Source: Nymphaea colorata (Eukaryota; Streptophyta; Magnoliopsida; Nymphaeales; Nymphaeaceae). Taken from it: DNA of 64,000 nt. The stretch lies in assembly GCF_008831285.2 (NCBI RefSeq), contig NC_045146.1:12477289-12541288 (forward strand), given 5' to 3'. Shown here in pieces: positions 1 through 64,000 of this stretch. Position 1 is the first letter of the stretch, and every line of letters begins with the position of its first letter. Made by a program: the position numbers and the translations under genes. Under the pieces are notes generated by a model that saw only the letters and a list, made by a program, of their open reading frames with translations, did no database searches and was not told the DNA's origin.

Positions 1-599
1 ACAGTGAAAAACCTTGATCCCTTTAGAAACCAGGTTTTTAGGTATATGATCCAAACAAATGAACCAAGTTTTAAAAAGTCATTAAGAAACTTGATTTTGT
101 TTGAGAAAAAGCCCTTGAAAAGATGTGTGGAAGAAGATAACCTGTCCTAGTCAGTCACAGGGGGAGGTGGTCGAGTCAAACGCGGACCGCGTGTTCTCTC
201 CACGGTCCCACTTAAGTTGTGGCTTGTGGGTGGTGGCTTCTTGACCGCAAGAACAAAGGAAAATAGTACACCTTACCTATCTTCCCACGGATGGGCTCGG
301 GTCTTTTATTGGATAGTTTTGGACCCGTTTTCTATCGGATCTTATTCAGTTCGTCTTATATCACTCTTTCAAACAAAGCTTCCAGCAACCCCCCTTTCAA
401 ATCCAGGTTCAGTTCAAAAGGTAGAAGCACTTGATAGATAGTTGGGTGTCTTGCTTGTGATGGGGCGAGCTTAGGATGGTTATTTGACACAAGGGTCGGC
501 CCGGTAAAAAAAAATTCGTTCGTCGGGCATTGGTTCGAGTTTGGCATGAGATTGACTGAACTCAATATATATGTTTAAAACCCATCACTCCACATTTAT

Positions 600-678
<79 letters not shown>

Positions 679-2032
679 GTGTGTGTGTGTGTGTTCTTCT
701 ATATGACGTTAGCAGTCGTCTTACTTAAAAACTCTTGATGCATCACTGATGACTCCCTTAAAAACTCTCTTGCCGTTGATGGTTCCCTTAAAAACATCGC
801 GAAGGGTTTTTGAGTTATTTTGAAATGTTAAGGGTTTCAAATATGGATGGACGTCAAACCGAGTACCCAATGGGTATAAAATTCACGGTCAGGTCCAGGC
901 CGATAACTAAGTGGATCGGGCTTAATTAGTCTGCCAGCAATGGTTTTGGGTGATCCCAAGCCCGCTTTGTTGAGCCTTGAGCTGGCCCAACCTGACCTAA
1001 TGCCTAGCCTTATTTGCAAGTTTGGGTTTGGACTTGGTTTGGTGTTAGCTAGTCCATTTTAGTAAACCCAATTTGTAACACGCTTATCCAAATGTGTTAC
1101 CCCCTTTGTGTGGACTTCTATTCGGTTGATGGGCACATTTATGATTTTTCTCGTTGTGTAGAATCAAACATTTTAGTTACTATTATATATGTAAAAATAC
1201 TAAAATGGTATCTCATTAATGAAAAAATGAAGGTCCTATATATTATGACATCAACAGGGTGATACTCAAACCGGAATGGGTACAATTGATCGAAGCAGAT
1301 GGGTTTGGGACAGGTAAATCTGTCCTTCTGAGAGAGGGGGGGAATTTTTACTTAAATTTGCCTTCAGGTTAGTTAGATTCAAAACTGCTGATTTATACCT
1401 CAAAATTGGTTTTAAAGAGAGCTTAAATTTCACATGATTGCAAGCGTGACAAAGGTTTTACTATGATTACTTGAAAGCATTGAACAGAGACACATGACTC
1501 TCCAAACCCTCGGAACATGCAATCACCAGTCATGCAGTTCCTCCAAAGAGGGATTATATTGTGATGCTAAGCCTGCAGAGGACAACGTTACGTCCCCAAC
1601 TGACTCGCACAGGTTCTTTCCCTTTTGCAAGGTTGGGCTGTGAGGGCCTAAATCTGAAATGGCTTCATTAGATAGAATCATCATAGAACATCCACCTGAA
1701 AAACGTACAAAATGCCATCCGCAATTACCAAACGGTAGCCTTTCTCAATCAAGAAATCACATAAAGGAATTAACAAGTGACAACAAACTTTACTGATAAT
1801 CTAAAGAGAAAGTCATAGATTGTGCTATCAAAAAGGGATGGATGATGTTAAGCCTGTGGGAAAATTGCCCTACTAACTTGCAAGGACATATAGGAACACA
1901 AGTATCAATTGTACACATCGCATGATCGAAGTCAACATTCCTTGGTTGCGTTCAATATTGCCATTAAATGAGTCTCCATCCGTGCAGAATTACAATGGTC
2001 TACACTTTGCTCCCCACAATCAACAACCATAT
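1..2032. other. Repeat-rich intergenic region
   Basis: No credible gene was found. Reading frames are short, overlap on both strands and match no family I know. Around 280-330 and 845-1075 there are degenerate blocks rich in GGGCTCGGGTC / CCCAAGCCCG-type words, a low-grade repeat style common in plant intergenic DNA. A compound microsatellite lies at 601-694. The right end adjoins the 3' end of the VMA22-like gene, so the last few hundred bases probably include its 3' UTR on the minus strand. Confidence 0.5.
601..694. repeat. Compound microsatellite (CT)n(TA)n(GT)n
   Basis: A run of about 13 CT units passes directly into about 20 TA units, then into TATG and GT units. It is simple-sequence DNA with no coding potential and is likely to vary in length between individuals. 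Confidence 0.95.
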
Positions 2033-5000
2033 TTATTTGAGATTTATCTTCATATCTCTTTCAATTCGTTCAAAAGCAGCCATCATTCTTGCACGTGCAT
2101 TTGCTAGGTCTACTATGGTTTGTAGTGCTGGAAAAAAATGTTCAGTTCAGTAAACAACTCCACAAAAACAGAAGCAAGGATGAACGAAATATTCAGTGGG
2201 GATGTTGATTAACCTCTCTCAAATGAGATTTGGGCACCTCTCAGCTTTGGAGAGACCAGAACTCCATAAACAGAGAGTAGCTTTGACCTTTGCTTCTGCA
2301 CCTGAAAAACGTAAAATAACATGTAAACATAACAAAACTCACCAACAACTTCTTTGCCTGTCAGCTTTCATTCTAATTCAAGTGAAGGTGCCATATTACC
2401 TCTCTCTCTCCCTCTCCCTCCACCTATGACGTGCTGCACATTACTGGGTCTAAGTGCATATGTGCATGTATGTGCATATATGTGTATGTGCACCTCAATA
2501 GAAGATGAACAATTAGGTGACAGGTCCTCATCCACAGGTACCAAAACCGAGCCATAGGCGAAAAAACTGAAGTGCAATCAACACCATCTAATCAGTCAGA
2601 GTATCGTCTCACAGTAAAGAAGACTCATGGCAAGCCAAAGGAACTTGTCTCAGCCAAGAACTGACTGAAGGATGTGCTGGATGTCTTTATGAAGCCAGCA
2701 GCAGGCACCACGCGAACAGGTGGCTGAAAATACTGCAACCCATGCTATCTTGGTGATGTCTAGAACTAGCTAGGATGATCTGCTGTTTCTTGCAGGAAGC
2801 AAGCTCTAGGAATTTAGATATAGACCATACTTAGTTCACTTCAAGTCAAGTCAACATTATTGGAGATTAAGAGGGTAAACCCAATTCAAAACAGGCTTGG
2901 CGAATGGTTTCTAATGGCAGGATAACCAATATCCAGTTGGGGCACATGTAGACTATTGTTGGTGTATGCACTGCTATGTGCATCATATAGCCAAAAGTAT
3001 GCATGGGTAAGCCCCTCCGTCACACCCTAGCAATGTAAGGTAGGCATGTTCCTAGATTGTACATGTTAATGATGCCCTTAATACGTTAGAAACGGCATGA
3101 AAAAATCAACCCCACCTAATGGGAAATTTCCTGCACTTGCATGGGCCAACATGCATTCCACTAATCACAAATTTCCACCAAGATACAAAAGAAACAGGTT
3201 TCCATGCCACTAAGAAACAAAAAAGGAGAAGCTTGCATACCTGAGCATCCAGAGAAGCTTGAACTTCATCGTTTGCTGATTGTTCTTTCTGGTGGCCCTC
3301 TAGTAAAGGCATGCAACGGATACATATTATTAGAACTATGTGGATTCCATAAGGAGTACGATGAATCTTCTTTGTGACTAAAGAACCAAGTAAAAAAAGA
3401 ACTCATAAATCAGTCCAAAACAAGAAGGGGAAATATCACCACAAGTTCGCGAAGGGACCCGGCATCGCAACTCTGCACCAACAGAGTTAGGTTGTTTCTG
3501 TCCTTCTGGTTCTAAACCTCTTTCACTGTCTACATGCTCCTTGGAAAGAGTAAAAGAAGGATGCCTTAGACATGGTGTGATGTGGCTTCCTTCTTCAACT
3601 TCAGCAATCGTATCTGTTTGGTGCCAGTATCACATCCAGAGAATCAATATAACAACAACATACCATGTGAACTTCATATGATTAACGAGAAAAGAGAAGA
3701 AAATGAAGTTCTCCCTTAGGGTTGGAGATCTATGAAGGAATAATGTAAACCTCCCAATTTGAAAATCATCAAGAGTAACAGACCTTAGGAAAGACAGATG
3801 TCATTAATCCAGCTAAGCTTTTATATTGTACGCAGGTGGGATTAATACAATTGAACCAACACATTCAAAAGTTAGGCCAATACATGTAAAGGTGAGAGCA
3901 TCTGCGAATCCATTTCATCCAAAATGGGAACAGGACAGATTCACAATTGTAAACCTGATCAGGTTTCAGGTGCGGCATGCTGCAGCCTAAACTGGCCACT
4001 CTAGAAGTGGTACAACCCCAATGTCCATCATATTTTTGTGCATCATATATATGTCTCGTGAAATCCACACTTACCTGATACACTTTCATCTTCTAACTTT
4101 ACATGAAAAGTTGCAGCAGCAGGATGTGGTTTAAGGTCAAAAACTGCACCAGTTACCCGCGAAGTACCCATAGCATGCCGTGCACCAGCTAGATCCAGCC
4201 ATCCCTGCATATGGAATAACAGATGGATGCTGGTGACTGTGGATGTGATAGATCTTGCGTGATACAAGGAAAACAGAAAAAAGAAACTTAACCCAAAAAC
4301 TGTTTGAAGATGAAGTACAATCCTAAGCTTGCATATTCTACAAACACAAGTAAATCAACTTCAGAAGTTGTTCATTATATAAACTAAAGTTCCCAAAGGT
4401 GAGTAGAAAACTAGCATGATACGTTTTCTGCGAATAGTGATTCTCACAGACTGCACCTAGTTCTTTCCTCAGTAGATCTTGCTTGCACAAAAAAATTCGA
4501 ATGATTAAACCACAGAAGAGAATTATTTGAAGGCACCTAATGAACTTTTTACTTGGTACTACCGTGTATATTCTTGAATACATAAACAAGCAAATATACT
4601 AAAATAATATTTCCTTCTAAAAGGCTTCAGATGACACAGATATGCTCCTCCTAAAGCTAATAGTTCCTACTTCATCCACTTATCCTTCTCCCAAGTCGTA
4701 GTTGCATGTGGAAACCAACTTTCATAGCTATCCAGAAACTCTAGCCTAAACTTCAACTAGAACTTGAACGCCACTGGCATAAGAATCTACAAATAATAAA
4801 ATCAGTATGGATGCATTTACTATACAGAAGCTTCTAACAGAAATGTCCCTTCGAGCTCATCTCAGACTTGCCAGGTATTAGGTCCTAAGTGGGGGGACTA
4901 TCACTTTAAAGAAAATGTGTACAAGATGTGCCTCCAAGTAAACCTGAAAGCCATTTTTTGATTTCCACCTCTTACTAACAGGTTGAACTGATTCGATGTC

Positions 5001-5514
5001 TGATCTGGCTTCATCAGCCATTTGAGTGAAGCTAGGAAGCCAAAAGAATGGTGGACACAATTATAATATTTCCCTTTCCGGCAATTGGGCACTTCTTTTT
5101 TAGTCATATAATAACGTATGAACTGCCTCCCCATAATGATCGCAAACATGTTGCCTTGTATTAGATAGACAAGTAGAACCAGAAATGACGCATAAATCAG
5201 AAACCAAAAGCTTTTCGCTTAATCGTTTAATCAACCAATTGCCATGTAGAGTCAGCAACCTTGGGGTACTCTCCAAAGGGATAACAACCAATGGCATTTC
5301 GCTTTTAATCTCACTAAATTCGACTACTTAATGATACGAAACAATCTCAAGAATCATGAAGGAGACCAGATTTAGTCCGCAAAGATGCAGGAAGAAATCT
5401 AGCGATTTTGCCACGAGATACCTGCCGTAGTGTCGAAGACAATGAATCTGACAGGGTGAGGTACTCGTCCAAGGAGTCCAAAATCCGAAGGACATCGAGG
5501 GAAGGATCGCCCAT
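2033..5514 (-). CDS. VMA22: VMA22/CCDC115-like V-ATPase assembly factor (six exons, 212 aa)
   Basis: This family (yeast Vma22, animal CCDC115) helps assemble the membrane sector of the vacuolar/Golgi proton pump in the ER. Exons on the minus strand are 5514-5422, 4204-4075, 3613-3440, 3299-3241, 2301-2214 and 2127-2033. All junctions are GT-AG and keep one frame, giving 212 aa. The N-terminus (residues 1-31) is a short helical segment starting MGDPSLDVLRILDSLDEY. Exon 2 begins GWLDLAGARHAMG, the family's most recognisable motif (compare ARYAMG in animal CCDC115). The middle (about 76-152) is polar and low in similarity, as in relatives. Residues about 153-212 hold the second conserved block, SVYGVLVSPKLRGAQISFER, then a C-terminal helix. 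The ATG at 5514 is the first in the frame that begins the conserved helix. The identification rests on remembered motifs, and the exon 3/4 boundary is the least certain part. Confidence 0.8.
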
Positions 5515-7592
5515 CCTCGCGGTAAAAGAAGGCAATGATCGCCCGATTTCAGGATCCCAACAACGGTTCTTGCTTGTGTGGAAGCGTTGATAACTCACGA
5601 ACTACTAAACGAACCAAACGGGTGTTTGTGTATGCAACCGAGGAATCGAGAAACCGAACACACGAGAAAATTTTTCCTGTTGCAGTCTTCTTCCTGTGCA
5701 GACACGCACTTAAGGCTAGCGGCCTATTTTTCCAAGAACTAACGTGCTCAACCATCATTTTAGGTTTATTCCTCCAGAGCTGTCCTAATCATTTATTTTG
5801 CCAGGTACAGGTCGATGGTTTTACCAAATCGTAAATTCGAAAACTATCTAACTTGATATGTATGAATTTAAATTGATATAATTCGTTCATCTTTATTATT
5901 CATCAGCAAATACATTGAGGTTGTGCTCAACCAATCTCATGTTTCTCACAAAAGATACGCTTTATCGAAAGGCCTTTTGGGACTGACTAGTTTTTCCATG
6001 TTATGCTGCTCATGGGAAGACCGTTCTCACATTTTATTAGAGGGCATTTTTACAATTCTATGGGAATCTTTTGAGGCTCCAATTTCACCCTTAGAAGAGG
6101 AGGTTCTTCCATTTAACCGGTAGGGGTATTTTAGCCAAGCCCATTACATATGATACATTGTTAAGAATCATAACATATACCAACTGTTCATGTCTTATTT
6201 AAGTACATGATATCATGGCTTTACAACACAGTCAAAGTGCCGCCATTCGACCTCATTATCCTTGGAAAAATCTGATGATGCAAAAAAGTGGTACATTTTT
6301 AGGAAATTTGATTTGAAGCTTAAAATGAATCAAAAGGGTGACACCTCTTCTCACCAGCTATGCTATACCGCTTATAGCAAGTCTTCAAGGTCATGATACA
6401 AACAAGTCTTTGGACCTTAATACAAAGAAGTCAAAACCATAAAGCTTCGAAGACTTGCACAATTTTAGGTGCTGGAGATTTTAACAGAAACGAGGGAGAA
6501 AATAATGTAGCAAAAAAGGTAAACTTGCAGCGCTCCAAGCATTCTCCACTTTTCACAGAGGCGATAGATCCTTTTTCTGCCTCTGATATAATGTATAAGC
6601 CCCCTGAAAAGTAAACCTCGAGTTAGGCCCAAACATCATCTTGTAGACCGTTCCAATAGAAAGCAAACCGCAATTGGATGTGAAACTAAGTAGGGTGCTA
6701 AGACTTGTTTATGAAAACGGTTAACCTTTTTGAACTTATCTTAGTTTACAAAAGAGAATAGGAAAGCTAATCAAATTTGATCTACCAACAGCATTTAGCC
6801 ACTATGGATTCAAATCCAGCTTATATAAATCCTGTCATGGCACATAATTTGGCACATCACTGAGCACGCACACAAGCCTAAGGGCTTGGCTAGTTGGCTA
6901 TGTGTGATTTTTGCAGGTTGGACATGCAGCTTTAGTTTGACTGGTCAGGTTCTGAGCTTGATAAGGTATCTTCAAGCAAGTCCCTATGACTTTGTTTTCC
7001 TTATTAGATTTAAGGAAAACCATATCACTTTCAAAAAAAAAAAAATTAAGAGAACTTTAATCGATAACATGACAGTAGTAATCAGTAAGAAAATACAGCC
7101 ATGTGAGATAGGGCTACGCCTGAGAGGCAAAATATAAGTTCTGAAATGTTAGGCACGCTTTTGTAAAATGACCCATTCTTGAAGCATGTTTCTATAAATT
7201 GTTCATAATTGAATATAAGAAAGAGCACCACTAAAATGGCAAAATTTTAGTTAACACATTATCATCAGCAAGGGCAAATCCCCTCCTTCGACAGCAAATG
7301 GATCGTCAATATCATCTATGTGTGATATTTGAGGGAAACTAACAGGCAGAATTAATATACACATGATTATCAGAAAAGTAATACTATATACAAAGAAATA
7401 TCAAGAAGATAAAGGACAATAAAAGCAGAGAGTAACTTGAGAATGATGTATCCTGGAATTCGCAGAGCCACACACCAGGTCTCAACCATAGATGCATGCG
7501 GACCTACATGCTTGTCATTCCTTGTTTAGCTGCCACTTGTCATATGCAACAAGGAGACAATCACTTTACCCTCCCCATGCACAGGAATATGA
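5515..7592. other. Intergenic spacer between two minus-strand genes
   Basis: The right side holds the 3' UTR of the At5g43822-like gene and the left side the promoter and 5' UTR of the VMA22-like gene. Short frames at 5408-5834 overlap the VMA22 first exon and leader and are shadows. I saw no conserved protein motif, RNA gene or clear mobile element in between. Confidence 0.5.
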
Positions 7593-9306
7593 TCAATCAA
7601 CACCGTCCATGAATATCTTGTTATAAATCAGCTGCACTGCAAACAAAGAAGTCATACAATTAATATTCTAGTTATCAAGAACTGCATTAGGGAAATTAAC
7701 TTTTAATTTTACAAGTACATTATTCTTCTGTAGTAGGACAACCTTGAACCCTGGGGATGTTGGGCTGGTCAGCAAGTAGATGACTGAAGGCAGTTAAATC
7801 ACTTGGGCTGCTTCAACAGGAAAAGGATATACTATTATGAGCATGTCAAGAAGAAACCAGTAACCTTAAGCATTTATAACGTCTGTGATGTCATGGCAAA
7901 GAATCAGAATCAATTCGAATGCCATATAGGAGAGATTTATGCTGATTACTTGTGGCCCAACTCACAACTGGCTTCTTGAGGACACTATACAATTTTCACC
8001 GGTAACTTATGTGGAGCTTGCATTAAAGAATAGGGGCAAGAGAAAAAGGGTTTCCAAAGTAAATATCAAAAAATAGCATGAGAAACAAAAACTGGAAAGC
8101 TGGACAACCACTTTAGGAAAGCGAAGGTTGTGCCTCCCTAAACATCAAAGCAAGGAAAGCAATGTTCCAAAACAGACAAGTAGGGCAAAGAAGTAGGAAA
8201 CTGTAATTGGATCAGAAGATTTTGAAAAATAACCTCCTTCAGGTGCTCCAAAAGGCAGAACTGAATACAGGGACAGTATTCAGTTCTGTATATCAGGCTA
8301 TGTGCCATAAAATGAGACATTCTTAATATGCCATCAAATGAACATCCATATGACAAGCCCTTAAATTTTCATAGGATGCAGAATGCTTGGAACTGCACCA
8401 AATCATGAATATACATGCCTGAAGATAGACGAGGAAACATGGTGGAAAAAACTGTTAGCCTTTTGGCCCTTTTCCAATGTTCGAAGTTCATTTTCGTAGG
8501 TAAGAAAAACCGCTCCCATCGTGAAATTGGTATAAAGACAGGACGAACAATTTAATAGTACCTGCCTACTTTTTGAATTATTTACAAAATATTTGACTGA
8601 TTATACATTTTTCTGATGAACATCAAACAGATTTTTCACCGTTCCTTTTACAATGTTCATGAGAAATACATTCCCCTCCTTGTTTAGCTATGTAACTCAA
8701 ATAGTTTTGTTCTTTTTCTGTAAATTATTCCTTTACCTCGTGTCGCCCTTCTGTATCTCGTACACATGGACACATAGAGACGCTATAATGGGAAACACGC
8801 ATGGTGGCATTGTACCATTTCAATTTGTAGTGGCGCATACTCTTACCTCTGTTTGATCTAGACATCAGATGTTGTGTGTGTTTGGAGGGGCAGGTGGGGT
8901 GTGGATGCACCACATGTAAGAGGAAAAACGAGCATGTAAAACTTTAAAGAAGTATATAAGCTTAAGATCAAATATAGAACTTTACATTGTACCAAGCAAC
9001 GCCGAGTAATTCATTTCAAAGGACTCCAACTGTTTCGCCAAAAGCTCCTTCTTAATGTCCGGATTGCCGGATAGGATTCCAAAATTATTTTGATCTTGTA
9101 GAACCTATGAATCATATGGAACTCAAAGTTAAAAAAGAAAGAAGAGCTTGATAAACAGAATGTATATTTAGTTACCGGCAGTCTTCCAATGATGGCTGAT
9201 GCATTCCCAAATTGCGTGAGAAATAGGGACTGAAGTTGTCCCATCTATCCATTTCCTCCCTGGCCCGTTTGTACTTGCTTTGATATTTCTTCATTAGCTT
9301 CTTCAT
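7593..9306 (-). CDS. Gene related to uncharacterised At5g43822; possibly decaying
   Basis: The family is plant-wide and of unknown function. Recognisable minus-strand exons are as follows. 9306-9176 encodes MKKYQSKYKRAREEMDRW, then in another frame QLQSLFLTQFGNASAIIGRL. 9104-8993 encodes VLQDQNNFGILSGNPDIKKE and ends phase 1 before GTACAA. About 7810-7743 encodes SSPSDLTAFSHLLADQPNIP. 7636-7593 encodes VQLIYNKIFMDGVD and the stop. Their order and content match my memory of the At5g43822 protein from N- to C-terminus. Two things are odd. Between DRWD and QLQS one base is missing, so the first exon changes frame near 9248. The exons for the middle (the LEK and DGL..MH blocks) are not clear; only a weak DGILRM-like trace is seen near 8300. 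A start at 9244 would avoid the shift but lose about 20 residues. It may be a decaying gene, a sequencing error or a wrong exon choice. Confidence 0.5.
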
Positions 9307-10023
9307 GTGGAAAAAAATAACAATATACCCACACCATACGGTAGCGTTTGATGGCCCTGGAGAATTTTTTTGGAAAGCAATTCTTATGCCAAGATTTTCC
9401 CGAAAAGAATAATATCATCAGCTTCTTGTATAATCTCATCAAAATGGGTTAAGCCCCATGTAAATTTAAGAACCATCGTAATAAAAGCTTCCAGAACTGA
9501 GGAAAATACAAAAAAAAAAGCATATCAAAAACAGAATTGTCAAGGAAAACAATAAACTGAGTAGCCACCTCTATGTGTTCAATTTTTTGCGAAAATCTGT
9601 GTCGGACACAGGTCATCCAACTTGGGAAGGAAAAGATGAGCCTACAACAAATAGATTAGATGAATAGTTTAATAGACCACTTGTGTTAGTCATTGCAAAA
9701 GGGTAGTTTAATAGAGCAGCACGTGAAGAATTTCCATGCGAAGTATGGTTATGTTGTCATTGCAAATGGGACACGAACCACGAGCAGAAATCGTAGAGAG
9801 GATAAGAAATGAGGGTTGGAGCAAAAGAAACAGAGGACGAAGAAGAAGGTAAATGGGGCCCGAAGAGACGAGTATTCACGAAGAAGAAATAGAGGACGAA
9901 GGAAGAATGTAGGAGCGGCTGTCTCCACCAGCAATGATTGCCGAAAATAGCGGAGGGAGAGAAAGAGGGACAAACAACGACAGAGAGAGAAAGAGAGAGA
10001 GGGGGATGGGGATGGGGGCTTAC

Positions 10024-10195
10024 CTTTCACCAGCACAGGGCGCTGCTGAGAGCTGCCGCTGAGACGATGCTGCGCATGAGAGGAGAAAGAACGGAAAAGG
10101 GAGAATGCGCGGGTGGAAAACCAAACAGACAAAAAGAGGTTCGACATTTTCTCGCGAAAAAAAAATCGCTCAATCCGACGAAATTCGCGCGGTAG
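10024..10195 (-). promoter_or_regulatory. Probable 5' non-coding exon and start region of the At5g43822-like gene
   Basis: On the minus strand a GC-rich leader ends in GGTGAAAG followed by GTAAGC, a strong donor at 10023. A spliced leader joining the coding exon near 9306 would fit. The CT/GA-rich tract just downstream (about 9945-10005) is typical of plant leaders and first introns. A minus-strand frame of 132 codons through this region is low-complexity Ser/Leu/Phe sequence and I do not treat it as a protein. Confidence 0.35.
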
Positions 10196-11340
10196 ATTTT
10201 TTTTTTTTTAAGTTTACTGACGGGAAACCGTCGTTTCAGTAAAACTTAAAGAGTCTATTATGGTTTCCTGTTTTTGTTTGCTTAAATGAACCACCTTGCG
10301 CTTAGTTGTGCTACACCTTTTGAGGTTTCTTGTTTAAAGATTTAATCTTGATTCGACATAGTCCAATATGAACTCTGAGTATAATTTTTTGGTGAACTCA
10401 TGATCTCAACGTTTCAAAATAACTATCTATGTATATATTCAGTTAAGTTCATTAAACAAATGATTACTGAACAAGTTGTTAATGTAACACTAAGTTGATA
10501 CGAGAACAGCTGTTTTCAAACGTGTGTGCATCTCAAATCACTATGGATATTAGTTCGGAGAAGATCAAATGCAGCCTAATTACGTTTTAACGAAGGGTTT
10601 GCAAGTGGGTGCTTGGAAGTTTTAATTTTTCCCATCAAATTAGATTCACTCACCATTCTTTATCGAACATTTGCTATGGGAAAAAATTGCTTATGTGATC
10701 AACAACGGTCGTTGTAGTGATGATAATTTTACTTATTTTACAACTTTTTTGGAAAAAAAAAAAACCTTCTACGCAACGCAGCCAGGGTCTGAAGTATCAA
10801 CTCTGCTAAGTGTGAGAATTTAACTATTGAGGAGAAAGATTGAGTTGAAACATAGAATTTTCATACGTTAGAGTCTTGAAGATTGCTTCTTATGAAATTG
10901 CTAATGAAAATAGCATTCATATGATTAAGAACGCGTACATTATCCTCTCACACTAAGCTTTTTACCCCAACCAAAAAACATGGATCGAATTAAAGAACCG
11001 AATCTTTTAGACTCGTATTGCATGTAGAGACGGGAAGAGAAACGACTTGACTTTTCCCGACGACCGATTCCCCTGCGTTGATGGCTAAGCGTGAAGCAGA
11101 AGGCAGCAGAAGGCAGCACCTTCGGGAGTCCTCCATCTCGAGCCTCGACGATTCGTCCATACATCCACCGACTCCAGGCGGACTGATTATTTCTCGGGAG
11201 TAGAGAGAACGAGCTCCGACGAAAGCGGAGATTTCTCTGGGTCCTTCTCAAGAATTGAACGCGGGTACCAATCGGAGGGTGGTAGAGTTGAAAAGAAGAG
11301 AGGAGGAGGGCACGCTAGATCTCGATCCTCGCTTGGAGCG
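10196..11340. other. Intergenic region between divergent genes
   Basis: It separates the minus-strand At5g43822-like leader from the plus-strand GnT I start, so the two genes are head to head with about 1.1 kb between them. The left 700 bases are AT-rich. The right 300 bases rise in GC and probably hold the GnT I promoter and 5' UTR. No clear TATA box or conserved ORF was recognised. Confidence 0.45.
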
Positions 11341-14300
11341 ATGGCGAGGAATTTCTGCGACGCGAGGATCCTTCTTCTCGCCGCAGCGGCCGCCTTCATT
11401 TTCATCCAGGTCGGCTACTATCCTTCGGTATTTTTCTGTCCAGCGTCGAATTGTTAATGTGAATGTGAATCTTCAGTTGGAATGTCGTTCATTTGGTTCC
11501 TTCTCAGTTCATTTGGTTCCTTCTCATCATCGCTGTGTCTGTTTGGCTGTTTCTGCTGCTTTTAGTTAGGGATGCGAGTGCGCGAAGGGACGATGAAAAT
11601 TGAGTCCGAATAATTACTTATTTCTTTGGATCTTACATTTCCTATTTTACTTTATGACGGCCCGTTGTTGTCAATTGTTGTGAAACGGAGCCTTCTTACA
11701 AAGTATTCAGGGGAGATTGGTGATCCGTTTCGAGAATAATTTGGCAGAGCATAGGATAGAAGTTAGGGTTTTATTCATTTGATTGGGTTGCGTTGGAGTA
11801 ACTCAAAGATCTTTTTCACATTCCACATGCTTCAAGTTCAGTGGGTGATTATCGGGGATGGTCGTAGAAGTTTTAAAGGAAGCAGAACAGTCACAAGGTG
11901 TCATCTGCATAAGGAGTAGTAGTCATGGATGTGGTCTAAATCATTATAACACCTACATGCATTTGATGAATTTTAAAAAGCAATGGCTCATAAACATCCT
12001 ATAGCTTAAACTTTTAAAATCATGCCTTTCATGAAAAATGTGATGCAAGAGTTATTTTTTGAGGAAAAAAAAAATCTTGCATACATCTATAGAGTCTGAT
12101 TTAGTCAACATACAAAATACATCAAAAGATAAAACAAATAACAGTTGTCCATATCATATGGAACTGTAGGAGGAACCAACTTTGCTCATGTACAAGTAGA
12201 TATATATGTTTGTGCATGTAGCATATGTACATACAAAGTATGTATGTACACATAAGGCCCTTAGATTCTGTTATCTACAGATGCACTCTATAACATCTTG
12301 AACACCTGAACCTAATGACTTCCATGTTGGTAGTCTTTCCTTTTTTACTACATGGATGCAAATTTCATATCAAGAAAACCTATCAATTGACACATTACAT
12401 GCTCTAATATGTAATAAAATTTTGTAAGCATATAAAATTGAACAGCTTCAACCTTTTGGTTTTAAAAATCAAATTAATGCATCAAAAAAATTTGCATATT
12501 ATGTGTTCGTTCATGGGTGCATAGACATGTTGAATTCCCCAATATAGCTGGATTTGTGATTTTTTTTTTTTTATTTCATATTAACAATAGAATGCATATC
12601 TTCAGGGGAATGTTTTTCAGAAATGGAGATCTAATAACTCTGCATGTGCATTTATGTGCCTACATATAGTAATCCATATTTGTTGTAGCTACATTTTTTG
12701 AGACATCCATATTATGGCCAAATGTGGTGAATGACCAAAAAGGGACTCTGCATGAAGAGATACTAAAAAGATAAAAAATTATCTAGCCTGCCTTTTCTCT
12801 CTAGAAAGAAGGCAGTCTCCTATGTTTTCCATACCTTTTACACAAGTAACCACAGATACGAAAAGATTATGCCATACTGCATGCAATTTTACACACAAAA
12901 AATTTGAAATACAACATCATAGGTGTAATTATAGAACTTTCTTATGGACATGGAAAAAGATGCTCATTGTACTCAATGAACGAAAGAATGAATGACTAAA
13001 TATTATCTCTAATATACACTGGATTCAGGAAATTTAATTTCATAATAAAAATAAATTCTGATAAGGAGAAACTAAGACTATTTGTTGGATTTAATGAACT
13101 TCTTAACTTATTTCTTTTAGATATATTTATTTCCTTGGGTGGATTCCTTAACAAGACAAATTTTCTTTCCGCAAGTTATGTTGCTAAGAATGCCATCTCA
13201 ATCTTCTGTCTTATGAATGCCAAAATGCTGAAATTCTACATTCGCAGTCTTATGTTTTTTTCTTTTTATATCCATGGCCATGGTAAATCTAAAACTGGTA
13301 TCTATTTAAAATACAGGATGTGTACAAAGATGAACGAAATAATTAGATCTTGGAGGTGCTTATTTCTTAATTTGAGTTGTAACAATGATTTTCTTACTTC
13401 ACTGCAGATGCGTCTTTTTGCAACACAGTCGAAGTATGCAGACCGTCTCGCAGCAGCTGTATGTTGTGTGTCATTTGTTTACTATTGCTGGGAATTTTTT
13501 GTTTATGTAGGTGGTGACAATTTTTTTCATGCTCTGATTTGTATTTCTGTTTTCACTGGAGGATCCTCCTCACAGCACACAAACCACCCACTACAGACCA
13601 CAATCCTTTCCCCACTAAAGAAGAAAAGGGTGGGAAAGGAGGAGGAGAAAGAAAAAGGAAAACAAATTGTTCCATCTCGTGCTGTATTCATTTTATCCAC
13701 TATTAATTAGCTTCTCCAAATACATTATTACATAAGAGTATCAGCTTAGTTGAAAACTTGAATTTAAGGTTTTTGGAGCATGTTCTTGTTCATGTGATAA
13801 GGATAGCTTCTGCTTATGGATCATGCGAGATAAATAGATTTAGTTAATTCTTTGTGTTTAATGAACTTTGATCTGCACTATGTCTTCTGTGGCTTGGTGA
13901 TGAACTAAGAAGATTTTGGAACAGCATAACCTTAAAAGAAGCATCTTTTGCTTACATTTTTTATCTACAGAAAGTCTTTATTCCTTCCACTAACCATCCG
14001 TTCCCAGTAATCAGGTTGTGCTGTCTGAAATGACACTGATAACCATGAGGCCAAAGTTCTGTAGACTGAATACTTATTCACTGAGTCAAGGAACATATAC
14101 ATGCTATTTGTAATATCTGGGATAGCTATTTGTGATTTTCTCAGAAAGAGGCATTCACTTCAGATAGAAACAATAGCATGATTTGGTAAAGAAACAGTTT
14201 TCCACTTTTGTTTTCAATTAGTTTACATTTTTCTAGAATGATGTGCTGAGCTTTTTATTCCATGTTTCACGGTCTTTTTTTCATAATTTAGAAATTTGAC

Positions 14301-15741
14301 CTTTTCTCGGGCAGTGTCGTTGTCATGTTCTTCCATTGTCTCTGTTTTCTATTTGGTTGATGTTTTGGCCCATATGGTTTAGTTATTGTTTGGTGGGGTG
14401 GGTTTTTCTCCCCTCATTCTTGCTTCACTTGTTCTGATGGTTATCTTAGAGTGATCATGTTTTGCTTTCTTGAAGAGACCATGCAAGCAATTACTTGAGC
14501 ACAATGTATCTCTGATATTGCACAAACAGGTGGAATCTGAGAATGGGTGTACAAGTCAAATGCGGTCATTGATCGATCAAATAAGCATGCAGCAGGGAAA
14601 GATAGTTGCTCTAGAAGGTCTCTCTTTTTCCAGACTTGCCTATTTCTACCATGGCCTGCCAACTATGCATATGTGATGGAAATTATAGCTGTGACATTTC
14701 TGAAGTTTGCAACTTTGTCATGGAGATAATCCAAACAAGTGTATCATTTTGGTTTTTATTGGCAACAAGTTCTCATAGGCCAATGGACCCTCCTTTTCTA
14801 GTATATTAACAATTCAATTTCTTCTCACAGCTAAATGAACTTCTCGATCCTTGTTGCTTTTATTGCTTCTCTTTCCCATGTGAGATATGATGCTGATTTC
14901 TTGTATTTTCATACTATGAGCTTCAAGTGTAAATTGCCTTTAAATGGTATCGGTCTTTTTTCTAAGGAAGCCTCCTCTCTCACTATCTTGATCCCGTCTC
15001 TATGATGTGGGGAAGGTGGCTACTTTCTTTTCAACTATAGAAGGGCCCCTCATTTCCTTCATTATTTGGGCAGCCATAAAGAGGGTTCTAGGCTTCTAGC
15101 ACATGTCTGCCCCACTCCCACACCGAGCTCATGCTCCTAGTTTAGTGGGTTTGAAACATGCGTTTTAGCAGTTTCAGTTCCTGTCTAAAAAAGATCAGAA
15201 ATTGTGTCACAGACTCACATGGGTATGGTTATGGATGCCAATATGGTACAGGTGCTATATATACATATAGCTAAACTTGTAGAATAATAAAAGTTATTAA
15301 AACAGATCAACAACATGACCTGATTTTACAATAGATATTCATATTTATATGCATCTGAACATGAAAAACACTGTCAAAAAGTTGTTAAAAATTTGATTTT
15401 GAACAAAAGATGATCAGACTTCAAAATCAGATTATAAGGGCCAATTGCCAAATCAGTTCATAACTTCTCGTATGATAAAACAACAGTAGCGGATAAGCAT
15501 AAACAAAATATGATAAAACAAGCTATTAACAAACAAATAAGATTATAATACCCAATCAAATCATATTCATATAATATTCACACTAACATACTTGGTAAGA
15601 TAAAAAAAATAAAAGAAAACCCTAAGTGTTGGATGAGTTTGGACTCGGCAAAATTGCACCGATTCAGTCTTGGGTGCATTGACTGTGTTGACACTTGTAC
15701 TTCTCCCTTTTAAAGTTGTTAGAATGTTAGAATGTATGCAT

Positions 15742-15788
<47 letters not shown>

Positions 15789-18700
15789 TTGGATATTAGG
15801 ATAGTTATGTAATTTTTCCTTTTTTATGTATTTTTACTTTTCCCCTTTTACCCCCTTTCTTTTTCTTTATTCCCTAAAGGTACTAGTCCCAACGGCTAGA
15901 TTTCTAGCCGTCGGAACTAGTCCCAACGGCTAGCCCTCTTCTTGCTTTTGTTCTCTCCTCTATAAATAGTGTAGATTCCCCTCTTTTTAGCTTATGGCTT
16001 TTTAAGCCACTTCTTGTTTTATTGTTGAAGATCAATACATGTTTCTTTATCCTCTTGTTAGAGGTCTCTTGTGTATTGCCTTGTTGAGTTGGTGGGAGAT
16101 TCAAGAGTGATATTTTGAAGTATTTGCCTTGTTGGGCCTGATTTACAAAAGTGTCCATATTACATAGATTTGGAACCATGATAACTACTCACTTAACCAA
16201 TCTCCTATCCCTTCTAATCCTTCAATGATTTCCGAAAATCTGTTATAAGGGTCTAAAGACTCTAAACTTTCTCATAATCTGGTGTTACAATAGTCACCCT
16301 TTGCATTATATAATCTACATGGCTTCTCTCTGCGACTTTTACATTTTATGAAATTGGTCAAAAGGTCGTGAATACATTTTTTTCATTTATCTCCCATTTA
16401 ACAATGCAATGACAAAAATTAATTTGTGACTATGATACATGTGTGTATGCGTGTGTTCCTCAAAACATGGGTAACATGGCCAACTAGTAGAAGACAAGTA
16501 CAGGTTTCATGATACTGTCTGTCCAAGCGTGCTACAACTTTGGGCCCCTCATTTAATGAATGTTCATGGGTGATTCTTTTGTCTGTTCAACATGAATAGT
16601 TATGGTATCTTGATTCTTTTCTTATTGTTGTTTCTTTGTTGAGTTGCATAGTTTACAATTGTGTGATTGACTCACAGCTTTTTTAACTATTCAATATCCC
16701 TTTCATTACTTGGTTTTCCCTTCAATTGCAGAAGAAAAAAGGCGCCAAGATGAGGAGTTTGGGCAATTGAAGGCTCTTATCCACGAACTTGAAAGTCTGT
16801 CCTTAGTTTTTCCTCACCTTTTACAGATAATACGCTGCATGATTATACACAAAGCTAGATTGTGACTCCTTACCTATTTCATGCATCACACAATGTGTTG
16901 TTGCCTCGTAAATGTGCCTCCACTAATCACGTATCTTTCCATGCAGGAAAAGGCATGAACCAGCTGTTTAATACAATAAAGGTGAAGATAGATGCTATCC
17001 TTCCTGATACATTCATAAGATGTTTTTCTGTTCTCTTGGTTTGAGATAAGGCACTGGTGGAATTCCCAATCTGTCCATTACTTTTTGGAGTCACTTTTTT
17101 GCAAAACACTTTCTGACACTGCAAACTGTAGTCACTTTTACTAGCACTTGTATTTGCTAAAATGTAATAACGTGCATTAATCTCTGTCTGAATTACAGGA
17201 GCCAGTGGCTGCTGTTGTGATAATGGCTTGTAATCGTCCTGATTATTTAGAAAGGACAGTTCAATCCATACTGAAGTATGTCCTTATTTTCTACTTGATC
17301 TGCCTTATACGATATTCATTAGTTCATTTTTTGGTATCACATTTGTCTGCTGATGCGCATATCTATTTTTCAGGTATCACAATCCTGTTGCTTCAAAGTT
17401 TCCACTTTTTATATCTCAGGCATGTTCTATTGTAACTTCTATAACTCGTTTAAAGTTCTTGTGTTAATATTTCTCTCTGCAATGTGAGAGTTGTTGGCCT
17501 GCTTGTTCTAATGATGTGAGGGCTTTAATGTACTTGTAGGATGGAACGAATCCAGATGTCAAAAGTAAAAGTCTAAGTTATGGTGAAATACAATATATGC
17601 AGGTCAATTCTCCACTTAATTAGTTTTGATAGTTAAGATGAATTTGATAGCTGTTATCAGTTATCACTAACCTCCTTCACTTGCATGCATATGAAGAATC
17701 TTATTGTGAAATGTTTCTGTAGTAAAATTTTCCGCTGGTTAAATGAAATGGCATGAGATTTCTGTCTTATTTATTTTGCATCTTATACAAGATCTTTTGT
17801 TCATGATCGAAAAATCTTTAAAAGCTAGAATATTATTAGGATGGAAAAATTTGGATGCCATTTTATTTTAATTAGGTGACAGAATTTACTAGGGTCTTGT
17901 ATTTTCTTAGTGCTAGACTTAATACTTTTATTTACCATATTGTTAAAGGAACGGTTTTGTCGCCAAATCTAGTGATAGATGGCCATAATTGAGTTATGGT
18001 GTTCAATATTTTTTAGTTTTGTTGCTTGAATCATCACACTTTGTCCACACTTAAGTAGCATGATTTTAAGGTCAAAGACAACTATTGTTTACTTTTCTAA
18101 TGGTTGCGTAATTGCAAGCCTCTGTGTTTTCACCAATAAGATACATGGTTAACATGCTTTCAGGTGTCTGACTGATTACTGAATGTATATTTAGGTTTGG
18201 TCTGTCATCTTTCGGCCATGACTTTTCAAAATTTTCTGTATTTTTTTTCCTAAAAATCTGAGCCTGGTCTTCCTCCCCTCTCCCAAAGTTCCTTATTAGT
18301 GTTGAGATTAAAATTGATTCTTGCTCTGGTCGAGGTTCTGTTGGTATTATGTTCACCACTTCCAGTATCATAAACCAGAGCTCTATTGTTATTTCAGGGG
18401 ATTATGGTATGGATGTATGAGTAGATCTGGAAGTGGCATGAGCCTTATTGATATTCTCTTCTTTGGAACCTTGATCCTCTACCTTGATATAGCATGAAGT
18501 CAAGGATTCCTGTAATAGGACCTGAATGTTATGTTTGCATGTGAGCATAATACATTGGTTCGGTTGCTACTGGAAACTTCACTTTTCCAAACTTTTCATG
18601 GAAAGTATGAGCTTCTGAAATCAGTCCTTTTGTAAGTAGGAACACCTTGACATTTGAAGATTCAGATATCAGGTTGTGTCCTAAACAAAATTTGTCAACT

Positions 18701-21700
18701 GTTTCTTCAGACAGCCTGCTAACATTGTGCTGATTTTTGTTAAAACCTCACTAGGGGATATCCTTCATGTAGAAAAACATGTTATTATGGAGGATCTGTG
18801 AATCTCAGAAATATTTTATCAGCTGAGGGCAGATAGAGCAAAGAAATGCTATTCATTATAAGTTTTATACTGTGATAAAGAAAAAATACCTAGTTTGTGT
18901 GGTTAAGTAATGGATGTTCTTAATGAAATTGATAAAAACTCTTTCAAATTCATCCGACTCTATATAAAAAAAGTAGCTAGAAGCTACTTGGTGTCTTAAC
19001 ATACTTGTAATGGCAAATATGTCATTTATGCAATTGGCTATACTTGTAATGGCAAATATGTCATTTATGCAATTGGCTATGTCCTAGTTTCCGACATTTC
19101 ATCATGTCAGTTCAACCTGTTTTTTGAGTTATTGTAGGAACCACGTTAGCAAAACTGAGTTCTCGGGAAAAAGATGATTCATTGTTTACGTAGTGTCTGG
19201 ATAGAAATGCCAACTTCTAGTACACATGCATATACATATTTATGTACATGATGATATTCATGCCATATCAATAACTAAGTACAATCATGAAGGGGTCCTC
19301 TTTCATATCTAAAAATTTGGATGTAAGAAGTCAATTCTGAATTGATGCATTTTTATGCTCGCTGACTATCTAGTTTTATCCTTGCTTACAATATCTTAAG
19401 ATCAAACTTCATTTTTATGACGAGTCCATTTATGGTAGTACAAGATTTAAGTGTTATCTCATTTGCATATAACATGGTTCGTTCTTTTAAGATTCCTAGC
19501 TAAATGTTATTTTTTGTGGATACTGATTATATCTTTTTTGATACAGCATCTGCAACTTGAACCAGTGAAAACAGAAAGGCCTGGTGAAATTATTGCATAT
19601 TATAAAATCGCAAGTAAGTTGGCTGCCTCAAGAGCGTAGTTTCAGGACTAACTTAATTTTTTCCTAGCATAGTTAAACTTTTTCTCTTTCTTCAGATCAC
19701 TACAAGTGGGCCTTGGATCAACTATTTGGGAAGTATAATTTCTCACATGTAATTATATTAGAAGGTAAATGCAGTATATTTCATGTAATTGTAGAAAATG
19801 TATTGAAGATTTCTCATTCAGTTGGCCTCAGTGTCTCCTTTGTGATCCTTTGTCCATTTTATGTGGTCTAATTTGCTGAAGAAACCTATTTTTGTGGAAG
19901 ACAGATGACATGGAGATTGCCCCAGATTTCTTTGATTATTTTGAGGCAGCAGCGAAGCTCCTGGAGAAGGATAAGTATGTGCAAATTAACCTTGCAATTT
20001 GTTGTCCTTAAAACGAGAAGTATGCTAAGACCCATTCTAAATTCTCCTTTTTTGGTTATTTCAAAAGAACAATTATGGCTGTTTCTTCTTGGAATGACAA
20101 TGGACAGAGGCAGTTTGTAAAAGATCCTGGTGAGAATTTCATGCTTTAGTTATGGACCTTTTCACGCTTTAGTATCAGTGCCTGATGCAGCCATTTCAGG
20201 TTAAACAATCAGTTGGTCGTCTTCTGTCTGAATTTCTTGTGATACTTTCTGCAGAAGCTCTTTACCGCTCAGATTTTTTTCCTGGACTTGGATGGATGCT
20301 GTCAAAGTCTATATGGGATGAATTGTCCCCAAAATGGCCAAGAGCATATCCTTTCTATTTAAATTCTTTTATTGGGTTAAATTCTTTAGTTTTGGACCTT
20401 GCTTTTGTGTTCTATTTTCTGGCATTTTGCAATTCTTAACTGGGCATACTTACTGGGATGATTGGCTGAGATTGAAAGAGAACCACAAGAACCGGCAGTT
20501 TGTCCGCCCGGAAGTTTGCAGAACATACAATTTTGGGGAACATGTATGCTTACCTAATTCATCTGTTTGCTGCTAACGTGTTATCCAAAAGGGTACCAGC
20601 TTGAATGATAGACAATAGCTTATCATTTTGTCAATGTGATCATATTGAAAGCTTTATAATAATTAATTGTAGAATGATAGAATCTTTGTGTTCCTGTCTG
20701 AGCGATCATTCATCCTTCCATCATATGTTGTGTTTCTATGCAACTAGTTATCATTAGATTTATTTTGTTGTACTTGTAATTTTTTTTTTAAATCTCAAAG
20801 GAGAGTCCTCAAAATCAGATTGAAGTGGCCATTGATATTTGTTTTGGAAAAATTTTCCTTTTAGATAACAATTATCACTAATTGGTCAGATCACCTTCTG
20901 TTGCCTTTTTATCATCTTCATCCACATACTTTGAGTGTATGGAATCTATGGATGCATTTTCGTTGATGATTGTTTCCATTCCTTGGCAGGGTTCAAGCAT
21001 GGGACAGTTCTTCAGGCAGTACCTGGAACCAATCAAGTTGAATGATGTTCATGTGTGTAATGGTTATCCCATTTAGAAAAAAAATTGCCCTTTCTGGTAT
21101 TTGATGTCTTATATGTTTTTCTCTTTTTTCTAAATGAAAGGTGGACTGGAAGTCTATGGATTTAAGTTATCTATTGGAGGTAATGCCTTCTCCTTCAACC
21201 TTAAAGCATAAAATTATTGGACAAATTCCTCTCTGTCCTCCCTACTCCACCACAAACATTTGACAAATTATTGAGTTTGAAACTGCAGGGAAATTTTCTG
21301 AAGCATTTCAGTTCGCTTGTATCAAATGCTACCCTTGTTCAAGGAACTAATGTTGTGTTGAAGGCTTACAACATTGATGGTGATGTCCGGATACAATATA
21401 AGGATCAGGGGGAATTTGAGCAAATTGCACGCCAATTTGGAATTTTTGAAGAATGGAAGGCAATTGTGCTGATTCTCTATATGAATTTTACTTCCCAAGC
21501 ACTTTCTCAAATTCTGCATAAATACTAAACTATCTTAAAACTAAATACTGAATGCAGTTGTTAGGAATTCTCAATGCCTTCTGTAAGTAGCATCCTAATG
21601 ACATTTGGTCCCTCTATCAGGATTTCACCATCGTAATGACTGGTGATACTTAGCATATATAACGCAAATATGCATTTAGCTAGAATCCTTGAGAGTTTCC

Positions 21701-23207
21701 AAAACTTGAAGAAAAAAGTATCCTGGCAGCTAATACAAGATTGACACAAACAAGCTTTATACCATTATTTTCATGTTCCTTTAAATTTTGGTCTTTCAGA
21801 TGATGCAGATAAGCAAGATTAGCAATTCTGATTGATTTAAATTGAAGGATAAAGTTTTTGCTCCTCAATTAATTTCTAAACTTTTATATAAGGCCTCTGT
21901 TTCTTTTCTTTTCTTTTTTTTGGTTAAACTTTTCTCTTTTTTTCCTAATCTATTTTTTCTTTTTAATTTTCTTTATGAGAATAGGAAGACAATGCATGTT
22001 CTGTTTTCATGTTGACCAATGTTTGAAGGTTTATGATGTCTTTTTTTCCATGAATTGAATTTTGAAGGTTGATTTGCTTCAATTTGTGTTGGTCTGAAGA
22101 ATTGTACCCTGGTACATGTGATACATCCGACTATTATTATTGTTGCATTGAATTGCCGTTGTTTTTCACTCGTGATACTGTATTTATTTAACAATCAAAT
22201 TTGAATTTTGAAGTTGCTGATACGTCATGTATGTAGTCAAAAGAGTGCCCAGGTATGCCTAGTCCCTTGGCAACCATTTTTCTTTACTTGACTGTAGTAC
22301 CTAGGCAACCACTTCAGAAGCTTTTAGAAAACTTTTCTCCTTTTTTTTTCTATTTTTTCCTTTATTTATCTCGTTTCTCTTTTTTTCGTTCTTCTCCTTC
22401 TTAGTTCTTCTCTTTTTTTTTATATACCTTTTTTCTTTCTGGCCTGGGTGCTGCCTATCAGTCCCCTTTCAGGTCTATGGCTTAGGCTTGCCTAATGTTT
22501 TTCACTACATAGTAAATGATATATAGTACTATACATGTATGTATTATGCGATTATGAGTACCTAATATATACTACATCTATGTTTTATTTATGAATATGT
22601 GTATGTACAAAGGCATGTGTGTGCGCAGTGCCCATGAGATAATGCTATGGTGCATCAGGTTGCTTACTGCCACCTAAAGAAACTATGATGCAACAAGCTT
22701 TGATATGTCTATTTATATAATCTATATGATTGAATCATGATTTAAACTGTTCTTCTGACATAGAACCTGTCTTTTCAGAGAACAAATTTTTCATACAGTT
22801 TGAGTTGTTCATTTTTTGATCTTGTAAAACTTGTAGGTAGGCAACATAGTTACACGATGTAAACCTTAAGTTTTATTGAATATAATAGGAGGTCATAGTT
22901 GATTGGCATAAAGATTAACCAAGCTGTAGGTATTGATATTCTCAAGGTGAGTCCTGCTGCACCTTGAGGCCAGAGCACCCTAACATTACTTGTATAGTAA
23001 TTATAGTAATGCACCTAGTGCACTTTTTTTCTCATTTCCAGAAAAAGAGAAGTACAGCTCTTATGACTTAATCTTTTTATCAATTTGCAGGATGGAATAC
23101 CCAGAACTGCATATAAAGGAGTAGTTGTGTTTAGATGGCAGACTGCAAGACGGATATTTCTTGTGGGCCCAGATTCCCCTCAGCAGCTTGGGATCAAAAG
23201 CTTGTAA
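11341..23207 (+). CDS. GNTI: Alpha-1,3-mannosyl-glycoprotein 2-beta-N-acetylglucosaminyltransferase (GnT I), 18 exons, 444 aa
   Basis: This Golgi type II membrane enzyme adds the first GlcNAc from UDP-GlcNAc to Man5GlcNAc2 and so opens complex N-glycan synthesis. Exons: 11341-11409, 13408-13458, 14530-14617, 16732-16794, 16947-16981, 17199-17275, 17374-17419, 17540-17602, 19547-19613, 19696-19764, 19905-19974, 20068-20129, 20255-20345, 20450-20543, 20990-21052, 21141-21179, 21289-21459, 23091-23207. All join in frame to 444 aa, the length I recall for Arabidopsis GnT I. A short basic tail (MARNFCDAR) precedes a membrane anchor (about 10-23) and a charged, coiled-coil-like stem (about 24-100). 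The catalytic domain starts near 103 (EPVAAVVIMACNRPDYLERT). The metal/nucleotide motif EDD is at 209-211 in ILEDDMEIAPDFF. WDDW at 286-289 matches the region of the catalytic base in animal GnT I. Most introns are GT-AG, but introns 7 and 17 appear to be GC-AG and intron 13 is AT-AC. Confidence 0.96.
15105..15195 (+). repeat. Short copy of the 35.4-36.0 kb repeat family
   Basis: Inside GnT I intron 3. Words such as CCCACTCCCACACCGAGCTC and GCTCCTAGTTTAGTGG, followed by a GCAGTTTCAGTT stretch, match the start of the units at 35.4-36.0 kb. It is a truncated, diverged copy. Confidence 0.5.
15714..16190 (+). mobile_element. Probable solo LTR or LTR fragment, Ty1/copia-like
   Basis: Inside GnT I intron 3. 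It starts near TGTTAGAATG and contains a TA microsatellite. It also has an AACGGCTAG inverted and direct repeat block, a TATA-like TCTATAAATAG and a downstream transcribed-looking stretch, the layout of a copia-type promoter LTR. No internal coding region is present, so it looks like a solo or truncated copy. The ends are approximate and no target duplication was confirmed. It looks old. Confidence 0.4.
15744..15783. repeat. (TA)n microsatellite
   Basis: About 20 TA units in GnT I intron 3, within the probable LTR fragment. Confidence 0.95.
17420..17539 (+). other. GnT I intron 7, probable GC-AG intron
   Basis: The upstream exon ends ...ATATCTCAG and the intron begins GCATGT; it ends TACTTGTAG before GATGGAACG. 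Only this junction joins Phe-Ile-Ser-Gln to Asp-Gly in phase 0, as the family requires (FISQDG). The nearest GT (CAT|GTTC) would break the frame. Confidence 0.8.
19002..19080 (+). repeat. Exact 39-bp tandem duplication
   Basis: The unit starting TACTTGTAATGGCAAATATG occurs twice head to tail without a mismatch in GnT I intron 8. The identity suggests a recent event or an assembly duplicate. Confidence 0.9.
20346..20449 (+). other. GnT I intron 13, U12-type AT-AC intron (104 nt)
   Basis: The donor reads ATATCCTTTC, the classical U12 AT-AC 5' site. The branch region reads TTCTTAAC, close to the U12 consensus TTCCTTAAC. The intron ends GGGCATAC about 10 nt after the branch adenosine, inside the usual U12 spacing. 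Removing it joins GC to T to restore Ala284 and gives PKWPRAYWDDW, as in the family. No GT-AG choice keeps this conserved sequence. Confidence 0.93.
21460..23090 (+). other. GnT I intron 17, probable GC-AG intron (1.6 kb)
   Basis: The exon ends GAATGGAAG and the intron begins GCAATTG; it ends CAATTTGCAG before GATGGAATACC. The family sequence here is EEWKDG, which needs the GC donor. A GT six bases downstream (ATT|GTGCTG) would keep the frame but insert Ala-Ile between Lys and Asp. The GC choice is preferred because of conservation and the better AAG exon end. Confidence 0.7.
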
Positions 23208-25274
23208 TTAGAAAAACTGGTGAGTGTGTCATTAGCTGAATTTTATTTTGTGAGGACACCTGGTTCTGTCAAGAATTAGTTCAGATATGACCTTTGGTAA
23301 CTCTGTGAATTCTATAGAAACTTGCAATAACTGAAGCAGTTAATACAAGAGAATTGTCAAAGTTTACTTTCAGGTATAGAAGCTTGGGGAAGTGATCCCA
23401 ATCTCTGTTATGCGATGGAGAAAAAGTATAATACACTTGATATCATTGTGAACCCTATGTAACCAACTAGGTGTCATCTATTTCAGAAAAGATGCTTCAT
23501 GATGTTAGAAAGGACTTGCAATGTATTATTAACATGGGTATGTGGGAATGTTTGGTGTACCCATGTCATCAGTCTGAGTCAGACCCAGTTCACTTCAAAA
23601 TTTTAAATGAAGGGCTTCACTTATTTCTTTTTCATCATTTTTAAATTAATTTAGTTGGATCATATGCATAAACTATTGAGCAGATATATTTTGTTGTTTA
23701 ACGCATTATGTATTGACTTATGAATTGTTTTGCTTCAATCTTGTAGGTCATGCATGATATTTATAGACACACACACCCTGCCATTTCCTCGCACCTGCGT
23801 CTTTTAAAATTCTCAAGTCCAAACAAGTATCTCCATACCTGCACCCATATCTACCTATGTGGCTTAGTTTAAGAATTAAGAGTCTCAAACTATTATCGCC
23901 GTTTGAAGCCACACAATATATTGGAAAATATTTATTCAAAATATTACTGGAAGATATCATGAGGTTACCCAAGATTTTATGGACGGTTCCAAAAAGCTCC
24001 TTTTTCATATGTTTTAAGTGTATGAGTTTTTTCCATTTTTTTACTTGTTTCATAACTTTCATTATATTTTTGGATAAACATTACTAGAAAATCTATTAAC
24101 TTTAATCTTTTTATCATCTTTATGTTCAAATTTTCTCAATGTTTCTTTTGGAAAAACCATAATGGAAACCTTTGATTAGAAATTGTTGAGAACAATGTTG
24201 GTGATCGCACAATTATCAGAAGTTCCACGAAGGCAAAAGCCTGGTAAGTGTACTCTATGCAAGTCCAAGGACTAGATCTCTCATGCAAGTGTGCACGTAC
24301 AATATCCCCCAAACATATACACACAAATGTGTACGTGTGCATGTTTGTTTTTGGCTGCATGTGCCACATCATTTGGTACTTCGTGAGCCATCCACTCAAC
24401 AATTAGTTAGCCATACCATAACTAGAGTAACAAAGAAAAAATACTAATAGGAGAGAGAGGGTGGGAGCCCTTTCTGTGAGTGGTCCTGCTCCCAGCTGTG
24501 TTCTCCTTAAGCTGTCATACAGGTGCGGGATGTGGGTGCTGGTGCGAATGTGAATACAGGTGCAGCTGTGGCATTTTTCATTAAAAAAAAAAAAAACATA
24601 GGTACGGTGTGGCGAGGATGGATATATTTTATATATCTACATATATATGTATATGTGTATATATATGTAAATAAAATTTTCTGCAAACAATAAAACTGAC
24701 AATAAAATTTTCACAAGTAATAAAATAACAATTAATTATTAACTATGATTTTATTGATGGTTTAGTGGAAAATAAAGCAATTTGTTTTGTCGCCGACGCC
24801 GTACCCAAGCTGCACCCCAGCCGTGACTCAGGTGTGCGAACCTTTGTGAAGAGTCCATGTTACTTAGTCCTTAAGTCACTCACTGATGACTGCTCACACT
24901 TGTATCTCTCTACACAAATCTCTCTCTAAGACAGGGTAGCTCGCTGTCCCACTGTCTCGATTCCCTGTTAACTTGGTCTTGTAATCCATTCAAGTTTCAT
25001 TGTTCCAGATTGTCATGTACTCACACGCACATGCGCACACATAAAATTTGATTGCTTATTTATATTAGTAATGATGAGATATGTTGTTTGGCCCTGGAAA
25101 GACCATTATCTTTTGTTAGTTTTTAAGTCTCTGTTGAATGGAAATGTACATGTGCTATAGTTAAAATCAATGGTGGAATGATATGTGCGATGCATGCATG
25201 ACTTTTACAACCCTCAAAATTGATGAAATTGATGGTCCCACAATGTACCAAACCTTTGCAACTCCAGAAGTGAT

Positions 25275-25446
25275 CCAAAGTATAAACTTTTTAAATAAAT
25301 TATGGTTAATACATTTGTCAAGTTTGACCAAAAGGTACAATCTACACCTGTTGTTTCTCATGGGCAGGAGAAGGTGTTTCCGGTGCACTGTAGCATGCAT
25401 GCATGCCGACACACCCACAAACACAATAGAAAAAAAAAAAAAAAAA
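25275..25446 (+). mobile_element. Possible short retroposed sequence with A-tail and 9-bp flanking repeat
   Basis: A run of about 18 A ends at 25446 and is followed by CT and then AGAAGTGAT (25449-25457). The same nine bases occur at 25266-25274 just upstream. This layout is what LINE-driven retroposition leaves. I see no clear Pol III A or B box, so it may be a mRNA fragment rather than a SINE. A nine-base match could also be chance. Confidence 0.3.
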
Positions 25447-25980
25447 CTAGAAGTGATTCTGGTCATAGATTGTGTGATGCCGATGAACATCTAGAGGATC
25501 CTAACCTTCTGTTCCATGTGACTAGTCACCCGCTGGACTCTAGCCTGTGATTTCTTGCTAGATTATAAATGTATCAGTTGATGGGTGTCTGGACATTTAA
25601 ATAAGTCTTTGAGGCCAAAAGTTTGAAATTTCAAGATTTTCTAAGGAGAAGCTTGTGATTGTCTTTTGCTTAGTTAGTCTATTTTCTGATATGCCTGTTG
25701 CTGGTCTATTTAACTAACCAAGTTCCCATGCAAACAGGTTGTCTGCACCACAACGGAACTGCATCACATATGAAACCAAGATGTTTCTTACGCAGGTTCC
25801 TGCTGACAGATGATTTCCCGTGGGACTGTAGTTTTCATGGCTCGACGAGAAATGGGTGATTTTTTCTGGTATGATCATGTAAAGCTTGTTGCCACATGTA
25901 TTTGCTTATGTGATTCACAATTCCTTGAGACTACGAGGTGCTTGGTCAGTCTCAAGGTTTTCAACGTGATACATGTCCTG

Positions 25981-26110
25981 CCAGTTTAGGAAATTTTGGT
26001 TCCCTTGACAGGGATTCATGTATGAACGAGGGATCACCATTTTCCGGAAATTTTGTTTCTTTGTTCATTTCTATGACAGGGAATCATGTCTGAACGGGGG
26101 ATCCAATATC
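25981..26110 (+). repeat. Diverged tandem duplication of about 65 bp
   Basis: The words GACAGGGATTCATGTATGAACGAGGGATC (first copy, near 26007) and GACAGGGAATCATGTCTGAACGGGGGATC (second copy, near 26075) are separated by about 68 bases, with similar TTTTGGTT/TTTTGTTT leaders. The two copies differ at several positions. Confidence 0.7.
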
Positions 26111-26363
26111 ACTCAACATGTTGGACTTCTTCTTGTGCAAATAAGAACTAATTCCCCCTGCTTTCCTTTTCCCCATTCTGACAAAAGGATGTCTTGTTTC
26201 CAATATCGAAAAGTACATAGTTGTATCAGATACCAGACATGTACCTACTATAGCTTTATTTTCATATGTCCAATCATTCTTGGCCTAAATAAATAAATAA
26301 ATTATCGGCCATCAATTAGACAGGGAATCCCCGCCTTGAAGTCTCCAGCATCGTGAGTGACCA

Positions 26364-26840
26364 GCTGGCCGTTTCTCTTTCTGGCGTAGGCTATAAGAAA
26401 TGGTCAACGCAAATGGTTTTAGAACTGAAAGAATGTGGCCTTTCCGGCCACCCGCCGACAGGCCAGGAAATCACTGACATTGAGACGTGTGGAGATCAAC
26501 CTCAGACCTTCCGTTCCTTGGCCAGTCAGTGGGTGGCTGAAAGGAAAAGCTCAAAATATTCCCCAAACAAAGAACAAAATAGAGTTGGTCACCTTTTCTC
26601 AGCCATGTATCAACTCAGCAATGGTAAGACTGGTATCAAGATGGGTCACCTTAGTTCGGATTAATTCGTCCATTTTTCAGGTTAAAATAAGTTAGAAGAG
26701 AATTCAGTTTACGGGCGATTTTTCTGGCCGCCCGTTAGCTCGGAAATGACAGGAGTCGGCGAGCAAGACCGGTGGCCCTAGTTGGGCCGTTTTCCAGCCA
26801 GCAAGTAGATAAGAAATAACCAGGTTTGGGAAAAACAGTG
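26364..26840 (+). repeat. Degenerate repeat block with GGCC...GAAAT units
   Basis: Four loosely similar units occur near 26368, 26432, 26712 and 26787. Each has a TGGCCGTTT or CCGGCC core, a short GC-rich spacer and then AAGAAAT or GGAAAT with a following AC/TGAC. A frame of 103 codons runs through part of it but has no family resemblance. The region is much richer in GC than its surroundings. Confidence 0.35.
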
Positions 26841-27109
26841 GAACTCGATTGGCAGAGTTTTGGCGTTCAACAGCAGACCATCCTCTTCTGCATACTTGTG
26901 TTCCCTCCTAATGAATGTAGGGGTCCTAACGATAGCCGTCCTTCAGCGAGAGAAAGCTACCTTTTAAGCAACTTCGCTTCTTAAAGATTGCACCTGTGAA
27001 TGAGATCCGTGTAATGTTGATCTATCTTGGTCCACCTGCTACAGTTTAGTTTTGAGCAGGTGATCCAGGACAGTCATGACGTTCATAAATGAGAGAACTG
27101 ACTTGTCAG

Positions 27110-27146
27110 TTATATATATATATATATATATACACATATATATATG
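27110..27146. repeat. (TA)n microsatellite
   Basis: TA units interrupted by CACA, intergenic. Confidence 0.9.
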
Positions 27147-27774
27147 TCCTAGATAGATTTCGGGTTTTGTTGTGGAATGGTTGATGCAGCAACCTGTTTT
27201 TAATCTGTTGGGTAGGAAATCTCTCTGGTTTTTGGGGGCAGGGTTCAAAATTTTTACCATGAGAAATTTGTCGTGTTATTGCATATTTTCATATTTAATG
27301 GAGCTCATTAATTTTTCATATCTGGGAAAACTTATGGTAATGAACCGGACCTCCACTCTGTCTTTCTTGTTAACAAATCTAGCCCATATCTGAGGCCAGT
27401 CTGGGTCAAACCCGAACATATTGAACTATCAACCATAAATTATCTGCTCTCAACTGTTAGTTCTGTGCTTAATGAATAAAAGATATGGAGCTTATGCAAA
27501 GTCATATTGTAGACAATTAAAAGTACAAAAGAAAAGAAAATCACATCTCACATCTCCAGCTAAGCTCTCTAGAGTCTAGACAACTTCGGCCCTCTTTAGT
27601 TTTCCCTTAGCTGGCGCCTGGCATTAAAGGACAGCTGTGAGAAGACCAAATCATTAACTTGTTGACATTAAATATCTTCCAAGAGCAAATTATTCAATAG
27701 TCATGTTGGTCCATCAACAGAATTCTCTCATTAATATATATATAAATAATGAGAGAGAGAAAGACAGAGAAGTT

Positions 27775-28135
27775 GGTAAAAAAAGGTCAGGAGCAAAAAC
27801 AGTACCCCTTAATTTTTTGCTAAAAAGTCATTTTAAATAAAATATAAACACCTTAGTATATGTATAAAAACTATTTTGATATAGAACATGCTTTGGTTTA
27901 AGTTGTTTAAAACATGAAAAATATGGATTTTTCTATTATGAAAATGTTGATGCTTTGTGAGCCATTCATTTTTGCTTGTTATAAAAACACTATTAAAGTC
28001 CAAAAAGCGATCAACTTAATATATTCTTTGCATCAACCTATTGTAAGGTTCATGTTAGCAAGATTAGATTGCGAAGAAAGCATTTTAAACATCGCACTTG
28101 AACGATCTGGTTGTTGTCCATGAACTAATGGTCTG
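27775..28135 (+). mobile_element. MITE-like unit, copy A
   Basis: AT-rich, about 360 bp, starting near TTGGTAAAAAAAGGTC and ending near GGTCTGGTTTTTATTAC. Internal words (CTAAAAAGTCATTTTAAATA, AAACACCTTAGTATATG, GATGCTTTG) are diverged matches to copy B immediately downstream. No protein is encoded. Family unknown; it would be a plain non-autonomous DNA element. Confidence 0.4.
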
Positions 28136-28169
28136 GTTTTTATTACTTTTCTTATATATATAAGCAATT

Positions 28170-28530
28170 GGTAAATACCAAACCACTTGGGTAAGAGATA
28201 AAAACCAAACCTCTTAAATTATGTTAAAAAGTGTTTTAAACAAAATGTAAACCTCCTAATGTGTTAGTAAACATTAATTTAAAATAAATCATGTTTTCAA
28301 GTTATTTGTTGTAAAAAATTGATCTTTTCTACAAACAAAATTTTGATGCCATAAAAACAGTTTATTTTTCAATTATAAAATTGCTTAAGTAAAAAATGAC
28401 TAATTATATGTTTCTCATCAAATCATTCTTAAAATCATATATATATATAATGTCAGAAAAAATATTTTAATAATTAATTTTAATGAATTTGTTTTTTGTC
28501 ACTTATCCAAGTGGTGGTCTGGTTTTTACT
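28170..28530 (+). mobile_element. MITE-like unit, copy B, with imperfect terminal inverted repeats
   Basis: The left end reads TACCAAACCACTTGGGTAAG. The right end, read on the other strand, gives ACCAGACCACCACTTGGATAAG, an imperfect terminal inverted repeat. The length is about 360 bp and the interior is AT-rich and related to copy A. No coding potential is seen. Confidence 0.45.
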
Positions 28531-28829
28531 TTGTCCATGTATTGTATCAAGTTGTCTGTGAGCTGGATGCACATGGCGAGGACTCATTTGATGATGGGGG
28601 ACTGAACATGGATTGCACACAGAAGCCCTTAATTTAAACACCACGAGTAAGTAATTGGTTTGTTAAATTAAACTTATATTGGAGATCAACATGGCTGATT
28701 TGATAAGGATTCGTTTTGAATGACGTGAATATTTCGTCATGGTTATATAAATTTCCAAAATTGGTGAACTGGAAAGACACGTTTCGAAAAATTTGTAATA
28801 AATAAACATGCAATCACATATGGGTGAGT

Positions 28830-29170
28830 ACAGAGATTTAAATGTCAATAAATCCGATTTACTGAGCTGCATAAAAAAAATAGATATAACATTTGGTTGA
28901 GAAATGGGATCAGATTCAAATTAAAAAAAATGACATCCAATCAAATCCAGATTTAAACAAATATCCGATCAGATTAGTATTATGGTTGAATTTAATTTTA
29001 AATAAATATCCTATGTCCGTTGTACATACTCAGTTATTAACATAACATAATGCAGTTCGGACTCGAATTTGGATAGAACATTGACTTTTCTTCATTAATA
29101 TTTAAATCCGAATTCCTGTACAAATATGTAAACATCTCAGATATAGTTAATAATGCATCCAATGTGAATT
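28830..29170. repeat. Degenerate AAATCCGAAT-type repeat tract
   Basis: Repeated variants of AATCCGATT, CAATCAAATCCAGATTT and TCCGAATT occur through an AT-rich stretch. A similar tract is at 52.8-53.1 kb. This style of decayed plant repeat is common, and I cannot assign an element. Confidence 0.35.
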
Positions 29171-29559
29171 TGATCCATTGACATCTCTACTTTAACCTAG
29201 TTTCTATGATTCTGTTATTAATACGATCTCCTCTCTTCCCCAAACCTTGAAATGTCAGGTCCTAGTGAAATCAATTTAAACCACCTAGGTTGACACGACT
29301 AATGACTTCAAATCTGTTGGATCTTTGGCTCTAAGACAGTGGTGGAACCACATGGTGATTGGTGAAGGCTAACCACAAAAAACTAATTTAATATTATGTT
29401 AGTATTTTGATATATTTGATTTGTTTATATATAAATGCCTCCAAAAAAAATTAAAGGAATTGAATTAGTGCTTCCATAAAAAAAAATTATAACTCTGAGA
29501 GTGCTCTAAGACCTTTGTTCAATTCAAACATGTTCAATTCAAACAGATCAAAACATGTC

Positions 29560-29995
29560 AGTCTTCGAAGCAACGTTTAACCACGACGATGGCCACCCTG
29601 TAAGAATCATTTGGTGGGCCGATATATGTCAATGAGGAATTTCATGCATTATGAATGTCTTAATATAAATATCCATTTAAGTGATTTCATTTTGGGATAT
29701 TACGTCATTTTATATGGTATGAGGTATTTTATAATGTATAGATACCTGTACGGAATTACGGACTCTTTGATGGGTTGAATTCGTAATTGCTCTTGATATA
29801 AAAGGGTAGTGGTCCCTGGCATTGTGCAACGGTTGCTTGAAACATTGGTTTCTAGAGTTGTCTCTTCCTTATCTGAGAGAGACCGCACGTGCGCTACACA
29901 GACCCTAAAAGATCCTACTGCGATCTACCATCCGTGTTCTTCAGATGGATTCAAGTATGCTTTCGCTACAATTAAGGTTTTGATTCAATGATTTA
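29560..29995 (+). mobile_element. LTR-like fragment, family uncertain
   Basis: The tract contains GATATAAAAGGG as a TATA-like box. It continues through a leader-like segment with AGAGAGACCGCACG to a GATGGATTCAAGTATGC stretch, resembling the promoter and R/U5 part of a plant copia-type LTR. No internal genes adjoin it. It is a fossil fragment at most, and the ends are not defined. Confidence 0.25.
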
Positions 29996-32539
29996 GCATG
30001 AACATGATCATGATTAAGACATATTCTATTTCTTAAGTAGAAGCGTTGGTTTTGTTTGTCCATATTCTAAAGTCAAATCGTGTTGTTTCACATAATAAAC
30101 GACAAACCAATGGTGGAACTTTTTTCAAACAACGTGCATGTTTGCATTGACCATCACGTTACGTTCACACGTACACACACACACGTATAGTTTTTTTTTT
30201 TTTTGGCCTGAAACAGTCAATTTCTTAAGAAAATAAAAACTTGGTTGGAGTTTTTTTTGCTTGAATTCTTACAAGTCTCGGTTTCACTTAGCTCACCATG
30301 AAATTTACATGGTAATGTCGATCATGATTTCTTGCCATCACAGCACAACGTTAATGGCTAGACAATCTGAGGTTCCGACCGTGTTATTGTCACTGATGAT
30401 CCAACTCAATCCAAGCCAAGCAACATATACACTAAAAAGCAGTTCCATCTCCTCCAATTGTTGGTAATGATACCAGTTTATGACTGATATTAGTTACTAT
30501 GAGAGTCGTTTTTGACAGTACTAACACTATGTGAACGCTGCACGAATTTGTTAGATTCATGAGCACTAGAACATGTGTTCTATGAACTTGAATGCGAGAT
30601 ACCATTCTTTGCAAAGCACTTGTTTAGCTAGAGGCAAGATTCATTTCAAATCTCTGCATAATTGATTCAGTATCTATACTGTTGTTACCAGCAATACAAA
30701 TCCATGCAACCCCGGGATTACCGCCATTCATCTAAATATTACAACTTCTTTTTCTCTAATGTTCTTCTTTTTCTGATGCGTTCCCAAGTGGATCCACGAA
30801 AGATGGATTGTTCACTATGATCTTCCCAACTTAGTTCCTCCTTTTCATGTTGATTCAGCACACCTGCCAAGAATCTTTTGAGCCGTGGAATTCCCTCGGG
30901 CGATCAACTGTTTGGACCTGAACAACGTCTTTGACAGTCAAAGGAGTTCCTTTCAGATGGTTCATATTGCTCAAGGGAAAGCAACCGAATCAGAAGAGAG
31001 ATTCCTTTCATGTCCAAAACCGCATGTCTCTCTCATCCAGCTTGATCTTCTGTTTTATTTCGCATGAGATCACAGGCACAAGAAATATCTGTTTTCAACT
31101 GATAGCTTGAATGTTCATAAATGCCTCTAAAGATACTCTTTGAATTGCAGAATTCTAACTGTGACCAGCATAGCAAGAGAAACTAAATTGACCAAGTTCA
31201 TAATTTCCTTTTCAGTTGCCTCAAGTTCTCAAAGCAGCCAACAACATGGACATGTCTCCTCAAGAAATGGATGAGCTTGCCTTTCGACGGTAGAACGAAG
31301 ATACAGAATCTCTCTTTCAGTTTCATGGAATTGTACACCGAGAGATTAAAAGGTATACTGCCAATTTGACAGCAAAAGCTGGAACAAGTTGAAGAATCAA
31401 CACATCTTTTTAATCATAAACTAAGTTGATTGAATAACTCATACCCAGTAGTTAATTAGTCAATGTATTCCACAACTCTTATATATATTGGGTTATAGAA
31501 GGAAAACAGGTAGCTACCGGACCATCAGCATCATTTGATGGGGATAATGTAGACCACTGATTCTAAGATTAGATGATGGAAATTAGAGGCCAAGTTATTT
31601 TTTCAAATAGATTGAAGTACCCCTCAAAAGCGACAAAAGGTCCTGTTTAATAAAACTTGTTCGTTTCCCTCTTTCCTCTCCTTCTTTGAAGTATACTTTT
31701 AACTCTTAAAAATACATCACAGTTTTTATATTTGCAACTTAATCTTCATCAACTAATCTCCTCAAAATTGATGGACCAGGTATTTTCACCAAAATTTGGG
31801 ATATGAAGGCTATGTAGATTGAGTAAATAAAAAAACTATCTCGACTAATTAGAATGTGCGGAATTTTTCTAGCCACGGTAGCTATTGTAGGAAAATCTAA
31901 CTATACTATTATATCCAAAGTATCTAAAACTCTAGTATTGACAAGAAAGCACAAGATTTCAATTTGTATGTCAAATTTTACGAGCCAATAATCTTAAAAC
32001 CATTAAATAAACTAATTTTATAGAAAATCAATTGGGTTTTGCATAGTTTAGTACATCAATCCATTCAATTCATTGCGAAGGGATTTCAATAGTTGTAAAA
32101 GCCGAACTCGCTCTCGACATTTTCATTTCACAATCCATGTATATATTTGTTTACGAGGTTATGAATGGGGGGCTAAATTTTGTGCAAGAAAGGGCCTGGA
32201 TAGCGTAAACAAGGGGTTAGCGGGAGTAGGGGAGGGTCCACACGTATCCACGGGAGAAAGGTCCGGGGTCGGACGTGAAAAGTCTACTGGCCGACACCCA
32301 ATTAGCAGCTCGTCAACAGTCAATACAGTCACCTCGGCCTTCTCTCTCTCATCTTGCTTAATCGGACTACGATCACGATAATGACGAAGATGAATGAGCA
32401 TGAAGGATGACTGAATTGTTCCGTGGACTCATTGAAAATCTTCCAAAATCTGAAATTGTCCAGCTTCTTTACTCTCTTTCTCTCTCCCCCTCTTAGTCGC
32501 TGTGGCCCGCTGGTTGGTGGTGATGATTGATGGGACCAA

Positions 32540-32580
32540 GCCATTTTCCCTTACGTTCATCAGGCTTACCCTCCCACCCC

Positions 32581-32617
<37 letters not shown>

Positions 32618-33453
32618 GGTGAGAAGAGGAGGAGAAAAATATCCTTCCTGTACTTCAGCTGGATTCGTCTGTAAATTGGGTAGAGCCCCGTTTTCCTCCT
32701 AATTTCTATCTTCACGCCCCTTTATGCTAATCGGTTTGAGGAAGCTTGCTGAAATTCGTGTGTTGCTTTCTCCATTTATCCTTCTTTCCTTCCTTCCAGT
32801 ACCAAGGTAGACGTGGGGATTCGGCAGATTGATTGGTCCTCTCTAACGAAATTGTTTACTACTTTGATCGGCTTTTGTGATGTTCTGCTGAGAGAAGGTG
32901 ACATAGTGTTCTTTTCTGGAGTTTTTGTCGTTTTGATGATTTGGGCATCCTTTGTTGGAGATGATTTTGTAGACTTGTGTGTGCGCGTTCTGGTTGGTGT
33001 TAAATTGAAGCGTTTTCGGATTGTCCTGTTTTGGTTCACCATGCTGGGTACTGGTTCCATTTTATGGTTCTTCTTGTATACGTTTGGTGACATCGCTGGT
33101 CACGCGTTCGCTTTCTCTGCACTTTCTGTTTCGTAAATGAACCAGTCGACTTTGGAAGTCTAGCTTTTTGGGCAAATATTTTCCATCTTTAAGGCTGATG
33201 TCTGTGATACCGTTTACGCGTATCTTGTTTTGATTCATTTCCCATGAAATGGACGAACTAGTGGTTGTGCCATTTTCATTTTAGATGGAACTTCGGAAAT
33301 CTTAGCGAGAGATCTGCCATTAAATAAGGTTGCTGTAATTTTATTGGCTTTCCGTACATCTGTGTGAGTCTTGGTTGTTTCAGCAGTCAAGCGTCTTCAA
33401 CTATGAAAATTTCTTCTAATTTCTTGCATTTGTTTCTGATGTTTAGGAAAGAA
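32540..33453 (+). promoter_or_regulatory. Leader of the U-box gene with a probable 5' UTR intron
   Basis: A CT microsatellite (about 32582-32614) marks a typical plant 5' UTR. A donor-like CCAAG|GTAGAC at about 32807 and a clear acceptor TGTTTAG|GAAAGAA at 33446, seven bases before the start codon, suggest a leader intron of about 640 nt. An open frame (32813-33136) lies inside this putative intron and is hydrophobic low-complexity sequence; I do not regard it as a gene. Confidence 0.45.
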
Positions 33454-36400
33454 ATGGCTGATGGTTGGAGTGGTAGTTCCGATCTTGATTGCCAGTCCGA
33501 TGACAGCTATATCTACGGAAGTAGGCACATAGAGCCGATATATGACGCATTCATTTGCCCTCTAACTAAGGAAGTCATGCGTGACCCTGTCACTCTAGAA
33601 AATGGCCAGACGTTCGAGAGAGAGGCAATTGAGAAATGGTTCAGGGAATGTAGAGAGAATGGGAGGAGACCTATGTGTCCATTAACATCTCAAGAACTGA
33701 AGACTACTGAATTAAACCCCAGTATAGCTCTTCGCAACACAATAGAAGAATGGTATGCAAGAAATGAAGCTGTTCAGCTTGATATCGTTAAGAAGGTGTT
33801 ACATGTGGAAAGTCCTGAGAAGGAAGTGTGGCGCTCATTGAGGTTCATCCAACAATTATGCCAGAAAAGAAGAACAAATAAACGTGTTATCCTCAATGCT
33901 GAGTTGATTCCTAAGATTGTGGACATGTTAAAAAGTGGTAGCAAGAGGGTGAGATATAAAGCACTTGAAACACTTCGGATAGTGGTCGAAGGGAGTGATG
34001 ACAATAAGGTTATTCTGCAATTTACTAAAGATCTTTACCTACCATTTGTGTGTGTGAGAAACAGACACGCTTATATATATACTTTTTGAATCCCTACAGG
34101 AAGCTTTGGCAGAAGGAAATAATGTACGTACTATCGTAAAATTCTTATCACATGAACATTCCCAGGAGCGGCAAGAAGCAGTATCTTTATTGTACGAGCT
34201 TTCGACATCTGAGAGCATGTGCGAAAAGATTGGTGCAGTGAACGGGGCGATCCTTTTGTTGGTTGGACTGTCGAGCAGCAAGTCGGAGAACGTGTCAACT
34301 ATTGACAAGGCGGAGAGGACATTGGAGAACCTGGAAAATTGTGAGACAAATGTGAAACAGATGGCTGAAAATGGTAGACTTGAACCTCTCCTTAAACTGC
34401 TCCTTGAAGGTACTTCACATCTTATCATGCTTCTCTGAAAGTTGTCCACAAAATGTCTCCTTCATTCCTGTAGTTCTCAACTTGTACCTTGCTTCAAGTG
34501 CCTATGGCTGGTTTCGCTTGCAGTGCCCATAAACTGATTAACTGAACCTTTGCTGTGTTGTTTGCCGAATTCTTGGAAATTCATTCTTGCTTTTCCATCC
34601 AATGATTCTCAGCTCAATTCTGCTCTTTATGGATCCTGGTAACTAGTTCATTACGTTAGAATTCTGAAAAAGCTTATCTTCTTGATTTGGAAGTGGTTAA
34701 ACACTTGGATTCATTATCGGGAACATGTACAAGCATTTGTATCCAACAGAAGACAAACCTGTTACTTGCTAGGGGTCCATGCATTATTACTCTAATGTGT
34801 AAAGAAAAATTTCCAACAGATACTCACAGTGAATTTATATGCACTTGTATATGTCTCGTTTTTAAGTCAGCCTTGAACGCGGTGCACTTGGTCTTCGAGT
34901 AGCAGAACTAAGGTGCATACTATATGTCCCAACCATGGAAAAATCTCTATCTCAAACACAGATATGAAAGGCTAACAGCTGAATTCCAGATCATATCTAA
35001 AGCTGAACAGTCAATGACTCAATATATAGAATAAAAGTTTCTAGATGTTGAATGCCTTATGAAAGCGTTATTTAGAGTCTGTCCATACTGCTTAAGCAAA
35101 TTTGTCCTAGTTTAATTTTGCTTAGACATGATAAGATGACCTAAAGGATGTTTTCGGAAGGTTAGGTCTCTTTAAGATGGTTGTGTCCATGCCGCAAGTA
35201 GCAATTTAAAAAATTTAAAACAAATAAGGAAGCATCAAAAACTGAATTTCAGCATGTTGTCATTACATTTTCAGGTTGATGCTTTTAAAGACTGTGCTAT
35301 TGTGTGGTGATTAGGATATACATATACATATAGACCATGGTTAGAAATATTGGCAATATATGAAAAATTATTGCAATATTGCTACTATAACAACTTGATC
35401 CATTCCCACACCGGGTTCAGGCTCCTAGTCCAAAGGATCTCAACCTGCCTCATAGCAGCTTCAGTTTCAACCCAAAAATGCTAGGAACCAAAGCAATCAA
35501 TCACTTAATAACTCCCTTTCTAAGTTCCCCAAGATTCATCACAACTTTTGATACATGAGTAAACTTTTGGAGTGTTACAATCCACTCTCTTTAAGACACA
35601 TGTGTTTGTGTGTGTGGGACCCTAGGTCTTAGTGTTAATTGGCTCTGGTACCACTGTAACGACTCGGTTTGGCGGATCCCAACCTAATAGCCCCAAAAAA
35701 GTTAGAAACCAGGACAATCAATCACTTAACAACGCTTTTGATAAGTTTCCCATGTCCTCACAATATTAGATGCAGAATCAAACTTTGGGGTGTTACAATC
35801 AACGGTCTCATGTGGAACCTAGGTCTGAGACTGACTCTTATACTACTATAACGACCCGACCCACTTCCACACTCGGCTTGGCCTTTGGTCTGGTAGATCC
35901 CAACCTACCCTGTAGCAGCTTTAGTTTTAACCAACAAAGACTAAAAACCAGGACAACCAATCACTTAACAACCTCATTTTTAAATTCCCCAAGATTCCCC
36001 ATAATTGTGGATACGAGATTAAAGTTTTGGAGTGTTACAACCACTAAAAAAAAGTGGCATGTTTTTATTAGGAAATGCTATGATATATTTACCTTTTAAG
36101 AGGAATTCCTTTCTTGTATGTATTTTAAATGAATGCTTCCCATTTCTTGTTCTTTTTCAATTTAAAGCCTATTTTGAATATTTGTCACCATTTTTGTAAG
36201 AAAATTAATAGAAAGTCATGATTTCATTATTTATTTGTTCTTATTTTTGTTTTTAGTTTTCCAAGAATTTCCCCGGAAAAACAATTTTGCTGAAAAGTAC
36301 CTTATGCAGACCTTCCAAATAAATCCCTGAGAATGATATCTGTGACAATGATGTCGATATATGCATATATGTATTTAATGTTGCAGCCTAACATATTATT

Positions 36401-39400
36401 TTCATCATGTAACCATATATCCCTAATTATTTGTACAGCAATGAGGAGTGAGGCTAAGGACAATATGAAAGCAAGGGGTTTCTTGAAAAGAGTGTTACAA
36501 AACCAGCTAAGCGATAAAAATATTTTACCAGCTAAGAAATAGAACAGACAAAATTTTAGATCTTCAAAATCTTGGAAGTATAAAACATTATTATTTTTGA
36601 ATTTTTAATAAGTGGTTTTATGATCCGAAAAGAAAGTGAAGATAGGTAACGTGTATATGTTGTTAATGTATGATTCTCTCTATTCCATTCTCCTGATTTA
36701 ACTATTAACATATCTCATTGACTTCTCATTTGTTAGCGGAATGATCAACTTGCCTTTCTTGGACCATTTGCGCTCTAGGGAGGAGTAGGGATAGATAATA
36801 TTCTATTTCTGTATGCAACTAGTTTCTGAGAATTGCCTGTTTCTGTTGCATGATGTGCTAAGTGAAACATTGTTATGGCATCTTGGCTGCAAAATGATGC
36901 TAATAATTATTGATGATCTCATCACATACTATTTTCTTATTTACCAACTTTTTTTTTATCAAGTAATAATCTTCCTAACTATTTAAAGTAAGAAGTAGTC
37001 TATATGGTGAAGCTCGGATTTCTTCCTTGTAGAGGGAAGGAATGGGCCAGGGCTAGTGGAAGAACTTTGACATACTCCAGTCTCCATTAAATGTACAATG
37101 TAGAAATTTCAATATGCCATGATCACTGCTAGAGGCTTTAACTTTTGTTACCATCTCTTGTTTGAGAATGACATTATTGGTGAGGAACATTTTTCAGTTA
37201 TTAGCGTATTGGAATCCATTTGGTTTCACAAGTTGGGACCTTATATGAACTGACTGCAGTCAATATTTGTATGATGCCCCATTTGTTTTTGGGACCTTAT
37301 ATGAACTGACTGCAGTCAATATTTGTATGATGCCCCATTTGTTTTCTTTTACTACAATGTGGGTCAGGTAAAGGTGGGGCACAAACTTGGGTTCGGGGTG
37401 ATCACACCTATGCAAGACCGTAGGTTTTAGTAAAAAGTTCTGGATCAGGAGGATCACATCACCACCTGGTTCTTATGTGGGTTTGCTGTTGTACCTATAG
37501 TGTGCTCGTCTTCTCTAAAATTTAGTTGTTCTTTTTTGTATATTTTGTCCAATTACCATAAAGAAAGTGTTCCAAGTTTTTATTATTCATTTTGTAAGAT
37601 GTATCTATCTTGTATTTGTTGTGCATCTAATCATATTTTTTTTAAGAAAAATATACTTGGTTCTCCCACTTTAATACCTTGTCAACGGACAGGTTCGACA
37701 GGTTCTATTGTCAGGTTAGAGTTTAGACTAGCAGCTTCCTTTGAAAATGCACCTTACCTTTTGTTCTGTTCATGAATTGGACGTTACACATTTCATATGA
37801 TTAGTGAAAAATTTCATATTCTTTATATGCCTTCTTTCATTTGCTTCCAATTTAAATTTTGTGTCATTCTCATGGCTAACAACTAATATACAAATTAACA
37901 TAATTATTGTACTTTTCCATTTTATAATGGAAGGTATCATTTGAGATTTCTCTATCGATTTCAGGGTCAACAGAAACCAAGATTGATATGGCTACATATT
38001 TGAGCGAGATACCTCTGACTAATGATGTTAAGGTACTTGTTGCAAGAAGAGTGGGAGTAGCACTTGTTAACATCATGGGAAGTGGCAGTCCTCAGGCTAG
38101 AGAATCTGCTTTGAAGGCACTTAACCAGGTGTCATCATGTGAGGCCGGTTCCAAGATTCTCATTGAGGCTGGCGTCCTCCCTCCCCTTGTGAAGGATCTA
38201 TTCACTGTTGGTTTCCATCATCTACCAATGAAGCTAAAAGAGGTTTCAGCAACTGTTCTTGCCAATATTGTCAGCTCAGGGTTTGACTTTGACTCGATCC
38301 CTCTTGGACCTGATGGCCAGACTCTTGTATCTGAAGACATAGTTCACAATCTCCTCCATCTTATCAGTAACACCGGACCTGCTATAGAGGCCAAGCTTCT
38401 TCAGGTGCTTGTTGGCCTGACTGGTTCTTCTGCAACTGTTGACAATGTCGTCAATGCCATCAGGAGCTCTGGTGCCACTATCAGCCTGATCCAGTTTATT
38501 GAAGCTCCACAAAGGGAACTAAGACTTGCAGCCTTGAAGCTTCTTAGCCACCTGTCAACTCACATGGGTCAAGACCTTGCTGATGGCCTTAGGGCCACAA
38601 CAGGACAACTGAGCGGCCTATTCAGGTTGATCTCACTTGATGGTAGTGGGGTCACAGAAGAGCAAGCAGCTGCTATTGGCGTATTGGCTTATCTTCCATC
38701 TGAAGATTCCAACCTCACTAGGAGGTTACTGGATGAAGGCATCTTCAAGAGTGTCATTGATCAGTTGAACAGAATTCAACTGGGTGAGGTACGGGGTGGC
38801 CGCTTTGTGACACCATATACAGAAGGTCTTGTATCTGTCCTCTCACGAATCACTTATGTGCTGCAAGAAGAACCAGATGCAGTAACATTTGCACAGGAGC
38901 ACAACCTTGCATCTTTGTTCATGGACCAGCTTCAAGCCAGTGGGCTTGATGAGGTTCAGCGGGTATCAGCTTTAGCACTGAAGAACCTTTCTGCGGAGTC
39001 GAAGAGGTTGAGTAGACAGCCGGAGGTGCCTAGTCCTGGTTTATGTGCGTCAGTCTTTTTCTGTTTCAATAAACCACCAAGTATAATCGGTCTCTGTCGG
39101 CTTCATCATGGAATCTGTTCTTTTAAGGAGAGCTTCTGTCTTCTTGAAGGAAAACATTGTATATCCAAGTTGGTCTCACGCTTAGACCACAGGAACGAGA
39201 TGGTAGCACAGGCATCACTCGAAGCACTTTGCACGTTGATAAGTGACAATGTTGATGTTGAGCAGGGAGTTCAGGTCTTATGTGAAGCAGAATCTATCAA
39301 AGAAATTCTGGAAATCTTGCATGAGAACAAGACAGAAGGGTTGAGGCACCATGCTGTTTGGGCAGTAGAGAGGCTTTTGAGGTTTGAGGATATCGCCTAT

Positions 39401-39550
39401 GAGATGTCTACCGATCCTAATGTGAGCTCAGCACTAGTAGATGCCTTCAAACATGGAGATTTTCGGACACGTCAAATTGCCGAGAGAGCACTGAAGCATA
39501 TTGACAGGATCCCAAACTTCTCCAGTGTATTTCCGAAGCCTCCTCGGTAG
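33454..39550 (+). CDS. PUB44: U-box domain-containing protein 43/44-like (SAUL1 type) E3 ligase, three exons, 816 aa
   Basis: This is a RING-like U-box ubiquitin ligase with ARM repeats. In Arabidopsis the SAUL1/PUB44 group sits at the plasma membrane and restrains early senescence and immune responses. Exons are 33454-34008, 34100-34409 and 37965-39550, all GT-AG and in frame, giving 816 aa (Arabidopsis relatives are about 800). The U-box is at about 30-104, with ICPLTKEVMRDPVTLENGQT and later MCPLTSQELKTTELNPSIAL. ARM-type helical repeats fill about 115-816, ending in ERALKHIDRIPNFSSVFPKP. The insertion SPGLCASVFFCFNKPPSIIG in the C-terminal part is typical of this subgroup. An upstream in-frame start at 33364 was rejected because a splice acceptor at 33446 places it in an intron. 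Intron 2 is 3.6 kb and holds repeats. The choice between PUB43 and PUB44 as orthologue is not decidable here. Confidence 0.93.
35387..36050 (+). repeat. Three diverged tandem units of a plant retroelement-like repeat
   Basis: Inside U-box gene intron 2. Units start near 35395, 35660 and 35850. Each shares ATCCCAACCT, a GAAACCAGGACAATCAATCA-like word, CACTTAACAAC, CCCCAAGATTC and GGGTGTTACAATC. They are joined by the GGCTCTGGTACCACTGTAACG-type boundary often seen in decayed plant LTR elements. It is old and non-coding. A fragment is also at 15.1 kb. Confidence 0.55.
37235..37345 (+). repeat. Exact 56-bp tandem duplication
   Basis: The unit beginning GGGACCTTATATGAACTGAC is repeated head to tail in U-box gene intron 2. 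I see no mismatch over the shared length. Confidence 0.9.
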
Positions 39551-42080
39551 CGTAATGGTGATTGGTGTGAATGATTCTCTGTCTGCTGAAGCACATTGAT
39601 TTTGACATTTCAGAGACCGGAATGGGCTCTTTTGGAGGCTGTAGCTTTTAATGCTTCATGGTTTGACGAAAGCTGAAGCTCCAGCTTCATTCTTTGCGGA
39701 GACTGTTACTCTTTAATTTCCTCACCCTGCTCTGCTAGGCGATTGCTGCACACGAGTCCTGCTTGGTTTTCCTCGTTGAATCTGCCAAGGCGCTGAAATA
39801 TATCCTTACCAACCTATAGCAATCTCTCTCTCTCTCTCTCTCTCCCCCACTCTCTCTCTTTGTGAATGCGTGAATTTTTTTATAATTTTTATTCATGTTG
39901 GTATAAATCATGTTGTAACCTATATTTAGATGTTAGGCAACCGAGAAGCCTTTGTACTTTGACGGTTCAAAAATTTCTTGCTGGTGCTGTGGAATTAAAT
40001 AACAATGCTTTGGTTTGTTGGTGCTGGTTAAATTTTTTGTGACGGGGATACTCTTGTTTCCAGTCTTCTGTTTTGCCCTCTAATGTACCATTCACAGCAT
40101 GAAAGAAAGTGAACTCCACTCAATGGTGAAGGAATGTGTGGGTGGGCAAGTGCCCACACGGGCCCACAAAAAGTGTTTATTTTCATATTGATGCCTAAGG
40201 GTAACTTTTCTTACTTATATATTGATGCCCCTTAAAAATTTAAAATCATATTACTATTACCCCTTTCTCTCACCGAGTATAATAGATTTAAAAGTTTTCC
40301 TTTTCCAGCACATCTGCGACACAGTTCATGCCTGTGGCTATCAGGCAGTTTCGTTTTAGGGAGATTTCTTTTTTTTTTTTTTTTCCTTTTTCTCCTTCAA
40401 GTTGTTTAGGTTTTCACCTTTTATTAACAAAGAACACTACATCGGCATTCGACGGAGCAGTTGATGAATTTCACAGTTCACCTACAGTCGGCCCTTTGCG
40501 AGCAAAAATCCATTCCTGTTGCGCCGGAAAAATTCCTCTCTGCGCTTAGAAAGTATGCTAGCTTGTTTGGATGAGAAGGGAAAAAAAATACCTTTTTGAG
40601 GTTATCCTTCAAATTTAACCTGATTTTTTCTCTCCATTTGGGACGCAGTGAGCATGCTCTTTTTGTTTTGAGTTGTCCAAAAAAGAGATGTTTTAATACC
40701 AGAATAGTAACAATAAATATTTAAAATACATTTATATATAACGCTTTAATCCCATGACTCTTTAATTAAGAAGAGTATTGAATGTCTTCCTACTTGTCCA
40801 CGTTTTTAGTAATTGATATCAAGATTTTATATGCGTAGGGTCTAATCAGTCTAAATTGACCGGATTTGCCTTTTCCCAACCTTGGTCTTTCATTATTGTT
40901 TTCAATTATGAAAACACACTCTCAAGTGAAAAAAAGAAGGTAAAAAAGTATGCTTAATGAAAGAAATTCTAAATTGAGACGTACTTGTAATATCACCCAA
41001 TGTCGGACGTGTTTTCTTCAATCCTCTTTTCTTAATTAATATATTTATTTAAAAATTGATCTATCCCACCAAATGTTGGACGCCTTTCTTCACCCTGTTT
41101 GGTTGAGGGAAAGGGAGATAAAGGAATGGATGCGAAAAAAAAAAAGGAAAAGAAAAGAAAGGGAAGAGAAGGGAAAGGGGAAAGAAAGGAGGGGAAAGGA
41201 AAAGCATTAATGTGAAATTTTGTTTGGATAAAAAGGAATGAAAAGAAAATGAGTGATTAAAAAAATTATTTTATGTAGCTTAACTTTATTTATTTGTTTA
41301 TTGTTTATTTTAAATGACTTTTAAATGTTTTATCAGACCGTCCCATATAAGTAATAAAATATAGTTACTATATAAAATTTTTATCATATACATGTTTATT
41401 TTTTTAAATATTTAATTGTAAGAGGTTCAACAAAACATACTGTTAGTGGGTCCAATGTTAAAAGTTGATGCATGTGTGTGTCCGTATAAAAAGAGTAAAA
41501 TTACAACAATATTAATGTTGGTTGTGAAAAAAAAAGAAGAAAAAAATAAAAAAAAGTTGGAACGACCGAACGAGAGGAAAAGAGAACAGTAAAAAAGAGA
41601 GAGTCATTCTTTTCTTCTCTTTACTATCTTTTTATTTTTAAGGGATTGGAAATACATTAATTTTTTTTTTTTTTGTCTTTTTCCTTTCCTCTACATCGAA
41701 ACATGATTTTGCTTTTTCCTTGCTTATCCGAAGTCTATCCTTTTCATTCCTTTCCGTCCTTTTTCCTCCAACCAAACGTAAGTTTGTCCCAACAATTTTT
41801 TCTGTAGTAAGCACTCTTTTGTTTTGCGCTTCTCTGATCTTGGTTCTTGATGCCTATCTTTGCACTCATCTGCCATTTACTTTCTTGTGGCGACGGCGTC
41901 TCTGGCCCCCACTGTCGACCCTCCCGCCAACCAACCATATCTTCCGTCGTCTCCTCTCCTCACGGGAGAACGAGAGTGAGAGAGAGAGGGAGAGGGAGAT
42001 CAGTCTGTATGTGCGCATCAGACACCTCGCTTGGTCTTGGGTGCCATTAGCTGCTGTTATACCACGCTTCTGCTTCTACC
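39551..42080. other. Intergenic region with a MITE-like element
   Basis: The left end is the 3' UTR of the U-box gene, including a CT-rich tract near 39822-39860. The middle is AT-rich with long A and T runs and no gene. A 680-bp element with terminal inverted repeats lies at 41096-41778. The last 300 bases are GC-richer and contain GA repeats, probably the promoter and 5' UTR of the LPA3-like gene. A frame of 176 codons at 41720-42250 overlaps that leader and the first exon in another frame, and is not accepted. Confidence 0.5.
41096..41778. mobile_element. MITE-like element with GTTTGGTT terminal inverted repeats
   Basis: The left end reads TGTTTGGTTGAGGGAAAGGG. The right end, on the other strand, reads CGTTTGGTTGGAGGAAAAAG, and the similarity continues for about 40 bases of GGAATG/GAAAAGG-type sequence. 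The interior is AT-rich with no coding frame. The length is about 680 bp. It ends about 300 bases before the LPA3-like start codon. No target duplication was found, so the exact ends are uncertain. Confidence 0.55.
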
Positions 42081-43986
42081 ATGAGCGCGTGCTCTTGGTA
42101 CCTCGCTTCAACACACCCTGCAAGTCTCTCAAAATCAATAAGAGCAGGACATCCCCTCAATTCCCTCTCGCCCTCCGTTCAGTGGCATGCACCTCTGAAC
42201 GCTCCCACCTTCCCCATATTGAGGTCTTCTTCCACCAGAGTGCATGCTAAGGCTGAAGCCGAGGGCACCACCTTCCAACGCCCCTCTGGTTCCGATCCTA
42301 AAGCTGGAGTTGCAGTGTACAAGCCGAAGACCTACGAGGTTCTCGTGAACGACGCTGCGAATTCCCTGGCTTATGCCTTGGATGATGGCAAGGTTCGCCT
42401 GGAGATCGATTTTCCGTGAGTGCTTCCCATCGTTTGGTTGTTTTTAGTCATGTTAAACTCTTTCTCTCTCTCTCTCTCTCTCTGAATGCTTCGTGAGGAA
42501 TGGCGTTATCACGTCGATAAGATGAACATTTCTGCGGAATGTGTAAAGCTAGAGAATGAATGCTGGATACATTTAGCTCTCTGTTATGGATTTGCTACTT
42601 CTTTGTTCATTGGCGGCGGATTGGACGTTCCCAAAATGGTTACTGCTATGTGGATTTGAAATCTTGCACCCTCAGATTCTTTCTCCTTGTTCCATTTAAT
42701 GGAACTTGTTATATGGATGAATTGTTAAATTTTGTTAAGTTTTTTTCTGGGCTTTCCCTTATTAATTTGTTCCGAATTGAGATCAAAATCTTTCTGTCGT
42801 GTGGTGCACATCTACTTTTCCTTAATTGTGTTCTCGGTTGTGTTTTCAGACCATTGCCCAGCAGCTTCTCTTCATATAAGGTGTGATTCTTCGACTTCCC
42901 TTTCTATCTAGTACGTCAATCTTTCCATTTCCTGTGGTTGTTTTATTCCTACGGGTTCCATATTATGCCTGTGAGTACGTTCAACTTCCTATGGTTGAAA
43001 TATGACCTGATTTACATTGAAAAATGGTAAAATTGCAAGTCATTGTCTGCTAGTGCGTTGTTTGGTCGTTGCGATAGATGAACATTTCTTTGTTTAACAC
43101 ATTTTAGATTAGCATGCCAAATCTGCCGTTGTTTTCTCGATGCAGCTGTTCTGTCCTGCCCACATTGATTTTGTTGTCATGCCACTTGCATTGCATGAGA
43201 CATCGCGATAAAACCATGGAACTTGGTGGAACCGATCTCATTCTACCCTTCTTTCCCTTTTTTGGGGTTGTGGGGAGAGGGGATTTGCAAAGCTGTTCTT
43301 TCTGATGTTATCTGCTTCACCTTTCTGCTCATGCAATGTTTCAGTAAACCTCCTCATATAGATGGTTTGTTTTTGGACAAATGTTGCAGCGTTGTACTTT
43401 GTCAAGATGCAGCTCTGTGTCCCGGTTGTCATATCTCATATCCACATGATGCAAGAAAGAATTTTACAAGGATGATTGCAAAAATGAAACTTGCCATATG
43501 GATGTCAGGTCGTCTAGATTGTAATGCCAGTGACATGGATTGCGTTTCTTGTAGTTGGAAAACCTTGTGCCTTCATCTTGTTGAGAACTTCTTCTTATTT
43601 ATTTCCTATGCTATTTTATGCATGGGATACTTAATATGTTCTTTGTATCATTTTTTTTCTCCATCTGTGACATCCCTTTACAAAACTAACCTAGTGAGAA
43701 ACTAGAAGCTCCCCTTGACCCCGAATTGATTATTTTACTGGTCAGCTCTGATACACGGGTGCGGCTGTGCACGTGTGCACCTGAAGTGTTGGTGTCGACT
43801 CGCCTGGACATGGATGGGGGTATGAACACGCCTCCGACACTTCAGGTGCACAGGCACATCCGTGTATTGCTGTATCTGTAATTATCTGTTCAATATACAA
43901 CATAGAATTTATATATTCAATACATTACAATGTAATTATATGCATTGAATTGGATTGTAATCTTAAAAGAATGTATGTTTCCATAT

Positions 43987-44020
<34 letters not shown>

Positions 44021-47000
44021 CAGCCGTACCCGTGTACCCATGATTTTGAATTTTGTCAGCACCCATACCCACACTCGTACCCATGTGACATTGGTCAGAA
44101 TCCTTCAGTGAAATATTATAAAAGAGCACAATGTCTTTCTGCCATCCTCCAACCTTCTGCCTATTTATTGTTACTGGGTCTTTCTTGTTAACAGTAGTCA
44201 TGGAATTTGTCAAAGGGAAGGGTATGAGGGACTCCAATTTACAATTTTTTGCATATATCTTGGTCCTTTGGCGTTGTCCAGGGCAATATATAATTATATA
44301 TTTTGACATTTCTTCTTTTATTTTCTCCACTTTTAAAGAGAATCAAGTTCTTTTCTCTGATATATTTAACTATCTTATTTCTCCAATAATTAGTTCAGTG
44401 AGAAATTCTGTAAAAATTTGGTCTTAGGTACCTGTATCTTAATCATCAAATGTAAAAAAATAAAAAATAAAAAATAAAAAAAGGAATGACATTTCTTTTC
44501 AAAAAGAAACTTCGTACTTTTCTTTTATTTCTCTACCATGATCTCGAAAATTTGTGATCCTATTGTGGAAGCTTTTGACCTATCATAAACTTCTTATGAA
44601 GAGACAGATTTTTGCTAATGGTTATATCTACTTTCTGACTTTTAAAGGGATCCTCGGACGAGTTTATTGATGCTAACATACAACTTGCACTTGCCGTTGT
44701 TAAGAAGCTGAATGAAGCAAAGGGTATCAAAGCATGCATCGTAAGTTTTGTACTTTTTAACTTTGGTTTTGCCAGACGTTTTCGTTACTCTTTCTCTTTA
44801 CATTCAAGAAAGTACATGACATCTGTATATCATTCTTCAAGTGACTTTTGCTTCACTTATTGCTGCTTTGCAGGTTTTCCCTGATAGACCAGAAAAAAGA
44901 AGGGCCTCCAAGCTGTTTAATACAGCGTTTAAAACGGTATTAACTTCTTCATGGTTTAAAAACCTTTTACAATCTCTATGTGATACTTAGTAGATCAACT
45001 AATCACTATATTTCTTTTTTTTACGAGGTACTTTTTCTCTTGATCTTGAGCAGCTTCAGACATGTCAATGCTTATTTATGTAGCAGATAAATTTATTTTG
45101 TTTCTTGACAGTGGCTGATCTAATGATCTTTGAAAACAAAAGATCCTTGCCCTGTAAGAAACATTGTGGTCTTTAAGCAATGGATGTTGTAAAAGTAACT
45201 TCCTTTGCATGTGATTTCTAGGAAGCTTTAAATGGGGAGGAAGTTTCAGTTATTGTTGATTGTTGTCTGTTTCCTGCTTTAGCTGGATAGTGACAAGGCT
45301 GCTAGCATGCTTTTCTGTAATTTAGCTGTTATCATTTTTGGCCCTCCATAGCTCAAAATCAACAAAATATTCATTAATTGTTGCTACTTCCATGGTGATG
45401 CGTCCTTAAAGAAGGGATATGCAAGGATTTGAAGGGATCGACTTTTGATGTACTTAGTGTCGGTTAGGAGAACGTTTGGAACTTCAAAGCCTGAGGGTTT
45501 GTAAAGGTTATGAACTTTCCTTTACATTGTTTGCATGAAATCTTCATCTGATCCGAAGGAACTTTTCATAGATGACTTAAAGAAGACAGTTCATATCATC
45601 TTGATACTTGATAGGCACCATACCATGTAAATTGATGTTTCTTTTGTAGGCAAAATGCTTTTCTTGTGTAGCTTGTTTTCATTCTTGATCAATAATCTTT
45701 CTCTTTTGGATGCACTTTTCATAAAGAACATCTAATATATAATTCTCTGAGAAGAATATTCTGCTTGTTTCAGGTTAATGGTTTACGTATTGGTTGCTTG
45801 GATGATGTACCTGCTGGGCTTGTTTCTACTTTTTTCAAGTCTGTACGAAATACACTGGATTTTGATTTTGATGATAATGAGCAAGGTTGGCATCATCATG
45901 GCTGCCTGACAGAAACACCTTTGTTCTTGTTCATTGTTCTCCGAACTTTTGAGTAATTGTGTACTGCTAGGACCAATATCTAAACTAGAAATATTTGATT
46001 AAACTGTTCCTCTTTCAGAGTTTGGATAACTGTAATGCTCTTCTCAATCTATGTTAGTGGTTAGTATTAAAGAACTTCTAGCTTCTAGGTCTACGTAACC
46101 ATTATATTTTAAAATTTAAATTGTAAATTATCAGTCCTTACTGGTTCTACTCCAATCTATCATCATAGAGGAACAAACACAAAGTCATGCTTTGGATTCA
46201 GTCCTGTAAATGTTTGTTTCGGTTGTATTTACTAATTCATCATTCTCCATATGAAAAATGCATGCAAAAATATGATGTGTCTAAGCAAATAGTATCTAAG
46301 TTACTGCTAGAATGCTTCTAAATGCATCTTGACAACTTTTAAATGATAACAAAGGTACTTGTTCACAGTATAGTTGTTCTCCTCTGACATGATAACTGTT
46401 GACTAGGAAAGACAAGCTTGAATGCCTTATTCTCCTTTTTGTTTTTTGTGCATTATGTGTCTTCCTTTTGGTGTCAAATAAGATGTTTAATTAATACCGT
46501 GATATGTCCGTTCATTTCCTTTTTGATCGAGAGGTTGTGTATTTATTCATGCCAGCATCTGTGATTACTTCTGCACTTAAAAAATTGTTATTTCACCTTT
46601 TAATATGTTTTTGTGCTTCTATTGAGGCAGAGGAACAGGATTCTGGTGAACCACCATCGTTGTTTGTATTTATCAATTGCAGCACTCGTGATCTTCCCGT
46701 TATAGAGAGTTATGTGGTATGTTTTGTTTGCTTTGGCAGTCTTGAGTAACCTACACTGCAGGTCTTTAGTTTGATGAACCTTTTATTTGCTAATATATAG
46801 ATCAGTCTCTTTGTCCAACCAAATTTATTAGGAAGTGATCCTTCTACTGTAAGTGTGGATGATCTTCAATAATCATCCTGATTTTGGAAGATATACTTTC
46901 CTTGAGGTCTTACACACCAAACTTAGGCTTTGTCAATGTAGGCCGATGTTATCCGTATCATATGATAAAAGAGGCCCATATCGTATGATATGTATCATAT

Positions 47001-50000
47001 AGGTTAAATAAACATATGTCATAGACCACTGATACACTTTCCATAAATGTATTGGTAGTCTGTCGGCCTTATCGTATGACAGCTGATATGCCTGTATGAT
47101 ACAGCACTAGGGCATTTTAAAAGAACATGCACCCTTTTGTTTCATTTTTTTTTAAAAGCCCACCACTCCCTCCATTCCAAACAATATGAGGAGCTTTGGG
47201 CAGGGAAGTCTTTGTGGTTTTTTGAGAGAAATGCTGATTTGAGTGATAAATCGTTGATTTCAGGGAGAATACAACCATCTTGAAGGAAGATTTGTTTGTG
47301 GGAGACCGACTCATATGGATTAATGATATTAATCATAAGCATATTTTTTATTTTCATTTGGCAGCGAGAAGCTATGTGTTGTGATGTGATGTTATTAAAT
47401 TATTCTTAGTGTGTTACTAAGATAAATGTATTATGGCTTAGGAACGATGAATCATGAATGTTTATTAGGTCTATGAGTTTTTGTATAGAACATTTTTTTA
47501 TGATTTTTCCCGATTTTTTCTGTAATTTTCCTTTTTTTTTTTATTTTTTTATGAATTTGACAAAATCTTACGATATATTACAATAAGTTATGATACGGCA
47601 CATATGTTGGTCTGGCTGATATGCGATATGATGTCTTTTACAACATTGATGTGGACTTTTTTGAACCACTCCTAGTGGTAGTTCTTTGTGTCGGCTAGAA
47701 TACCAAGCAGTAGTGGAACCAAGATCTTTTTAAGGAAGGGGGGTGCTGTTATGATCTCCAAATCTTCCAAATAAAAAATTTTGGACGATTTAACAGTAAA
47801 ATTTTAGATTTTTCCAAAAACTGAAGAGGGAAGGGGCCATGGGCCCTGCTGGTCCCTCGTTGGCTCCACCCCTGATCCAAAGGCCAAGTTCTCAATAATA
47901 CTAACTGTTTTTTGTACCTAACATACTTATATGTTTTGAGCTCCCTTTGTTTAGAAATCATTTGCAAAATATCTTGACTTTTGGTCATCTGTGCTTGTGT
48001 TCGTTTATTTCTATATTCTATGTTGTGAAAACTGTGCAATATTTCTCGTAAACTAAAAATACACTTTCCTTTGATATCTAGGAGCAATTAAATTTCATTA
48101 GCTATTAAAAATAGTCTTTCAGTGGTTTCTATCCTGCATGTTCTTAGACATGTCTACTTTTTTTGCTAGAATTTCATTTGCCTAATATTTTATTTATTTT
48201 TCCATATCATACTTTTCCAAGGTGGTTTAACTCCAATATCTCATTATAAATATGCCTTAATTTTTGTTCATTAGTGCACAACTCTGCTTTCATTTTCTGA
48301 TTGACAGATATGTAAGAAAACAGTTGCACAGTGGGAGAAACCTATCATTGTTGTTTTGCCAATATTTCATTCCCACTCCTTTTTGTGCTTCAGCTTTTTC
48401 CTTCTTTCTTTTATGTCCATCTATTTTTTGTTTCAACTCTGGTTCCTCAATTTGTTAATGCATATGTTTTTTGAAATTAGTTTGCCATGATCCTGGCAGT
48501 TATAGTTCTGTTGAAACTGTTAATCACCATCTGCAGAATTGGAAAAGAAAGGTTCAAAAAGGATTTGTTAGTTGTGAGAGCATAACTTAAATTTTGTTTC
48601 CTGCAATCATTGAAACTTTTCTATTTAGTTTTTACATCCTTACACTCTTCAAAAACTAATATATAGCTTTTGTATAAATGTCAATGTCCTTGTTCACGAA
48701 TTTCTTGTAAATTTGTAGGAAAACTTTGCTGTGTCCACACCAGTTCTTCTTTTTAACTTGGAATTGGAGACTTTGCGGTATGCCTCCGTGTGGACTGTCC
48801 ACCTTCAAATGTATCTTGATAGTTCCTACATTAAGAGTTTACTTCTCTTTGCAGTGCCGACTTAGGTCTCTTTGGATTTCCTCCTAAGGATCTTCATTAT
48901 CGGTTTCTCTCGCAGTTCATCCCTGTGTTCTATATTCGAATCAGAGACTACTCCAAGGTAAGTTTAGTTGTTCAAATTTTGGTGAATTAAACTGAATATA
49001 CCACCATTGAAGTAGTCTTTTCAAGAAATTCTATTTGAAGAATAATTTTTTCTCTCTTTTTTCTCATAACTTTGCAGACCGTGGCAGTTGCACCTTATAT
49101 TGTGAACTACAGTGGAGCCTTGTTCCGCCAATATCCTGGTATGGTGGAATATGAATAATATTTATCTCCATAATTACACAGCCAAATCATTTCTTTCTTT
49201 GTGAAATCTTATTTCAATATCATTGAGGAAAGTACACCCCATGGTAATTCAAGAGTATAGATAGAGGGGTGTTTGTTACGGATGGAGATCATTTTTATTT
49301 CTTAATGGAGTTTTGTTGATACTTTGTTACTGGGCGCATGTTAGATTGTGTGTGTGCATGTTTCTGATATGTTGGAGCGCTTGCTACTTTTGAACATTGG
49401 ATTACCTTGTCCTTCCTGACCATCAAAGTACAAGAGAATTTTGTATTTACTGATCTTACAACACAACTTATGTCAGTCAATTGTGGTACGTCAGTCTGAG
49501 CCAGTGACACTAATTTTAGAGGAGCCTGCTTAATGCTTACACGTTATAGCACATGATCAGGTCTATTCTCTAATGAGAAGGTACATTACTATACTTGTAG
49601 ACTAGTGCATAGAAAGAAAAGTATAAAAGTGATATCTACTTAGTTGTATGTACGTATAACTACAAAAATGTGCACCACATACATACACACATACAGAGCC
49701 CGTGAGATGTAGAAAATTAGATAGGATCTAAATCTATCATAACAGATCGGGTTCCTGCCACTGCTCATATTGACCACTCATTGGAAAAGTTGGTGCAGGT
49801 TCTAACTGAACCGGATCTGTTGGATTTCTATTCATTTTTGTTAATGTTAGAGTTACTAGCTGTAAGTACAGTGTTCTATCGAAAGCATTATTCAGACATG
49901 GTTTTTTGAGTCCATGTTTTTAAAATTGAACAAGCAAGCATGTAGAACGTTAGAAGTGTTAAACTATCCAAAAAAAGAGGAACTTGGAAGACATTTCAAG

Positions 50001-51555
50001 CACACAGTTCATAGTTAATCCCTGTCATCATTTTCAACTTTCATATAGCTTCAAATCTGTGCCTGTGTACGAGGAGTTAATGCTGGGAAAGGAAATCATA
50101 ACTGAAAATTTTGGGTGAGACATTGAATGACCTTATTTTTCCTTTTTTGCTCCAAAATCTCCAGGCCCTTGGCAGGTGATGCTCAAACAGGCTGATGGCT
50201 CCTATGTTTGTGTTGCTGAAAGTTCTAGCCGTTTCACACTGGGCGAAGTATCCTTCTCAACCATGGATTATGCCCATTTTGTGTCTTTTTTTGTGATTGG
50301 CAAATTAATTTTTTCTGGCGATTCTTCAGGCAAAGGAAGAGCTCTTGAGGGTTCTTGGACTGCAAGAGGAAGAGGGGAGCTCATTGGAGTTTCTCAGAAG
50401 GGGTTACAGGGTCTGTTAGTTCTTTGTTTGTCCTAGTGGATCTTTCTTTTACTTTATTGTTCCTTATTTTTTTAAATCATAAATCGTTCGACTAGAAGAA
50501 AAAGGGAAAAAGGATAAATGGTGATAGTGGTAAAAATGTGAGAAAGAAGAACTGAAGAAGCAGTCAGGCAGTGGTAACAGTCTCACTGAAGTAGCTGGTT
50601 ATTGTTATAGTGTTGATGGTGATGGTGGTCAAAAGGGTTGTGATTAAGTGGAGAACCGTGTATGGTGATACTTGATGGCCACTAAGAACTGGTTGGATGG
50701 CATTGGTAGCAAATAAGTTATGGTTTTAGTGGTGGTGATGATGTTTGCAGAAGTGGTGACCGTTTTTGGTGGAATCAGTGATGGTGGCAGTGGTGGTGTT
50801 GATGGTGATCCTAGAGATGCAGTAGTAATGTCAGGGACCAGCAGCCGAAAAGGGGGTGGTGGTGATTATGGTCAATAAGTGGTGATGTGGTTATTACAAA
50901 AATAATAAGCGGCAATGGCAGTGAAGAAAATGATGGTGGTAAAATTAAAGAAATGGTAGTGGTAAGAAAATTTTAACCTGCTTTTGTCTTTACAAAAAAC
51001 TTGGTTTCTTTTGTTGTTTGACACGTACTTGTTAAGAATAATTTCAATACAACTATCAAACAATATATTTGAGAAAAATGTGAATTGTAAGGATATGCTT
51101 CAGCTCAGGCCTTCCAATGTTTTGGTCACAATAGGTATTGCTCTTTCCATGGGATTTTTATTGAAAGTGAAGACGTTCATCAACTTGGTTTGGGCGCTTT
51201 GTCCATAATTCTGATGGTTTAGTTGGTGATATTTATAAGAAAAGCACAGAGTTTGTATAATGATTGCCACTGCCTTGCTCTCCATTTGTAAGTACTAGTT
51301 GCATTTAAAGGGCATGATTTTCCTCACGTGCATGGGCTCTGTCTCTTGGATTCACCAGGAGGGACAAACTGATGTCCGCAATGAACTTTATTGTTCTCTA
51401 TCATAGTCCGGCTATCTGCAGAGGATTTAAAAGTATTTCTCCACCGCCTGCATTCTTCAGCATCCTGTTTATTCTAAATTCTCTTTTGCCTGCAGACATC
51501 AACATGGTGGGAAGAAGATAATGACATTGAGGTATCTTCTGCATGGCGGAGTTGA
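42081..51555 (+). CDS. LPA3: LPA3-like DUF1995 chloroplast protein, 12 exons, 388 aa
   Basis: Arabidopsis LPA3 (LOW PSII ACCUMULATION 3) is a stromal protein proposed to help assemble CP43 into photosystem II. Exons: 42081-42415, 42850-42880, 44648-44740, 44874-44936, 45774-45885, 46631-46716, 48719-48777, 48855-48957, 49078-49138, 50165-50247, 50330-50410, 51496-51555. All junctions keep frame and give 388 aa. Residues 1 to about 56 are rich in Ser, Ala, Pro and Arg with almost no acidic residues, fitting a plastid transit peptide. The DUF1995 domain starts near 84 ([20 protein letters not shown]). Its strongest blocks are [37 protein letters not shown] with [18 protein letters not shown], and [19 protein letters not shown]. 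The C-terminus [17 protein letters not shown] matches the family end. Intron 10 (50248-50329) has a U12-like donor. The identification is from memory of the family and the family assignment is very firm. Confidence 0.93.
43750..43868. repeat. Imperfect inverted repeat (hairpin) in LPA3-like intron 2
   Basis: The arm at 43750-43798 contains TGTGCACCTGAAGTG-type sequence. It pairs with the arm at 43828-43868, which contains CACTTCAGGTGCACAGGCAC. The loop is about 30 bases. Each arm is about 45 bases with some mismatches and one insertion. It may be the folded end of a small element whose other pieces are the GTACCC-rich stretch at 44.02-44.10 kb. Confidence 0.6.
43988..44018. repeat. (TA)n microsatellite
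   Basis: About 15 TA units in LPA3-like intron 2. Confidence 0.9.
46934..47650. mobile_element. CGTATCATATGAT-rich repeat element in LPA3-like intron 6
   Basis: Two flanking blocks (46938-47108 and 47565-47650) are rich in variants of GTATCATATGATA, ATCGTATGAT and GATATGCGATATGATG. They enclose an unrelated 450-base middle. Both outer ends, read inwards, begin CAATGT, so they may be the ends of one non-autonomous element. No coding sequence. Confidence 0.3.
50515..50965 (+). repeat. Cryptic GGTGAT/GTGGTG-rich tract in LPA3-like intron 11
   Basis: About 450 bases are dominated by GGTGATGGTGGT-like words mixed with less ordered sequence. This is an eroded trinucleotide-type minisatellite and a strong strand bias in G over C. 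It is not coding. Confidence 0.75.
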
Positions 51556-54521
51556 CAAGACAATCTTGCCTTCTATGTAACTGGTATGACTAACTGTGAA
51601 TAGCACGAAGTGGCCAGCAACACCATCACGGATTTTCTAATCCAACTAAATGACAGATGAAAGCAGTAGAAGCCTGGGAAGAGAAATATGAATCTTGACA
51701 TCAAGAAGCATAAGTGTGGGATTCGTGATGCTTTCTGCCATTGCAGTTGCAACCTCTCATGTGGCACACATTCTAAGCGATATGGTTAGGTCAAAGGTGA
51801 CCCTCGGAGATTCCATGTATTTGTTCCATGCTACTACTGCTGCCTTTCTCATGATGCTCATTCTTGCGTCTACCCATTCTTCCATTTTTGCATGGCACAA
51901 GTTTTGCATGGTATGCGGAAGGCCTGCTATCCTCGTGTCGGGCGGCAGAATCGTGAATGTTTCACCTGCTTGTTTTTATGTCTCAAGATCCATCTGGGCC
52001 TATTAGCTTTAGTATCGGTGATAATTTGAGTCATGATAAATTGATAATTAAACCTGGACAAGGTCTCTCTCTCTCTCTCTCGGTGTGTGTGTGTGGACGC
52101 GTGCTGGATTTGCTAGTCTGTAATCTAGTAAGACTGTCACAGGTGCAATGTTGCAACAGACTTGACCCAACATTTTAGGTGTATTCATCCCAGCTCATTT
52201 ATTAATCATGCTTTTGGGTCATATTTTCACAATCTCAAGCATGTGGTTTTGAGTCACGAGAAATTTCATTTCATGGTTCATGAATTTTTGCATTCGTGAA
52301 GAACTCGCTTGTGGTTGTCTTGACTTTCTTTATGATTTTATGATTAAATATAGGAACCAGTTCTGAAAACTTCTTGCTCATTGAGCGGCATAAACAAAAC
52401 CAAGAATCAATTAAGAGATCTTGCATATTTGCATTAATTAGCTACAGAAATAGAGAAAATGTATCTCAAAGACATACAATAGATGATCCACTCACTACCC
52501 CATGAGTGCTGAACAAGATATCGTCATGTATTTTTGCAAGTATTTTGGATCATATTTATCTCTATTTTCAATTATTATGCGGCTGATTAATCGAGATAGT
52601 TAATGAGTATACAACAGTCCAACTCCAAATTACAAACAGTGTCAGACCCACACACTGCTCCATGGTTAGTACCCATGTTCTGATAAATAACAGTAGATCG
52701 GATTTATGGTGACGGCGTTGAACCAGAAAAAGGGGGAAAATTTTGAAGGGCCGCACAACTATGTATGCGATTAGATCGTATGTTCTGGAATGCGCATGCA
52801 ACTGGCAGAGTTATGAACAGTTTGGATTCGGGTTGAATCCGGCCTTTACTGAATTCATCTTTTGATTTTGTCTAATCAGATTCACATTTGAATCGAATTG
52901 TGTAATCGACTAGCTTTTTTGGGTCTTAGTCGAACATTATTTTAGGTTTCAGGTTTGGGTACGAAACCACATATTGAATTTGGATTCAATTAGTAATGAG
53001 ATCAACATATCTTTACCAGATCCAACTAGACCGATTAGACATCAAATTGGTAATCGAATATGTTGCATCCATTTTACCATAGAAATGGGACACAATGACC
53101 CTTGTTCCGGATCTCAATGTATAAAAGTAAAGGTCTTGTCAAGCTATTGGAGAACACCTCAAATTACAGATGAATAATGAGGAGAAAACCGATTTTCTTG
53201 CTTAGAGCTGAACTCTCATGGTGAGTACTCATGAAATCTGCAGTATGGTCTCTGAGGTGGAACGCTGTGTAAGAGAAGCAGCGGTTTGAATGGACACAAT
53301 AAACGAGTATCTCAGCAAAAGGAAGAGCCAAGAGTGTATGCAGCAATGCATGAGACGTTGCTTTAGTATTGGTATATGTTATGAGCAAATCGTTCTGTGA
53401 AAAGATCAAGAAAAAAATGAACTTCAATTTTTGAAAAAAAAAATTGTTATAGCCAAGAACTTCCCAAATGAAATTAGAAGAAAGAAACATTCTTTTATGT
53501 TCCTTAAACTAAAACCTTTTCTCAGAAATTTACTCGAAAACTGTTCTAATTTTTACTACCAATATAAAGTTTAAATGTAACGGAACATATCATGCTTTCT
53601 ACTTCACGGGAAAATATCAATTAAATTGATGAAAAAAACCAGCGGTACTAGTATTGTTTGAAAAAGATCAGTGGTAGTAGTGCTACGTGCTTTCTTTTCC
53701 CTTGCATTTTTTTATGGCAAAGAAAGAAGGACAAAAAGGTAATCACGGTCTGGGTAATGGTATGTTGAAGAAAGGTCTTCATGAAACACTTGTAAGCAGA
53801 GAAGATGAGTTAATTGGACGGTTGGATTTTTTTTTTTTTTTACTTTTAACAATCACCGTCTTTCTGCACCTATTATCTCGCAGGTAGAACCAGTGAACTT
53901 TATGGGCTTGAGGACTGGAGATATCTAAATCCATGGTGAGTTTATTTATTTGCTGAAGAATTGCAAGGCCTGGGAATTTTGTTCATCTCTCGCGATTCGG
54001 AAACCGTGAAAGATACAAAACACCTTATGGAGATGAAGCTTCACGCAATGAGAAAAAGAAATGCCCTTGCCTGAGGCGTAACTGAGGTTTGTGAACTTTT
54101 CAATCGAATTTGGTGTTTGCTTAACACGAGCTCTCGCCACGTTTTCATTGTGATTGTTTAAGTCTAATATGCGGAGCTATCTGTGCCTCTCATTTGAGCT
54201 TGAGTTCATGCTGCATTTGCTGCTAAAGAACAACGAAGTACAGATAAGTTTCTTCCTTGCTAAAGTAGAAGCACATTTGAGAGAGAAAGAGAGAGAGAGA
54301 GAGATATTGGAATTAATAGGGGGGATAAAATGGATTTTCGCAAAAATATTTCAGGATTCACAGTTTCAGTAATGGCCAAAAGTCTCTGAACTGAAGGTTC
54401 TAAATGTACAATGATGATGGAGGTACAAAACCAAATAACACCTCAGGCTTCTTGAAGAAACGAAACAACAAGGTCGACAAGATTGGACTAATGAGACGAT
54501 GGCATTACCCCCTTTCCTCTC
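51556..54521. other. Intergenic region between convergent LPA3-like and plastocyanin genes
   Basis: The first 500 bases are probably the LPA3-like 3' UTR. A frame through 51695-52006 is hydrophobic but does not start at ATG and shows no family match. A CT/GT microsatellite is at 52063-52095. A tract of GATTCGGGTTGAATCCGG and ATTTGAATCGAATTG-type repeats lies at 52.8-53.08 kb. GA repeats are at about 54278-54305. The last 100-150 bases are probably the plastocyanin 3' UTR. Confidence 0.5.
52063..52095. repeat. (CT)n(GT)n microsatellite
   Basis: About ten CT units followed by CGGTGTGTGTGTGTG in the 3' flank of the LPA3-like gene. Confidence 0.9.
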
Positions 54522-55031
54522 CTAGTTAACTGTGACCTTGCCCGCCATGCCAGCACCTTGGTGGGGAGCGCAGTAGAAAGAATACTCGCCCTTGGTGCTC
54601 AGGGTCACCTCATATGTCTCCCCAGGCCCATTCAACAGAGCGTCCTCGGGCATGGAGATGGCGCCGGCGTCAACCCCAGATGGAACCTCATCCTCATCAA
54701 ACACCACGTTGTGAGGGAACCCTGCATTGTTCTTGAAGGTGATCTTCTCCCCAGCGGACACTGTGAACGCACTGGGCTCGAAGACGAGACCGCCATCGTC
54801 GCTGCCGAGCTTCACATCGATGGCCAGGGCATTGCTGGCCAGCACCAAACTTGCGGCAGCAGCGGCTGCAGCCACACCAACGTCCTTAAGGGAAGCTCTG
54901 ATGGCGCCGGCCTTGACGGCTCCTGCGCTGCCGCTGCTGCATTGCTTCGCGCAGACAGTCTTGGGGGTCTCTGCCTTGAGGCCCGTGAAGGAGGAGATGG
55001 CAACGGCTGCAGATGCAAAGGTGGTGGCCAT
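54522..55031 (-). CDS. PETE: Plastocyanin precursor, chloroplastic (intronless, 169 aa)
   Basis: Plastocyanin is the soluble type I blue-copper protein of the thylakoid lumen that carries electrons from cytochrome f to photosystem I. The ORF is a single exon of 169 codons, as is usual for nuclear PETE. Residues 1 to about 47 are a stromal transit peptide rich in Ala, Ser and Thr. An Ala-rich hydrophobic thylakoid signal follows and ends ASNALA before the mature start IDVKLG at residue 71, giving a 99-aa mature protein, the standard length. The four copper ligands are present: His107 (GFPHNVV), Cys154 and His157 (YCAPH), and Met162 (GAGM), equal to H37, C84, H87 and M92 of the mature protein. 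The acidic patch DEDEVP is intact. Base composition is GC-rich compared with its surroundings, as expected for a highly expressed plant gene. The gene is convergent with the LPA3-like gene. Confidence 0.98.
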
Positions 55032-55260
55032 TGGTTCTCTGATCTGTCTGGCTCTGAGAAGGATGAACAGAGCAGAGCGGTGCTTGGGAATGGATTGCTG
55101 ATTGGAGAAACAGCAGGGAAGGGTGGAGAGGGATATATTGCAAGTGAGTTTGGGTAACGGGTGTAAAGTATGGGGCTGGAAGCTGCTTGGTTATCCACTC
55201 GCAATTGCTTCTCATTGGTTGCTTGGGATGTTGATGGATGACGTGGCTCAAGAATTGCCG
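55032..55260 (-). promoter_or_regulatory. Plastocyanin promoter and 5' UTR
   Basis: Read on the minus strand, a TATA-like AATATATCC lies at 55132-55139, about 100 bases before the start codon. A GGATAAC word (I-box-like) lies near 55190-55196. A CCAAT box is at 55214-55218 and a CCACGTC (ACGT core, G-box-like) is at 55240-55246. GATA and ACGT elements are common in light-driven photosynthesis promoters. The functional reading is inference. Confidence 0.5.
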
Positions 55261-56737
55261 TATTCAATTGGGTGGAGCAGAGACAATGTCATCCCACAAA
55301 TATCAGCCTTTTTTTCTCTTCTCTGGTTCTTCTTGTCCTCCTTGTCTCTGTACTGTGTTTTCTTTTCTTTTCTTTTTCTTTTAGAATTAGAATTTGTGAA
55401 TCTCATTTCCGGAACATAAAAATATAGATGGTCGTTACCTCATATAAGACAATGATAGAGAAAGGCCCCTGGAATTACCAAATCAAGTGGTTTGCCCGAT
55501 TATATAAATATAGACATTCATTATAAGATAACGACAGAGAAATCAAGTGGTCAAAATATTTTTGAGAGGTTGATAGGCGTGGAACAGCATCCGGCAATTA
55601 ATAACCTGGGTTTGGTACCCTAGAAGAAAAACCTGTCGCAACCTAGATATTAGTGGCAGTAACCGAACCGGAAAACCAGAGGGGGCCAAGCAAAGTTTTA
55701 AAGATCTTTTTCTTCTTTGTGAGGGAGTGGTAATGATTCAAAACTATTTGTAACTATGGTAAGTCTTCTTCGTATCATCAATTTGTCTGCACTGTGTACC
55801 TTCTTCATGTATGGCCTGGTTGAGTTACTCGGTGGTTAAAACTCCGTCTTCTTTCCTTATTGCCAACGATCTTCAAGCCGATGCACCTTTACACTCCGTT
55901 TGGGCTTCTTCAACAGTAAAAGTCCATGGCGGAACCCAGCAGAACTGGAACGATCAATTCTTTTCCTTCTAAGATCCCCATGTGGAGCATTTCGTTGCGT
56001 GCCTCTTCCTTCCATGGAGACTGTTACAGTGGAACAGCACAGTTACTGTAAACACTACACTAGTGATTTCTCACAATCAAGCAGCAGTAATGGAGAAAGG
56101 GCACGGACTCCTCTCCAATGAAGAGAAGCCACCATATATTGAGGGAAGAAAACAACATCAAGACATGGAGATCAGACTGGGCACTTTCAAATTACTAGAA
56201 CCACTTTCATGGGTGCACATTGTTACTCTTGAAATAGAAAGCCTTTCTGCGTTTGTGATCAAAATCCGCCACTTTGAACAAAATTTGTGCCATTTCTCCA
56301 TTACCTTCTCGACCCAAAAGGGCTTGGTGTAATGGGCAGGCAGTGGCTGTTGTGCAGACTTCATGGTTTGATTTTAACGAGTATACGAGTTTAAGAAGGT
56401 AAATTTATATGCGTAAACGAGTTTAAGAGTGAGGCAAGCTACAAAAAATAGAAGCTCCACAGAATCCATAAATATATAAACGAAGTCGTCTGCTGGTTCA
56501 AATGGAGGTTGAATTGAATTTTATTTCAAAAGGGAGGTCTGAGCCCCCCCCCCGCCCCTTGCCGTGGCAGTTATGTACCAGAAACTGGTCTTTTGCCCCA
56601 AATCTATGACAGACATAGTATGGTCAATTAAACAGGGATGGGGATGAAGAAATGGCAAAAACCAACAATTAGAAGGCATACAGAATTATAACAATTCAAA
56701 AACACTTGAGCAGCTGAGCCAAACAGTTTAATGTGGC

Positions 56738-56925
56738 GTCTAGAGTTCAATACCTGATGGTATTTTGCTTGCTTCTGCGGCTGAAATTCTAAACGATCCT
56801 TTGAGAAAAAAAGAGTTCGCCTTCGAGCGTCCGTCTAGAGTTCAATACCTGGTGGTGTTTCGCTTGCTTCTGTCGCTGAGATTCTAGCCGATCTTTTGAG
56901 AAAAACAAAGAATTCGTCTCCATGG
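56738..56925 (+). repeat. Diverged 94-bp tandem duplication
   Basis: The words GTCTAGAGTTCAATACCTG, GCTTGCTTCTG, CTGA.ATTCTA and CGATC.TTTTGAGAAAAA occur in the same order starting at 56738 and again at 56832, with roughly ten differences. Confidence 0.75.
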
Positions 56926-57632
56926 GTCCTGCGGAGTCGATCTCCTTGACCAAAAGAAAAATAGTAAAAAAGATCATTTGACTTGCGAAATGGAGTACGC
57001 TCACTGGATAACTGAACTCCATCGGCGCCCACTGAAAACATTTTCTTTCCCTTTTCTCTTTTCTGAAAGTCACCAATGCCAAGAAGGAAACAATACTACC
57101 AGTTCTTCTCTGCATAAAGAAAGATCTGTAGAAGCAAGATACTTGGTTGATATACCGAGAAAGCTGCCCGACGTTGTACTTCATCAGAGTACTGCAGTAC
57201 ATTATAAATTAGACAAAAGTGCCCTCGTGAATGTTCTCGCTCACAGTATTACAGGTATCTCCTCCTGTACTCTTCCTTGTACTACAACCAGTTCCAGTTC
57301 AGAGACTTACGATTTCTAGCTCTTTAGCGATGGAAAGGTCAGCATGGCCTACAATCTTGGTCCTTTTCTGCCTAAAGAAGAGAAGAATCGTCCAATGAAC
57401 TTCACATTAGGAGAGAGGACGGTGGAAATTTGAGAACAGGCAAATACGAGCAAAGTACTAGAAAAGTGGTTTTTGTCCTGTAAACGGAAAAGAATAGTAC
57501 GCTTTAGTAAAGTAATATGTATAGTACGCTTTTGCATAGTCGTTCCATTTCGTTTGTGCGAAAATTTGTCGTGGGATGGGATTCTCCCCGTGTCCTGTGA
57601 GCCCTCCACTTTCCTTCTTCTAATGCGGAAAG

Positions 57633-57711
57633 TTTTCCGATGAAAGGTTGTCAACAAATGTTTTCCTGTGAAAGGTTGTCAACAAATGTTTTCCTGTGAA
57701 AGGTTGTCCAC
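57633..57711 (+). repeat. 28-bp tandem repeat, about 2.8 copies
   Basis: The unit TTTTCCTGTGAAAGGTTGTC plus AACAAATG is found at 57633-57660 (two differences), 57661-57688 and 57689-57711 (partial). It is intergenic. Confidence 0.85.
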
Positions 57712-60700
57712 AGTAACAGTGTGTGAAATCCATTGAACATGAGATTGATGGAATACGTCTCCCAAGGTACGAAAACAAAAGTTTTCATATATTAACCGTT
57801 TGACATTGTTACATTGACAGTAGCTGAAATCTTCAAAATTTTGAGTTTTGTGCATGAATTTTTTTCAAAGAAGTCTCTTTATCTATGAAAGTTCGATACA
57901 ATGGTAAACAGGCTGCTGGCTGCAAAGTTGCTGTAAGTAACCGAAGGGGGCTGGGGTAATGAGGGTTGAAGCATCTTGCTGTCGCTCATTGCAAGACAGA
58001 CTTACTGCACTTGCCTGAACGAATCTAATGGATTCTTACACTACAGTGATCACACGAGTAAACAGGCATTGCCTTGTTCAACTAAATGGATTCTCCATTC
58101 GGAACCCCTTTATTTTACTTAACGTTGCCAAGAACACAGTTTGTTTCACAGAACCTTGTTCGTCAAAATAAGCTATTCCCGAGGAAGGTAACACTTGTTA
58201 AGTGCAATAATCAACGTAAGAAGAGAAATGTGGAAGCCGACATTAGTGCAATAATAATCTTTGGGACGGAAGATTCTACTTCTGGGACAGCAATCCTGCT
58301 ATCGAAACCCTTTGGTTGAGTTTGAGGTGCCAATTAATTCATTCTTGTCATGGGATTCACTTTGTAAAAAGAGATCTTGCTGGCCTGTCTTGTTTCAGAT
58401 CCTGTTTTTTGTGTTGTTTGGTTCTTTTGGATTTCGTACAGGTTTTATTCCTTCATTCTTTCATAATACCCCTCAGCAGGATTGCATCGTAATTTAATGT
58501 GCCAAAAATTTGACACATTGAAGTGATATAGATTCTTTCAGTAACCGAAAGCAGAAAAACAACCTTACATTTTTCTGAAGGATACATCTGCATCCGTTTC
58601 TTCCATGGACTTTTCAACGGAGGAACTTAAATATGGTTAATTCAGATTGTAGATAAGTTATAAGCGATGAAGTCATTCATCTGCTCCGTTGCGAAAGCAA
58701 GCAAAATGAGTTTCTTTGAAGGGATGACTGAGAACCATGAAATTATTTCAGACTTTCGAGTTAAAAGAAATCAAGAGTTTAATGACCCACCCTGCTCATT
58801 GTGCATAGTTAAGCCATCTGCCTACTCCCAGCTTGTCAATAGGAATCACTCTTTTTAGTCATTTGTGAAGCACTGTAGATGATTAAACACTGTAAATAAT
58901 GTCAGTAAAACATTGTGATGCACTGCCTTCTTGATTGTAAAGTTTAACCTTTTTCGTAACTTCCAAAGGCGCCAGTACCTTGTGACTTTCTTTTCCTTTT
59001 CCACAATAAAGAAACCAGAGGTCTTTTCAATGAGGGGCACTTTCACCGTGTCTTACTCTATGTCTGTTGGCAAGTTTGAACTTTCGCAGGAAAAAGTTTC
59101 AGGATGCACTGAACAGGGAAGATTTCCACCGAAAGAGGAGAAGGCCTTCACTGTAATAACAGCTTAAAACCACTTTCACCATTTTCAGAGAAACCCCTCT
59201 TGGTTGGGACGCCCAACTGGTGTATCTTTAACCTGTTGTACCTACGGTCGCCTCCTTGACAGCGTAAAAGACGGTTAAGGCTCCTTGAATTATGCTTGAG
59301 TGCAGACTGGGGGTGCAATGGGTTCTTAATGTATGGCCAGCCATCTAGTAGCCCAGGTCTCTTCCCAGTTGGTGACACCAAAGTCCGGCTAAACATCTAG
59401 CCACAGGTTCCGGAGGAAATTCGACGAGAACTGGTCCCTCTAGCTGCTTTTTTGAGAGGGCCAAGCTCCATGAGGTAACGGCTGTCAAGACTGACTACGA
59501 AGTAAAGACTTGTTCTCAACAACCACAAACTTTTCTACCATTGCCATGATCTAAAGAAACATCAGAATACCTCATTGATCATGGTTTGTCATTACGAACA
59601 CTATTCCATGGCTCTGCTGTTATGAAACTGGTAATGATGCATAAGTGATTTTCAATCTTTCGCTGATAGCAGGACCTAAGCTCCTCAAGTGCTTTCAGGA
59701 GGAGAAATTCAGCCTAGACCGATCTTACTTCAGCTAATGCATTATGTATGGATGTCAGTCGCCTCATTACATGATTAACCGACTCGGGCTCATTTGCTGA
59801 TAGTGATATTCTGCATCCTCAAAGAGCAAAAAATCAAACAAGTGGCTGGATATGACCTTGAGGCAGGCACTTCAATTACAGGAAAGAAATTTGGAAGTAC
59901 TGCTACATGTACCAGCCATCATCAAGCTTGTCCATCCTAGAAAGTGGACATGGAGACACAGTCAGTCAGATAACACCGCCATAGGTCCAATATCTTATAT
60001 TCTTTAAATCTCTCAACATAGCAAGTGTTTGATACTATTTTGAAGATCAAAACGCCCATTAGTACGTCATGGACAAGCATCCTCTGTTTATGAGGAAGAC
60101 CCTTCCTCCTAATAGTTAAGAAACTAAATGCATGTGACTTCTCTGTTGAAAATAGATTTAGACCAAACATAGTTCGTCTAAATGAGGGTGGAGAAATGGA
60201 TTATTAATAAAGCATTAGATGAAGAGCATCTTCGATCTGCAACTGACCGAACAGAGTCCAACTTCCCATTTTTTGACTACTAAGATTGTTCTACAACATG
60301 TAAATATATGGCACTAACATGTCACAAATAACAAGAACAGAGAAAGTCCTCCCATACATCAGCAACCCCAAACTGATCAACAGGCAGCGTAACTTACAGT
60401 TATGCAGCTACTAAGGTGCCAACGACATGACTCAGGCAATCATTTGAATAAGAACCAAGCATTTTTTTTTTTTTAGCACAACACAGCTGCCAGACCACAA
60501 CATAAGAGATAATAAAAATACTTTCAGAACAGAAAGGTGATGCGAAAGATACTCACAAAACTGAAAATCGTGACGACGCTTTTCTATTGTAGTGATCTAC
60601 AGTTAAAGAGGCCAAACTATGACCGAATGTCGTTCTTGCTTGATCCATCAACTACCAGTTTCAGCTCGCAGTATTGAAATTGTCTTCCATCAGGTGGCTA

Positions 60701-61322
60701 GATTACAATCTCCCTTCCAAACAGGGTACAGGAACAATAAACTTAAGACCCTTTGATATACAAACAAATAATATGAATTCATGATGTCACCGAAATGCTG
60801 AATGAAGTTATGGCCACCATTCGAAATCACCAAAGATCAGATCACTTGAACAGAACAAAGGATGAGGAGGAAGCGGGTTACATCCGAAAAATTCTTATAA
60901 CAAATTAATTATGTCCTTTAGGTGAACCATCTTACCGGTAACAAAACACTAGAAGAATGCTGCCTTTGACTCTCAAAAAGACACTGAATCTTGGAAGTGG
61001 CACGAAGGGATCAAAATGCAGGGAAGGACTCGATGCAAGCAAAGAATCAATAAGGCTTCCTGGAGTGCAACCTTCTAATGCGAGAAAGATCAATCGGAAA
61101 ATAAAAAAAAATATGACATTATTATATTGTTAATCACAGTACAAATTGAAGAAAATATCCCTTAAGATCATATTTACAGTCCATATTCCAATAAACAAGT
61201 ATATTTGATATGTAATATAAACCTAGATCCTTATTAAGAACTGCAGAGTAAGATCCCTTTAAAACTGTACACAACTTTTCCATCCACCCGATCAACTTCT
61301 CTCCTCAGTCCAGAAAACGCTC

Positions 61323-62485
61323 TCAAGGAAGAGGGAAGTCATCCATGTCCAAGTAATTGAACGGCAAATCATCCATTGGATTTTTGTTCTTGAATTTTGG
61401 GTCTACGAAACCTTTCACTTCATGGAAGAGATTCAAGTTATCAACCAGCTTGTGGAAGATATTGCAGCCTGCACACTGTTGAAGAGAATTGGAAAATTGA
61501 AACAATAACTCGGGCTGTCTAGAACGACCGTAACACACAAAAGCATTCATAAAGGAGTGCCCGTATTCAATCTATCATAATCTAAACCAATAAACTTATA
61601 GAAACGCAGAAGTGTTGCCTACTTTGCTTCAAACGGGACGAAGCAGGACATTCAAAAAAAGCAATTTTTTGCTGGTTCGTGTTTATTTCAATCAAATAAT
61701 GGTTTCCAGAAACAACCACAAGATTCAGAAGGGGATCGATACCTGCACAAAGACGGTGCCATCAGTGTAAGCATGAGGATTAATGGCGCGAGTGGTGCGC
61801 TGCCCGCAAACGTTGCACGTGAAGGCGACCCTCATTCGACGCCGAGGAGACTTGGTGAAGAGGGACCATGGGAAGGTCGACACCTGCGGCGCACCTGATT
61901 CCGGCTCATTGGCACCGGCCGGAATCGGTGGGCCTTCCATCCCAGAATCTGTTGTCCATCCCCTACGGGCGGCGCTCAGAACCAAGCCCATTGCTTCGTC
62001 CTGTATTCATCCCAACAAGCCAGGTGCTTTTTAGCAATTCCTTTTGCAATCAGAACGACAGTTGAGATTGAGAGAGAGAGAGAGAGCAGGAGAAGAGAGA
62101 CCTTGGAAAGGCGAGAGAAGGAAACTTTATCTTTGAACAGAGGGATAAGTGTATGGTTTTCCGAGTCGGGAGATGATGGGTCCTCCGACTCCGAACTGCC
62201 ACCTTGCCGACCTGAGAAATATTCAACAACGGTACAACATAGGCGTCGATATAAAGAAAGAGAGAGGGGGAGAGAGAGAGGGAAGGAGGGATATATACCG
62301 GAAAAGGAGTTATTTCTGCTGGAAAAGAGGACAGGGAAATGGGAGTGGTGGTGGTTGCCACCGGGAGATGACGGAAGGGAGAGGCTGCTGCATACGACAC
62401 TCGCTGTTGTAGCCTTTCGATGAATTCTGACGGCCGATGTCGAAGATCGGCAGATGGTTGCCACAGGGGCAGCGAGAGCCTCCAT
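61323..62485 (-). CDS. Zim17/DNL-type zinc-ribbon protein, probably organellar (four exons, 235 aa)
   Basis: The DNL (Zim17/Hep1) zinc ribbon binds organellar Hsp70 and keeps it soluble. Minus-strand exons are 62485-62299, 62211-62102, 62000-61743 and 61475-61323, all GT-AG and in frame, giving 235 aa. The N-terminal 60 residues are rich in Ser, Ala, Thr and Arg with few acidic residues, suggesting a plastid or mitochondrial presequence; plant homologues include chloroplast forms. The zinc ribbon covers about 155-205 and starts RVAFTCNVCGQRTTRAINPH. The two Cys pairs are at 161/164 and 186/189, followed by FHKLVDNLNLF, the diagnostic HKLxDNL-type motif. The tail (about 206-235) is acidic and ends LDMDDFPLP. 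The ATG at 62485 follows a GA-repeat leader, and no earlier ATG is in frame nearby. Intron 3 splits the zinc ribbon between its two Cys pairs. Confidence 0.9.
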
Positions 62486-63820
62486 TTCCACAAACAGAGA
62501 GAGAGAGAGAGAGAGGGAGGGAGATCAAGGTGTCCAAGGTGCCCCCCAACAGCCTAAAAATATCAGGCTCGCTTTGGGGTTGCACTTATCCCACCAACCA
62601 TTTCTATTGTTGGCCCACGGAATCAATCGAACCCGCCATGGTGTTTTCGACTTCACGTGAGAGAGGATGCCTCCTCTCGTTCATCTCTGAAGATGAATGG
62701 TGAACAAGCACCTAATTTGCGGACCTCCCCATACGACGCTCTGCAATTGGCGCTGAGCTTTGGGCTCAACTGAAGAATATCTGGCATCACACATTTTTAA
62801 TTTTTATACTTTTGGTTTCTGTTATTTGAAGAATGAAGATAAAGCTAGAAATCTGAAACTTGAGCTATCTTAGTTTTTTTTCTCTTCTGTTCATAGGTAA
62901 ATTTGGGGAGGGTTGTACACATTGAGAATTTCTGAATCTTCCCCATCTTCAGTATGTGCATCTGTGTAACGTATACAGGCTTTAATTCTGAACCCCGGGA
63001 ACAAAGGAAGGAGATGAAGTTTCACCTCTCCATGCACCTCAAGTCCTGTTTTTACCCAAACCTCAACCATTTACATCCATATCTATTGGCCGAGTATGGG
63101 GCCTTTCTTTTCTTCAAAACCAACCGGAGGTGAAATCCTAATCTCTTTGGAGCAGCAGTAGCAGATCGTTACTAAATCATACAACTAAAGCTCAGTCGGC
63201 AAGAAAAAGGAAAAGAACACCTATTATATTTGAATCCAACATGACACATTAGATGTATTACCAAATCTCAAAACTGGTAGCTCAACCGTTTATTTGGGAC
63301 TTTGACTCAAGGTTCTGAGGTACACTGCTTCCATAATTGTAGTTTGATTCAGAATTATGAACATTTATAATAAAAGTTTAAGGGACATAGCTCAAACGAA
63401 TGAACTGCGGTATGTTTTGATTCAATTTTCGAGGGGTTATGTTCTTATACCATAAGAAAGGTGGATTCTAAGTGTAAGTTGAAGTATATAGAGATCTAAC
63501 CATTCCGTAGCAAGAAACCTCTGAACAATTAGAAACAATAAAAAGAATGGAAACTTTGGCTTTCGCTCAAACAATGAGATTAATTTTCCAACTCAACCAA
63601 ACAACCTATAATTATAATAAAAACCGTTAGCCATTAAAATCTACCACATGCATCACAGATTTTGCTAGTGGCCGTGTCAGAAATTTGTATGTAATTTTTT
63701 TTACTTAAACGGAGGCTAACGAAATTTTAACGTTCATTTGGTATATACTTTTAAGCAAATAGTATGTGGGGAGGGGGGATTTCAAATTATTTGAGAAACA
63801 TAAACGGCAATTTGGAAATA
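62486..63820. other. Intergenic region upstream of the Zim17-like gene
   Basis: Adjacent to the Zim17-like start there is a GA microsatellite (about 62492-62522) that lies in its 5' leader. The remainder is AT-rich with no recognisable gene, RNA or mobile element. Confidence 0.5.
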
Positions 63821-64000
63821 GCTACTGTTCAAAAACTCCATCCGGTGTCCCCGCTCGGGAGCCCTTCACCGCCTTTTGCTGGCTCGGCGATTGGACGATG
63901 GCGACGGCGCCGCTGTTGTTCGGCCGTCCGGCATTGACCACACTCAGGCCACCACCATGCACTTCAGCACCTTCGAGTATCTCGGCCTGGAGCAAGAGGG
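63821..64000 (+). CDS. Possible 5' end of a gene, cut by the window edge
   Basis: GC content rises sharply over the last 180 bases, as at the start of other genes here. Two plus-strand frames stay open to the edge. One starts at ATG 63898 and reads MATAPLLFGRPALTTLRPPP, with Ser, Thr, Pro and Arg but no acidic residue, like a plastid transit peptide. The other is open from about 63821 and reads SGIDHTQATTMHFSTFEYLG near its end. I cannot assign a family to either, and only one can be the true frame. Confidence 0.3.

Follow-up and report, generated by a model that had tools for sequence, protein, structure and literature searches.

An intron with AT-AC ends interrupts the active-site coding region of a plant N-acetylglucosaminyltransferase I (GnT I) gene in the Nymphaea colorata DNA analysed here and, judging from its sequence, we put the probability that it is U12-dependent and that the gene is functional at about 0.95. 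The window, meaning the whole stretch of DNA analysed, is 64,000 nt long and corresponds to positions 12,477,289–12,541,288 of the forward strand of NC_045146.1 (assembly GCF_008831285.2). Intron 13, as it is in our gene model (Table 1), lies exactly where the initial annotation had placed it and is most likely to be an ordinary U12-type AT-AC intron.

Table 1. Positions in the window of the GnT I gene, intron 13, its predicted splicing signals and the flanking exons
Feature	Position	Strand	Details
GnT I gene, coding span	11341..23207	+	444 aa in 18 coding exons; 17 introns; assumed start codon
Coding exon 13	20255..20345	+	ends LSPKWPR plus GC of Ala284
Intron 13, predicted U12-type AT-AC intron	20346..20449	+	104 nt, phase 2
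5' splice site ATATCCTT	20346..20353	+	8/8 vs published U12 consensus (PMC2831892)
Predicted branch site TTCTTAAC	20433..20440	+	7/8 vs TCCTTAAC; one mismatch, C to T
3' splice site AC	20448..20449	+	second AC 4 nt downstream, 20452–20453
Coding exon 14	20450..20543	+	starts with T of Ala284, then Tyr285, WDDW (286–289)

The exons of the gene were assembled from splice signals and homology, with known plant GnT I sequences as a guide to their borders. The coding sequence obtained is 1,335 nt including the stop codon and contains no internal stops, and the start is assumed because the 59 codons that precede the chosen ATG showed no in-frame stop. The predicted protein matches the Pfam GNT-I family (PF03071) with a score of 621.1 bits against a curated cut-off of 25.4, residues 14–442 corresponding to positions 2–433 of the 434 in the profile. 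Three of the four distinct PDB sequences that it also matches are GnT I chains (E 4e-85 to 6e-85), the other being POMGNT1 (E 3e-35). The solved GnT I chains (PDB 1FO8/1FO9), from rabbit, are the same enzyme and allow a comparison of protein sequence only. In this alignment LEDDMEIAPDFF, which includes the EDD motif, and PRAYWDDW are opposite VEDDLEVAPDFF and PKAFWDDW, respectively. The EDD and WDDW motifs of GnT I both have roles in catalysis, and WDDW begins its acidic pair with the catalytic base, Asp291. At the junction of exons 13 and 14 the solved chains read PKWPKAFWDDW, and the alignment is gap-free there. The gene is predicted to encode a full-length plant GnT I, a sugar-transferring enzyme of the Golgi.

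The GnTI.A gene of Nicotiana tabacum, with 19 exons over 12.5 kb (PMC7873608), likewise has many exons and is similar in size to the gene described here, in which the 18 coding exons span 11.9 kb. Fourteen of the 17 introns in our model have GT-AG ends, two (intron 7, 17420–17539, CAG/GCATGT; intron 17, 21460–23090, AAG/GCAATT) have GC-AG ends and one, intron 13, has AT-AC ends. Three of the 17 are, in all, without GT-AG ends.

Joining 20345 to 20450 gives PKWPRA-YWDDW. The intron had been described as interrupting the Ala284 codon directly before WDDW; the codon is indeed split, as GC/T, but Tyr285 lies between Ala284 and W286, the first residue of the motif, and that part of the description was off by one residue. 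Intron 13 starts with ATATCCTTTC and ends with GGGCATAC, the base at +5 is C, and its predicted branch site fits TCCTTAAC/TTCCTTRAY at seven of eight positions. The candidate branch point is A20439 or A20438, at a distance of 10 or 11 nt, respectively, from the final base of the intron. Either A can serve as the branch point in U12-type introns, and the optimal distance from the branch point to the 3' end has been quoted as 11–13 nt (PMC3584512); the distance here is at or just under this optimum. The second AC is a competing acceptor, 14 nt from A20439. A+T richness, which has been reported to help the splicing of plant U12 introns (PMC5932401), is 70 % in intron 13 (73/104) vs 55 % in its two flanking exons. 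A polypyrimidine tract is not expected in U12-type introns; the last 20 nt of intron 13 contain 11 pyrimidines, against 9–16 in the remaining introns, and this content does not set it apart.

A search of the assembly (408 Mb in 783 contigs; 44 scored of 31,276 first-look candidates) gave one full-length match to the U12 snRNA family (88.9 bits; the gathering score is 53), and a Rfam scan of the 64-kb window gave no match at the gathering score. Within this U12 snRNA, GTAAGGAA pairs with seven of the eight bases of ATTCTTAC, with the branch A bulged and one wobble, and with all eight bases of the consensus branch site. The initial annotation had described a U12-like start, a branch region and an AC about 10 nt further on, and all three were recovered. 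Its assignment of the intron to the U12-dependent AT-AC class also appears to hold, on the strength of the 5' splice site, the branch site and its short distance from the AC end, the poor match to U1 and the predicted pairing with U12 snRNA. The U11/U12 di-snRNP would then recognise ATATCCTT and TTCTTAAC together and U4atac/U6atac.U5 would complete the splicing, and the joining of exon 13 to exon 14 would restore the active-site Ala284-Tyr-Trp-Asp-Asp-Trp.

The other introns of the gene served as controls. Compared with RTATCCTT, intron 13 has no mismatches at the 5' splice site, intron 14 has one, and the remaining 15 introns have three to five. Branch-site mismatches are fewest in intron 13 (one), followed by intron 14 (two) and the rest (three or four), and the U1 match of intron 13 (3/9) is the lowest in the gene, the other 16 introns scoring 5–8 of 9. 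None of those 16 is within one mismatch at both the 5' splice site and the branch site, and the closest is the adjoining intron 14 (20544–20989), which starts with GTATGCTT (7/8), a single base (+5, C to G) away from the minor GT-AG consensus. Intron 14 was considered as a second minor intron and rejected on the basis of the G at +5, a U1 match of 6/9 and a branch site with two mismatches, 23 nt from the end. A U2-type assignment is preferred on these features, and the similarity of its donor is possibly due to chance or to the conversion of a former minor intron to the major class.

How often such signals are expected by chance was estimated from 100 order-2 Markov sequences. The sequence ATATCCTT alone is found four times on the + strand and twice on the – strand of the window, the expectation being 2.38 per strand; the copy at 18758, which falls within intron 8, was not considered further. 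When a near-consensus branch site and an AC within 200 nt are also demanded, the expectation falls to 0.12 per strand, and two such pairs were seen on each strand, both from a single donor with two ACs. The set on the minus strand (ATATCCTT...TTCTTAAC...AC) runs from 51096 down to 51016 or 51013 (81 or 84 nt), and no coding context could be recognised by eye in the frames flanking it. Motifs alone would, because of this set, be weak evidence, and the U12 signals of intron 13 draw their weight from its location at a junction that is demanded by protein homology. At a fixed junction, and with the composition of the GnT I gene itself as the model, the chance of an 8/8 donor is 4.7e-5 and that of an AC together with a branch site with no more than one mismatch is 7.8e-4. 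The joint chance, as the product of these two simulated frequencies, is approximately 3.6e-8, and a chance pairing of the motifs at this junction was rejected on that basis.

To what extent the junction itself is constrained was examined by enumerating the alternatives with all other introns fixed, allowing the last exon base to be at 20260–20499 and the next exon to start by 20539, with an intron of at least 39 nt and GT-AG, GC-AG, AT-AC, AT-AG or GT-AC ends. The frame remains open to the natural stop for 137 of the enumerated junctions. Only 11 of the 137 retain both LSPKWP and WDDWLRLKENHKN, and they comprise five AT-AC, five GT-AC and one AT-AG junction, with no GT-AG or GC-AG junction among them; within this set a protein of 444 aa is obtained solely from the junction in Table 1. 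Sliding that junction by up to 6 nt each way revealed one other position (–1) that gives the same mRNA, with CA-TA ends. The AT-AC ends predicted for intron 13 are forced by the protein homology. It is conceivable that the true sites are GT-AG or GC-AG and lie elsewhere, and that the actual protein departs from our homology-based model, given that four GT-AG and three GC-AG junctions do preserve the frame and WDDW, but this is most improbable as all seven fail the double test, losing LSPKWP and keeping intron sequence as coding, and the gap-free alignment of the solved GnT I chains through PKWPKAFWDDW is also against it. GT-AG, GC-AG and retained readings of 20346–20449 were rejected from the enumeration together with the modelled translation products.

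The class of an intron cannot be read from AT-AC ends alone, and U2-type AT-AC introns exist; those of sodium channel genes carry G at +5 (PMC2831892). Though intron 13 might in principle be spliced by the major (U2) spliceosome in the same way as these rare introns, we consider this extremely unlikely, since it has C rather than G at +5, its entire 5' 8-mer is that of the U12 consensus, its branch site departs from consensus at one base, and it matches U1 less well than any other intron of the gene. Nor is it at all likely that this GnT I copy is untranscribed or non-functional, which would leave intron 13 without a role, as 444 codons are free of stops and frameshifts across 17 introns, 16 of which have GT-AG or GC-AG ends, the Pfam match extends over almost the whole protein, and there appears to be no replacement for the gene elsewhere in the assembly (see below). 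Our reading is that intron 13 is U12-dependent and that the gene is functional, and the production of a working enzyme would then probably depend on the minor spliceosome.

If intron 13 were kept in, translation would end at the TAA (20437–20439) that lies inside the branch site, which is the first in-frame stop and comes after 314 aa; no active enzyme would be made and the transcript would probably undergo nonsense-mediated decay. Use of the second AC causes a frameshift and a stop after 288 aa, and skipping of exon 14, exon 13 or both leads to stops after 300, 259 and 271 aa, respectively. All five of these modelled products end before WDDW. Decay of the failed transcripts is likely because further exon junctions remain downstream of each of the five stops.

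The search of the assembly with the GNT-I family gave five matches (8/8 candidates scored), all of them in the GnT I gene of the window. With the GnT I protein as query, all 20 candidates were scored; of the 15 matches obtained, 14 are exons of this gene and one is on contig C2. The match on C2 was considered as a second GnT I locus and rejected, as only residues 187–209 match above chance within the surrounding 8,001 bases. It is a lone copy of exon 10 (L014:3858–3926), 87 % identical, with one internal TGA and followed by a GTAAATG donor, and is a stray gene fragment. These exon-by-exon searches, which could miss a diverged copy, revealed no further intact GnT I gene in the 408 Mb assembly. 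No relatives were found in viral contigs or in contigs of prokaryote genomes, and a search of plasmids with the sequence from exon 13 to exon 14 returned five records, the best three of the five at E 3. Because no second intact gene appeared, it is plausible that complex N-glycan synthesis in the whole plant would depend on the predicted splicing of intron 13. The stronger proposition, that the tandem AC acceptors and the branch-site stop together make all five failed or shifted events null, with no second intact gene detected that could compensate, seems unlikely to us.

Minor AT-AC introns are well known in plants, and intron 13 of the GnT I gene looks like a new example. Zhu and Brendel reportedly surveyed the U12 introns of Arabidopsis. 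AT-AC introns make up 26 % of Arabidopsis U12-type introns in one tabulation (Table 2 in PMC7367187), and a share of 4.8 % is quoted from another survey (PMC5932401). Intron 4 of CBP20 was U12-type AT-AC in the ten plant species studied (PMC5932401) and, like intron 13, it is in a plant coding gene, has AT-AC ends and a U12 branch site, and is A+T-rich. It differs in belonging to another gene and protein position, and both its conservation and its splicing have been studied. The U12-type introns held in U12DB, ERISdb and IAOD (PMC7367187) have the same class of 5' splice site, branch site and ends, and intron 13 may already be catalogued in one of these databases under a GnT I locus. No paper tying GnT I, or its pathway, to minor splicing was found in the open-licence literature, and words that begin with 'glucosaminyl' are absent from the main texts of PMC2426677, PMC2831892, PMC7367187, PMC10639083, PMC3422263 and PMC4892727.

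The kind of intron is ordinary, and the interest of intron 13 lies in the testable link that it offers between minor splicing and complex N-glycans. If it is spliced as predicted, complex N-glycan synthesis would join the plant processes that rely on minor splicing, minor-spliceosome mutants would be predicted to have a glycan profile measurably shifted towards the high-mannose type, and glycan loss would be a possible contributor to the phenotypes of such mutants. A severe growth phenotype has been reported for a rice gnt1 insertion line, unlike Arabidopsis cgl1 (PMC7873608). Gene predictors that allow only GT-AG introns would also go wrong in the part of this gene that encodes the active site.

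Several further features were noted in the window. Within the GnT I gene, intron 3 includes a segment (15716–16160) that begins with TGTTAGAATGTT, contains the TATA-like CTATAAATAG and looks, by eye, like a retrotransposon solo LTR, and intron 8 includes a perfect 39-nt tandem duplication (19001–19080). A perfect 56-nt duplication is found at 37233–37345. On the + strand, the frame at 33328–34089 contains a U-box domain (PF04564, 63.4 bits) and that at 37928–39550 contains armadillo repeats (PF00514, 35.4 bits); both probably belong to a single plant gene for a U-box E3 ligase (33328–39550). In a single open frame on the – strand (54522–55190), a copper-binding domain of the plastocyanin type (PF00127, 123.6 bits) follows a long N-terminal stretch, as in a chloroplast plastocyanin precursor.
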